44,489 bases of DNA from a virus: IMG/VR virus record IMGVR_UViG_3300005732_000014, positions 1 to 44,489 of that record. One strand, written 5' to 3'. The position numbers and the translations under genes are program-made. Below, one piece after another: positions 1-44,489 of the stretch; positions within the stretch are counted from its first letter, which is position 1; each line of letters opens with the position of its first letter. Under the pieces are notes generated by a model, which saw nothing but the letters and a program-made list of their open reading frames with translations, ran no database searches and was not told the DNA's origin.

Positions 1-68
1 TGGAGCGGGTGATGGCAGAGGATCAGGCTACGATCAAAATGCTACGCTACAAGCTGGAGGAGATGAGC
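1..68. repeat. Left copy of 68-bp contig-end repeat
   Basis: The first 68 bases are identical to bases 44422-44489. A single reading frame passes smoothly from the right copy into the left one, so the contig is a closed circle cut at an arbitrary point inside a gene. The length suits an assembler k-mer overlap better than a T7-type terminal repeat, which is usually 150 bp or longer and lies between gene blocks. Confidence 0.95.
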
Positions 69-221
69 GGCTCCAAGGACTATGACGGCGCACTGCGACA
101 CAAAGTGCAGGAACAGGGAAAGCTGATCGACACTCTGAACAAGAAGCTGCAGAAAGCAGATGCGGTTGCTAGAACGCTCCGACAGGATCTGTATAAGGTA
201 AGAAGGATAGTAGGGAAATGA
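1..221 (+). CDS. Coiled-coil protein, 3' part (begins at 44376)
   Basis: This is the 3' portion of a gene whose start is at 44376 on the other side of the contig joint. Joined, it encodes 88 residues beginning MSDINLTKIKNAASSLERV. The sequence is charged and helical, with heptad-like spacing (LRYKLEEM, LIDTLNKKLQKAD), so a short coiled coil is likely. The start overlaps the ligase stop as ATGA, and the stop overlaps the start of the next gene at 218, so it belongs to the ligase-polymerase operon. No function is recognised. A start at the GTG at 9 or ATG at 12 would be an artefact of the contig end. Confidence 0.85.
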   Translation, partial: ERVMAEDQATIKMLRYKLEEMSGSKDYDGALRHKVQEQGKLIDTLNKKLQKADAVARTLRQDLYKVRRIVGK

Positions 222-631
222 CCGGCATAATCACACCGCCTCGCGTACTCGTCACGGATCTCGTTGATCTTCTCGGCACGCGTGCTGTACAGTTCGAGCA
301 GGGTTTCTTCACAGGTAGCCGAATTATCTGTGACCCGGCCCCGACCGACACTGATCGAGATATCGCTTTGCTCGTCCGGGATGTCTCTGCCGCTGCTGGA
401 AGTCTATTCGAGTACGGATGGTGTGTTCCAGACACACTGCAGGATTACGATGGTGAATACGAGAACTTCGTGACCATGCGCCGTGTAGATGACAACATCA
501 TGCTATTCGGCGATCCTGTGGAGTTTGGTGCTGTACTGGCAGCCACATGTATCGCAATGCGGAAGAACCTGCTGGAAAAGAGCGAGCGGTACGAACTGTT
601 CAAAACCGCGCGGGCAACCTGGAGAGGCTAG
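218..631 (+). CDS. Nucleotidyltransferase-like phage protein
   Basis: A 137-residue protein between a coiled-coil gene and DNA polymerase, starting at an ATGA overlap. Residues 33-35 (GSR) followed by the acidic cluster TDTDRD at 43-48 look like the GS...DxD signature of the nucleotidyltransferase fold. The C-terminal part (ATCIAMRKNLLEKSERYELF) matches the general pattern of phage proteins annotated as nucleotidyltransferases. A role in modifying a nucleotide, tRNA or protein is therefore possible, but the substrate is unknown. The fold call rests on the motif pattern only. Translation is probably coupled to both neighbours, since polymerase starts at 632, directly after the stop. Confidence 0.6.
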   Translation: MTGIITPPRVLVTDLVDLLGTRAVQFEQGFFTGSRIICDPAPTDTDRDIALLVRDVSAAAGSLFEYGWCVPDTLQDYDGEYENFVTMRRVDDNIMLFGDPVEFGAVLAATCIAMRKNLLEKSERYELFKTARATWRG

Positions 632-3004
632 ATGACAGTCAGAATTTTCGACCTAGAAACCACGACCACCCAGAAGTTCAAGCGCAAGGCAAACCCATTC
701 GTAAAGGACAACTGGGTGGTGGCCGAGGGTTGGAAAGATCTTGGGCTGTCTAAGCAGTGCTCCTGGCGCTATATGACAGAGGCGGAGAGCCGGGGTAGCT
801 TCATGTCTATCCCGGACCACATCACCGTCCTCGTTGGTCACAACATTAAGTTCGACCTACTTTGGGAACTTGTCAGGAAGAACCCACATCTCGAAGCGTT
901 CTTAAAGCGAGGTGGTAAGATCTGGTGTACGCAGTACGCCGAATACCTGCTACAGGCGCAGCACCCACAGTGGCAGATGTGTAGCCTTAACGATGTGGCA
1001 ATCCTGTACGGAGGAACCACGAAGATCGACGCTGTGAAGCTCATGTGGGAGGACGGGATCAATACCCCGGACATCCCGGAGGACCTCCTGATCGACTATC
1101 TTGTCGGGACAGAGGAAGAGGGGCGTAATGGCGGCGATATCGGTAACACGGAGCTAGCCTACCAGGGGCAGATGAAGAAGGCCGTAGAGCTTGGTATGCT
1201 CAATATGATTGAGGATCGCATGGACGGGCTACTTGCCACGACGTTCATGGAGTTCACCGGGCTGCATGTGGACACGGCCTTCGCGAAGGTCTATTTGGCA
1301 GAGAAGCGCGCAGCGCTAAAGGTTGCTGACGCCGAACTTGCCAAATTCATCCCAAAGCTTCCAAAAGAGCTGGAGTTCAACTGGAACAGCAACACGCACA
1401 AGTCCTGCCTGATTTTCGGTGGGACTGTGCGGTACGAGAAGTCTCTACCATACGTGGACGAGAAGACTGGTACTTGGGCGAGATACCGAACTGAGGAGAA
1501 ATGGCCACTGTTCGGTGGAGAACCTAAGAACCCTACATCCAAGAAGGTGCAGAAAGTACGAGACCCGGTAAACGGCGTAGAAGGCTACAAGTGGCAGTAT
1601 GTTGACGGCGTGAACCCCGCAGTGCCTCAGGACACCTTCAAGTCCGGTGCTAGGATGGGCGAGCCTAAATTCAAGAACATGAAGGGCTGGGGAGAGAAGA
1701 AGACCCGCCTCACGGATCAGTTCTTCAAGTTCGACGGATACACTGAACCAGAGAAGCGTTGGAAGGGGGCACAGACCGACGGTGCAGGAAATCACATCTA
1801 CGGCACCGGTAAGGACGTTATGGAGGTCCTGGAGCATCGCACAGACGTCCCGTTCCTGAAAGCACTGTCGGATCAGTCAGCTCTGACAAAGGAGATCGGC
1901 ACATACCTGGTGACGCGTGGTAAGGATGGTAAGCTGAAAGGTATGCTGACATGCGTGGACCCAGACGACCACATCATCCACCATAAGCTGAACCACACCA
2001 GTACGATCACAACTCGCCTGTCGTCATCGGATCCAAATCTGCAGAACCTCACACGGGGTGATCAGCGGAAGGACGGGACATGGAAGTCTCAGGTCAAGAA
2101 GCTGTTCGATAGCCGTTGGGCCGTCACAGGTGGTCGCATGGTCGAGATTGACTACAGTCAGCTGGAGGTCGTCGTACAGGGCGTCCTGACGCGGGACGAG
2201 CAGCTGACGCTAGATCTACAGAACAAGGTGGACTTTCACTGTAAGCGGGTTGCGCAGTCCCAGGGCTGCACGTACCCGCAGGCGCTACAGTGGTGCAAGG
2301 ACGAGGATGACCCGAAGTACAGTGTGTGGTCCGTACTCCGCACCTCTGCTAAGATCTTCTCATTCCAGCGCGCATACGGCGCCGGGGCACCAACAATCGC
2401 GAACGCCACAGGAATGACGGTTGACGAGGTGAAGGAGCTGATCAAGGGTGAGGAGATTATGTACCCAGGCATCGGCAAATTCTACCAGTCTGTCGAAGAA
2501 GCGGCAGAGAACACAAAGGAGCCTATCAGAGCACAGCGAGACGACGGATCGTGGGGCGTCTACCACAGAGGCTACTGGCAGGGGCCGACAGGCACCCGCT
2601 ACACATGGCGCTCGTACGACACTCCGAAGTTCCTACAGGATCGCGGTATCATGGATCAGTTCGCACAGCCGGAGATCCTGAATTACCCGACACAGGGGTA
2701 CGGTGGCGAGTTCGTCCAGGCTGTTCTCGGATGGCTGATCCGATGGCTGATCGAAAACGACTTCTTCGGCGGAGGCATGTATGACCCGGCTGTGATCCTC
2801 TGTAACACCGTCCACGACTGTGTGTGGTTCGACTGTAAGACGGAGGAGCTTGCTCTAAAGATCTGGCCACAGGCTAGAGAGATTATGACGTCAATCCCAG
2901 AGCGATTTAACGCCAGATATGGTATGGACATCAAAGTACCGTTCCCAGTGGACGGTGAGATCGGCTTAAACATGAATGAACTGCATCACTTCCCGAAAGG
3001 ATAA
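632..3004 (+). CDS. DNA polymerase, family A (T7 gp5-like)
   Basis: Replicative DNA polymerase of 790 residues; T7 gp5 has 704. The N-terminal 3'-5' proofreading domain shows Exo I at D7-L8-E9 and an Exo II-like HNIKFDL. The polymerase domain has TTRLSSSDPNLQNL, motif A IDYSQLEV with the metal-binding D507, motif B K574-IFSFQRAYG, and motif C HDC with D729. Most family A enzymes have HDE at motif C; here the third residue is Cys730. The catalytic Asp is kept, so the enzyme should be active. Residues about 260-390 form a long, lysine- and glycine-rich stretch that may account for the extra length. It lies between the nucleotidyltransferase-like gene and a small unknown gene, upstream of SSB and exonuclease. 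ATG at 632 follows GGAGAGGCTAG. Confidence 0.97.
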   Translation: MTVRIFDLETTTTQKFKRKANPFVKDNWVVAEGWKDLGLSKQCSWRYMTEAESRGSFMSIPDHITVLVGHNIKFDLLWELVRKNPHLEAFLKRGGKIWCTQYAEYLLQAQHPQWQMCSLNDVAILYGGTTKIDAVKLMWEDGINTPDIPEDLLIDYLVGTEEEGRNGGDIGNTELAYQGQMKKAVELGMLNMIEDRMDGLLATTFMEFTGLHVDTAFAKVYLAEKRAALKVADAELAKFIPKLPKELEFNWNSNTHKSCLIFGGTVRYEKSLPYVDEKTGTWARYRTEEKWPLFGGEPKNPTSKKVQKVRDPVNGVEGYKWQYVDGVNPAVPQDTFKSGARMGEPKFKNMKGWGEKKTRLTDQFFKFDGYTEPEKRWKGAQTDGAGNHIYGTGKDVMEVLEHRTDVPFLKALSDQSALTKEIGTYLVTRGKDGKLKGMLTCVDPDDHIIHHKLNHTSTITTRLSSSDPNLQNLTRGDQRKDGTWKSQVKKLFDSRWAVTGGRMVEIDYSQLEVVVQGVLTRDEQLTLDLQNKVDFHCKRVAQSQGCTYPQALQWCKDEDDPKYSVWSVLRTSAKIFSFQRAYGAGAPTIANATGMTVDEVKELIKGEEIMYPGIGKFYQSVEEAAENTKEPIRAQRDDGSWGVYHRGYWQGPTGTRYTWRSYDTPKFLQDRGIMDQFAQPEILNYPTQGYGGEFVQAVLGWLIRWLIENDFFGGGMYDPAVILCNTVHDCVWFDCKTEELALKIWPQAREIMTSIPERFNARYGMDIKVPFPVDGEIGLNMNELHHFPKG

Positions 3005-3006
3005 CC

Positions 3007-3246
3007 ATGAGCACTTCCCTAGTACTACGTAATATGGAGCGCGCGATTGTAGACGACCTCCGCACGAAGCTGAAAAACACTTTGATGGTTCATGCAGAGA
3101 TTACTGTGGACAAGTATATCGACGACCTCGCTTCTAAGCTAAAAGCAGAAGCGCATGTCATGTCTGACGTCGAAACCATGGGGATGATCACGAAGATTGT
3201 AGTCAAAGACGCGAGAGGCGGTTGGCATGACTGTACGTTAGCGTAA
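3007..3246 (+). CDS. Small unknown protein between polymerase and SSB
   Basis: A 79-residue protein whose ATG lies two bases after the polymerase stop, so it is probably translated by coupling. It is charged and mostly helical at the N-terminus (MERAIVDDLRTKLKNTL), with a short C-terminal strand-rich part (MITKIVVKDARGGWHDCTLA). There is no signal peptide or membrane segment. No family is recognised. It is the last gene before the phage promoter at 3270. Confidence 0.7.
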   Translation: MSTSLVLRNMERAIVDDLRTKLKNTLMVHAEITVDKYIDDLASKLKAEAHVMSDVETMGMITKIVVKDARGGWHDCTLA

Positions 3247-3269
3247 CACGTTGCCGGACTTTGTTATCT

Positions 3270-3288
3270 GTGACACTATTATAGGATA
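3270..3288 (+). promoter_or_regulatory. Phage RNA polymerase promoter upstream of SSB
   Basis: GTGACACTATTATAGGATA differs at one base from the version found at 9139 and 12729. It resembles T7-class promoters, with CACTATAGG-like bases around the start. It lies in the 142-base gap between the small gene ending at 3246 and SSB, and would drive SSB, exonuclease, endonuclease VII and the RNA polymerase gene itself. Transcription should start at about G3284. Confidence 0.85.
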
Positions 3289-3330
3289 AGCATCGCTGAT
3301 CTCCGGTACCGGGTATCAGTTTCAAAGAAG

Positions 3331-3354
3331 AGGATCTGATGTAAGATGATCCGA
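3331..3354 (+). other. 5' leader hairpin of the SSB transcript
   Basis: In the leader between the promoter and SSB, GGATC (about 3334-3338) can pair with GATCC (about 3349-3353). Upstream, TGAT...ATCA flanks CCGGTACCGG (about 3297-3319). These are short helices of the type that protects or processes T7-like mRNA leaders. No terminator U-tract follows. Confidence 0.35.
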
Positions 3355-3388
3355 TACCAATCCATGATTGCTAATATAAGGAAATAGC

Positions 3389-4396
3389 ATGACAAAAGAA
3401 AACACTGGCTTGAACCTGACGGATATCACCAACTTCGTTGAAGACAACGATCTACAGGATTTGACTATCTCGACAGGCGGTGGCGACTTCAAACGTGAGC
3501 TGCTTCCTGTGAAGAACCACGCTGTCCGACTGGTTGGCTATACAGAGCTGGGTATCCACAAAAAGAAGAAATTTCAGTCCGAAGAGACTGAGGATGTTGA
3601 CACTGCTCGCCTGACATTCGAGGTTCTGTCGAAAGACGGTATCCGGCTGGACGAAGAAGGTAAGCCGGTCAGTGCACGTCGGCTGTACCTTGAGTGCAAA
3701 AAGTCTACCCACGAGAAGGCAACTCTGCGGAAGCTGTTCGAGCTGATGCGGGAGGGTGACACATCAATCACACACTTTGCACAGATGATTGGCACAAAAG
3801 CCTGGAAGCTGAAAGTCAATTGGGAAGTGGGCGGGAAAGTCCTACAGACAAAGAAAGCTCGCGACGAGGCGAAGGCGGCAATGGAGGCAGACACCGAGAA
3901 CAAAAAGGAGCTGCGTATCTGGGAGAGCTGGAAAACAAGCGGCGTTCCAAACATCTCACCTGCCGTGAACCCGGTCATGGATGATGACGGTGAGGACACC
4001 GGAGAAGTCACTCCAATGAAGGTGCCTGCAGTGGTAGGCAAGCTGGAGTTCTTCCTGTGGGACAATCCGCACCCTGAGCACTGGGCGTCGCTGTTCATTG
4101 AGGGTGAGTACGAGAACACAGACAAGGATGGAAAGGTCACGAAGGTCTCCAAAAACCGCGTACAGAACACAATGATCTCCGCTGTGAACTACGATGGGAG
4201 CCCACTGCAGTGTATGCTTGACGGCGTCGCGTTTGATGACGCGGTTGTTGATGAAACATCACCAAAGCCATCGGACACCGACGCGGGCGGCGAGGCAGAA
4301 CAGTCGGATGAACCTGCGGATGAGATCGACGAGCAGCCTTCTGAGCAGGAAGACGATGACGGCGCGGCAGACCTGGACGAACTGGGCCTGGGCTAA
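3389..4396 (+). CDS. Single-stranded DNA-binding protein (T7 gp2.5-like role)
   Basis: A 335-residue protein placed between DNA polymerase and exonuclease, where T7-like phages carry their SSB. The last 55 residues are strongly acidic (SEQEDDDGAADLDELGLG at the end), the hallmark of phage SSBs that use an acidic tail to contact polymerase and helicase. The body holds alternating strands and basic or aromatic residues (HKKKKFQ, KAWKLKVNW), suiting an OB fold, though I see no decisive motif. It is about 100 residues longer than T7 gp2.5. It is first in the transcript from the 3270 promoter, which suits the need for large amounts. RBS is TAAGGAAATAGC. Confidence 0.7.
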   Translation: MTKENTGLNLTDITNFVEDNDLQDLTISTGGGDFKRELLPVKNHAVRLVGYTELGIHKKKKFQSEETEDVDTARLTFEVLSKDGIRLDEEGKPVSARRLYLECKKSTHEKATLRKLFELMREGDTSITHFAQMIGTKAWKLKVNWEVGGKVLQTKKARDEAKAAMEADTENKKELRIWESWKTSGVPNISPAVNPVMDDDGEDTGEVTPMKVPAVVGKLEFFLWDNPHPEHWASLFIEGEYENTDKDGKVTKVSKNRVQNTMISAVNYDGSPLQCMLDGVAFDDAVVDETSPKPSDTDAGGEAEQSDEPADEIDEQPSEQEDDDGAADLDELGLG

Positions 4397-4407
4397 AAAA
4401 TCAATTC

Positions 4408-4428
4408 GGCGGGGCCAAGTGTCCCGCC
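4408..4428 (+). other. Intergenic hairpin between SSB and exonuclease
   Basis: GGCGGG (4408-4413) pairs with CCCGCC (4423-4428) around a 9-base loop. No U-tract follows, so it is more likely an mRNA-stabilising or processing hairpin, or an attenuator, than a full terminator. It could let SSB mRNA outnumber the downstream genes. Confidence 0.55.
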
Positions 4429-4448
4429 ACCACACTCAGGAGATCCTT

Positions 4449-5405
4449 ATGCTAGACATTGCAACCATCCAGAACGCAGAGGTAACAGCCTTCCTACCGG
4501 AGGGCAAGGACTACATAGACGTAGTTCCGGGACGCGTAGCCCACATCGACGCAGATTTCCTGGCTTACTACGCGGCGTACGAGCGCGAGGGGGAGAACAA
4601 GACGCTGCAGGACATGGTACTCGCAGTCAACACAATGGTGACTGACTTGCGAAAATCCTGCGGCGCCCAGACTGCGGTATTGCACGTCACACCGCAGATG
4701 TCCGACAAGGCGGGCCGATCAAAGGTGGCGGTTCAGAAGGCGTACCAGAGCGCCCGGAGCGGGGAGAAGCCACGCCTTCTCGAAGCTGTCCGTGCGTACA
4801 TGGAAAGCCCGGAGCTGCAGAATGTGGTCGGGAAGTCCTGGATGCACGCAGAAGCAGACGACGGTATGGCAGAGGCGGCCTGGGCAGCCTGGGATGCAGG
4901 CACACCAGGGCTATGCGTTATCGCATCAAAGGACAAGGATCTGCGCATCGTGCCTGGTCTACACTTCAACTTCGATACCGGCGAGGTGGAGGGTGCGGGA
5001 GACGCATTTGGCTTCATTGACATCAAAACAACGGTAAAGAAGAACGAGAAGACCGGCAAGACAACCAAGAGCCATAAGCCCCGTGGTTACGGGACCAAGT
5101 TCTTCTGGCGGCAGATGCTTATGGGAGACACAGCGGACACCATCGTAGGCATCCCGAAGATCGGTATCGTCAAGGCGCAGGACATGCTGGACGGGTGCAG
5201 TACAGACCTTGAGTGCTTCCAGGTTGTGAAGGCGGCGTACAAAGAATACGCCGAGACGAAGGGCTTTATCCACTGGGAAACTAAGGAAGACGTCAGCTGG
5301 GCAGACGTTTTCTGGTCTGAGGCACAGATGCTGTGGATGCAGCGCACCGCCGGTGACATCGACGACGTGCGGAAATGGTTACAGGAGGTCGTCAATGGTT
5401 CTTGA
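4449..5405 (+). CDS. 5'-3' exonuclease (T7 gp6-like, FEN family)
   Basis: A 318-residue exonuclease. Acidic residues typical of the FEN/PIN-like fold are present in order: HIDADFLAYY, AEADDGMAEAA, SKDKDLRIV, and the helix-hairpin segment GDTADTIVGIPKIG. In T7 the equivalent enzyme removes RNA primers and degrades host DNA for nucleotides. The start is set by CAGGAGATCCTT directly before ATG 4449; the frame is open further upstream, but only inside the SSB gene. It follows SSB in the same transcript and overlaps the next gene by 11 bases. Confidence 0.93.
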   Translation: MLDIATIQNAEVTAFLPEGKDYIDVVPGRVAHIDADFLAYYAAYEREGENKTLQDMVLAVNTMVTDLRKSCGAQTAVLHVTPQMSDKAGRSKVAVQKAYQSARSGEKPRLLEAVRAYMESPELQNVVGKSWMHAEADDGMAEAAWAAWDAGTPGLCVIASKDKDLRIVPGLHFNFDTGEVEGAGDAFGFIDIKTTVKKNEKTGKTTKSHKPRGYGTKFFWRQMLMGDTADTIVGIPKIGIVKAQDMLDGCSTDLECFQVVKAAYKEYAETKGFIHWETKEDVSWADVFWSEAQMLWMQRTAGDIDDVRKWLQEVVNGS

Positions 5406-5562
5406 TGACGACGAGTACAACACCACAATGGAAGTCTACTGCACGCCGAGACCACACCGGGTGAGCACTGTTCTGGACCAGTACGGAGAACCGTTCGTCC
5501 ACACACCAGAGCCGTTCAAATGCGGTTTCGATCTAACAAGAAAGGAAGCTGATAATGGCTAA
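5395..5562 (+). CDS. Small unknown protein (55 aa)
   Basis: The ATG at 5395 is preceded by ACAGGAGGTC and lies within the end of the exonuclease gene. The product is 55 residues, acidic at the start (MVLDDDEY), with VLDQYGEPFVHTPEPFKCG in the middle. No family is recognised. The strong RBS and coupled position support expression. The frame is open further upstream, but without an RBS. Confidence 0.7.
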   Translation: MVLDDDEYNTTMEVYCTPRPHRVSTVLDQYGEPFVHTPEPFKCGFDLTRKEADNG

Positions 5563-5818
5563 TGGGAAAGTGAAACTCGAATACCCGCACGGCGCAATGC
5601 TGTGTTACCCACATTCAGATGGGAACGCTGTTCAGCTGACGTACACTGGCAAGTTCGGTCGGCGCAAGCTGCGTAAAATGTTGCGCGACACTACACCGCT
5701 ACGTAAGAAGGAAGAGATCGAGTTCGCCATCGACAACTTCGTTGTCCGACTTGTTCCGGTTGATTTCAAGTCACAAACGCGGGCTATTTATGAGGCGGGT
5801 CTTGATGCGGAAGCTTAA
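5555..5818 (+). CDS. Small unknown protein (87 aa)
   Basis: ATG 5555 follows AAGAAAGGAAGCTGATA and overlaps the previous stop by 8 bases. The product has 87 residues with a basic centre (GKFGRRKLRKMLRD) and a strand-rich end (FVVRLVPVDFKS). It could bind nucleic acid, but nothing specific is recognised. It sits between exonuclease and endonuclease VII. Confidence 0.75.
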   Translation: MANGKVKLEYPHGAMLCYPHSDGNAVQLTYTGKFGRRKLRKMLRDTTPLRKKEEIEFAIDNFVVRLVPVDFKSQTRAIYEAGLDAEA

Positions 5819-6185
5819 GCACCGTGAGATCGCAGGCGTACGCGATGACATCCTCCAGGCGCAGGGACACCGCTGCGCTATCTGTCAGACCACTCTACCA
5901 AACGATGGCGCTGTATTGGACCACTGCCACACTACTGGCGCGATACGCGGAGCATTGTGCCGTAACTGCAACGGGATTGAGGGCAAGGTACACAACCTAG
6001 CCCGCCGCGCGAAGCGGAAGTATACTCCGACATGGTGGTTGGGACGCCTGATCGAGTATTGGGCAGAGCATAGCACGGACAAGACAGGCTTGATGCACCC
6101 AACACACAAGACTGCGGAGGACAAACGCGTGCGAGCGAACAAGCTGGCGCGTGATCGGCGGGCGGCGGCACGTGGGTCCATTTAA
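5805..6185 (+). CDS. Recombination endonuclease VII-like (HNH, His-Me finger)
   Basis: A 126-residue protein with the endonuclease VII pattern: zinc cysteines C24-x2-C27 and C52-x2-C55, and between them the nuclease segment LDHCHTTGAIRG with D39, H40 and H42, then N56. T4 endonuclease VII resolves branched DNA before packaging; here it fills the role that T7 gives to gp3 (an unrelated fold). A basic C-terminal tail (KLARDRRAAARGS) should help bind DNA. ATG 5805 is preceded by GAGGCGGG and overlaps the previous gene by 14 bases. ATG 5790 is an alternative start. Confidence 0.9.
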   Translation: MRKLKHREIAGVRDDILQAQGHRCAICQTTLPNDGAVLDHCHTTGAIRGALCRNCNGIEGKVHNLARRAKRKYTPTWWLGRLIEYWAEHSTDKTGLMHPTHKTAEDKRVRANKLARDRRAAARGSI

Positions 6186-6312
6186 GTGCAACGGATGCGG
6201 GAAACCGATTAACCCGCCACCTATCCTACCTAACCCTGCAACATTCAAATGCCCCACCTGCAAGATGCAGTATACGCAGACCATCACGCGGACAATAACC
6301 ACGAAGGGTTGA
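6172..6312 (+). CDS. Small zinc-ribbon protein (GTG start)
   Basis: A 46-residue frame starting at GTG 6172 inside the end of the endonuclease VII gene: VGPFKCNGCGKP, a proline-rich linker, FKCPTCKMQYTQT, then a Thr-rich tail. Two CxxC pairs about 20 residues apart make a classic zinc ribbon. Phages use such small proteins as nucleic-acid or RNA-polymerase binders, but the role here is unknown. The stop at 6312 is two bases before the RNA polymerase start, so the two are probably co-translated. The CxxC pairs are what make a real gene likely despite its size. Confidence 0.72.
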   Translation: MGPFKCNGCGKPINPPPILPNPATFKCPTCKMQYTQTITRTITTKG

Positions 6313-6314
6313 AC

Positions 6315-8726
6315 ATGAGCACTATCCAAGACCAGATCGAGAAAGAGAAGCACATGATTGCTCGCGGGGCTGCAAAGTACCGTCATAGCGAACAGTCGGC
6401 CAGGGACGGGGGCCGCACACACGAGACGACCTACGCAACCCAGCTCACACGCTCCTTTCTACCGGATCTGGTCTTGGCCATACAGGCCGCTGGAGAGGCG
6501 TCAGGGCGTGCTACCACGCTAGGTAAGTACCGTGGCCTACTACGGCGCATAGACGCGGACAAAGCTGCCCTACTGGCCCTGCGCGCGGTGTTCCAAGACG
6601 TATTCACAGAACGTACTGTGATTGCACTGGCTAAGGTAGTAGGACTGATGATCGAAGACGAGATCAAGTTCACGGCGTTTCAGGACGACCACGAGGAATA
6701 CTACAACGCGATCATCAAGGATTTCAAGAGAAAGAACACAAACCAGTACAGGCACCGGCACCGGGTTCTGACGCACAAGATGCACGAGAAGGAGGTGGCG
6801 TGGGAGGCATGGACACCGACGGAGAGGATGCAGGTCGGTATGCTGGTATTGGAGTGCATACTGGCGGCTACCCCGCTGATCGAGAAGAAGTTGATCAGAT
6901 CCGGCAGGAAAACACAGTACGTAATCGTGCTCACGAAGGAGGCTAGCGACTGGATAGAGAAGCATAAAGACCACATGTCACTCCTGGCGCCGGAATTCAT
7001 GCCATCTATCATCGAACCGGATCCATGGACAGCTCTGGATATCGGAGGTTACTACACACCCGGTGTGCGCCGTCGCGTGCCGATGGTTAAGACGAGGGAC
7101 AGTACTCATGCAGAACTCCTACGATCCACCGATCTATCTACACCAATGGCAGCGCTCAATGCTGTCCAGCGTACTCCGTGGCGCGTCAATGCGCGCGTGC
7201 ATCTTGTTGCCAAGGAGGTTTGGAAAAAGGGCCTCCGTATTGGAATGGGTTCGCCAGACCCAATCGAAATCCCACCTTCGCCGGTGGCCAACATCAAGAA
7301 AGAAGCAATGGACGCTGGACAAGTTGAGGCGTTCACAGCATGGAAGCGCGACGCCGCAAGACTGCACACGCTCGAACGGGAGCGGGTCACGAGCAATTTC
7401 CAGGCTGTACGGATCATGCGTATGGCCGAAGACTACAGCCAATACGACCGATTTTGGTATGTCCAGCAATACGATTTCCGTAGCCGGATGTACTCTATCA
7501 CCTCTGCATTTTCGCCACAAGGTCCCGACATGGGAAAAGCGCTCATTGAATTCGCGGACGGTAAGATCCTAGGCGAGCGGGGGTTCTATCACCTAAAAGT
7601 CCACTTTGCAAATCTCTGTGGCTATGATAAAGAGGAGTTTGACGACCGTGCAGATTACACAGATACTAGACGGGAAGCTATTTTGGCCTGTGCGGAAGAT
7701 CCGCTCGGCGAAGCAAAGCATCTATGGGTGGATGCTGACAAGCAGTATTGTGCTCTTGCAGCCATCTTTGAACTCGCCGACGCGTACACTTTCGGCCCTG
7801 ACGCAGTTCTTAATCGCATTGCCATTGCTCGTGATGGTTCTTGTAATGGATTGCAGCATTATGCTGCTATTCTGCGCGATCCTGTCGGTGCCGCTGCTAC
7901 TAATGTTAGTCGTGCTGTCGGTCGCGTGGTTGCTGACATCTACACAGAGGTTGGCGAAGCAGCTGGTCGTCGTATCGTGGCTGCAGGTGGCGAAACCTCG
8001 TGGATGGCGTACGCAGCTGGCCTACCTCGTAAGCTGGCGAAAAAGCCTGTAATGACCCTACCGTACGGAGCTACAAAGCGGGCGTGCGTAGACAGCGTGC
8101 TCGACTGGCTGTCGGATTTAAACAGCGAGGAGTTCCCACCGACATCGCGCATGACGGACGCGCAGTACTGCACAGAGCACCTATGGGAGGCTATCGGCGA
8201 CGTTGTGATATCTGCCCGCATTGGTATGGATTGGGTGCAGAAGGTAGCTTCCGACCTAGCGAAGGCTGGGAAGCCAATGACCTGGACTACACCCACTGGG
8301 TTCGTTGTACATCAGGCACGGCACAAGATCAAGACCAAGCGGATCAGGACGCAGCTAGGCGGCGCGATGAGCCTACAGATTGGTGAATTCACCGACGAGT
8401 TGGATAGCAGGAAACAGTCAGCAGGATCTGCCCCGAACTTCATACACTCGTATGATGCTGCACACATGCAGCTGACCATCATGCGTATGCCGCAGGATAC
8501 GGATTTCGCCATGATCCACGACAGCTTTGGGACCTATGCCTGCGACACTGACAAACTCGACGTAGCTATCCGCGAGGCGTTCGTAGATCTGTACCACGGA
8601 TGGGACGCGCTAGGTGCGTTCAAGCAGGAGCAGGAAGACCGTACGGGTGTTAAGCTCAGAGACACGCCGCCGATGGGGTCGTTCGACGTACGCGTTGTGC
8701 GAGACAGCCCATACTTTTTTGGATGA
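6315..8726 (+). CDS. Single-subunit DNA-directed RNA polymerase (T7 gp1-like)
   Basis: The phage RNA polymerase, 803 residues from ATG 6315 (MSTIQDQIEKEK); T7 has 883. Catalytic residues are in place: palm Asp507 in RDGSCNGLQHYAA, Lys576 and Tyr584 in KKPVMTLPYGATK, and Asp736 in IHDSFGTYA. The C-terminus SPYFFG recalls the aromatic foot of T7 polymerase. It should read the GTGACACTACTATAGGATA promoters of this phage. Position after the exonuclease and directly before the virion block is the phiKMV-type arrangement, not that of T7. The frame is open up to 6249, but that part overlaps the zinc-ribbon gene and lacks an RBS. Codon use shifts to T-ending codons at about 7590-7980. Confidence 0.98.
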   Translation: MSTIQDQIEKEKHMIARGAAKYRHSEQSARDGGRTHETTYATQLTRSFLPDLVLAIQAAGEASGRATTLGKYRGLLRRIDADKAALLALRAVFQDVFTERTVIALAKVVGLMIEDEIKFTAFQDDHEEYYNAIIKDFKRKNTNQYRHRHRVLTHKMHEKEVAWEAWTPTERMQVGMLVLECILAATPLIEKKLIRSGRKTQYVIVLTKEASDWIEKHKDHMSLLAPEFMPSIIEPDPWTALDIGGYYTPGVRRRVPMVKTRDSTHAELLRSTDLSTPMAALNAVQRTPWRVNARVHLVAKEVWKKGLRIGMGSPDPIEIPPSPVANIKKEAMDAGQVEAFTAWKRDAARLHTLERERVTSNFQAVRIMRMAEDYSQYDRFWYVQQYDFRSRMYSITSAFSPQGPDMGKALIEFADGKILGERGFYHLKVHFANLCGYDKEEFDDRADYTDTRREAILACAEDPLGEAKHLWVDADKQYCALAAIFELADAYTFGPDAVLNRIAIARDGSCNGLQHYAAILRDPVGAAATNVSRAVGRVVADIYTEVGEAAGRRIVAAGGETSWMAYAAGLPRKLAKKPVMTLPYGATKRACVDSVLDWLSDLNSEEFPPTSRMTDAQYCTEHLWEAIGDVVISARIGMDWVQKVASDLAKAGKPMTWTTPTGFVVHQARHKIKTKRIRTQLGGAMSLQIGEFTDELDSRKQSAGSAPNFIHSYDAAHMQLTIMRMPQDTDFAMIHDSFGTYACDTDKLDVAIREAFVDLYHGWDALGAFKQEQEDRTGVKLRDTPPMGSFDVRVVRDSPYFFG

Positions 8727-8736
8727 GGGAACGAAC

Positions 8737-9153
8737 ATGCAGATACATATTAGCCCGAAGCAGTGGGTAGTCACCGAAGGATCCGCGAAGCATGTGTGGA
8801 CAGAGTTGATGGATGCGGTACAGCGGAGGATTGAGTACATACAAATGTGCGAACCGATACAACGTATCCCACACGACACGTACAGACTGCCTACAGCTAC
8901 TGAGCGCCTGTATCATCGGGATCTTTACGAGGCATGGAAGCAGGCGGAGCGGTACTCCCGAATTATCATCGACCCTGCTGGACTGCAGGAGCTTTACAGA
9001 GGTGTTCCGCCAGGAGAGCTATCGCGTGACGGTATGTGGGACACAATCCACTGTATACGGAATAACACGCTAACCCATCTGTTCGGGCAGCCGTTCACAG
9101 CAACGGTAGTACGCGCAGATAAAGGGTGGGAAAAGCGCGTGACACTACTATAG
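8737..9153 (+). CDS. Unknown protein (138 aa) between RNA polymerase and virion genes
   Basis: ATG 8737 follows GATGAGGGAACGAAC, 10 bases after the RNA polymerase stop. The 138-residue product is hydrophilic, with many aromatic and arginine residues, and has no membrane segment. No family is recognised. Its stop codon TAG is part of the promoter TATAGG at 9139-9157, so this gene is the last one before late transcription begins. Confidence 0.8.
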   Translation: MQIHISPKQWVVTEGSAKHVWTELMDAVQRRIEYIQMCEPIQRIPHDTYRLPTATERLYHRDLYEAWKQAERYSRIIIDPAGLQELYRGVPPGELSRDGMWDTIHCIRNNTLTHLFGQPFTATVVRADKGWEKRVTLL

Positions 9154-9157
9154 GATA
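9139..9157 (+). promoter_or_regulatory. Phage RNA polymerase promoter, start of the virion block
   Basis: GTGACACTACTATAGGATA, identical to the copy at 12729. It overlaps the end of the preceding gene. Sixteen bases on, CTATAGGATA occurs again (9164-9173), but without the upstream recognition bases. It would drive the first late genes up to scaffold and capsid. Confidence 0.9.
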
Positions 9158-9179
9158 GAAACCCTATAGGATACCAGTC

Positions 9180-9359
9180 ATGTGCCACTACGACGCGCTG
9201 GAACCTGAGCAGCGCATCAAGCTGGCCAGGGACGCTGTAAAGTACCGGATACCCATTTCACCACGCATAGCCCTCTGGCTACAAGAGGAGGGTTTATATG
9301 ATCAAGTGACGAACCCGAAGAAGGTGACCGACAATGAGACTACTAAAGAGGCTGATTAA
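9180..9359 (+). CDS. Small unknown protein (59 aa)
   Basis: ATG 9180 opens a 59-residue frame, MCHYDALEPEQRIKLARDA at the N-terminus, then RIPISPRIALWLQEEGLYD. It is the first gene after the 9139 promoter and lies where the DNA would otherwise be empty. Composition and codon use match the neighbouring genes, and it overlaps the next gene by 26 bases. No function is recognised. The segment SPRIALWLQEEG suggests a small helical domain. Confidence 0.72.
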   Translation: MCHYDALEPEQRIKLARDAVKYRIPISPRIALWLQEEGLYDQVTNPKKVTDNETTKEAD

Positions 9360-9582
9360 TTTCTACTGGCAGCGCCCGGAAGAACCTAAAAGCGTAAAGA
9401 GGCCGGTTGCTGCGATGGACACGCAGCGCGTATCTGCGGTGGTTATGGACCACCTGGACGCAGTCCTCTCAGCGTATAGCCCGCCTGTTCGGCAGGACAC
9501 GCCACACAACGAGGTAATGTGGAACGCCGGGGCACAGCAGGCCTTACGGCAGCTGCGCAGCAGATTGGAGAAAAGCCAATGA
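9334..9582 (+). CDS. Small unknown protein (82 aa)
   Basis: ATG 9334 follows GAAGAAGGTGACCGACA. The 82-residue product has an amphipathic basic N-terminus (MRLLKRLINFYWQR) and a C-terminal helix (NEVMWNAGAQQALRQLRSRLE). Proteins with this kind of C-terminal helix occur just before the portal in T7-like phages, but I do not recognise a family. The stop overlaps the next start as ATGA. Confidence 0.75.
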   Translation: MRLLKRLINFYWQRPEEPKSVKRPVAAMDTQRVSAVVMDHLDAVLSAYSPPVRQDTPHNEVMWNAGAQQALRQLRSRLEKSQ

Positions 9583-10007
9583 GTAGTCTCCAGGATCTAT
9601 TTGCAGAGGCGTCCGGTGACACAGGCATCGTGGTCGATTGGGACAAGACGATCCAACCAGCACTAGATACAGACCGAGTGATCGTGCAGAGAGACGTGCA
9701 CGGATCGCCGGTAGGCTTTCTTCTATGGGTAGAGGTTTCAGATCCTGATACGCAGGAAGTCATGTGGATCGAGCGGATGCTGTGGGTACGCCCAGGAGCA
9801 CGCGGTGGCATCCACGCCGCGCGTATCTTAGCTCGCTGGGAGCGTAAGGCCGAGGCGGTAGGGTATCCTGTGACACTCATCGCAGGAGCATCTTTAAAAA
9901 ACCCAGATATCGCCCGACGCCTGTACGCAGGAAGCGGGTTCCAAGTAACATACGGATTTAAGAAAAGGATCTACACATGTGTGACCCCGCAACAATCATC
10001 GGCATAG
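9579..10007 (+). CDS. GNAT-fold protein, possibly internal virion protein (T7 gp13-like)
   Basis: 142 residues from ATG 9579 (MSSLQDLFAEASG). The second half follows the GNAT acetyltransferase pattern: the strand MWIERMLWVRP, the acetyl-CoA loop region GARGGIHAARILARWE, then the strand TLIAGAS and the C-terminal ARRLYAGSGFQVTYGFKK. T7 gp13, an internal virion protein, has a similar degenerate GNAT-like fold, and this gene lies just before the portal. Whether it acetylates anything is unknown. It is coupled to its neighbours by a 4-base and a 31-base overlap. Confidence 0.65.
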   Translation: MSSLQDLFAEASGDTGIVVDWDKTIQPALDTDRVIVQRDVHGSPVGFLLWVEVSDPDTQEVMWIERMLWVRPGARGGIHAARILARWERKAEAVGYPVTLIAGASLKNPDIARRLYAGSGFQVTYGFKKRIYTCVTPQQSSA

Positions 10008-10240
10008 TGTCCGCAATTGGAGGCGCAGCAAGTGCTGCAGCCAGCGTGCCGGATGTGCCGCTACCAGACGCAGTGGCACCAGAAGCACTCGAAGACGTCG
10101 GTGCAGACGTACTCCTAGGAGGCAGCGACACATCAGAGCAGGACGAGGACGCGACCAAAACGTCTAAAGCGGCAACAGCCGTCACAGGCGTGTCCGGCCT
10201 AAACACAGTTGGTAGTGGTTCAGGGATCAGCATCCTATGA
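9977..10240 (+). CDS. Small Ala/Gly-rich protein before portal
   Basis: 87 residues, MCDPATIIGIVSAIGGAAS at the N-terminus, then acidic and Ser/Thr-rich. The MCDP start with a Gly/Ala-rich hydrophobic stretch (residues 6-24) is seen in many small podovirus proteins near the portal and in internal virion proteins. It may be membrane-active or virion-associated; no function is established. RBS AAAAGGATCTACAC. The stop overlaps the portal start as ATGA. Confidence 0.75.
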   Translation: MCDPATIIGIVSAIGGAASAAASVPDVPLPDAVAPEALEDVGADVLLGGSDTSEQDEDATKTSKAATAVTGVSGLNTVGSGSGISIL

Positions 10241-11808
10241 GCGACAAGGAAACAATTCAGGAGCAGTTCCGCCGTATGGACGGTGAGCGCTCGGAGAGGC
10301 TGCGGGCGAGTGAAAAGTTCGCGTACTATACAATCCCGTACATCTTCCCTGCTATCGGAAACACGGGAAACAACACTACCGGCGTGGGTATGCTCGACAG
10401 CATCGGCGCGACAGTTGCGAACCATTTCGCGAATAAATTGGTCACTACGTTGTTCAGCCCGAACAGGCCTTTCTTCCGTCTGGCGCCTGGGGCAGGAACA
10501 AAGGTGGCGAAGGATATCGACGAAGCCCTGATGTCCAAGGACCCGAAGGTTCAAAAGCAGGCGACAGAGCTTATGAAGGATTTCAGGCTGCAGTCTAGCA
10601 AGACTGAGAAGGACGCTATTCAGTACCTGGAGAAGGTCGGATACCGGACTGCCGCCGTGGAGGCCGCGAAGATCTTGATCATTACGGGCGACGTTGTTAT
10701 CAAGCAGGCAATTGACGACGAGAAGCCTGTTGCCTACAATATGCGTGATTACGTAGCCAAAAAGGCTGGAGACGGTCGAGACCTCGTACTGATCATGCGC
10801 GACGAGAAGAAGTTTGCTGCGTTCCCAGAAGAGATCCAGGCGATGTTGGTTGCCAACGGCGAGAAGGAATACGCTGAGGACGATGACGTCACGCTGTACA
10901 CACGGTACGAGCTGCAGAAAGACGGTCGCTACAAGGTTATGCAGGCAACTGATGACGTAGACGTTCTGTATGAGCAGGATACTCTGTTACCGCAGAATAA
11001 AGTGATCCACACTCACCTGAGTTGGAACCTCCACAGAGGCGAAGACTACGGACGTGGGCTGGTAGAAGACTACGCCGGTTCCTTTCATATGATCGACGCC
11101 CTGTCCAGAGCTGTGGCTATGCTGGCCGCAAGGATCGCAGATCAGAAAATCTTCGTTGGGTCGCAGTCATCTATCGACGTAGCAGAGCTGAACAGCTCAG
11201 ACACAGGCACATACGTATCTGGTGACCCAAACCAAGTTGGTACGGCAAAGTTCGCAGACGCCCAAGACATCGTTGTCATGGAGGGCATCATACAGACGCA
11301 CAAACGTCAGATCAGCGGCGCCTTCCTGTACGGTAGTGGCACCACGCGAGATGCGGAGCGGGTGACAGCGGAGGAGATCCGAGACAACGCAGAGCAGCTG
11401 GAGGTGTCCCACGGCGGTGTTTACTCCCGGTTTAGCGCGGACTGGCAGGCCAAGGTAGCATTCGAGGCTGTGTCTGCAGTAGACGGCAAAGACATGAAGG
11501 CCGTGCTGGACGCCAAGATCGTCACTGGTATGGACAGTCTAAGTCGCCAGGGTGAGATGCAGTCGATCCGTGTGTGGGTACAAGACTTGGCAATGCTCGG
11601 TCAATTGTCGCCGGAAACGCAAACCATCATCAAACACGCTGAGTACGCGTCGTATGCCGGTGCCCAGCGCGGAGTAGATACCACAGCCTTCGTCATGTCG
11701 CAGAGCGAAATCGAGGCAAGGATCAAAGCGGAACAAGACGCAGAAGCAAAGCGGATCGCCCAAGAGGGCGAAATCGCAACACAACAAGAAATTGCCAAAG
11801 GAGCGTGA
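10237..11808 (+). CDS. Portal / head-tail connector protein (T7 gp8-like)
   Basis: 523 residues, similar in length to T7 gp8 (536). The sequence has the usual connector features: an early helical region, LLPQNKVIHTHLSWNLHRGEDYGRGLVEDY in the middle (read as two parts, LSWNLHRG and EDYGRGLVEDY), then AEELRDNAEQLE-like helices and a C-terminal coiled coil rich in Glu, Ala and Lys. It forms the dodecamer through which DNA is packaged and to which the tail attaches. It precedes scaffold and capsid as in T7. Confidence 0.95.
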   Translation: MSDKETIQEQFRRMDGERSERLRASEKFAYYTIPYIFPAIGNTGNNTTGVGMLDSIGATVANHFANKLVTTLFSPNRPFFRLAPGAGTKVAKDIDEALMSKDPKVQKQATELMKDFRLQSSKTEKDAIQYLEKVGYRTAAVEAAKILIITGDVVIKQAIDDEKPVAYNMRDYVAKKAGDGRDLVLIMRDEKKFAAFPEEIQAMLVANGEKEYAEDDDVTLYTRYELQKDGRYKVMQATDDVDVLYEQDTLLPQNKVIHTHLSWNLHRGEDYGRGLVEDYAGSFHMIDALSRAVAMLAARIADQKIFVGSQSSIDVAELNSSDTGTYVSGDPNQVGTAKFADAQDIVVMEGIIQTHKRQISGAFLYGSGTTRDAERVTAEEIRDNAEQLEVSHGGVYSRFSADWQAKVAFEAVSAVDGKDMKAVLDAKIVTGMDSLSRQGEMQSIRVWVQDLAMLGQLSPETQTIIKHAEYASYAGAQRGVDTTAFVMSQSEIEARIKAEQDAEAKRIAQEGEIATQQEIAKGA

Positions 11809-11811
11809 CGC

Positions 11812-12732
11812 ATGTCAGAATTTAACCAACTCACCCAGGAACAGATGGTGGAGCTGTCGAAGCAGGCAAACTCCGGTGTGAATGATCCAGGTATCTCTGA
11901 GGAGGAGAGCGCAGCACGTGCAGCTGCCGCCGCCGCTGCACAGACAGGGTCTCAGAACGCTGAACAGCTTAACGCGGCACCGGTCGTATCTGAGGAACAA
12001 GGAACACCACAGGAGCCAGAAACCCCAGAAACTCCAGCGTCTCCTGAAACTCCTGCAGACCCCGCCACCGCCGCTGAGCCAGAGACACCTGCAGAGCCTT
12101 TCCCGACGTCCGAAGACATCCATCTGAACTCAGCACTGAACGTGATGAAGGCCGCAGGGATGTCCGTAGCGGACCTGAACACCCACTTCGGTGATGCGAT
12201 CAAGACCGGTGATGTCTCCAAAGTCGATCAGGCTGCTCTCCGGGAAGCTGTCGGTGATGACAACGCAGTCCTCGTCATGGCCGGGGTATCTCAGTGGGCG
12301 GCGGGTGCCGGTAGTGCGGCCCTGGCAGCAGTCCGAGACGTGCACGCCAGCGTAGGCGGATCTGAAAACTGGTCGAAGATGACGGCATGGGCGAAAGAGC
12401 TTGTTGCAGCCGATCCGAGCAAGAAGGCTGCGATCACAGACATCACAGAGATGTTGAACGGTAACGCGCTGTCACGCAAGCTTGGTGCAGCAGAGTTTCA
12501 GAAGCTGTATAACGCAGATCCGAAGAACGCGACCATTGGCGGTGCGCCGGTTATCAGCAAAGGCACTACCCCGGCTGCACCAGCTACTGTCAAACCGCTG
12601 AACCCGTCGGACGCGTACGCAGCTAAGGAACGGCTGTATCGACAGCGCGATCTTGGTAAGATCAAGCAGGCCGATTTCAATACCAAGATGGCTGAGATCA
12701 GACGCGGTGTAGCGGCGCATCGGAACCTGTGA
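11812..12732 (+). CDS. Capsid scaffold protein (T7 gp9-like)
   Basis: 306 residues between portal and capsid. Residues about 25-105 are Ala-, Pro- and Glu-rich and low in complexity (TPETPASPETPADPATAAEP), typical of disordered scaffold N-terminal parts. The C-terminus is helical and basic (YAAKERLYRQRDLGKIKQ), the type of segment that contacts the capsid shell. It would direct procapsid assembly and then leave. The stop TGA lies inside the capsid promoter at 12729. Confidence 0.9.
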   Translation: MSEFNQLTQEQMVELSKQANSGVNDPGISEEESAARAAAAAAAQTGSQNAEQLNAAPVVSEEQGTPQEPETPETPASPETPADPATAAEPETPAEPFPTSEDIHLNSALNVMKAAGMSVADLNTHFGDAIKTGDVSKVDQAALREAVGDDNAVLVMAGVSQWAAGAGSAALAAVRDVHASVGGSENWSKMTAWAKELVAADPSKKAAITDITEMLNGNALSRKLGAAEFQKLYNADPKNATIGGAPVISKGTTPAAPATVKPLNPSDAYAAKERLYRQRDLGKIKQADFNTKMAEIRRGVAAHRNL

Positions 12733-12747
12733 CACTACTATAGGATA
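12729..12747 (+). promoter_or_regulatory. Phage RNA polymerase promoter for the capsid gene
   Basis: GTGACACTACTATAGGATA, an exact copy of the 9139 promoter, beginning inside the scaffold stop codon. It gives the capsid gene its own strong promoter, as phi10 does in T7. Confidence 0.92.
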
Positions 12748-12762
12748 GATAGCGCTATTCTA

Positions 12763-12794
12763 GGGAGGCAAATAGCTGTTTACTTGAGCCTCCC
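12763..12794 (+). other. Leader hairpin of the capsid mRNA
   Basis: GGGAGGC (12763-12769) pairs perfectly with GCCTCCC (12788-12794) around an 18-base loop. It begins about 20 bases after the expected start of the capsid transcript. A 5' hairpin here would protect the most abundant mRNA or be an RNase III-type processing point between scaffold and capsid messages. Confidence 0.7.
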
Positions 12795-12831
12795 AAACAA
12801 ACACTCCTAACTAAAATAAAGGAATTGCCCC

Positions 12832-13845
12832 ATGGCAACAAACGATAGCGGCTCAACCGCATTGATGAGCTCCTTCGAGGACATGATTGACGACTACCGT
12901 GGCGCAGTGGACACCCAGTTCGCCAAGAAGTCTATTATGAAGGGCTTCTACCCGGTTAAATCAATCATCGGCACTGACACCCTCGTAGCGCGCCGCGTGG
13001 GACGTACCACCCTCCAGACCCTGACAGACGGTGTCCGACCAACCCCTACCCGCACCCACTTCGGTACTGTGTCCGTACAGGTGAACGTGATCCTGCTGGC
13101 ACGCAACGAGCGTCCGATGCTCAATGAAATCCAGACTGATTTCGACGCACGCGCTGAACTCGGTCGCGACCACGGCAAGGAACTCGCGAAGAAATTCGAC
13201 GAAAGCCTTCTGATCATGGGCCGCTCGTCCGCTGTAGCCGACCCCACCGTCAACTCCGGTGCAGGCCTCCAGGTTGGTACTGCTGCTCCGACTGCTAACG
13301 GTGGCAACACCTATAACGGCGCATTTGGTGCTGGTAAGCAGTTCAACCTCGCCGCTCTGGCTGATGCACTTGACGGTGCTGATCTGTACGCTGCATTCGA
13401 GGCCATGATCACGGCCATGGAAGAAGAGGACATCGACACCGACGACCACGTCATCTTTGTGCGTCCCAAACAGTACAGCGCCTTGCTGAACGACATGGCA
13501 GCACAGCTGCTGGACAAAGACCTGTCTACCGACAACGGCGACTTTGCAGACGGCGTTGTGAAGACACTGCTCGGTATCCCAATCGTGAAGACTGCACGCA
13601 TCCCCAACGCCGTCGAGTCTTCCCACGAGATGGGCGCGGCCTTCAACACCACTGCCGAGGAGGCACGCTGCGCCGGTCTCCTACTGCACCCGAAGTCAAT
13701 CCTGGTCGGCGAGAGCATCCCAATGCAGTCCAAGATCTGGTTCAATGAAGAGGAGAAATCCTGGTTCATTGATAGCTGGATGGCCTTCGGCGCCGCTGTG
13801 GACCGCTCAGACGTGTCCGGTGCTGTGTTCTACCCTGCTACCTAA
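12832..13845 (+). CDS. Major capsid protein (T7 gp10-like)
   Basis: 337 residues, close to T7 gp10A (345). The body follows the T7-like HK97-fold capsid pattern: an N-terminal FEDMIDDYRGAVDTQF, the strand-rich KSIIGTDTLVARRVGRTTLQ, then VNVILLARNERPMLNEIQTDFDARAELG (read as two parts: NVILLARNERP and IQTDFDARAELG), and near the end KIWFNEEEKSWFIDSWMAFG. The gene has its own promoter (12729), a leader hairpin, and a strong terminator directly behind it, the same control as for T7 gene 10. Start ATG 12832, with AAGGAATTGCCC before it. Confidence 0.97.
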   Translation: MATNDSGSTALMSSFEDMIDDYRGAVDTQFAKKSIMKGFYPVKSIIGTDTLVARRVGRTTLQTLTDGVRPTPTRTHFGTVSVQVNVILLARNERPMLNEIQTDFDARAELGRDHGKELAKKFDESLLIMGRSSAVADPTVNSGAGLQVGTAAPTANGGNTYNGAFGAGKQFNLAALADALDGADLYAAFEAMITAMEEEDIDTDDHVIFVRPKQYSALLNDMAAQLLDKDLSTDNGDFADGVVKTLLGIPIVKTARIPNAVESSHEMGAAFNTTAEEARCAGLLLHPKSILVGESIPMQSKIWFNEEEKSWFIDSWMAFGAAVDRSDVSGAVFYPAT

Positions 13846-13863
13846 ATCCTGTCTCTGACAGTC

Positions 13864-13897
13864 AGGCCCCTGTTGCTAGCGCGACAGGGGCCTTTTT
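13864..13897 (+). terminator. Strong intrinsic terminator after capsid (Tphi-like)
   Basis: AGGCCCCTGT (13864-13873) pairs perfectly with ACAGGGGCCT (13884-13893) around a 10-base loop and is followed by TTTTG. A 10-bp GC-rich stem with a U-run directly behind the capsid gene matches the position of T7 Tphi. It should cap most capsid transcripts and let a fraction run on into the tail genes. Confidence 0.93.
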
Positions 13898-13922
13898 GTG
13901 TACTTACAATTGGAGCTTAAAA

Positions 13923-14528
13923 ATGAGCGAAGAACTAGACATAATCAACGCCATGCTTGCCATCGTGGGCTCCAACGGAGTTACATCCACTGTAGGCAGG
14001 CACCCACAGCTTATCAAAGCACTACCAATCCTAACACGAGTCGCGCGTACAGCGCAGGCACGGGGGCACTGGTTCAACACGGATTGGGGCTTGTCACTGA
14101 AACCGGACGTAAACGGTGAGTTCCTTGTACCGCAGACCACCCTAAAGTGCGACACATCCGTGAAGTCTCTGCCGTATGTGCGCAGAGGTCGTCGTATGTA
14201 TGACCCGAAGAACCACACATATCAGATACAAGAGTCTGAAATCAAAGTCGATGTGGTGATCGAGCTGGACTACGAGTACCTGCCGATTACGGTGACGGAC
14301 CTCATCCGCGCGCGCGCTGTGTACGAGATGGCGCTGAACGCAGAGGCTGACCAGATCACGATGCAGGGCTTGATGAAGAACATGCAGGATGCGGAAGTTG
14401 CGTTCGACCGGGAGCGCCTGTCGCAGGCAGACATCAGTTTGCGTGATAATCCGGCATACGCCTACATTATGAGTGGTCTGCCTAGGATACACTCAGGCGG
14501 TAGAAACGCAGCTAGAATTGGAGGCTGA
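13923..14528 (+). CDS. Tail tubular protein A (T7 gp11-like)
   Basis: 201 residues from ATG 13923, preceded by GGAGCTTAAAA. The N-terminus (ELDIINAMLAIVGSNGV) and the segment ARTAQARGHWFNTDWGLSLKP are characteristic of the podovirus gatekeeper protein, which forms a ring between portal and tail nozzle. T7 gp11 has 196 residues. It stands between capsid and tail tubular protein B, as in T7. Confidence 0.95.
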   Translation: MSEELDIINAMLAIVGSNGVTSTVGRHPQLIKALPILTRVARTAQARGHWFNTDWGLSLKPDVNGEFLVPQTTLKCDTSVKSLPYVRRGRRMYDPKNHTYQIQESEIKVDVVIELDYEYLPITVTDLIRARAVYEMALNAEADQITMQGLMKNMQDAEVAFDRERLSQADISLRDNPAYAYIMSGLPRIHSGGRNAARIGG

Positions 14529-14530
14529 TC

Positions 14531-16975
14531 ATGGCCAAAGTTGACGGATCACTCGGCTCGCTAGTGCAGGGCGTGTCCCAACAGCCCGCGCGGGCACGGC
14601 GCCCAGGGCAGGCAGAAGAACAAATCAATGTGGTGAACGATGAAGTGTTCGGACTATCCAGACGATACCCCACACATTTCGTGGCCCCACTTGCAGGACT
14701 AACCGGCACTGACGTATGGAGCGACAATGCAGCTGCTGGGTTCGTAGATGACGGGACCGGTGAAATAGTCGTATGGTACGCGAAGGGCACTAATATCAAA
14801 CTGTTTAGTGCGACGACTGGTGTAGAGCTTGCTGATTTTACGTCCTCATATCTACCAGCAAACACAAAGGAAGATCTGGTAGTGGCGACTGCTGACGACG
14901 CGATATCGCTGCTGAATAAGCAGCAGGTTGTGTCGTTTGACGGTGCGGCGGTTCGGGATGTTGCCGACGAGCACAGCTGGGTAGTGTACACACGCGGTGG
15001 TGCAACCGGTACAGATTTCAGCATCCAGATCGTGGATAACATCGCGACGGTCGGTATTACCATTGTGACATCGACGAACAACCCGGAGCAGGTCACAACC
15101 ACCTTCATCATAGGTCACCTTGAAGATCTCATAGACGGCGCATTCAACAGCGGCGGCGGGAACAAGCTGGAGCTCAATGGGACCATAGACGACGCTGGCG
15201 CACGTGCCCACCTCGCCGCGCACTACACGATATCGCGGGTTGGTAACTATCTAAGTATCGTAGCGAACAGCGCTGCTACAGACAGTGCAATCACAGCAGA
15301 GGACGGTACTGGCACGCGCCTTATGCAGGCTGTCAGCACTAGTATCAAGGATGTTGGATACCTACCAACGCGGGCGCACAAGAACCAGCTCGTTCTGGTA
15401 TCTGGTGATGCGGCGACTGAGGACGACTACTATCTGCGTTTTGATGTGCCTGGGGCAGACGCTACCGGGTCATTTGTAGACAAGGATGGGGTATGGAAGG
15501 AGGATTGTGCGAGAGACACGTCATTCCGACTAGACGCCGCCACCCTGCCGCATCGGATCAAAAACGACACCGGCTACACTTTTGGCGAGATGGTATGGGA
15601 AGACAAGGCGGCAGGCAACGACCAGAGCAACCCGGACCCTGGCTTTGTCGGCTCTACCATTAGTGGGCTTGCAGAATTCCAGGAGCGCCTAGTACTGCTA
15701 CACGGTCGGCAGATCACGATGTCGCAGGCCAAAGAGTTCGGAAACTTCTTTTTGCAGTCCGCAACGGGCACACTTCCCGACGACACGATCAACGTAGAAC
15801 CGACGGCTGGCGGACACAACAGCGTTATGACATACGCCGTCAGCTCTAACAAGGACCTTGTCATATTTGCAACGAACAACGCGCAGTTCACGATCTCAGG
15901 CAGGACAAAGCTAGATCCGTCCACGGTGGCAGTACCCCTTACTGCGGACTTTGGTATGGATATCGGAACTAAGCCAGTAGCAGCAGGTAACGTCGTTTTC
16001 TACCCATCGCAGGTAGGAGACTTCGCAGAGATCAGTGAGATGTTTCTACTGGGCTCAGACGCCGTCCACGACCGGCGTAGCGTGTCTAACCACGTACCTA
16101 AGTTCATTCCAGCTGGCGTTGAGAACCTCCTAGCGGACGATGGTAACGGGCTGTTGCTGGCTTGGAACACGCGATCAGATACGGTGTTCGTCTATGAGTA
16201 CATGTGGATCGACAACAAGCGTGTGCAGTCCGCGTGGTCAAAGTGGCAGTTCACTGATAAACTGGTGAGCGCGTACATCCAGGATGCCACAGTCACGATG
16301 CTTTTCGAGCAGGATGATAACCTACCCGCATATGTAGCCACAATGGATCTTGCGAGACAACCCGTTGCTGGACTAGAGCACGAGACACACTTGGACCGTA
16401 TCACGGTCAAGGAGACTACTGACTTCTCTCTGCCTACACTACCGGCTGGTCGGGAGTACGTAGCTGTCAATGGTGCAGACAGTGAGCTAAATCCAGGCTT
16501 GCTCGCTACGCTGACACAGGGTGCCACTAACCCAGACGGTACGACAGACTATGCCGTGTCTGGTGGTGACGGTCCATTCGTCATAGGTATCCCGTACGCC
16601 ACCCGGTACGTGCCTACAATGCCTGTTATCAAAGACAGGGCTGGCGTCGCGCGTGCTAAGTCTGACCTCAGCGTTGCACGCTTTCTGATCGACACTGTGG
16701 ACACTGGACCTATCCGTATGATCCGAGAGACCGTGTATGAGGACCCAGAGGACTGGTGGACGCACGACTGGGAAGGCTTCACTTGGGACGACCCAGACTT
16801 CACACTAGGCGCTATCCCAGTAGATAGCGGTGTAGTGGAGTTCACGTTCGAAGACAACGCAGCTACGGCCAGTCTAGCGATTGAGACGAGCTCACACCTA
16901 CCAATGAACATCACAGAGATCGAGTGGACAGGCTCCCTACGAGGCCGGTCACAGCGAGTTAACACAGGAGGCTAG
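14531..16975 (+). CDS. Tail tubular protein B, nozzle (T7 gp12-like)
   Basis: 814 residues (T7 gp12 has 794). The start, MAKVDGSLGSLVQGVSQQPA followed by a QINVVNDEVFGLSRRYPT stretch, is the recognisable nozzle N-terminus. The rest is beta-rich, as expected for the propeller and platform domains that carry the tail fibres. GGAGGCTGATC precedes the ATG. It follows tail tubular A by two bases and precedes the internal virion genes. Confidence 0.95.
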   Translation: MAKVDGSLGSLVQGVSQQPARARRPGQAEEQINVVNDEVFGLSRRYPTHFVAPLAGLTGTDVWSDNAAAGFVDDGTGEIVVWYAKGTNIKLFSATTGVELADFTSSYLPANTKEDLVVATADDAISLLNKQQVVSFDGAAVRDVADEHSWVVYTRGGATGTDFSIQIVDNIATVGITIVTSTNNPEQVTTTFIIGHLEDLIDGAFNSGGGNKLELNGTIDDAGARAHLAAHYTISRVGNYLSIVANSAATDSAITAEDGTGTRLMQAVSTSIKDVGYLPTRAHKNQLVLVSGDAATEDDYYLRFDVPGADATGSFVDKDGVWKEDCARDTSFRLDAATLPHRIKNDTGYTFGEMVWEDKAAGNDQSNPDPGFVGSTISGLAEFQERLVLLHGRQITMSQAKEFGNFFLQSATGTLPDDTINVEPTAGGHNSVMTYAVSSNKDLVIFATNNAQFTISGRTKLDPSTVAVPLTADFGMDIGTKPVAAGNVVFYPSQVGDFAEISEMFLLGSDAVHDRRSVSNHVPKFIPAGVENLLADDGNGLLLAWNTRSDTVFVYEYMWIDNKRVQSAWSKWQFTDKLVSAYIQDATVTMLFEQDDNLPAYVATMDLARQPVAGLEHETHLDRITVKETTDFSLPTLPAGREYVAVNGADSELNPGLLATLTQGATNPDGTTDYAVSGGDGPFVIGIPYATRYVPTMPVIKDRAGVARAKSDLSVARFLIDTVDTGPIRMIRETVYEDPEDWWTHDWEGFTWDDPDFTLGAIPVDSGVVEFTFEDNAATASLAIETSSHLPMNITEIEWTGSLRGRSQRVNTGG

Positions 16976-16976
16976 G

Positions 16977-17543
16977 ATGGACTGGCAAGGATTGATGGAC
17001 GCCGGTGGTACGAAAACCATCGGCGGTTTCTTCACAAGACACTTCCAAACACGGGCGCAGAACAAGGTGCGCGCGGCGCAGAACCGCAATGCACAGATCA
17101 CTGGGGCGCGAAACGCAGGTATCCTGTCGCAGAACCGGGCGAAAGTGCGTGAGGAGGCCACCAGCTCGCGCGTTAAAATACAGCGAGCCCGGAACAAAGC
17201 AAAAGCTGCGGCTACGGTGAGTGCGGCATTCGCTGGTGTGCAGGGTGGTAGCGTTGACGCGACATCATTCGACGTATCACGTAGCGCTGCCGAGCGTATC
17301 TACGACGTAAAGTCCAGGGCTGGCGCAGAGCTTGCCAACATTCAGGAGCAGGACTACCAGAACAAGGTGAACACCTCGCTAGCGCAGCAGACGATGCTGG
17401 CAGGTCCAAACCTGATCGGTATCGCGCTGGATCTGGCAGGAACAGAGTTCCAGCGTAGAGCCGACGACACCGGCAGCGACGGTCTAGGACAACCCGACAC
17501 ATCAGGGTCTGGCCTGATTATGAACATCTTCCAACGATCTTAA
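16977..17543 (+). CDS. Internal virion protein (T7 gp14-like)
   Basis: 188 residues (T7 gp14 has 196). Strongly basic and Ala-rich helical N-terminal half (NKVRAAQNRNAQITGARNAG, AARNKAKAAATVSAAFAG-like), then DVSRSAAERIYDVKSRAGAE. It lies just after the nozzle gene, where T7 has gp14, the ejected protein that forms a channel in the outer membrane. RBS AGGAGGCTAGG. Confidence 0.85.
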   Translation: MDWQGLMDAGGTKTIGGFFTRHFQTRAQNKVRAAQNRNAQITGARNAGILSQNRAKVREEATSSRVKIQRARNKAKAAATVSAAFAGVQGGSVDATSFDVSRSAAERIYDVKSRAGAELANIQEQDYQNKVNTSLAQQTMLAGPNLIGIALDLAGTEFQRRADDTGSDGLGQPDTSGSGLIMNIFQRS

Positions 17544-17556
17544 CTAGGAGGCCGGA

Positions 17557-20500
17557 ATGGCTCAAGGACAATTCACGCGGGAACAGACCGGCAATCCACT
17601 AGCAGTCTCGGATCTAGGTACTGCGCCAAAGACCCGCGCCGGTCTCAGCGGAGTACGCACAGGGCAGGGGCAGGTCGACACATCAAGCACGCTCACCGAC
17701 AGCGTAGACACACTACTAGACGGTGCGGCGTCACTGCGGCAACGCACGCAGAACGAAGACTTCATTCGCGGGCAGGCTGCAGCCATGGCTGGCGAGACAG
17801 AGGCAGAGCTACGTGCGCGCGGCGGGAGCAGACACGAGATGGCCGGTATGGTCGAGATCGAAGTCGGCAACATGATGTCCGCGTGGCACCAGCAGCAGAT
17901 CCAGGACGCCAAGGTAAACTGGTCGGAAACAGACCCGGCAGAGTACCAAAAGCACTTGGCTGCGCAGAGTGCAGATCTGATCGAGCAGGTTGGAGGAGAC
18001 GCGTTCGCTAAGTCTACACTCACCGGCCTCCTAGGCAGGTCGGTTGGGCAGCTTGCACAGGCTCAGCAGATCAGCCACCAAGGCTTCGTAGAGAACGGTA
18101 TCGCGACTGAGTACGGCGCAGGTCTCAGTATTGCAGCGTCTCACGGCGTCGCTGTGACACGTGGCACCTCTACAACGCCGGTCGCTAATGCAGGTTTTCG
18201 AGACCTAGCGGCGTCCGTAGTTGATGCAACGATCCACCACGAGAGTGGCGGAGATGTGAACGCTCAGAACCCGATGCCTGGGCAAACAGCAGGCGGTGCA
18301 GCAGGTTTCATCGACAGTACCTGGATAAACATGATCCGCACACACAGACCAGATCTTGCAGCCGGTAAAACCAGCGCCGAGATCGTGGCCATGAAAACAG
18401 GTGCAGGATCTGGACCACTCAGCCGGGAGATGGCAATCGCGTACGGCGCAGAGAATGCTGCTAGCTTGTCTGCTGCAGGCCTGCCTGTGACTAAGGGCAC
18501 AATCCGCCTCGCACACTTCGCAGGGGGTCCCGGAGCAAAGCGCCTACTCCGCGCCGACCCGTCGGCACCTGTACGAGAGCATATCACTGCAGCGGCCTAC
18601 AAAGCTAATCCACACATCCAGGGTAAGACGGTACAATGGGTTATCGACTGGGCAGCCAAGCAAGCTGGTTCTGCACAAGAGACAACCATGCGGCAGCGCG
18701 TCCTGACAAATCCTGGTATTACACCAGAGCGGCACAGACAGGAAGTTCTCGGCGCAATGCTGGACGGGTTTCGTAACGACGACCCTACACTTTTCGAGAC
18801 TGCCGGTGGCGTAGAGACACTCCGAGAACTAGGCGCATCGAATGCTCAGATCCGCTCTATTATGAAGGGCTACGAGGCGTACAAAGACAGAGAGCTCAGT
18901 GCGTACTCCATGGAATACGAGCGCGGCGCTGACGAGATCATCTCCTTGGCTGACGAGGGTGAGCTATCGGAGGACGAGGTGTACGAGCGGCTCATGGAAT
19001 TCCAGACCGCGCACCCACGGACAGATGTAGAAGCACGACGCCTGTACAACGAGGTAGCAAAAGAGCTCCGTGCAAACGAGGTCGATGTAGGCTGGGCAAC
19101 ACCGGATGGGATGAAATTCCTACTGGACATCACGGATCGTGCAGAGAAGGCCAGCGACACAGACGAGCTACGCGACATCATGTCTGAGCTGGTCGACGAG
19201 GGTATAGCAAACGGTATCTCGCCGGAGGACACCGCTACGCAGACCGCTGGACTAGCCAAGGCGTACGCCAGCGTACAGGATGCTAAGGCAACGGAAGTCG
19301 CACGGCGCGCGAGAGCTGCGGAGAGCGTGCGTGCAACTGAGATGGAAGCACTGCGTGCTCTAAGTACCGGAACCCTGGACGATGCATCACCAAAAGTACA
19401 GGCTGCAGGTATCAAGCAGTTGCAGGCACGTATCGGTGAGGAAGTACGCGCTGACGTGGACAGCGGTGCCGTACCGGTAGCGCAGGCAGCTGCAGCAGCG
19501 GCGCAGCGGTATACGCAAGAGCTGGTGGCGAGTAATGCAGTAGACCCTACCCTAGCCAACGAAATGGCCGCATCAGTCGTTGACACTCGTGGTTGGGGCG
19601 TGGATGGGGATCTGCCGCAAGAGGCGATCACGGCCTACGCTACATACCTGGAGTTCGTTAAGGGTGAGCGGGCGACGGATGCATACATGAACCGTATGTT
19701 TGCAGACAAGCCAGAAGCCCTTGCGTTCTTCCGATCAGCAGAGGCAATGGACGTCGGTAGCTCAGACACCACTACTGCATTGCGCACGGCTGCACGGTTA
19801 CGTGACGAGCCTGCGCGCCTGGATGCTGTGATCGCACGTATGGAGACCCTCAACTCCAGCAGCTTCATGGAAGACGCGGTAGAGGAGTTCACACGCCAGT
19901 CCGGTCTGATGGGTAACTGGGTTCAGCGCCGTCTGGGTCGACTAACGACGTCAGCACAGCAAGATGCGGACGCGGACACATTGGCGACGGACACGAAACT
20001 GCGTAGCTACCTAGACTCCGCCACACGCGCGGTAGTAGCGCAGGTTCCTGGTATAACACCGGAGGCTGCGCGTAAACACGCAGTAGGTCAGGCTCTAAAT
20101 GCAGGTGCCGCAGTCATGGGTAACTTCATTGTGGCGCCTACAGGAACCACCGTGTATGAGTTGGCTGGCATCTCTAAGGACGAGGGACCTGATGCTATCA
20201 ACACGGCTGTTCAGGACGCGATCCTGGACAACCTGGACCAGCTACCGGAAAGTGCACGGAATTCTATTGTTTTCGCGATGCGTCAGGGTCCGCAGAGCCT
20301 TATGACGCGCTCATCGCCCGGTAGCGAGTTCTTCGGGATAGCTGCCGGTGACGAGATGTCTCGGAAGGATATTACAAGTGCAGACTGGGACATCCACACA
20401 ATCAATACAGACGGCGACATACAGTTCTTCGTCACGCCGAACAAGGCGACGATTGACAACTGGTCTAAGATCCTTCTAGGGTCCGGGAACCAGCTAGATG

Positions 20501-20706
20501 TTGCTGCTATGTCTCAGCCAATCCAGTTCTCTCTCAGCGAGGCGGGACGTGCATGGAATATGCGTGAGAACGCACCGTCTGCCGCAGACGATCTAACGAA
20601 CTCGTTCGTGGATAGTCTGAGGTCCTTCGGGGCAGCCCTTGCGGATCCAGAAGAACCAGCACCGCTCCCACAGCTGGGCGTTTCACCACAAGATCTACTT
20701 AACTAA
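17557..20706 (+). CDS. Internal virion protein with lytic transglycosylase domain (gp15-like position)
   Basis: 1049 residues. Residues about 215-340 form a soluble lytic transglycosylase-type domain with the catalytic Glu229 in TIHHESGGD, then GGAAGFIDSTWINMI and the AHFAGGPGAKRLL segment. The rest is helical and Ala/Glu-rich. As an ejected core protein it would open a local gap in peptidoglycan during DNA entry. In T7 the transglycosylase domain is at the N-terminus of gp16; here it is in the preceding core protein, at the gp15 position. AGGAGGCCGGA precedes ATG 17557. Confidence 0.9.
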   Translation: MAQGQFTREQTGNPLAVSDLGTAPKTRAGLSGVRTGQGQVDTSSTLTDSVDTLLDGAASLRQRTQNEDFIRGQAAAMAGETEAELRARGGSRHEMAGMVEIEVGNMMSAWHQQQIQDAKVNWSETDPAEYQKHLAAQSADLIEQVGGDAFAKSTLTGLLGRSVGQLAQAQQISHQGFVENGIATEYGAGLSIAASHGVAVTRGTSTTPVANAGFRDLAASVVDATIHHESGGDVNAQNPMPGQTAGGAAGFIDSTWINMIRTHRPDLAAGKTSAEIVAMKTGAGSGPLSREMAIAYGAENAASLSAAGLPVTKGTIRLAHFAGGPGAKRLLRADPSAPVREHITAAAYKANPHIQGKTVQWVIDWAAKQAGSAQETTMRQRVLTNPGITPERHRQEVLGAMLDGFRNDDPTLFETAGGVETLRELGASNAQIRSIMKGYEAYKDRELSAYSMEYERGADEIISLADEGELSEDEVYERLMEFQTAHPRTDVEARRLYNEVAKELRANEVDVGWATPDGMKFLLDITDRAEKASDTDELRDIMSELVDEGIANGISPEDTATQTAGLAKAYASVQDAKATEVARRARAAESVRATEMEALRALSTGTLDDASPKVQAAGIKQLQARIGEEVRADVDSGAVPVAQAAAAAAQRYTQELVASNAVDPTLANEMAASVVDTRGWGVDGDLPQEAITAYATYLEFVKGERATDAYMNRMFADKPEALAFFRSAEAMDVGSSDTTTALRTAARLRDEPARLDAVIARMETLNSSSFMEDAVEEFTRQSGLMGNWVQRRLGRLTTSAQQDADADTLATDTKLRSYLDSATRAVVAQVPGITPEAARKHAVGQALNAGAAVMGNFIVAPTGTTVYELAGISKDEGPDAINTAVQDAILDNLDQLPESARNSIVFAMRQGPQSLMTRSSPGSEFFGIAAGDEMSRKDITSADWDIHTINTDGDIQFFVTPNKATIDNWSKILLGSGNQLDVAAMSQPIQFSLSEAGRAWNMRENAPSAADDLTNSFVDSLRSFGAALADPEEPAPLPQLGVSPQDLLN

Positions 20707-20722
20707 TCAACAGGAGGCCAAC

Positions 20723-23700
20723 ATGGCTGAACTTGAACTCGACCTTATCGGTCAATCCACCTTCCAAGACGAGTTGGCCTCCCGTGATGCGGAGACCGCG
20801 CTAGCCGAAGATACGACAGTCACTGAAACTCTCGGTGCGGCGTGGCAGCAAAACCTGGGTCCGCAGATCTGGAAGACGCTGGACACTAAATTCACCCACG
20901 CGCCGCAGGATGGTTTCGATCCACAGATGTGGTTAGAAGAGAACGGAGCCACGATCCCAGAGAGCCTATATGATCGGTTCTCTGGTGTGCGATCCGCTGG
21001 AGAGGCTGCCGAGCTTGCAGCACGCGTACATGACGATATCCAGAACCAGCGCATACTCCAGGCGAAAGGCGCAACTGGCGTTGCTGCGTCTCTTATCGCG
21101 GGTATGGCCGACATCGACGCACCCTTGACACTCCTTACTGGCGGATACTCGAAGGCAGCAACCGTTGCAGGCAGAGTAGCGCAGGGTGCAGCTGCTGGCG
21201 CTGCCCTGGGCGTGGCGATGGAGGGCGGACGCCAGCTGGTGGATCCGCTCGCTGAGACATCCGACATCATCACCGGTGGGTTGTATGGTGCCGCGTTCGG
21301 CGGCGCCGGTGGTCTACTTCTAAACAGATCCCTACACGCGACTGCTGACGAGTTCGTTGAGGCACGCCCAGGTCTGCATGTGAACCTAGACGATTACACG
21401 TTCGTAGACAGTGACAGCTCCCTAGGCGCGTCGTATCGAGGTACCGACACAGTAGATACCTCCAGGATGAGCGCTACGCAGAAGGACATCCTGTCAAAAG
21501 CACAAGCCACCATGCGCCAGCCGGGGCACTTGGCCACTGGCGAGACTGTCGCAGACCTGTTCGAAGATATGGGCGGCGCAGACGGACACGTAGCAGCGGC
21601 TGGTCGGCGGTTTGCCGAGGGTATCGCAAAGGTGCCGGGTCTGCGGTCGTTGTTCGACGACGTCGCGGCAGGCGGTACGATAATGAAGGCTATGGCGTTC
21701 GACCTGTTGGAGAGTCCAGCCGGTCGGGTACGAAACAACCAGTCGGCGTCCGGGCTTATGAGCAAGTACGAGCGCGTTCTGGCAACAGAGCTCATGCCGA
21801 TTGATAATGCGTACGACCAGTGGTACAAGCGAGAGGGCGGTGGCGTGCTGTCCAACATCACCGGTGAGCGGCGAAAAGTCTTCGACAGACAAGTCCTGAC
21901 AGAGATGGACAACCGCGCACACGGCGGACCACGTACGGAGGACCCCCTCATACGGCAGGCTGCTGACGCTCTAGACGCGCACTACGCCAAGGATCTAGAG
22001 ATCAAGCTAGGCAGGGATGGGGAGGAAGCCGTAGACGGCGCCCAGGGCCTGACGCAGCAGACCGGGCACTACACGCGTAGCTGGGACGGCGCAGCTATCC
22101 GAGAAACAATGCGCAGAGGCATCTCGCAGAAGCGTATCGAGGCTATGGTTGCGAGCGCGTACCGTAAGATGCACCCAACACTCGTAGCCGAGGGACACGA
22201 CCAAGTTGTTGCGAAGGCGATTGTACGGCGTGCGCTTGCTAACGAGGACGGTATAGACACAAACATGTTGATGACCATGAACTCGGACGGTCAGGAGTTC
22301 CTGCGTCAAACTCTAAAGGATAGCGGGTACAACGACGAGAACTTTGACGCGTTGATGAAGGCGCTCCAGGGGTCCGCAGAGGAGCGCGGTCAACTTGGAT
22401 CAAACAAGGCACGTATTGAGTTGGACATGCGCGTATCCGACGGTGATCTGAGTATGCTAGATCTGATCAACACAAATTTGACGGAGCTCACACAGAGAAA
22501 TCTGCGGAAGACCGCCGGTGCGGCTGCATTGGCAAGAAAGGGGATTACGAACAAAGGGCAGCGGAAGGTTATGATCGACGCGGCAATTGCGGAGATGGTT
22601 GCTCGTGGCGACACGGACACCAAAGGGAAGCGCACGACCATGGAGAACATGTTCACGCACTTCGACGGTGGGCCAATTGCCGGTGGTGTAGATCCAACAG
22701 TGAGCAGGATGAAGCGCATCGCAAACCTGGGGTTGCTAAACCAGATGGGCTTGACACAGGCTGGTGAGACAGGCGCGCAGATTGCAGCCGTCGGCGCAGA
22801 TACCTGGAAGCGGCACGCAAAGGATGTGTTCAACACTCTGGAGAAGGAAGGACCTAACGGGCGCCTAGCTCAGGAGCTCCGCCCATTCATGGGAGAACTC
22901 GGTAACGACCATATGCTGTTCCGGCCAGAGCTACAGCTGGACGAGATCCGCAATGACCCGGTCTATGCCATGGAGCTGGACAAATTCCTAGGCACGTTGG
23001 ACGCTGTGCTTGGCAAAGGTCAGCGGTTGCAGGGCTATATCTCCGGTTTCTATTATGTAAAGTCGAAGCAGCAACAGATCGCAGTCACATCTATGGCGGA
23101 CAAGGCATTCCAACACCTCCGTGACGGAACGGGCGACGCGCAGCTCCGAGACATCGGTATCGACCCTAAGAAGTTCAAAAAGAACCTCAAGCATGTCGAG
23201 TTCTCAGAAGAAGGTTTTGTGAACCGGCTGCACATGGAGAAATGGGACCTCGCGGACGCCGACGACTTCGCCACCGCGCTTAACAGGTACACGCATCAGG
23301 TGGTCCAGCAAGGACTTGCAGGCGAGGACAGTCAGTGGTGGCACTCATCTTGGGGAGCGATCTTCTCGCACCTAAAGACATTCCCGCTGGCCGCGATGCA
23401 GAAGCAGGCAGCCCGCAACATGAACATGGGTACGCCGACGGCCACTGCCATGCTAACCATGGGCCTCGCTACGGCTGGTCTGGTGTACGCAGGGCGGCAG
23501 GTTATCAATGGCAAGGATGTACCGTCAGCAGCTGAAATGGCAAAGGGTGCGTTTGGTATGTCGAACATGACCGGGTGGTTCCCGATGTTTGCGGATCCAA
23601 TCGCCGCAATGCTTGGCATGAATGATATGCGATTTAATCAGTACGGGCGGCACTCTGCAAGCACCGGGATCGTGTCAGTGCCACCGGCCATCCCTACATT

Positions 23701-23842
23701 GAACCGGATGCTGCATATCCCTGGCGCCTTGAACCCAGTCGGTGATATGGCATGGAACGACCGTATCCGTGCTCTACAGGCTGCACCGATCATCGGTAAT
23801 GCCGTTGGCTTCACGGCTATATTCAACGCGATGAAGAACTAA
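20723..23842 (+). CDS. Internal virion protein (T7 gp16-like core protein)
   Basis: 1039 residues from ATG 20723, preceded by AGGAGGCCAAC; an open extension up to 20639 lies in the previous gene and has no RBS. The N-terminal quarter has a Gly/Ala-rich hydrophobic part (GAAAGAALGVAMEGGR, GGLYGAAFGGAGGLLLN), and the C-terminal part has HLKTFPLAAMQKQAARNMNMG, AMLTMGLATAGLVYAGRQ and WNDRIRALQAAPIIGN, a pattern known from gp16-type core proteins that are ejected into the cell envelope. No transglycosylase motif is visible here; that domain is in the upstream gene. Confidence 0.88.
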   Translation: MAELELDLIGQSTFQDELASRDAETALAEDTTVTETLGAAWQQNLGPQIWKTLDTKFTHAPQDGFDPQMWLEENGATIPESLYDRFSGVRSAGEAAELAARVHDDIQNQRILQAKGATGVAASLIAGMADIDAPLTLLTGGYSKAATVAGRVAQGAAAGAALGVAMEGGRQLVDPLAETSDIITGGLYGAAFGGAGGLLLNRSLHATADEFVEARPGLHVNLDDYTFVDSDSSLGASYRGTDTVDTSRMSATQKDILSKAQATMRQPGHLATGETVADLFEDMGGADGHVAAAGRRFAEGIAKVPGLRSLFDDVAAGGTIMKAMAFDLLESPAGRVRNNQSASGLMSKYERVLATELMPIDNAYDQWYKREGGGVLSNITGERRKVFDRQVLTEMDNRAHGGPRTEDPLIRQAADALDAHYAKDLEIKLGRDGEEAVDGAQGLTQQTGHYTRSWDGAAIRETMRRGISQKRIEAMVASAYRKMHPTLVAEGHDQVVAKAIVRRALANEDGIDTNMLMTMNSDGQEFLRQTLKDSGYNDENFDALMKALQGSAEERGQLGSNKARIELDMRVSDGDLSMLDLINTNLTELTQRNLRKTAGAAALARKGITNKGQRKVMIDAAIAEMVARGDTDTKGKRTTMENMFTHFDGGPIAGGVDPTVSRMKRIANLGLLNQMGLTQAGETGAQIAAVGADTWKRHAKDVFNTLEKEGPNGRLAQELRPFMGELGNDHMLFRPELQLDEIRNDPVYAMELDKFLGTLDAVLGKGQRLQGYISGFYYVKSKQQQIAVTSMADKAFQHLRDGTGDAQLRDIGIDPKKFKKNLKHVEFSEEGFVNRLHMEKWDLADADDFATALNRYTHQVVQQGLAGEDSQWWHSSWGAIFSHLKTFPLAAMQKQAARNMNMGTPTATAMLTMGLATAGLVYAGRQVINGKDVPSAAEMAKGAFGMSNMTGWFPMFADPIAAMLGMNDMRFNQYGRHSASTGIVSVPPAIPTLNRMLHIPGALNPVGDMAWNDRIRALQAAPIIGNAVGFTAIFNAMKN

Positions 23843-23873
23843 TCCTGATCGGGCGTACGCGCCCGGTCACCAC

Positions 23874-23892
23874 GTTACACTACTATAGGATA
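23874..23892 (+). promoter_or_regulatory. Phage RNA polymerase promoter for the tail fibre
   Basis: GTTACACTACTATAGGATA, one base away from the 9139 and 12729 copies. It lies in the 65-base gap before the tail fibre. A short inverted repeat, GGGCGTACGCGCCC (23850-23863), lies just upstream and may act as a boundary for the incoming transcript. Confidence 0.88.
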
Positions 23893-23907
23893 GAAAAGGA
23901 AATTATC

Positions 23908-26043
23908 ATGGCGAAGAACAGCGTGATCGAGAAGACCGGCGACGGCACCACGATCCAGTGGGCCGTGAACTTCACTGATGGCTATATGGACGAGGCGCAC
24001 GTAACTGCGCAGGTCAACAACGAGGTCGATGGTGCAGGCAACGCGATTTACCGTACGATCACATTCATCTCTCCGGGTCTCCTGGAGGTTGGCGGTGGTG
24101 CGGCTGGCGTAGGTGAACCAATTGTTTTCCGGCGCACCACACCGATACAAACCACAATCAATAAATTCGCTGGTGCATCTGCGTTCTCCGCAGCTGCTGT
24201 AGACCAGTCGTTCCAGCAGGTATTGTTCGGTGTCCAGGAGGCACAGGATCAGCTAGAGGGAACGAAAGATCTTGAACAAGCAGTGAGCGCTGCAGCTGGT
24301 TCCCAGGTGATTGCCACAGCGGCGGCAGCCGAGGCGGTAGCCGCTGCAGGTTCCATCGAACCGTACGAAAATCGAGCGACCGCAGCCGCAGCCACAGTGG
24401 ACGGATCAGTTTCGCGGATCGCAGTTCTGACCCCGCACGGTATGATCCTACGATATGTCGAGACCGTTGTGGCTGACAGACGCATAGCCCTCACAACCAA
24501 TGGCGGTACGCGCTACTGGGAACCTGGGGATACGTTCATCTCGCCGCAACACTACGGAGAGAACACTACCCCCGGTACAACGAATATGATCGCGGCCCTC
24601 GACGCTATGACAGCAGCAGTCGCACACACACCGCTAATTGGCGTCGCATACCCGAATACGGCGGCGCTGTATTACGGTGCCAAGTTCTCCGCACCTACCA
24701 GAGTGGACTTCCTAGGCGAGCGGGTAAGTATTGACCGGCCTTGGGTGATCGGCGCCCTGGATGTTGACCACGATGGGGTATTTGATACCGGTCCTGGCGC
24801 TGTGTACGGAATGCACATCAGTAACGGGCGCCTGGACGTTCTGGACACCTTCGACGCGTCCGCACTGGCGACACATACGCACCCGACAGAGGGTCTAGTT
24901 ACGACCGTCCCAGGGTACGCGATGGTCATAGGTACGTACGAGCTGACCGATAAGCAGGTCGCACAGTCAAACCTGTTCTATGTGGATGGCGTGACCGTTG
25001 CAGACTCTTTCGAGATCGACTGCGCATTTCAGACCGGTGGGATCTACCCGATCAACACGAACCGGACGACCATTGGCGCAGCGCACATCTTCAACCTCGG
25101 TCAAGGCACATGGGGTATCACGACAGCCGTGTCCGACAAGATCCTCACACCGAACCACATTGGTAACTTCAACCCACAAGTTGGTGCACCGTTCCCTGCT
25201 GGAGGCGCTCAGTGTAAGAACCCAGAACTGCGTATCGAGCGCGTGTCGATCTCCGGGCGTAACCGACAGGCTGGTGTAGCCTTCCCAGGCGGACTGACTG
25301 ACCTGGACATGAACACTACGGCCATTGGTATCTACACAGCTGACTTCCACCTAATTGATCCTCTGATCACAGCCACGTCTGTTTCGATTGAGTTCGACAT
25401 GTTCCATAATGGGCAGTTCAGCGGCGGCCATCCTTGGGCGAATAGCATCATCTATGGGCCAGATTGCGCTAATGTGCAGACAGAGAACGGCTACTGGGAC
25501 ACAACCGACGTGGTCATGTACTCTTTCAACCACATCCTGGACGGGTGTAGCTTCGGCGCAGGATCAAAGAACCTCCGCCTAGTTGCGACACAGGCTGGTG
25601 AGGACGCAGACGGTCTGGTTATCACTGGCGGTCGCCTGTACAACTCCGCGACTATCGTGTACGCTACCGAGGGCTCAGGCTCGTGGTTAGCTGCTAACCA
25701 GCGCAAGTGTACGATCCTCATGTACTCCGAGCAGGACGATATCGACGCTCTCCAGCTGAGTAATAAGCTGCGTGTCGACGGCGACGGTATCCTGCACATG
25801 AGCAGAGACGGGACCACTGGGGCGTACATGGGTACATCCGTTGAAGGCGAGTTCCTGATCGTGCCGTACAGCGGCGGAGTTTCCAAAGAGCAGGATCAGA
25901 TCCGCTTCGATACTACACACGACGCATGGCGCATCGGTTCGCCGTTCTCAACAGGTAAGGGATACATTATGACGGCACCGAACGGTACGGATTACAAAGT
26001 CACCATGGGTAACGGTGGCGTGTTTGTGATCGCAGCCTTGTAA
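23908..26043 (+). CDS. Tail fibre / tailspike with T7 gp17-like N-terminus
   Basis: 711 residues. Residues 1-130 match the pattern of the T7 gp17 N-terminal attachment domain (YMDEAHVTAQVNNEVDG, PIVFRRTTPIQ, AAAVDQSFQQVLFGVQEAQDQL), then an Ala-rich helical stretch. From about residue 150 the protein changes to a repetitive beta-rich body (GTRYWEPGDTFI, later GNGGVFVIAAL) that suits a beta-helix spike. Residues such as HYGENTTPGTTNMIAALDA resemble the start of pectate-lyase-like spikes, so depolymerase activity is possible but not shown. It has its own promoter at 23874. Confidence 0.9.
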   Translation: MAKNSVIEKTGDGTTIQWAVNFTDGYMDEAHVTAQVNNEVDGAGNAIYRTITFISPGLLEVGGGAAGVGEPIVFRRTTPIQTTINKFAGASAFSAAAVDQSFQQVLFGVQEAQDQLEGTKDLEQAVSAAAGSQVIATAAAAEAVAAAGSIEPYENRATAAAATVDGSVSRIAVLTPHGMILRYVETVVADRRIALTTNGGTRYWEPGDTFISPQHYGENTTPGTTNMIAALDAMTAAVAHTPLIGVAYPNTAALYYGAKFSAPTRVDFLGERVSIDRPWVIGALDVDHDGVFDTGPGAVYGMHISNGRLDVLDTFDASALATHTHPTEGLVTTVPGYAMVIGTYELTDKQVAQSNLFYVDGVTVADSFEIDCAFQTGGIYPINTNRTTIGAAHIFNLGQGTWGITTAVSDKILTPNHIGNFNPQVGAPFPAGGAQCKNPELRIERVSISGRNRQAGVAFPGGLTDLDMNTTAIGIYTADFHLIDPLITATSVSIEFDMFHNGQFSGGHPWANSIIYGPDCANVQTENGYWDTTDVVMYSFNHILDGCSFGAGSKNLRLVATQAGEDADGLVITGGRLYNSATIVYATEGSGSWLAANQRKCTILMYSEQDDIDALQLSNKLRVDGDGILHMSRDGTTGAYMGTSVEGEFLIVPYSGGVSKEQDQIRFDTTHDAWRIGSPFSTGKGYIMTAPNGTDYKVTMGNGGVFVIAAL

Positions 26044-26048
26044 CAATG

Positions 26049-26070
26049 AGCAAGGGCCGCCTACGGGCGG
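26049..26070 (+). terminator. Hairpin after the tail fibre gene
   Basis: GGGCCGCC pairs with GGCGGTCCC (one bulged T) around a TACG loop, giving eight base pairs closed by a UNCG-type tetraloop. The following bases (ACACACAACA) contain no U-run, so this is either a weak terminator or an RNA-stability element between the fibre and lysis/terminase messages. Confidence 0.5.
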
Positions 26071-26100
26071 TCCCACACACAACAGAAAGGAGGTCATTCG

Positions 26101-26322
26101 ATGGCCGACCCAATCAATGACCTAAACCGTACGCTCGGTAGCATCGCCAGCGACGTGAAGCACATTCTGCGAGCGCAGCAGGTTTCCATTGAGCGCACCG
26201 AGAAGCTAGAAGACCGCGTACGCGCCCTGGAAGGCTTCCGCTGGAAACTCGTAGGCATGGTAACCGCGATCCCTACTGGTATCTCCCTGTTCACAATGTA
26301 CGCGCGGGGTATGTTCCATTGA
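26101..26322 (+). CDS. XhlA-like membrane protein, candidate holin
   Basis: 73 residues. The N-terminal 50 form a coiled coil (LNRTLGSIASDVKHILRAQQ, ERTEKLEDRVRALEG), then FRWKLVGMVTAIPTGISLFTM makes one membrane span ending near the C-terminus. This is the layout of XhlA-type lysis-associated proteins, where EGxxxW leads into the span. The position between tail fibre and terminase is that of the T7 holin gp17.5. A strong RBS (AAAGGAGGTCATTCG) precedes ATG 26101. Holin activity is inferred from layout and place only. Confidence 0.7.
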   Translation: MADPINDLNRTLGSIASDVKHILRAQQVSIERTEKLEDRVRALEGFRWKLVGMVTAIPTGISLFTMYARGMFH

Positions 26323-26678
26323 GCGCCTCACATAACAAGCTATCGGCCCTACATGAGGCCGTAGCAGACGCAATGTCGAATGCGCTCGACGCAGAGCGCT
26401 CTCGCATCGAGAAAACCAAAGAGCTGTACGAGACACCGCTGACAGAAATGGATGAGGACTCTGCTAAGTCACTGGTATCCGCACTGTCCCTTGCACCGAC
26501 CGCGCGCGTTGATACCGGCCTGTTCCGAGTTGTGTCCGCGTTCCTGAAAGACAACGATATCACAGCTGATCCGGCAAGCGGCTCAGAAACAATGAACGAG
26601 ATGCACAAACGGTTACAGGCGCTCCGTGAAAAGAAGCGGAACACTGACGACCCGTTCTCGGACGTCCCACACCATTGA
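26319..26678 (+). CDS. Small terminase subunit (T7 gp18-like), TTG start
   Basis: 119 residues. There is no ATG until codon 19; the best start is TTG 26319, which overlaps the previous stop as TTGA, with GGGGT upstream. The protein is helical (LHEAVADAMSNALDAE), and the middle part TPLTEMDEDSAKSLVSALSLAP is followed by FRVVSAFLKDNDI, as in small terminases of T7-like phages. It would recognise the concatemer and load the large subunit, whose gene follows at once. Confidence 0.85.
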   Translation: MSASHNKLSALHEAVADAMSNALDAERSRIEKTKELYETPLTEMDEDSAKSLVSALSLAPTARVDTGLFRVVSAFLKDNDITADPASGSETMNEMHKRLQALREKKRNTDDPFSDVPHH

Positions 26679-26690
26679 TAGGAGGCCAGT

Positions 26691-28511
26691 ATGGCTTTTA
26701 AAAGAGAAAGTACCGAGCAGGCGTTAGCACGCTGGGAAACACTCAAAGAGGTTCAGCTGGCCTATCCGACATTCACACCGTTCCTAGAGGACTGTATGGA
26801 GTACCTGGGTTTCAAGTGCTCCTGGGTCCAGAAGGATATCGGGCACTATCTAGAGCATGGTCCGCTGTATCGGATGATCCAGGCGCAGCGCGGGCAGGCC
26901 AAGACGACTATCACTGCGATCTACGCTGTGTGGCGGCTTATACACGACCCTACGACCAGGATCGTAATCTTGTCTGCTGGCGAGAACATGGCCTCTCAGA
27001 TTAGCACCTTGATCATCCAACTGATCGCAGGTATAGATTTCCTAGAGGTGTTGCGACCCGATAGAGCAGCTGGTGACCGGGCATCCCGCGAGAACTACGA
27101 CGTACACTACAGCCTAAAAGGCCCAGATAAGTCGCCCAGTATCGCGTGCTTCGGTGCAACGTCTACTGTCCAGGGTTCGCGTGCCGATCTGCTCATTGCG
27201 GACGACATTGAGAGCTACAAGAACAGCAGGACGCCTGTGCAGCGGGAAGTCCTCACAGACATCACCCGCGACTTCACATCCATCTGCTCTACCGGCGATA
27301 TCATTTACCTCGGTACACCTCAGTCGGTTGACAGCATCTACAACGCCCTACCTTCCCGTGGGTACGATATCCGCATCTGGACCGGGCGCTTCCCAACTAA
27401 AGAAGAAATCCCGAACTACAACGGGTTCCTGGCGCCGCGCATCATGCAGATCGTAAAGGCGCGACCTGAACTGCAGACTGGTGGTGGTCCAATGGGCGAC
27501 CGTGGCCAAGCAATCGACAGCGTCATCGTCCCAGAGGATAAGATGGTCGCCAAGGAGATCGACCAGGGCCCAGCGTTCTTCCAGCTACAGCACATGCTGG
27601 ACACTGCGCTCATGGACGCCGGTCGTTACCCGCTTAATCCTGGGAAGATCTTCTTCGCGGACCTCCGAGACAGCACCAAGGCACCTCTTGACATGCAGCT
27701 GTACCGGGATCGCAAGATGTTGATCCCTGTACCTGCGCAGTTCCCAATCCAGCTCGACTACCACCTAGTTCCACACATGGGCACAGAGTTCGGGAAATAC
27801 AGCCAGACCTACATGTACGTTGACCCGGCGGGCGGCGGGCAGAATGGCGATGAAACCGCATACGCAATCGTTCGCGAAGCAGCGGGTAAAATCTTCGTAG
27901 TGAAGGTCGGCGCAGTTCCCGGCGGTCTCGGAGAGAAGCCTCTAAAGACCCTGGTAGACATCGCCATACGCTTCGGCGTGGACAACATGGGTATCGAAGA
28001 GAACTTCGGTAAGGGTGCCCTTAGCAGCGTACTTACGCCGCTGCTGCATAAGGCGACAGAGGAGCACCGCCGTACGCCCATCGGGATAGAGGACATCTGG
28101 GAGACCGGTCAGAAGGAGCTCAGGATCATCGACATCCTGGAACCAGTGATCGAGAACGGGCGCCTGATCATGGACGAGCAGGTTATCGAGGACGACTGGG
28201 AAGAATGCCAGAAATATGCTGTGCAGGACCGTCCAGTATTCAGCCTGTTCTATCAAATGGCTCGGATCACTCGCGACCGCAACTGCCTGATCCACGATGA
28301 CCGCTTGGATGCACTAGCATCCGCTGTTAGATACTTCGTACTAGCACTGCAGAAAGACAAGGACAAGGCCCTGAACAAAGCAAAGCAGGACGCCTACAAT
28401 CAGATGGTGCGCAACCCCCTTGGTATGCCATCAGCACACGCTAACTCGGCAACACTGCCGGGACAGAAGACAGAAAACACCTTCCACAACATGATCACAA
28501 GGAGATTTTGA
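26691..28511 (+). CDS. Large terminase subunit (T7 gp19-like)
   Basis: 606 residues (T7 gp19 has 586). The ATPase half has a Walker A-like QAQRGQAKTT near residues 63-72 and a Walker B RADLLIADDIES. The nuclease half shows MYVDPAGGGQNGDETAYAIV, IGIEENFGKGA and HDDRLDALASAVRYF with acidic metal ligands. It packages DNA through the portal and cuts concatemers. It stands directly after the small subunit and has RBS TAGGAGGCCAGT. Confidence 0.97.
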   Translation: MAFKRESTEQALARWETLKEVQLAYPTFTPFLEDCMEYLGFKCSWVQKDIGHYLEHGPLYRMIQAQRGQAKTTITAIYAVWRLIHDPTTRIVILSAGENMASQISTLIIQLIAGIDFLEVLRPDRAAGDRASRENYDVHYSLKGPDKSPSIACFGATSTVQGSRADLLIADDIESYKNSRTPVQREVLTDITRDFTSICSTGDIIYLGTPQSVDSIYNALPSRGYDIRIWTGRFPTKEEIPNYNGFLAPRIMQIVKARPELQTGGGPMGDRGQAIDSVIVPEDKMVAKEIDQGPAFFQLQHMLDTALMDAGRYPLNPGKIFFADLRDSTKAPLDMQLYRDRKMLIPVPAQFPIQLDYHLVPHMGTEFGKYSQTYMYVDPAGGGQNGDETAYAIVREAAGKIFVVKVGAVPGGLGEKPLKTLVDIAIRFGVDNMGIEENFGKGALSSVLTPLLHKATEEHRRTPIGIEDIWETGQKELRIIDILEPVIENGRLIMDEQVIEDDWEECQKYAVQDRPVFSLFYQMARITRDRNCLIHDDRLDALASAVRYFVLALQKDKDKALNKAKQDAYNQMVRNPLGMPSAHANSATLPGQKTENTFHNMITRRF

Positions 28512-28512
28512 C

Positions 28513-28896
28513 ATGGCACAAGCAAAGAAAACCGAAGAAGTCGCAGACCTGAACCCACGCAGCGTGAAGTTCAACGTGAAAGCCACCCCACTCGTCCGTG
28601 AAGCACGCGCTGTGTTGCTCCGGGCCATCGTAGGGGCCAAGGGTCGCGAGGCAGACCTAGACGGCCTGGTGGACACCCTGGATGTCCTGAAAGACTACCT
28701 CGTCGCACGCGGTAAGCGCGACGTTGCGAAGCGCAAGTCCGACGCTGAGCAGGCACGCAAGTCTGCCGAGATGGCGCAGGCGATGCTTGACAATCAGCGC
28801 ATGATCACAGCAAAGCACGACGTTGTGCAGGCCAACAAAGGCCTCAGTGCTGCTAAGAAGAAACTCAAAGATCTGACTGAGCGTCAGTCCGCGTAA
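28513..28896 (+). CDS. Coiled-coil protein after terminase
   Basis: 127 residues, strongly charged, with long helical stretches (KRDVAKRKSDAEQARKSAEM, VVQANKGLSAAKKKLKDLTE). It starts one base after the terminase stop, with RBS AAGGAGATTTTGAC. T7 carries the Rz spanin just before gp19, but this protein has no membrane segment or signal, so a spanin role is unlikely. A minor virion or assembly helper is possible. Function unknown. Confidence 0.8.
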   Translation: MAQAKKTEEVADLNPRSVKFNVKATPLVREARAVLLRAIVGAKGREADLDGLVDTLDVLKDYLVARGKRDVAKRKSDAEQARKSAEMAQAMLDNQRMITAKHDVVQANKGLSAAKKKLKDLTERQSA

Positions 28897-28920
28897 CCCG
28901 AACATCATAGGAGCACCCGC

Positions 28921-30717
28921 ATGACCGTACGAGATATTCAAGCACCGCCAGCACTCTGGCGTATGGCCCCAGCGGGGCTACCATTCGGACGTAACGACGT
29001 GGACACCGTGTTACAGCGACCAGCGGAGATCGACATCTACCCAGGCGCAGGCACTTACACGATTAACTCGGTTGAGTACCCATTCGAGGAGGTTCTCACA
29101 TTCACTGGGCCGGAGGGTAGAACGTACACCAACTCTGAGGGGGATGTTGTATCAGCAGGTTTGGATGAACCACGCACCGGACACAACGTGTGGGAAGGTG
29201 GCCAGCTGGTTGCTGATGGTATCGCGGTATGTTCCGAGGAGAGGACGAACCTGGCAATATACAGCGAAAATCTGGTCAATTGGCCAAGTGACAACGGTGC
29301 CACAGTAACGCAGCAGGGGACGCTCGGTGGAGCCCCGGCATTCCTCATATCCGATCAAACAGACTCATATGGGCGTGTAAACCAGAACGTAGGACCACTC
29401 GGAGATGGTGAATTCACCTGTCAGATGCGTGTTGCAAAAACAGGTGCCCAGGAAAACGCCTTTGGGTTCCGCGTCACTTTCACTGCCGATGGTGTAGTAC
29501 AGTTGCCCGGTCTTTCTTTCGACACGGAGACAGGGGCTGTGATCAACAGTTGGAACGCGCGTGTCATTGAAAAAGAGGTTAATGATTGCGGTGATTATTG
29601 GCTTGCTTGGTTCTCTTTTGATACTACCGGGATAGGCGCCAACGACGTCAAAGTTCAGGTGTTTCCTGCGCATAATCGTCTGGGTGGCGTCGCTACTTCT
29701 ACTTTGACAGGTACGCATCGTTGTACTGCATTTCATGTGAATGACGGGCGTTACCCGCAGGACTACATCAAAACAGAAGCAGCGCCAGTAACACTCACCG
29801 GTGAGACTATACAGATCGACCCGGTGACACTGGTCGATGCTGTTGGGGTGTTTGGTACTGAGCTTGTCGTAAACTCCGATGGTTCCGACGGCACAGCTGG
29901 CTGGTATGGTCGGTATGCTGGTGATATATACGAAAATGTTGTATCCAGCGTTGACGGTCGTCTTCGATCTACCCTGTCCGATGGATCGGATGGCAACCCG
30001 GCAATCATTCAGGAAATCACTGGCCTCACTATTGGTCAAACGTATTCAGTCAGTGGCTCTGCTTATATATCGCCGGAGGCAAGTGGCGGATACTTTCGCG
30101 TAACCGAGCAATCCGACCTTGGGAACGGAATTCCGTTTCAGGAATATATCTCCGGCGGTGATGAAGTAGATGGGCTATTTGTTGCAACGTCTACCACAAT
30201 GTATCTCGGCGTGGTGTCCTTGACTGGCTCTATCGGCGGCTACGCCGAAATAGAAGATCTGACTGTGAGATCTGTAACTATGCCATCCGCGTTGTCCATT
30301 GCCGTACAAGGACGGATGACCTATGAAGATGATGGGATTAACCCGCAGGTCCGCATGGTTCTATGTCAGGCAGATGCCAGCAACCGTATCCGGCTCCAGA
30401 TCAACACAACAGATGTGCGTACAGGACAAGCTGTTGCTTTCAGTCAGTCTGGCGGTGTTGCCAATTCTGCGCTTGCAGCAGCAGACGCGTATGAACCTGG
30501 TTTGGATGTTGCTTTCTCTATAGCGATGCTCTGTAGTGCAGACACTGTAAACGCCGCACATGAGGGCACGCTGTTCTCAGAAGCTAGCACAGCAGGTCTG
30601 CCAAATCTCATGGGCTCGGCTTTACAGATCGCTACCACATTTACTGGCACCATCTACCGTATCCGCGTATGGGCGCATAACATCGGCGACGCGAACCTCG
30701 TCGAATATTCAACTTAA
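28921..30717 (+). CDS. Second tail-associated, receptor-binding-type protein
   Basis: 598 residues, beta-rich throughout. SEERTNLAIYSENLVNWPSD, followed by a VTQQGTLGGAPAFLISD stretch, is the start of the jelly-roll carbohydrate-binding-like modules that are frequent in phage receptor-binding proteins. A second such module with GLTIGQTYSVSGSAYIS begins near residue 360. The gene lies after terminase, away from the first fibre, with the small beta protein at 30729. Codon use changes at about 29490-30620 to many T-ending codons, so part of it may have come by recombination. RBS ATAGGAGCACCCGC. Confidence 0.8.
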   Translation: MTVRDIQAPPALWRMAPAGLPFGRNDVDTVLQRPAEIDIYPGAGTYTINSVEYPFEEVLTFTGPEGRTYTNSEGDVVSAGLDEPRTGHNVWEGGQLVADGIAVCSEERTNLAIYSENLVNWPSDNGATVTQQGTLGGAPAFLISDQTDSYGRVNQNVGPLGDGEFTCQMRVAKTGAQENAFGFRVTFTADGVVQLPGLSFDTETGAVINSWNARVIEKEVNDCGDYWLAWFSFDTTGIGANDVKVQVFPAHNRLGGVATSTLTGTHRCTAFHVNDGRYPQDYIKTEAAPVTLTGETIQIDPVTLVDAVGVFGTELVVNSDGSDGTAGWYGRYAGDIYENVVSSVDGRLRSTLSDGSDGNPAIIQEITGLTIGQTYSVSGSAYISPEASGGYFRVTEQSDLGNGIPFQEYISGGDEVDGLFVATSTTMYLGVVSLTGSIGGYAEIEDLTVRSVTMPSALSIAVQGRMTYEDDGINPQVRMVLCQADASNRIRLQINTTDVRTGQAVAFSQSGGVANSALAAADAYEPGLDVAFSIAMLCSADTVNAAHEGTLFSEASTAGLPNLMGSALQIATTFTGTIYRIRVWAHNIGDANLVEYST

Positions 30718-30728
30718 GGAGCTAAACA

Positions 30729-31001
30729 GTGGCTACTACTTCCATCATCACAAAGACGTCCGTTGTCCCTGACGGTGTCTACTCGCAGCTACCCGTGTAT
30801 CCGAACACCACCCTGGTGATCTACGCGGTCGAGGCGGACATCCGGGTTGTCTGTGGACAGCCTGATCTAGCATCTGCCTCCGACGCGAACTCGTTCCTGC
30901 TCCCGGCAGGTTCGGCCTTGGATATGACACCGGCGCCCAAAGGCCCAGTGTTCGTGAAGACCACCACTCCAGGCGCCACCGCCTCGTACTGGTGGTCCTG
31001 A
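30729..31001 (+). CDS. Small beta-rich protein, possibly tail-associated (GTG start)
   Basis: 90 residues from GTG 30729 (AAGGAGCTAAACA before it). Mostly short strands: VYSQLPVYPNTTLVIYAVEA, DIRVVCGQPDL, PVFVKTTTPGATASYWWS. There is no signal or membrane span. It follows the receptor-binding-type gene by 11 bases and ends the late block, so a decoration or tail-tip role is possible. No family is recognised. Confidence 0.75.
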   Translation: MATTSIITKTSVVPDGVYSQLPVYPNTTLVIYAVEADIRVVCGQPDLASASDANSFLLPAGSALDMTPAPKGPVFVKTTTPGATASYWWS

Positions 31002-31031
31002 CACCGCGCACTAATCGCGTATAACACCGCT

Positions 31032-31073
31032 CTCAGCGCCTCTGTAGCCATCTAGGCTATGGTTGGTGCTGAG
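31032..31073. terminator. Long hairpin at the end of the late gene block
   Basis: CTCAGCGCC (31032-31040) pairs with GGTGCTGAG (31065-31073, one G-U pair). Inside it TAGCC (31045-31049) pairs with GGCTA (31055-31059). The 14 base pairs lie 31 bases after the last late gene. No U-run follows on either strand, so whether it terminates the phage polymerase or marks an RNA processing point is open. It can also fold in a transcript of the minus strand arriving from the 31594 promoter. Confidence 0.6.
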
Positions 31074-31237
31074 GCACCTCTACATGCGCTCAGAACGGCG
31101 TATATCAAGCCTGCGAGTACAAAACAGATAGATCCTCTGACTACCTGCCTGGGTTATCGACCCGGTATGAAAAATGAAATATTTTCGCGAGGGGGCATCT
31201 ATACAAACTAGCTTCCCGATTTCCCCCATAGGGCCTC

Positions 31238-31266
31238 TTGACAATCAGCATGTGTGAGCCTATTCG
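31238..31266 (+). promoter_or_regulatory. Possible host sigma70 promoter for early genes
   Basis: TTGACA (31238-31243), 17 bases, then TATTCG (31261-31266). The -35 box is perfect and the -10 box weak (three or four matches). It is upstream of the putative RNA and the accessory genes, where a T7-like phage needs host promoters. The stretch 31074-31237 before it shows no gene. Confidence 0.4.
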
Positions 31267-31409
31267 CGCGCGCGTGTGCGCTTTCTATCTATCATCATGG
31301 TAGGCAGGGGGCAGGGTGCATGGCATGGCCTGTGGTCAAGCTGAGCATACAGCCTATGGTATCTAGGAATGGTCGCACGGTCGTTCGCTCTGCTCACTGT
31401 GCTCCACAT

Positions 31410-31514
31410 TCATTCTCTTGCTCGTGGGCTATCTATATCTTTTGTCTTATGGTCTGTATGTTGGTCATCATCATCTATATTCATCATCCTATATGTATGC
31501 TTGGCTATGGTCAT
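31410..31514 (-). CDS. Possible antisense small ORF (34 aa)
   Basis: On the minus strand, about 70 bases after the start of the 31594 promoter, an ATG (31514) opens 34 codons: MTIAKHTYRMMNIDDDDQHT at the N-terminus, then a hydrophilic tail with KTKDID and a stop at 31410. AGGAAC lies about 10 bases upstream. The minus strand is purine-rich here, as coding strands of this phage are. It is short and without known family, so it may also be only part of an antisense RNA. Confidence 0.35.
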   Translation of the reverse strand: MTIAKHTYRMMNIDDDDQHTDHKTKDIDSPRARE

Positions 31515-31575
31515 AGCTCTTGTTCCTCATCACCTGTCGGAACGCTTTGCTTGAAACTGATACTGAGAGCGTATC

Positions 31576-31594
31576 TGTCCTATAGTAGTGTCAC
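31576..31594 (-). promoter_or_regulatory. Phage RNA polymerase promoter on the minus strand
   Basis: Read on the minus strand the bases are GTGACACTACTATAGGACA: the first 17 match the 9139 and 12729 promoters exactly. It is the only copy in this orientation. It would start a transcript near 31580 running leftwards through 31.0-31.58 kb, antisense to any host-driven early transcript. A role in replication initiation, as T7 promoters have, is another possibility. Confidence 0.85.
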
Positions 31595-31604
31595 ATATAG
31601 GTCA

Positions 31605-31679
31605 GAGTAGGTAATAGCTCTATAAATATCCTTATAGTTCATAGGCTTATAAGAAATACGGCTATCTATGTCATTTTTA
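31605..31679. other. AT-rich stretch between reverse promoter and ornate RNA
   Basis: About 75 bases unusually rich in A and T for this genome, with repeated TATAA/TTATA words (TATAAATATCCTTATAG). I see no gene and no clear -35/-10 pair. Beside a phage promoter, such a stretch could be an origin-unwinding site; this is inference. Confidence 0.35.
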
Positions 31680-32498
31680 GGCTTGCAAGCCGGACTGTAA
31701 TGCTTAGATTGGTTGTCAGAGGGCAGCACGGTTCGCTGGGCGGTCCTCTAGAATTCCAGACGGTACAGAGCGCAAGCCCTATCGTCGGGTGAGGGGCTAG
31801 CCCTAGGTGAACTAGCTGGTTAAGCGGGGAATTGAATGCCGCTCGTTATCGCCTGTAAGGGTGCATGGGACAGGTTGGAGAAATCCACAAAGGCTGTATT
31901 GCGTACCTTATCCCAGACTAAATCGCCGGGGATTAGCCTGGATGGGTAAGTGCTGCTAGCCCAATGAAGCAACGCAGCGCGGGAAACCGTACGGCAGATA
32001 AGGGTTGACACCTTGGACCCACTAGCGCAAGGTAACATAGCAAGTCAGAGGCAGAACGGGTAGGCCACGGCCCTTGATCCAAGTAACCGCTGAGGATGCA
32101 AGCCACAGGCAGCAAGCTAGAGCCTGAACGAAATAAACGGTTGACACTCTGGGCCGGGAAGAGCAGAGTAAAGACAGACTAACCGGGATACACACCGGGT
32201 CAATCGCAAGGCGCGTCGGGGCATGGCAGGACAAAGCCATGTAAACTCTGAGGTAATCTGCGAGTGTCAGACAAGAGTGTACAGCCCTTGAACGTGGGCA
32301 ACATCAAGGCGCGTGTGCGTCGCCGGGTAACCGGTCTCAGAGTGACAGGATCGACACTGTCCATAGCAACTGAGTGGATGTATCTGTAAGGCGGTGTGAA
32401 GCCCGTTAGGATGCATTTGGTGTTAATCTAGCCTCTGGATAGAGGACATAAAGCGCCGGTGATTGACCGGGTAATCGGGTTGCGGGCGCTTTACTAAT
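31680..32498 (+). ncRNA. Putative large ornate structured noncoding RNA (~0.8 kb)
   Basis: Over 800 bases without a credible frame on either strand, but with many local helices: GGCTTGCAAGCC (31680); AGAGG/CCTCT (31718/31745) enclosing CAGC/GCTG; AGCGG/CCGCT (31823/31839); CCTGT/ACAGG (31852/31870); TGGA-GAAA-TCCA (31876); CTTATCC/GGGTAAG (31907/31944); CGG-GAAA-CCG (31980); ACCTTG/CAAGGT (32010/32028); CAGGC/GCCTG (32106/32122); CGGTT/AACCG (32138/32181) enclosing ACTCTG/CAGAGT (32146/32164); CATGGC/GCCATG (32222/32236); CCGG-GTAA-CCGG (32323); CTCAG/CTGAG (32336/32370) enclosing GACAG/CTGTC; CCTCT/AGAGG (32432/32441); and a closing TAAAGCGCC/GGCGCTTTA (32449/32485). GNRA loops and purine-rich joints are typical of large folded RNAs. 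Size, phage origin and gene-free place recall GOLLD and ROOL RNAs; I cannot assign a family. It may be the leader of the early transcript. Confidence 0.75.
32449..32493 (+). other. 3' closing hairpin of the structured RNA
   Basis: TAAAGCGCC (32449-32457) pairs with GGCGCTTTA (32485-32493). Inside, GGT pairs with ACC around GATTG. It is followed by CTAATCTATCCC and the RBS of the next gene, so it closes the RNA domain just before the first accessory gene. There is no U-run of terminator type. Confidence 0.6.
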
Positions 32499-32521
32499 CT
32501 ATCCCACGAAAGGACAAAGAA

Positions 32522-32836
32522 ATGACCTTCGGATTTATCACTGGTGCAGCGTGCGCCACCGTTGCCGCTGTACTCGTAACCGGCCACCGCGTGGTTGGCA
32601 TCAAGACAATCGTAAAGCACGCAACCATCGTAGACGTTGCTTTCACTGTGGCGATGGCTGTGGCCTTCGCTGGGACCATCACGGGTCTTATGGTTGCGAT
32701 CATGGCCGGGCTGGTAATGGCACTGTTCCTTAGCGCTCTTGGCTGGGCACAGGACAAGATGAGTAAGACTGCCAATTCCGACAGTGAATTCGATGCAGAT
32801 GGTAACTGGATCTACAATCAGGCGCCGTACGTATGA
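32522..32836 (+). CDS. Small membrane protein with about three spans
   Basis: 104 residues. Hydrophobic segments at about 3-20 (FGFITGAACATVAAVLVTG), 36-54 (VDVAFTVAMAVAFAGTI) and 55-73 (TGLMVAIMAGLVMALFLS), then a hydrophilic tail with WAQDKMSK and ending NWIYNQAPYV. It is the first gene after the structured RNA, with RBS GAAAGGACAAAGAA. It could be a holin, an early host-takeover or an exclusion protein; nothing in the sequence decides this. It overlaps the next start as ATGA. Confidence 0.8.
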   Translation: MTFGFITGAACATVAAVLVTGHRVVGIKTIVKHATIVDVAFTVAMAVAFAGTITGLMVAIMAGLVMALFLSALGWAQDKMSKTANSDSEFDADGNWIYNQAPYV

Positions 32837-33024
32837 ACCTCACACAGACGCACACCCGCTCCCTGATCTTCGCATTCACCAAAGGCTGTATCAACCTCAC
32901 TGAATTGGAAATCGAACTCATGGGTCACGGGTTCAGCCGGGACGACGTATCAGACTGGATGCGCCGTTATTCCAACCACCTCGCTGGCCACGCCAGTGTC
33001 ACAACCATCGTAACAGGACTGTAA
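32833..33024 (+). CDS. Small unknown protein (63 aa)
   Basis: 63 residues starting at the ATGA overlap. It looks like a compact helical domain: LIFAFTKGCINLTELEIELM, then GHGFSRDDVSDWMRRYS. The segment around SRDDVSDWMRRY resembles the recognition part of a small helix-turn-helix, so DNA binding is conceivable, but this is weak. No family is recognised. Confidence 0.7.
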   Translation: MNLTQTHTRSLIFAFTKGCINLTELEIELMGHGFSRDDVSDWMRRYSNHLAGHASVTTIVTGL

Positions 33025-33026
33025 AC

Positions 33027-33557
33027 ATGACAAAGAAACCAACCAAGGCCGCCGTAGCCCGTTCACTCGAAAACCTCAAGGCTGAGATGGCCCTTGCAGT
33101 CGAGAGCGCCAATACCATGCGGGAGCGCGTACAGCACGCTCTGGTGGGCTGTGTGAGCCACTGGGCTATGACAGGTAGCAACGAGGGCCTGAGCGACCTT
33201 GTGAACCTCTTTATCGAGCAGCTGGGCCAGGGTGTGAACCTCAAGGCTGTCAAGGCATGGTGTGAGAAGCACCTACATATGCAGGAAGACGCCGAGGGCA
33301 AGAAGCTGCTGTTCAAGCCTGTCAAGTCCACAGACCTTGACACGAAGGCCGCTGCCAACGAGAAGTGGTGGTCTCTCAAGCCGCAGACTGTGTTCTCATT
33401 CGACATTGCCTCTGCGATCATCTCACTTGCAAAGAAGGCCGCGAAGGCGAGCGAGGAGCAGACAAAAGATCCCGATGCTGACGTCAAGCTGGATGACGCC
33501 CTCATGGAACAGCTGGCACAGCTGGGCAAGGTGGCCGAACAGGTCCAGAAGGCGTGA
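33027..33557 (+). CDS. Unknown helical protein (176 aa)
   Basis: 176 residues, two bases after the previous stop. Helical, with a charged N-terminal part (RSLENLKAEMALAVESANTM), a central CVSHWAMTGSNEGLSDLVNL, a basic VKAWCEKHLHM, and a C-terminal acidic coil (DALMEQLAQLGKVAEQVQ). No enzyme motif, signal or span is visible. It belongs to the accessory run after the structured RNA. Confidence 0.78.
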   Translation: MTKKPTKAAVARSLENLKAEMALAVESANTMRERVQHALVGCVSHWAMTGSNEGLSDLVNLFIEQLGQGVNLKAVKAWCEKHLHMQEDAEGKKLLFKPVKSTDLDTKAAANEKWWSLKPQTVFSFDIASAIISLAKKAAKASEEQTKDPDADVKLDDALMEQLAQLGKVAEQVQKA

Positions 33558-33560
33558 TCC

Positions 33561-33947
33561 ATGACACAAGTAAATATACCGGAGCCGAACCAAGCCACAA
33601 AAGACGTACGGGCTGATCTAAGGCGTATGCGTGACTCTCTGCCATTTCGTGACGGCGGCAGGGTATTCAAGCGTGGCGATGGCATCTGCGATAACCTCTT
33701 ATTCATCAACCCATGGTCGCATTCCCGGACCACGCTGATTATAGCCCTCCACCGGGCCTTCCAAGACTGGCCAGATTTCAGCGGGGATACTGCTTACCCG
33801 GTTAGCGTGCGTAGTTATAAAGACGAGAGCGCGGCTCACGAAGAGTATCACACATGCGAGGACAAGTGGGACACTTCGACCCCGTACGGCGCTAAACGTG
33901 TCGAGCTGCTTGACTGGCTGATCGACAACATTGTTGTAGAAGACTAA
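33561..33947 (+). CDS. Unknown protein (128 aa)
   Basis: 128 residues from ATG 33561, three bases after the previous stop. Mixed helix and strand with many charged and aromatic residues (DNLLFINPWSHSRTTLIIAL, HEEYHTCEDKWDTSTPYGAK, WLIDNIVVED at the end). No recognised family or motif. Confidence 0.75.
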   Translation: MTQVNIPEPNQATKDVRADLRRMRDSLPFRDGGRVFKRGDGICDNLLFINPWSHSRTTLIIALHRAFQDWPDFSGDTAYPVSVRSYKDESAAHEEYHTCEDKWDTSTPYGAKRVELLDWLIDNIVVED

Positions 33948-33960
33948 TCAGTGAGTGTGT

Positions 33961-33983
33961 TCCGGTTGTAACCCTACACCGGA
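33961..33983 (+). other. Intergenic hairpin before the 34014 gene
   Basis: TCCGGT (33961-33966) pairs with ACCGGA (33978-33983). The 12-base word CCTACACCGGAG (33973-33984) within it occurs again at 36268 in another intergenic hairpin. The stem would mask the GGAG before ATG 33990, which favours the ATG at 34014 as the start of the next gene. Confidence 0.5.
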
Positions 33984-34013
33984 GCATCCATGACTGATTA
34001 CAGGAGAGTTCAG

Positions 34014-34385
34014 ATGAGAATTTTCAGAATTCAAAACAAGCACGGCATAGGCATGTACACTGCTCAGGCAGAGATCACTTACTGCATGTTGGAGCTGGAT
34101 GGTAGGCACCCACCGCCGCTCGACGATACACGACTATGTGCAGCGATTGAGGCGACTGGTCGGCATTGCCAGTTCGGTGACTACAATTTTGGCTTCTCGT
34201 CACTTGATCAGCTGCGCAGCTGGGTGTACCGCGCCGAGTGGCGCAGTGGACTAGAGGCAGAAGGATTTTTCGTTGTGGAGCTAGAGACTGCAGAGGTCTA
34301 CAAAGGCGACACGCAGGCCGTATGGCTAACATCAGACCCTATATCGGAAGTCCGTGTGATTTCGTGGGAAGAGATTAATTCGTAG
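34014..34385 (+). CDS. Unknown protein (123 aa)
   Basis: ATG 34014 has a strong RBS (AGGAGAGTTCAG). An upstream ATG at 33990 in the same frame is possible, but its GGAG lies within a hairpin. The product has alternating strands and helices: MRIFRIQNKHGIGMYTAQ, CQFGDYNFGFSSLDQLRSWV, EGFFVVELETAEVYKG, VISWEEINS. No enzyme motif is recognised. A similar layout is seen in small phage proteins of unknown role. Confidence 0.75.
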   Translation: MRIFRIQNKHGIGMYTAQAEITYCMLELDGRHPPPLDDTRLCAAIEATGRHCQFGDYNFGFSSLDQLRSWVYRAEWRSGLEAEGFFVVELETAEVYKGDTQAVWLTSDPISEVRVISWEEINS

Positions 34386-34396
34386 GAGCATAGGAC

Positions 34397-34567
34397 ATGT
34401 ACCAACCACCAGACCAGTACGAACGTGCTGCCGAGGCAGCATCAAAACGTGGCTGTGCGGACGACGCGTTCCGCATGACCGTTGCATCAATTAAGGCCCG
34501 CGCCGAGTGGGTGACACTGAACGGGCGCTGGGTGCGCCGCACGAACATAATGAGGAAAGACGCATGA
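34397..34567 (+). CDS. Small unknown protein (56 aa)
   Basis: ATG 34397, with GTAGGAGCATAGGAC before it, opens 56 codons: MYQPPDQYERAAEAASKRGC, then FRMTVASIKARAEWVTLNGRW and a basic end. It fills the gap between its neighbours exactly: the stop overlaps the next start as ATGA. The good RBS and coupling support a real gene. No family is recognised. Confidence 0.72.
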   Translation: MYQPPDQYERAAEAASKRGCADDAFRMTVASIKARAEWVTLNGRWVRRTNIMRKDA

Positions 34568-35142
34568 ACCACGTAATCTTTGCAACAGACGGCGACTTTG
34601 TGGAACAGATCGCGATCAAACAGATCGTAGAGGCCGCCGGAGGCGTCTCTGTGGTCGGTAAGTACACCAAGATGGAGACGTTGGACGCGACCGTTGTGTT
34701 CGAACAGTCTTACATCCTGAACTACGCCAAGTTCAACGAGCTACTGTGGGCTGGTCAGCTACCCATGAAAAACCAAGAGAGCGTTCTGGTTGTGAGCGAG
34801 TGCAACAAGCAGTACGCCACACTCCGGTTCTTGGAGGATGGCAAGTTCGCGGGTCGCCCAGATAAGTACCTCGGATGCATGAAGCGCGTCACGGAGAAAG
34901 AGGCAAAGGCGCAGCAGGCATGGACCTACAAGCCGACGACTGGTGAGTGGTTCATCGTGGTTGACAACAGCCAGTCTGAGGCACCTGCAGAGCGCGACGC
35001 ACGAGAGCTGTGGGCAGCTATTGACGGCGTGCTCAACGGCTGGGCAGAGGTTGAGGATATCGTTGACGTCGGCGGCACCATGGGTCCGCGCGTCGATGCC
35101 CTGCTGGCTGTACGAGACAAGAAGAAGCCCCGGTGGTTGTGA
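34564..35142 (+). CDS. Unknown protein (192 aa)
   Basis: 192 residues from ATG 34564 (MNHVIFATDGDFVEQIAIK), coupled to the previous gene; the frame is open upstream, but that part is the previous gene. It looks like a mixed alpha/beta protein: VIFATDGDF, TVVFEQSYIL, VLVVSECNKQYATLRFLEDG, GEWFIVVDNSQSE. The C-terminal helix holds acidic and Trp residues (ELWAAIDGVLNGWAEVEDI). No motif settles a function. Confidence 0.78.
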   Translation: MNHVIFATDGDFVEQIAIKQIVEAAGGVSVVGKYTKMETLDATVVFEQSYILNYAKFNELLWAGQLPMKNQESVLVVSECNKQYATLRFLEDGKFAGRPDKYLGCMKRVTEKEAKAQQAWTYKPTTGEWFIVVDNSQSEAPAERDARELWAAIDGVLNGWAEVEDIVDVGGTMGPRVDALLAVRDKKKPRWL

Positions 35143-35363
35143 TGGACCGGGCTGTATTTATCAACGAGCGCGCCGCCCAGGCAGTCGCAAACAAGCTGCT
35201 ATACGACGCCATACTCGGAACCAAGCGTGCCTATATACGACACGCTAAGTCACGGGGCGAGATCCTAGGCTACCATGTGGTCTATAATGCCGGAGACGGT
35301 GATCAGATCCTCACAGAAGACAACCACCTGCTGGTAGAAGCCAGCGGTAGAACCAAACATTGA
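35142..35363 (+). CDS. Small unknown protein (73 aa)
   Basis: Start at ATG 35142, forming TGATG with the previous stop. The 73-residue product starts MDRAVFINERAAQAVANKLL and is basic in the middle (GTKRAYIRHAKSRG), with a strand-rich end. No family is recognised. Expression likely depends on coupling, as the RBS is weak. Confidence 0.68.
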   Translation: MDRAVFINERAAQAVANKLLYDAILGTKRAYIRHAKSRGEILGYHVVYNAGDGDQILTEDNHLLVEASGRTKH

Positions 35364-35374
35364 TCGGAGAGACC

Positions 35375-35881
35375 ATGATTTTCAAAAGCATTATCGGAGC
35401 GCTGGCGGTGGCTGTGGCTATGTCCGGGGCAGCGACTGCCGACACTTACGAGGTCGGAAACAACTATTCCGAGGGTGGGCGCGCAGCGAAGTATATCGCT
35501 ATCGTGGAAGAGCAGAACGCTGCCGGTAACCAGATTGCGATCCGAACGAGTATCTGCCAATCCGCGTGTACCTTCTTCCTGCTGGCGGACGACGTGTGCG
35601 TAGCACCGCGCACTCTGTTCAAATTCCACGGCCCCTCCGCCACATGGACCGCAGCAGCGTCCATCATCCTGCTGGTGCCGTGGCCTACAGACGGGCTTTC
35701 AGACGAGAAGCACGCCGAGGCGGTTGAAGCGTGGCGAGACGCGTACAATGCACGGTGGCCTGGATTGGGTGATTGGTTCGTTGAACGCGCCTCTCACCGG
35801 TTTGGTTGGGGCACAGTGGATGTGCGTGGCCGCGCGCTGCACGACGCACTTGGTATCCCTCTTTGTGGAGATGACGAATGA
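35375..35881 (+). CDS. Exported ClpP/crotonase-like protein
   Basis: 168 residues from ATG 35375 (CGGAGAGACC). Residues 1-22 form a signal peptide ending in an AxA site (A20-T-A22). The mature part has a GG after the first strand, then GNQIAIRTSICQSACTFFLL with Ser63 in CxSAC, DDVCVAPRTLF, and FHGPS with His86. This order (G-G, CxSAC, Cv.p, fHG) is that of the ClpP-like superfamily proteins common in alphaproteobacteria, so Ser63 and His86 may be catalytic. Cys61, Cys65 and Cys75 suit a periplasmic place. A phage version could act on the envelope (exclusion or lysis). The function is inferred. Confidence 0.65.
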   Translation: MIFKSIIGALAVAVAMSGAATADTYEVGNNYSEGGRAAKYIAIVEEQNAAGNQIAIRTSICQSACTFFLLADDVCVAPRTLFKFHGPSATWTAAASIILLVPWPTDGLSDEKHAEAVEAWRDAYNARWPGLGDWFVERASHRFGWGTVDVRGRALHDALGIPLCGDDE

Positions 35882-36144
35882 AACAGTATTTCTTGAACCT
35901 GGGCTATGCATTCTCTCATCTTGTGTGTGTCCTATTCGGCGGCCCGCTACACTATTCACTCTGTGCGTGGCTGTACTCCAAAATCCTACGTGACCTGTTC
36001 CCGCCGCACCTGATGCTGATCAAGAGCCTGATCAACTCTGTATATCGGGACAAGCACCACTGTCACCGTGCATGGCGCTACTGCCTGAGCATTAAGACAC
36101 GGGCAGACGCATGGTCGCGGGAAAACGGCGGGTATCAGGATTAG
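35878..36144 (+). CDS. Small phage protein of recurrent unknown family (88 aa)
   Basis: 88 residues starting at an ATGA overlap with the ClpP-like gene. The pattern is NLGYAFSHLVCVLFGGPLHY, then SLCAWLYSKIL, LINSVYRDKHHCHRAWRYCL. Small phage proteins with a similar order (hydrophobic start, GG, S..AW, then D...HC..A) recur in many tailed phages with no known role. The N-terminus is hydrophobic enough to touch a membrane. It may work with the exported protein whose gene it overlaps. Confidence 0.72.
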   Translation: MKQYFLNLGYAFSHLVCVLFGGPLHYSLCAWLYSKILRDLFPPHLMLIKSLINSVYRDKHHCHRAWRYCLSIKTRADAWSRENGGYQD

Positions 36145-36399
36145 CTGCATTCGGCGCAGAGCTACATGACCCGTAAAAACTGGCGACCTCCAGTCAGAGC
36201 ATCGCCCTGACGTACTGTTTAGATAGTTGGTGTTTAGAGAGATATAGCCGGATAGCCTAAGACCACACCTACACCGGAGGATGTGGCACAACATTAGCGA
36301 TAGCGAGGACAGCATGAAGCAAGAGTAATGCCCTTTACAGGCGCTGAGCGATCAGCGTCTTCATAAGAGCGTTCAATATCAACCAGAAAAGGAACCAAC
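36145..36399 (+). other. Gene-free stretch with several hairpins before endolysin
   Basis: 255 bases with no credible gene. GGCGA (36182) can pair with TCGCC (36202), in competition with GTCAG/CTGAC; CCACA (36263) pairs with TGTGG (36282); CGCTGA-GCGA-TCAGCG (36342-36357) is a perfect GNRA-capped hairpin 43 bases before the endolysin start. The word CCTACACCGGAG is shared with the hairpin at 33961. It could be a structured leader or a small RNA that sets lysis timing. Confidence 0.45.
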
Positions 36400-36960
36400 A
36401 TGAACTTCAAACGGGTATTTAAAAGCGCAATCAGCCACGCTGCTGTGTTCGCGGGTGGCTTTATCATCAAGCGTGTCGCCTTCACTGCAGCCGTCTCTGC
36501 TGTGAGCGTCGCCGCAACGGTCGGCGGTCTGGATATCATCCAGCGCGAGGGTAAGGTAAACAAGGCGTATCTCGACACGAACGGGACACCTACGATCTGT
36601 ATGGGGCACACCAGTGATCCAGAGTATCCATTCAAGATGGGTGACGAGTGGTCTGATGAGAAATGCGCGGAAGTCTTCGAGCACGATCACGCGGAGGCGC
36701 TATCCTACGTGGACCGGTTGGTGACTGTCCCGTTGGAGCAACATCAGCGCGCCGCGCTAGCGTCCCTGGTGTACAACATCGGTGGCGGCGCATTCGCCAA
36801 TAGCACACTGCTACGCGTGTTGAATAACGGCGACTACGGCGCTGTCCCTGCGCAGATGCGCCGCTGGAATAAAGAGACTATTGATGGCCGCAAGGTCGTG
36901 TCGCGTGGGCTCTCTATCCGACGAGAGGGCGAGATCCGGCAGTGGTTGGGGGAGGGGTGA
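36400..36960 (+). CDS. Endolysin, T4-type lysozyme (GH24) with N-terminal membrane segment
   Basis: 186 residues. The catalytic triad has the exact T4-lysozyme spacing: Glu50, eight residues, Asp59, five residues, Thr65 (REGKVNKAYLD, NGTPT). LASLVYNIGGGAF and the end RREGEIRQWL are also typical. Residues 12-44 are hydrophobic, interrupted by a Lys-Arg pair, and rich in Ala, Gly and Ser. This suits a signal-anchor-release (SAR) endolysin that is exported by the host Sec system and wakes up when it leaves the membrane. RBS AAAAGGAACCAAC. The spanin gene follows by one base. Unlike in most T7-like phages, this pair lies upstream of the primase. Confidence 0.93.
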   Translation: MNFKRVFKSAISHAAVFAGGFIIKRVAFTAAVSAVSVAATVGGLDIIQREGKVNKAYLDTNGTPTICMGHTSDPEYPFKMGDEWSDEKCAEVFEHDHAEALSYVDRLVTVPLEQHQRAALASLVYNIGGGAFANSTLLRVLNNGDYGAVPAQMRRWNKETIDGRKVVSRGLSIRREGEIRQWLGEG

Positions 36961-36961
36961 C

Positions 36962-37288
36962 ATGGATAAGGCAACGCTTTTTGCATTCCTAACCGCCGGT
37001 AGCGCTATGCTGCTGGCCTGCTCCCCGGCAGATATTGCCAAGTCTCTCCTGTCTAAGGGCGGTGGCGTCAACACGGCGGCGAACCTGCAGTTAGGAAAAG
37101 AAAACCATCAGACGCTGGGCTCAGTATCTAACATGGATGCAGGCACCATCGAGAGCATGGTCGTGAACAACACATCGGCCTCCATGATCCTCCTGTTGAT
37201 GATCGTGCTGGTCTTCGCTGTGGTCGGCTGGATGCTGCCTACACCGAGCACTCTAATCAAGAAGTGGAAAAATCGTGGAACGCGATAA
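36962..37288 (+). CDS. One-piece spanin (u-spanin) candidate
   Basis: 108 residues. The N-terminus MDKATLFAFLTAGSAMLLAC is a lipoprotein signal with lipobox LLAC (Cys20); near the C-terminus SASMILLLMIVLVFAVVGWM (about 72-91) is a membrane span, followed by a basic tail KKWKNRGTR. A lipoprotein anchor at one end and an inner-membrane span at the other is the layout of unimolecular spanins such as T1 gp11, which join both membranes and disrupt the outer one. The place directly after the endolysin supports this. The connecting part (about 50 residues) is shorter than in T1. Confidence 0.75.
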   Translation: MDKATLFAFLTAGSAMLLACSPADIAKSLLSKGGGVNTAANLQLGKENHQTLGSVSNMDAGTIESMVVNNTSASMILLLMIVLVFAVVGWMLPTPSTLIKKWKNRGTR

Positions 37289-37526
37289 GACAGAATACTC
37301 CGGCACTATTATAGGTCGCCTGAAATCACCGGACTGGCGTGGGCGTGCTTACGGCGCCGTTGGTGACGTGCTGAACGAGCCTGACACGATCTCGCTAGAC
37401 GAGCTTCGATCCGAGGAGGGTGAGTACGACCGTGACCTGATGTCACTGGTCGGTATCGACCCACTGACGCCTGTTGACAGCTTCCTGGCCATGCAAGGCC
37501 GCACATCCTTCCTGACGGAGACCTGA
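37275..37526 (+). CDS. Small acidic unknown protein (GTG start)
   Basis: 83 residues from GTG 37275, overlapping the spanin gene by 14 bases. Rich in Asp and Glu, with TISLDELRSEEGEYDRDLMS and the end FLAMQGRTSFLTET. No family is recognised. A promoter-like word lies inside its 5' end at 37303. Confidence 0.7.
   Translation: MERDKTEYSGTIIGRLKSPDWRGRAYGAVGDVLNEPDTISLDELRSEEGEYDRDLMSLVGIDPLTPVDSFLAMQGRTSFLTET
37303..37315 (+). promoter_or_regulatory. Weak match to the phage promoter
   Basis: GCACTATTATAGG matches the core of the 3270 promoter (CACTATTATAGG), but the upstream GTGA and downstream ATA are missing, and it lies within a coding region. It could give low transcription towards the primase and helicase genes, or be chance. 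Confidence 0.3.
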
Positions 37527-37530
37527 ACAC

Positions 37531-37788
37531 ATGAGCAAGATCAAAATCGCGACCCCGTTCGCCCCGATCACCTCTCTACAGATCACGACTGAAACCCCTG
37601 TGAGCGCCATTGATGACATCCTGGCGAATACGAGCTACACGCTCCCAGCCGGTGCTGACGGCACCCTTGCACTGGACGATGGCGAGGATACACAGCCGGT
37701 GGAGCTCGGTGACTTCCTTTTACGTCTGGCGAACGACGTGTTTGTGTACGAAGCTGACGAATTCAGCCGCCACTTCTTGACGGTGTGA
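37531..37788 (+). CDS. Small unknown protein (85 aa)
   Basis: 85 residues, RBS ACGGAGACCTGAACAC. Strand-rich N-terminus (KIATPFAPITSLQITTETPV), then ILANTSYTLPAGADGTLALD and an acidic end (ANDVFVYEADEFSRHFLTV). No motif is recognised. It lies directly before the primase. Confidence 0.72.
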   Translation: MSKIKIATPFAPITSLQITTETPVSAIDDILANTSYTLPAGADGTLALDDGEDTQPVELGDFLLRLANDVFVYEADEFSRHFLTV

Positions 37789-37792
37789 TCCC

Positions 37793-38602
37793 GTGGACTG
37801 GTTGAAGCTCGCCATGGGCCAACCAGTAGGTGGAAATGTTCGGATAGACTGCCCCCATTGTAAAAGAAAGAAGGCCGCAGGCGTGACAAATCACGGTGAG
37901 GTGTATTCGATCTTCTGCTTCGGTTGTTACCACAAGGACAGTAAGCCTGTCCCACCGATGACCCCACAAGAGCGCAGGGCAATGCAACTACAAGCAGCGG
38001 AGTTCCGGTCCAAGCCCCCGGAGCTACCGCACGATTTCACAACAGAGTTGCCGCCAGCCGGTGTGCTATGGCTAGCAAAGGGCGGGCTGAACCACTCAGA
38101 CGTCGCAAGACATGGTTTTGGTTACAGTCCGTCGATGCAGCGCGTAATCATGCCCGTATATGAAGACGGTGTGCTGGTGGCAGTACAAGCCAGAGCGCTA
38201 TATAAGGGGCAGGAACCAAAGTACCTTGGCCAAATACGTCGTAACCCGCGACCGGCCTTCCAGGCCCCGCATATACAGCCTACGGACACGCTGGTGCTGA
38301 CAGAAGATATGCTTAGCGCCTGCCGTGTGTCGAAAGTATGTGATGCGTGGTCTACGCTAGGCACAAACCTATGCTCCGCCGTATTGGCCAGGATAGGAGA
38401 CACACACCACAAGAACATCGCCATATGGATGGACCCAGATGCTGCCGGAGTTCGTGCAAGGCGAAAGATGCACGCCCTTCTGCAGATGACAGGGAAAACG
38501 GTTTCAATGATCCAATCTGATCGTGACCCAAAGAAACACTCACTAAATGAGATACGGAGACTGATATGGCCGGACAATTCGATTACTGTGACATCGGGAT
38601 AG
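37793..38602 (+). CDS. DNA primase (T7 gp4 N-terminal half, separate gene)
   Basis: 269 residues from GTG 37793. The zinc finger is at the N-terminus, IDCPHCKRKKAAGV with the second pair in FCFGCYH. The TOPRIM core follows: VLTEDMLSACRVSKV with Glu near residue 169, then the AIWMDPDAAGVRARRK segment with the DPD metal ligands near 213. It makes the short RNA primers for lagging-strand synthesis. T7 has primase and helicase in one protein; here they are separate, with three small genes between. It overlaps the next gene by 37 bases. Confidence 0.93.
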   Translation: MDWLKLAMGQPVGGNVRIDCPHCKRKKAAGVTNHGEVYSIFCFGCYHKDSKPVPPMTPQERRAMQLQAAEFRSKPPELPHDFTTELPPAGVLWLAKGGLNHSDVARHGFGYSPSMQRVIMPVYEDGVLVAVQARALYKGQEPKYLGQIRRNPRPAFQAPHIQPTDTLVLTEDMLSACRVSKVCDAWSTLGTNLCSAVLARIGDTHHKNIAIWMDPDAAGVRARRKMHALLQMTGKTVSMIQSDRDPKKHSLNEIRRLIWPDNSITVTSG

Positions 38603-38877
38603 GCTGCACTCCTGCCCAATACGTGGCTCAATTTGATACAGCTGTCCCGCGCCTTGGTAGCACATACGTGATTAATAAGGGTTGCTGGATGGAGAGCACC
38701 ATCAAGCTGGTCTACACCACAGACGACGGGCGGTACATCATCGGGCAGGAGCAGGGAAAGAAGTACGGTCGTGATGCACACGGGGTATGGGTGTTCTACG
38801 CATCTGGGCCATGGGCTGGTTGGCGCGTTAACGATACCGCACGGGCGAACTACCGATTACAGGAGATCGACGTATGA
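38566..38877 (+). CDS. Unknown protein (103 aa) between primase and helicase
   Basis: 103 residues from ATG 38566 (ACGGAGACTGAT before it). MAGQFDYCDIGIGCTPAQYV at the start, then KLVYTTDDGRYIIGQEQGKK and VWVFYASGPWAGWRVND, which look like a small beta sheet. It may be a small DNA- or protein-binding domain. No family is recognised. Confidence 0.72.
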   Translation: MAGQFDYCDIGIGCTPAQYVAQFDTAVPRLGSTYVINKGCWMESTIKLVYTTDDGRYIIGQEQGKKYGRDAHGVWVFYASGPWAGWRVNDTARANYRLQEIDV

Positions 38878-39098
38878 CAATGACACGAAAGCACTTCGAG
38901 CTGGTCGCAGAGGCGATCCGTGTGGAGCGACCGAGCACCGCAGAACACCACAATTGGCCAAATAGACCGTGGTACGAGGACAAAGCGCTGGACCGCGTGG
39001 CAGAGAACCTCGCGGCGCAATTCACAATAATCAACCCGCGCTTCGACAAGGCGCGCTTTATGGAGGCAACCCGCCGTGACAAAAGTCCAGGAAATTGA
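38874..39098 (+). CDS. Small conserved phage protein (74 aa)
   Basis: 74 residues, ATGA overlap, RBS AGGAGATCGACGT. The pattern RKHFELVAEAIRVERP, then W at the middle and INPRFDKARFMEA near the end is one that recurs in many small phage proteins (NPRFDxxRF box). Function is not known. It sits in the primase-helicase interval. Confidence 0.78.
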   Translation: MTMTRKHFELVAEAIRVERPSTAEHHNWPNRPWYEDKALDRVAENLAAQFTIINPRFDKARFMEATRRDKSPGN

Positions 39099-39459
39099 GA
39101 ACGAACTCGCTGTGCTGGAAACCAGACAGAAGGCGATCAGTGACGCCATCTTGTGGGCTAAACACGATCTAGATGTGGAGCGCGAGAAGCAAGCGGCCAT
39201 CGACCGAGAGCAGGAAGAAACACTCATGCTGGAATTCCTGTGGGTGTTAGGGTACGAAAAGTCCAACTATCGCACCTCTACGTCGCAGACGAACCTGGGT
39301 GCCAGAAAACTGCAGGTCGCGACGGCGGATCCGGCGCTGGTGCCACATGATTACAATGTGAACGGCCCTTACTTCGTACAGACGACCCTAGTTGCCGGGA
39401 CTGGCGCGCATAACGTCCTACTCCGGGCAGCGAAGCTAAATGCCGGGATTGCCGTATGA
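39076..39459 (+). CDS. Unknown protein with coiled-coil start (127 aa)
   Basis: 127 residues from GTG 39076. The first 60 form a charged coiled coil (EIENELAVLETRQKAISDAI, DLDVEREKQAAIDREQEE), followed by a strand-rich domain (NYRTSTSQTNLGARKLQVAT, PYFVQTTLVAGTGAHNVLL). It overlaps the previous gene by 23 bases and the helicase start by 4. It could be an accessory replication protein; this is only from context. Confidence 0.7.
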   Translation: MTKVQEIENELAVLETRQKAISDAILWAKHDLDVEREKQAAIDREQEETLMLEFLWVLGYEKSNYRTSTSQTNLGARKLQVATADPALVPHDYNVNGPYFVQTTLVAGTGAHNVLLRAAKLNAGIAV

Positions 39460-40715
39460 GCGGGTTTGACGCAAACCTCCTCCGGCTTATGCGTACGCGG
39501 AAGAATTTCAACCGCTACCGGCGCCAGCTGGACGAGAGGATCGTCAGCAGTGCGACTATCGCAGTGTTGGACGATTTTGGTCGGTATTTCAAAGAGTACA
39601 AGTCGCACGATAAGATCGACTTCCAGCTTTTTGGACCACGGATGAAGGTGTGGAACCAGGGTACAGACGACCAGGAGCTGGCCGTTATGCATGTGGCGGT
39701 CAAACAGGCGGCAAAGGGGGAGATTTCCAAAGAGGTAGAGGAGAGCCTACAGAATGAGATCGCCAACCAACACCTCAGCAACACACTTCACACTCTCATA
39801 TCCCGCCATGCAGACGGCGATTGTCCCGACTTCGGTCTCCGGGTCCGAGAGGCTCAGAACGAGCACAAGAAGCTCGCTGCGAAGCCAAAAGCTGACTGGA
39901 TCGACCGCGATATCGGAGACATCCTACTCGATGAGGCAGATGAGACAGGCTATGACTTCCGGCTCAACTGTCTTCGAGAGGGTATGCGAGGACTTCGTGC
40001 CGGTGACTTCGGTATCGTTGCTGCGCGCCCTGATAAGGGTAAAACCACATTTCTTGCTGGTGAAGCCACCTTTTGGGCTCCTCAACTACCGGACGACAAG
40101 AACATCGTATGGCTCAACAATGAGGGACCTGGATCTCGTATCATTCCACGACTTTATCAAGCGGCGCTCGGCATCGGTCGCGAGGAAATGCTTGCGCTCA
40201 ATACCGCAGGGACACTCACCAGAAAATATGGTGATGTTGTGGGACGACCAGACCGCATCCGGGTCATGGATATTCATCGCACCCACGCTAGCCGGGTAGA
40301 GGCACTGCTAGAGCAGGCCAACGCCGGTATTGTGATCTACGACATGATCGACAACATAGGCTGGGGAAACGGCGGCGCGGCGCGGCACGAAATGCTAGAG
40401 GAGATGTATCAGTGGGCACGTGAGATCAGTGTCGGCATCGGATTTGCAGGCGTCGCCACCTCTCAGATTAGCGCGGAGGGCGACGGGGAGATGTACCCAG
40501 GGATGTCTATGCTGAAAGACAGCAAGACTGGTAAGCAGGGTGCATGTGACTTCCAGATCCACATCGGAGCCAGCAACGATCCAAGCCTAGAAGGCCTCCG
40601 ATACATCGGAACACCGAAGAACAAGCTGCGTCGGGAGGGGGCGCGGACAATCAAGGGTACTGCGCGGTTCATGCCACACATTGCCCGATACGACGACAAT
40701 TTCCAGGAGGAATAG
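39456..40715 (+). CDS. Replicative DNA helicase (DnaB/T7 gp4 C-terminal-like)
   Basis: 419 residues. The RecA-type ATPase has a Walker A ARPDKGKTTFL near residues 189-199, then IVWLNNEGPGSRI, a Walker B-like AGIVIYDMIDNIGWG, and ATSQISAEGDGEM; the late part has GTPKNKLRREG, all in the order of T7-type helicases. The N-terminal 150 residues are helical and should mediate hexamer or primase contact. It unwinds DNA ahead of the polymerase. Codon use shifts to T-ending codons around 39990-40240, over the Walker A region. Confidence 0.92.
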   Translation: MSGFDANLLRLMRTRKNFNRYRRQLDERIVSSATIAVLDDFGRYFKEYKSHDKIDFQLFGPRMKVWNQGTDDQELAVMHVAVKQAAKGEISKEVEESLQNEIANQHLSNTLHTLISRHADGDCPDFGLRVREAQNEHKKLAAKPKADWIDRDIGDILLDEADETGYDFRLNCLREGMRGLRAGDFGIVAARPDKGKTTFLAGEATFWAPQLPDDKNIVWLNNEGPGSRIIPRLYQAALGIGREEMLALNTAGTLTRKYGDVVGRPDRIRVMDIHRTHASRVEALLEQANAGIVIYDMIDNIGWGNGGAARHEMLEEMYQWAREISVGIGFAGVATSQISAEGDGEMYPGMSMLKDSKTGKQGACDFQIHIGASNDPSLEGLRYIGTPKNKLRREGARTIKGTARFMPHIARYDDNFQEE

Positions 40716-41039
40716 ATGAGCTTCTTTAACGAATTGCGGAACCTACCTAGCAAAAGCAGGCGGACAGAGAGGTCCGCAGCGGAGGAGGAAAGCATCCTGG
40801 CAGAGGCGCGGGCTATCCAAGATCGACGCGATGCTGAGCAGGAGGTGGCACGTCTACATGCAGCCGTAAAGTCAGCGGGTGACGGGTGTATACAAGTCTG
40901 GGATACACAGAACCACCGGTACGTTGAGCTATATCTACCAAGTGCGTGCATCCTACAGGATATAACTGAACTGGCTCTAAGCAGAGTACAGAAACCGAGG
41001 ATACGAGAAACATATCATGCAAGAGGAAGATCCATTTGA
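40716..41039 (+). CDS. Unknown protein (107 aa)
   Basis: 107 residues, start directly after the helicase stop with CAGGAGGAATAG before it. The first half is a charged helix (ERSAAEEESILAEARAIQDR, RDAEQEVARLHAAV), the second short strands (CIQVWDTQNHRYVELYLP) and a basic end. No family is recognised. Confidence 0.72.
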   Translation: MSFFNELRNLPSKSRRTERSAAEEESILAEARAIQDRRDAEQEVARLHAAVKSAGDGCIQVWDTQNHRYVELYLPSACILQDITELALSRVQKPRIRETYHARGRSI

Positions 41040-41227
41040 AGATCAAAGACTGTAGCACATGTAAGTTCATGCATGTGAGACCGAAGCTCGCGCCGTGTAA
41101 TACGTGCGACGTGAACGCCAGCTACTGTACTGGCTCTAATTGGAAGAAAGCGGAGACCACCGATGGGAAAACGAACGGACTTTACAGACGAACAGATCGC
41201 AGATGCTATGAAGGCCGGTCACGGTAA
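41036..41227 (+). CDS. Small Cys-rich zinc-finger-like protein (TTG start)
   Basis: 63 residues from TTG 41036, with AGAGGAAGATCCA before it. CSTCK, then 11 residues, CNTCD, then SYC and GSNW: this C-x2-C...C-x2-C...nW pattern is a known type of tiny phage protein that should bind zinc. No ATG lies in this frame near the start. The frame overlaps the next gene by 65 bases, so its last 20 residues may be unstructured. Function unknown. Confidence 0.68.
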   Translation: MKIKDCSTCKFMHVRPKLAPCNTCDVNASYCTGSNWKKAETTDGKTNGLYRRTDRRCYEGRSR

Positions 41228-42371
41228 CCTGACGCACGCCGCGCGGCTGCTCAATGAGTGGTGGGGGCCTGAGAGCAAGGTGACACGACAGAACCTACAG
41301 ACCTGGATCAATGACGGCGCAGACGCGGCACCGGAGACTGCTGAGATCATGGATACTGCAGATCTGAGCCGGAAGCTACGTCTACAAACAAACAACAACC
41401 TCGCGCTACGGCGACAGGTGCGAGAGCTGACGGATGCGCAGAACAGCGGTATCCATGTGATGGACCACATCCGCGATGCTGTGCGAGAAGCCATGGCCAA
41501 AACAGACGAAGTTGTTCTTCCGCCGACCGAGCAAGTCGACGGGCGACCGATCACGATTGAGCTCCTCTTCTCGGACCTGCAGATTGGCAAGCTGATGGAC
41601 GACTACGACAGCGTTGTTGCGGCGCGGCGCGTAGACGAGTGGATCTCAGTCGTTATGACACGGATCAACCAGTATAAGGTCCAGGGCTACTACATCGAGA
41701 AGATCGTACTTGCGGTACTCGGAGACATCATCGAGAGCGACAAGAAACACAGCAACTCTGGCCGTGCCTGCGACATCGGTACTGCGGACCAGATGAAGCT
41801 GGGTATCGACTGGATGTTCAACAAGGTCGTGGTGCCTCTGGCCAGCGTCGGCGCGGAACTGGATGTGGTGATGATCACCGGCAACCACGACCACGACGGG
41901 CACGGTCTGAATATGTTCAACCCAGGGCGCGAGCATCTGAGTTGGCCTATGTACCACGCCGTGGAGATGCTTGCACAGGCCAACCGCATTCGTGCAAATT
42001 TCTTCATTCCTACGGGTAGCTTCCACATACACGAGATCTACGGACAGCGTGTACTGTACGAGCACGGTGTAGGCGTGGCGACCAGTGGGGCTGCATTGAA
42101 GAAGCATGTCGGCAACCGCATCGACCAGATCAAGCAGTACATCACGATGTTCCGTATGGGAGACAAACACAACATCAGCCGGTTCAACAATGATCGGTTC
42201 GTCGTGAACGGGGCATTTTTTGGTGACGGTCGTAGTGGCGAGGAGTATTCGTCTATCGTCGGATACGACGGTGAGCCAGCGCAGATCATGTTCGCCCATG
42301 TGCGGCGCGCTGACAACTTCCGAACGTCCATCTTCGACAGTCTGGCTATTCAGTTGGGGCATATCAAATGA
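41163..42371 (+). CDS. Metallophosphoesterase with N-terminal HTH-like domain
   Basis: 402 residues. Residues about 8-60 (DEQIADAMKAGHGNLTHAAR, VTRQNLQTWIND) look like a helix-turn-helix, followed by a coiled helix. From about 130 the calcineurin-like metal sites follow in order: FSDLQIGK (here D-x-Q in place of the usual D-x-H), LGDIIESD, ITGNHDHDGHG, a His near LYEHGVG, and AHVRRADNF. It could cut DNA or nucleotides, as SbcD-like enzymes do, and the HTH may direct it to DNA. The substrate is not known. It lies between helicase and dNMP kinase, which supports a role in DNA metabolism. Confidence 0.85.
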   Translation: MGKRTDFTDEQIADAMKAGHGNLTHAARLLNEWWGPESKVTRQNLQTWINDGADAAPETAEIMDTADLSRKLRLQTNNNLALRRQVRELTDAQNSGIHVMDHIRDAVREAMAKTDEVVLPPTEQVDGRPITIELLFSDLQIGKLMDDYDSVVAARRVDEWISVVMTRINQYKVQGYYIEKIVLAVLGDIIESDKKHSNSGRACDIGTADQMKLGIDWMFNKVVVPLASVGAELDVVMITGNHDHDGHGLNMFNPGREHLSWPMYHAVEMLAQANRIRANFFIPTGSFHIHEIYGQRVLYEHGVGVATSGAALKKHVGNRIDQIKQYITMFRMGDKHNISRFNNDRFVVNGAFFGDGRSGEEYSSIVGYDGEPAQIMFAHVRRADNFRTSIFDSLAIQLGHIK

Positions 42372-42631
42372 CCCTGTTTGTAGTCTTCCTGGCACAGTTC
42401 TGTGCAGTGTTCTGCCTCGTGATGAACTCGAAGCTGTTGCGGGATGATCGGTGGGTGCTCGCGATGTGTAATTCGTGGCTCATCAGCATCACGCAGTTCG
42501 TGTTTATCTACGTGGTGGCCAACACCTCTTCGCCCGTCGCCACTTTCTTCTCCGCCGCCCTCGGTGGTAGTCTTGGATGCGGCGCCTCTCATCTGTTCTA
42601 TACGCACTACTTGTGGAGAAAAGACGCATGA
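42368..42631 (+). CDS. Small membrane protein with three spans
   Basis: 87 residues from an ATGA overlap. Hydrophobic segments at about 2-19 (LFVVFLAQFCAVFCLVM), 33-50 (MCNSWLISITQFVFIYVV) and 55-77 (PVATFFSAALGGSLGCGASH), with LLRDDRW between the first two. It might be a holin or pinholin partner of the SAR-type endolysin, but it lies far from it in the replication block. No family is recognised. Confidence 0.72.
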   Translation: MTLFVVFLAQFCAVFCLVMNSKLLRDDRWVLAMCNSWLISITQFVFIYVVANTSSPVATFFSAALGGSLGCGASHLFYTHYLWRKDA

Positions 42632-43161
42632 CCAACACGGATACTGGTTCTGGCCCACCGAGCACCAGAATGAAGTTGCTGATCATAGGACATGGTCGGC
42701 ACGGAAAGGACACTCTTGCAGAGTTGTTGCGGGAGGTCGGCGGTTGGACATTCGCAAGCAGTAGTGAGTGGTGCGCCGACAAAGTTGTCCGCCCAGCAAT
42801 GGCGGACATCGGCGTAGACTATCCGTCTTCGTCCGCCTGTTTCGAAGATCGGGCGAACCACCGCGAATTCTGGAAGTACGCTATCTCTGAGTACAATCAG
42901 CCGAAAGATCGGCTAGTAAAGGAGATCCTGGCAGTCAACGATATATACGTCGGTCTACGGTCCCGTGACGAATTCGAAGCATCTCGGCATCACTTCGACC
43001 GGGTTATATGGGTGGATCGCTCATGTAAGCTGCCACCAGACCCTACCTGCGACCTACTACCCGCAGATGCGGATATCCAGGTCGACAACAATGCTGGTCT
43101 CGTCCAGCTACGCCGCGCAGCAATCTCGCTGAGCGGTGATCTCCAACGTCTGAAAGGATAA
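42628..43161 (+). CDS. Deoxynucleoside monophosphate kinase-like (P-loop)
   Basis: 177 residues from ATG 42628 (ATGA overlap with the previous gene). KLLIIGHGRHGKDTLAELL holds the P-loop GHGRHGKDT at 21-29. FASSSEWCADKVVRP and FEDRANHREFWKYAISEYN are like phage dNMP and adenylate-type kinases, and the last part has VIWVDRS. It would raise dNDP supply for replication. An internal ATG at 42670 is a possible start but has a poor RBS. It lies before ligase. Confidence 0.82.
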   Translation: MTNTDTGSGPPSTRMKLLIIGHGRHGKDTLAELLREVGGWTFASSSEWCADKVVRPAMADIGVDYPSSSACFEDRANHREFWKYAISEYNQPKDRLVKEILAVNDIYVGLRSRDEFEASRHHFDRVIWVDRSCKLPPDPTCDLLPADADIQVDNNAGLVQLRRAAISLSGDLQRLKG

Positions 43162-43165
43162 TACT

Positions 43166-43405
43166 ATGAACTTCCCAAAAATCAACTTCCGCTTTATGTT
43201 CGCCCGCACGCCGTCTGCCGCCTCCGCCATCGCGGATCTGGAGAAGGCGCGTAGCCGCCTGCGCACTGTCGCAGAACAGAACGACAACGCCAGCCGGTTG
43301 ATGCGAGAGCGAGTGAACGAACTGCGCCAGTCCGCCTTCGAGGCCGAACAGGAAGCCTGCAAGGCACGCCGCATCGAAAACAACATCGGCAATCTGGTAG
43401 GGTAA
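43166..43405 (+). CDS. Small coiled-coil protein (79 aa)
   Basis: 79 residues, five bases after the kinase. Basic N-terminus (MNFPKINFRFMFARTPSAAS), then one long charged helix (DLEKARSRLRTVAEQNDNAS, RVNELRQSAFEAEQEACKAR). No membrane span. The function is unknown. Confidence 0.75.
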   Translation: MNFPKINFRFMFARTPSAASAIADLEKARSRLRTVAEQNDNASRLMRERVNELRQSAFEAEQEACKARRIENNIGNLVG

Positions 43406-43410
43406 CCAAT

Positions 43411-44379
43411 ATGGCGAAAGCAACGATCCCCCTCTCGACCGGTCTCAACCTCGACTATTTCGAGGAGGAGATCGTTGTGATGGAAAAATTCGACGGTGTG
43501 CCTATCCGTGTCAAGATCGGAGAAGGCGGCGAGCTGGTAGAAAGCACCACACGTCCCGGAGAACAGACAGTCAGCTCTGTTCAGCACCTCGTAGAAGAGG
43601 CAGTCGCGATCTTCGGCGGCGAGGGGCCGTGTGAGGTCGTCTTCGAGGTGCAGCACCCTACCGTCAAGACGTTCAAGGACGTGTCGGGTATGGTGCGTAA
43701 GGACCAACCGTGTGAGGAGCTGTATGGCGTTGTATGGGACTGTGAGGACGGGCAGCCGTTTTTCCTACAGCGTCTGCGCGGTATCGACATTCTGATCGAC
43801 GGGTACTACCCGTACAAAGACAAGATCCCGCGACTGCTTCGCTGCCCGCCGTACACCATCGTGGAGGCCGGAGACAAGGAGGCGTACGAGGGTGAGAAAC
43901 AGGACATCCGATACAAATCGGACACACCATCGGCCTACTTCGAGGGTTGGATTGCCAGATGCACCATGGACCCATTCATCCCGAACAAGCGTCAAAAGGG
44001 CTTCCAGAAGGATGTGATTGAGCCGACGGTAGATCTCAAGATCGTCGGGTTCGAGGAAGCTACAGCTACGAAGGACCGCCCAGAAGACGGCCTAAAGAAG
44101 GGCGACGGTCTTGGTATGGTCGGGCGTGTGATAGCAGAGTACAGAGGAGCACGGATCGGTGTAGGCCCTGGCAAGCTATCACACGACGAACGGAGAGAGC
44201 TGTGGTCGGAGTGGGTACATTGGCAGAGCACTATCGCCAGCGGGTACAAGACCACAGAATGGTCTCGGATCGCTGAGGTAAAGCACAAACGCGATCCTAG
44301 CTACGCCGCACTGCGCCAACCGACATTTCAGCACTGGCGGGACGACAAAACAGAACCAAACGAGGAGATCTCCGCATGA
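43411..44379 (+). CDS. ATP-dependent DNA ligase (T7 gp1.3-like)
   Basis: 322 residues (T7 ligase has 359). Motif I is MEKFDGVPIRV, with Lys26 as the AMP-accepting residue; VVFEVQHP suits motif III, FEGWIARC motif IV, and the TVDLKIVGFEE stretch motif V; the C-terminal VGRVIAEYRGARIGVGPGKL is the OB-fold part. It seals nicks between Okazaki fragments. In the motif IV region Arg-Cys follows where Val-Lys is more usual. The stop overlaps the next start as ATGA. Confidence 0.93.
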   Translation: MAKATIPLSTGLNLDYFEEEIVVMEKFDGVPIRVKIGEGGELVESTTRPGEQTVSSVQHLVEEAVAIFGGEGPCEVVFEVQHPTVKTFKDVSGMVRKDQPCEELYGVVWDCEDGQPFFLQRLRGIDILIDGYYPYKDKIPRLLRCPPYTIVEAGDKEAYEGEKQDIRYKSDTPSAYFEGWIARCTMDPFIPNKRQKGFQKDVIEPTVDLKIVGFEEATATKDRPEDGLKKGDGLGMVGRVIAEYRGARIGVGPGKLSHDERRELWSEWVHWQSTIASGYKTTEWSRIAEVKHKRDPSYAALRQPTFQHWRDDKTEPNEEISA

Positions 44380-44489
44380 GCGACATAAACCTGACTAAGA
44401 TCAAGAATGCGGCATCCAGCCTGGAGCGGGTGATGGCAGAGGATCAGGCTACGATCAAAATGCTACGCTACAAGCTGGAGGAGATGAGC
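44376..44489 (+). CDS. Coiled-coil protein, 5' part (continues at 1)
   Basis: The start of the 88-residue gene that is cut by the contig end. ATG 44376 overlaps the ligase stop, and GAGGAGATCTCCGC before it is a good RBS. The frame runs to the last base and continues in the first bases of the window to the stop at 221. The start belongs to the ligase operon, so it is expected to be made with ligase. Confidence 0.85.
   Translation, partial: MSDINLTKIKNAASSLERVMAEDQATIKMLRYKLEEMS
44422..44489. repeat. Right copy of 68-bp contig-end repeat
   Basis: Identical to bases 1-68. Within a coding frame that continues unbroken across the joint, so it marks a circular assembly, not the physical end of the virion DNA. 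Confidence 0.95.

Follow-up and report, generated by a model that had tools for sequence, protein, structure and literature searches.

A probable modular, structured leader RNA in the gene-free left end of T7-like phages

Few viruses are understood as well as the T7-like phages, and their early takeover of the host is ascribed to small proteins. The T7 early leader is cut before the first gene at the RNase III site R0.3; this leader is short, and we know of no conserved large fold in it. The HK022 put RNA and EAR are about 70-120 nt each and act on the polymerase in cis for terminator readthrough. The large phage RNA GOLLD assembles into a multimeric nanocage. Its genes lie close to tRNA islands and its level increases at lysis; ROOL too is found near tRNA islands, in phages and prophages (PMC12286853). 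Here we describe a locus that seems to give T7-like phages a structured RNA, so far overlooked, at the outset of infection: in related phages, paired mutations keep its helices intact.

The whole stretch of DNA that was analysed, called the window here (44,489 nt), is a complete or near-complete 44.5 kb genome of a T7-like phage, with DNA polymerase, head and tail genes present. By their DNA polymerase, RNA polymerase, structural and terminase proteins, its closest named relatives are mostly Autographiviridae that infect Rhizobium, Agrobacterium and Paracoccus, and the marine phage MedPE-SWcel-C56 (L001) is also among them; a search with the window's own early protein returned no relatives. 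The last late gene ends at 31001 and the first early ORF starts at 32522. There is no credible gene between them, and the ORFs inside this gene-free stretch match no PHROG or Pfam family, in agreement with the initial annotation, which had seen no credible gene in 31680-32498. The limits that it drew are also nearly exact, as 31680 lies 3 nt before the -35 box of a promoter and 32498 lies just past the last stem before the Shine-Dalgarno of the first gene. A BLASTN search against plasmids gave no match. The features discussed below are collected in Table 1.

Table 1. Features of the window, with the evidence for each or remarks on it
Feature	Position	Strand	Evidence or remark
Single-subunit RNA polymerase	6249-8726		
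Terminase	26691-28511		named via tblastn matches
Conserved terminal element, 73 bp	31166..31238	+	nhmmer profile matches in about 55 relatives, downstream of terminase
TTATAAGAAATA box upstream of promoter P1	31647..31658	+	common to relatives' leaders
Sigma70-like promoter P1, TTGCAA-16-TAGATT	31683..31710	+	profile match, 29 bits
Probable structured leader RNA, about 785 nt	31716..32500	+	synteny, covariation, no ORF family match
Core domain shared with MedPE-SWcel-C56 (L001)	31750..31920	+	82% identity, 173 columns
Hairpin AGGG/CCCU	31792..31804	+	GGUG/CACC in L001; two double compensatory changes
Hairpin AGCGG/CCGCU	31823..31843	+	loop nearly identical in L001
UGGGA/UCCCA and AGGU/ACCU stems around hairpin UGGA-GAAA-UCCA (31876-31887)	31866..31916	+	
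Pseudoknot A, GGGTTGACACCTTGGACCCACTAGCGCAAGGT	32002..32033	+	stems GGGUU/GACCC and ACCUUG/CAAGGU, loop ACUAGCG; 11/11 pairs
Module B, hairpin AGGC/GCCU and pseudoknot B	32101..32176	+	matches L001 1218-1290, BLASTN E 1e-6
Pseudoknot B, CGGTTGACACTCTGGGCCGGGAAGAGCAGAGT	32138..32169	+	stems CGGUU/GGCCG and ACUCUG/CAGAGU, loop GGAAGAG; same H-type plan
AUCUGUAAGGCG, resembling the conserved AUCUGUAAGUCGC loop of the Paracoccus-phage RNA	32382..32393	+	short BLAST and nhmmer, E 4.8, weak
Terminal stem preceding the first gene, UAAAGCGCC/GGGCGCUUUA	32449..32493	+	14 bp; shuffles reach this length too
First early ORF, 104 aa	32522..32836	+	
Early gene, phrog_1448 family	33027..33557	+	comes after the leader in most relatives

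Several elements place this stretch at the left end of the genome. In phage Paso (L013), the terminal element falls on the start of the terminal repeat predicted by PhageTerm; we therefore take the element to mark the left end of the genome, and we infer that the direct terminal repeat of the window phage starts at about 31207. Elements of this type (GGGGG...CCCCC) could help to locate termini in permuted contigs. A profile of the promoter module matches over 20 leader sequences, near-duplicates among them, and transcription from P1 is predicted to start at about 31716. Two to four tandem TTGACA-17-TATAAT-like promoters occur in the leader region of the AT-rich relatives L066 and L050. A gene-free stretch is retained at the same place in about 40 Autographiviridae relatives, mostly phages of Alphaproteobacteria: their first gene begins 0.9-2 kb past the terminal element, their leaders are about 530-1300 nt long, and in most of them the first gene, or one of the early genes, is of phrog_1448 type. 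The Caulobacter phage Lullwater follows the same plan, with a 196-bp repeat and then no gene until 1551. The window shares the whole syntenic arrangement, that is, the terminal element, the conserved promoter, the gene-free stretch and the early genes including one of phrog_1448 type. The view that T7-like genomes rarely spend so much of their length on such DNA thus does not hold in this clade, in which gene-free left ends as large as this one are the rule.

The abundance of local helices had first drawn attention to the stretch, but does not amount to evidence by itself. For the plus strand, the minimum free energy is -285.8 kcal/mol, whereas shuffles average -273.2 (z -1.77), and 1 of 20 shuffles was as good; the folding energy of the full leader alone barely beats chance and is uninformative. 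Three hairpins with GNRA loops are present where they had been reported (TGGA-GAAA-TCCA at 31876-31887, CGG-GAAA-CCG at 31980-31989 and CCGG-GTAA-CCGG at 32323-32334), but the loops are not conserved, as L001 keeps the stem at 31876 and loses its GAAA loop. At the level of sequence comparison, what exceeds chance is covariation with relatives and not folding energy.

MedPE-SWcel-C56 is the one true homologue known for the window's core, and searches of IMG/VR with DNA patterns from the core recovered only this phage; five other matches of the first core pattern, which lie in coding DNA and look like chance, were set aside. The RNA polymerases of the two phages share 39% of their residues, and 57 of 58 bases at 31808-31865 are identical, leaving one difference. 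RNAalifold predicts 44 pairs in the core, four of which show a compensatory double change; the mean for shuffled columns is 1.0, and four were reached in 6 of 300 shuffles. The loop GCUAG of the hairpin at 31792-31804 can pair with CUAGC at 31812-31816. The hairpin at 31823-31843 is neutral evidence because its stem is invariant, and RNAalifold favours a competing register over it. In the stems of 31866-31916, double changes from U-A to A-U and from G-C to A-U are seen, and one outer pair breaks. All 15 pairs of module B are kept in both phages, four of them via a double change, which brings the core and module B to eight double compensatory changes in total, each two-sequence test being weak (p about 0.02-0.05). 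The modules have changed order: module B follows the core on its 3′ side in the window but is placed directly 5′ of it in L001. Together with the pseudoknots described next, this covariation evidence bears on 31750-31920, 32002-32033 and 32101-32176 of the leader; no aligned homologue exists for 31921-32001, 32034-32100 and 32177-32448.

A recurring H-type pseudoknot provides a further line of evidence. Its plan consists of a 5-bp stem 1, the sequence GAC, a 6-bp stem 2 joined with no spacer, and a 7-nt crossing loop. We found six perfectly paired copies; the window and L001 contain two apiece, L029 and L031 (there with a 6-nt loop) a single one, and every copy is on the plus strand and inside a leader. 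None of 407 TTGACA sites elsewhere fits the plan; by chance, about 4 in 10,000 would. Among five copies, with those from one genome counted as related sequences, 100% of cells are paired and 11 cells carry double changes, compared with 4.0 for shuffled data, and none of 500 shuffles did as well; both stems show covariation. The signal is lost when the partners are slid, a control that is somewhat flattering because the plan was derived from the same copies. These copies also correct the earlier reading of this part, in which CGGTT paired with AACCG (32181) around ACTCTG/CAGAGT: across five copies CGGTT pairs instead with GGCCG in the hairpin loop, and we dropped the nested arrangement since it is not conserved in the other copies.

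As a caveat, TTGACA in the pseudoknot doubles as a -35 box and may therefore reflect an overlap with tandem promoters. Genuine tandem promoters seem to be present in other leaders. In L001 and L029, a -10-like hexamer (TAnnnT) follows 17 nt on; the window's pseudoknots match a -10 box poorly at this place (CAAGGT, CAGAGT). The stretch might accordingly be read as a DNA element, made up of tandem host promoters and of packaging and entry signals, in which folding is incidental. The terminal element and P1 do resemble DNA signals, TTGACA is enriched in leaders (21 of 33, with 5.5 expected), and some of these sites are perfect promoters (L050, L066). However, DNA sites bound by proteins would not be expected to change in pairs with complementarity maintained, covariation is seen in each stem of the pseudoknot, and covarying positions span hundreds of nucleotides, with the stronger signal on the plus strand. 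We consider the DNA reading improbable. A promoter does not explain the pairing within the pseudoknot, and a double role is possible.

Paired changes also occur in leaders outside the window's immediate relatives. For the Paracoccus-type set (L002, L015, L035, L106, L107 and L110, in which the rows of L035, L106 and L107 are near-identical), a domain with 92% of cells paired has 12 pairs with a double change against 4.1 in shuffles (0 of 500 as many), and RNAalifold gives z -7.2 with 15 compensatory pairs. Four further subgroups (L011/L013, L061/L099, L077/L083 and L056/L059/L072/L090) reach z -7 to -14 and 11-19 compensatory pairs against 3-4, and in these the plus strand always beats the minus strand. 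In the Caulobacter phages Lullwater and Quill_5.2, two overlapping segments have 11 and 10 compensatory pairs against 1.7 and 3.2. The first gene served as a control; its z is near 0 in two subgroups, and in Lullwater/Quill_5.2 it has no excess of compensatory pairs. The covariation test thus came out in favour of the initial proposal of a large structured RNA in the gene-free part of this T7-like phage, both for the window's relatives and for six other subgroups, and we regard it as very likely that 31716-32500 is a functional structured RNA. That the stretch is instead decaying or low-constraint spacer DNA with meaningless helices would fit an MFE z of only -1.8, but it hardly accords with the near identity of 31808-31865 between phages of such distant polymerases or with compensatory changes in seven subgroups, and appears very improbable.

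How these leaders are related is less uniform. Covariance models of two subgroups (R1 and R2) matched no other subgroup, which leaves place and promoter as the grounds for homology between subgroups. The shared place, promoter and polarity, and in part the pseudoknot, argue for a common origin with very fast sequence change; strict homology across all subgroups is at most putative. We speak of a syntenic class and not of one tight family because the sequence diverges fast and modules change order. The leaders of L010 and L117 (Atu_ph02/Atu_ph03) are 96-100% identical over most of their length (about 700 nt) and 70% identical beside the first gene. Type II hammerhead ribozymes lie on the plus strand of two relatives, above the Rfam gathering score (L031:15023-15085 and L044:11002-11065), in the early region downstream of the leader; none was found in the window.

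What such an RNA might do can be considered from its position. About 10 of 28 leaders carry a nearly perfect stem of 19-26 bp that ends 13-42 nt before the first gene, which is rare in shuffles. By analogy with T7, stems of this kind suggest cleavage by RNase III. The window's own stem, at 14 bp, is unremarkable. In L061, L099, L012 and L075, the 3′ arms of the long stems share a GYAUUCU-like sequence and a mid-helix mismatch; this sequence is perhaps a processing signal. We propose that host RNA polymerase would transcribe the leader first, from the left end of the genome on entry, and that the transcript would fold into a modular structured RNA. RNase III-type cleavage at the stem just before the first gene would then free it from the early mRNA, and the freed RNA could bind a host component in a way that favours the phage. 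Its size, modularity and turnover favour an RNA with a target of its own. We put forward this mechanism, an RNA acting in trans early in infection after release by RNase III, tentatively, as somewhat short of an even chance.

A cis-acting leader is nearly as likely: the folded RNA would remain on the early mRNA and control the early operon, by making host polymerase resistant to terminators (as do the HK022 put RNA and EAR), by protecting the mRNA against degradation or by adjusting how well the first gene is translated. Its constant attachment to the early operon favours such a role, as the leader is always directly upstream of this operon, whose first gene has a good Shine-Dalgarno; we found no clear intrinsic terminator between the leader and the first gene, and the modules recur, like antitermination sites. 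On the other hand, 530-1300 nt far exceeds the sizes known for put or EAR, and several relatives have long RNase III-like stems ahead of the gene, which points to release. Rfam gave no match to a leader element: a search of the relatives' leaders gave no relevant match, and no put/EAR-type match was found in the window or the relatives, with the reservation that put may have no model in the library. Taken as a whole, the account of 31716-32500 as a modular leader RNA with a presumed early trans-acting role is our best explanation, and we think it rather more probable than not. The leader RNA is directly testable because cultured members infect the laboratory strain Caulobacter crescentus CB15. 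Whether these leaders constitute a new class, of large, fast-evolving modular RNAs that are the first product of host polymerase and act in trans in T7-like phages of Alphaproteobacteria, is a more speculative suggestion than the mechanism itself. We found no report of this leader RNA in the open-licence literature, and text searches of papers on Agrobacterium T7-like phages, alphaproteobacterial phages, cobaviruses and LUZ100 found no such leader described.

The initial annotation had raised GOLLD and ROOL as candidates, and membership in a known large phage RNA class would fit the similar size, the phage setting and the several pseudoknots. The search with covariance models did not support this: with Rfam 15, neither the window at the gathering threshold nor 31000-32550 at up to E 10 gave a match to GOLLD, ROOL, HEARO or OLE. 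Two weak snoRNA-like matches in the relaxed search of 31000-32550 were rejected as chance. There is no tRNA in the whole window, and the locus is at the early left end and not beside a lysis gene, which makes this identity extremely unlikely. The leader is like GOLLD in being phage-borne, in the GOLLD-like scale (>800 nt there) and in being modular with a variable and a conserved part (PMC12286853); it differs in lacking a tRNA, in its left-end early position and in having no covariance-model match. With ROOL it has in common that both are large phage RNAs with several pseudoknots (PMC12286853), and it differs in having neither a covariance-model match nor a tRNA island. Like put and EAR, it is a structured RNA at the start of an operon, but leaders here are 530-1300 nt and do not match those elements. 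It resembles the T7 early leader in being the presumed first transcript of host polymerase, from the left end of the genome, and, should RNase III act as proposed, in being severed ahead of the first gene. A covarying RNA of 0.5-1.3 kb that is transcribed first in a whole branch of T7-like phages would add an RNA player to host takeover, and a class of this kind acting in trans would, if true, be the RNA counterpart of T7's early host-takeover proteins.
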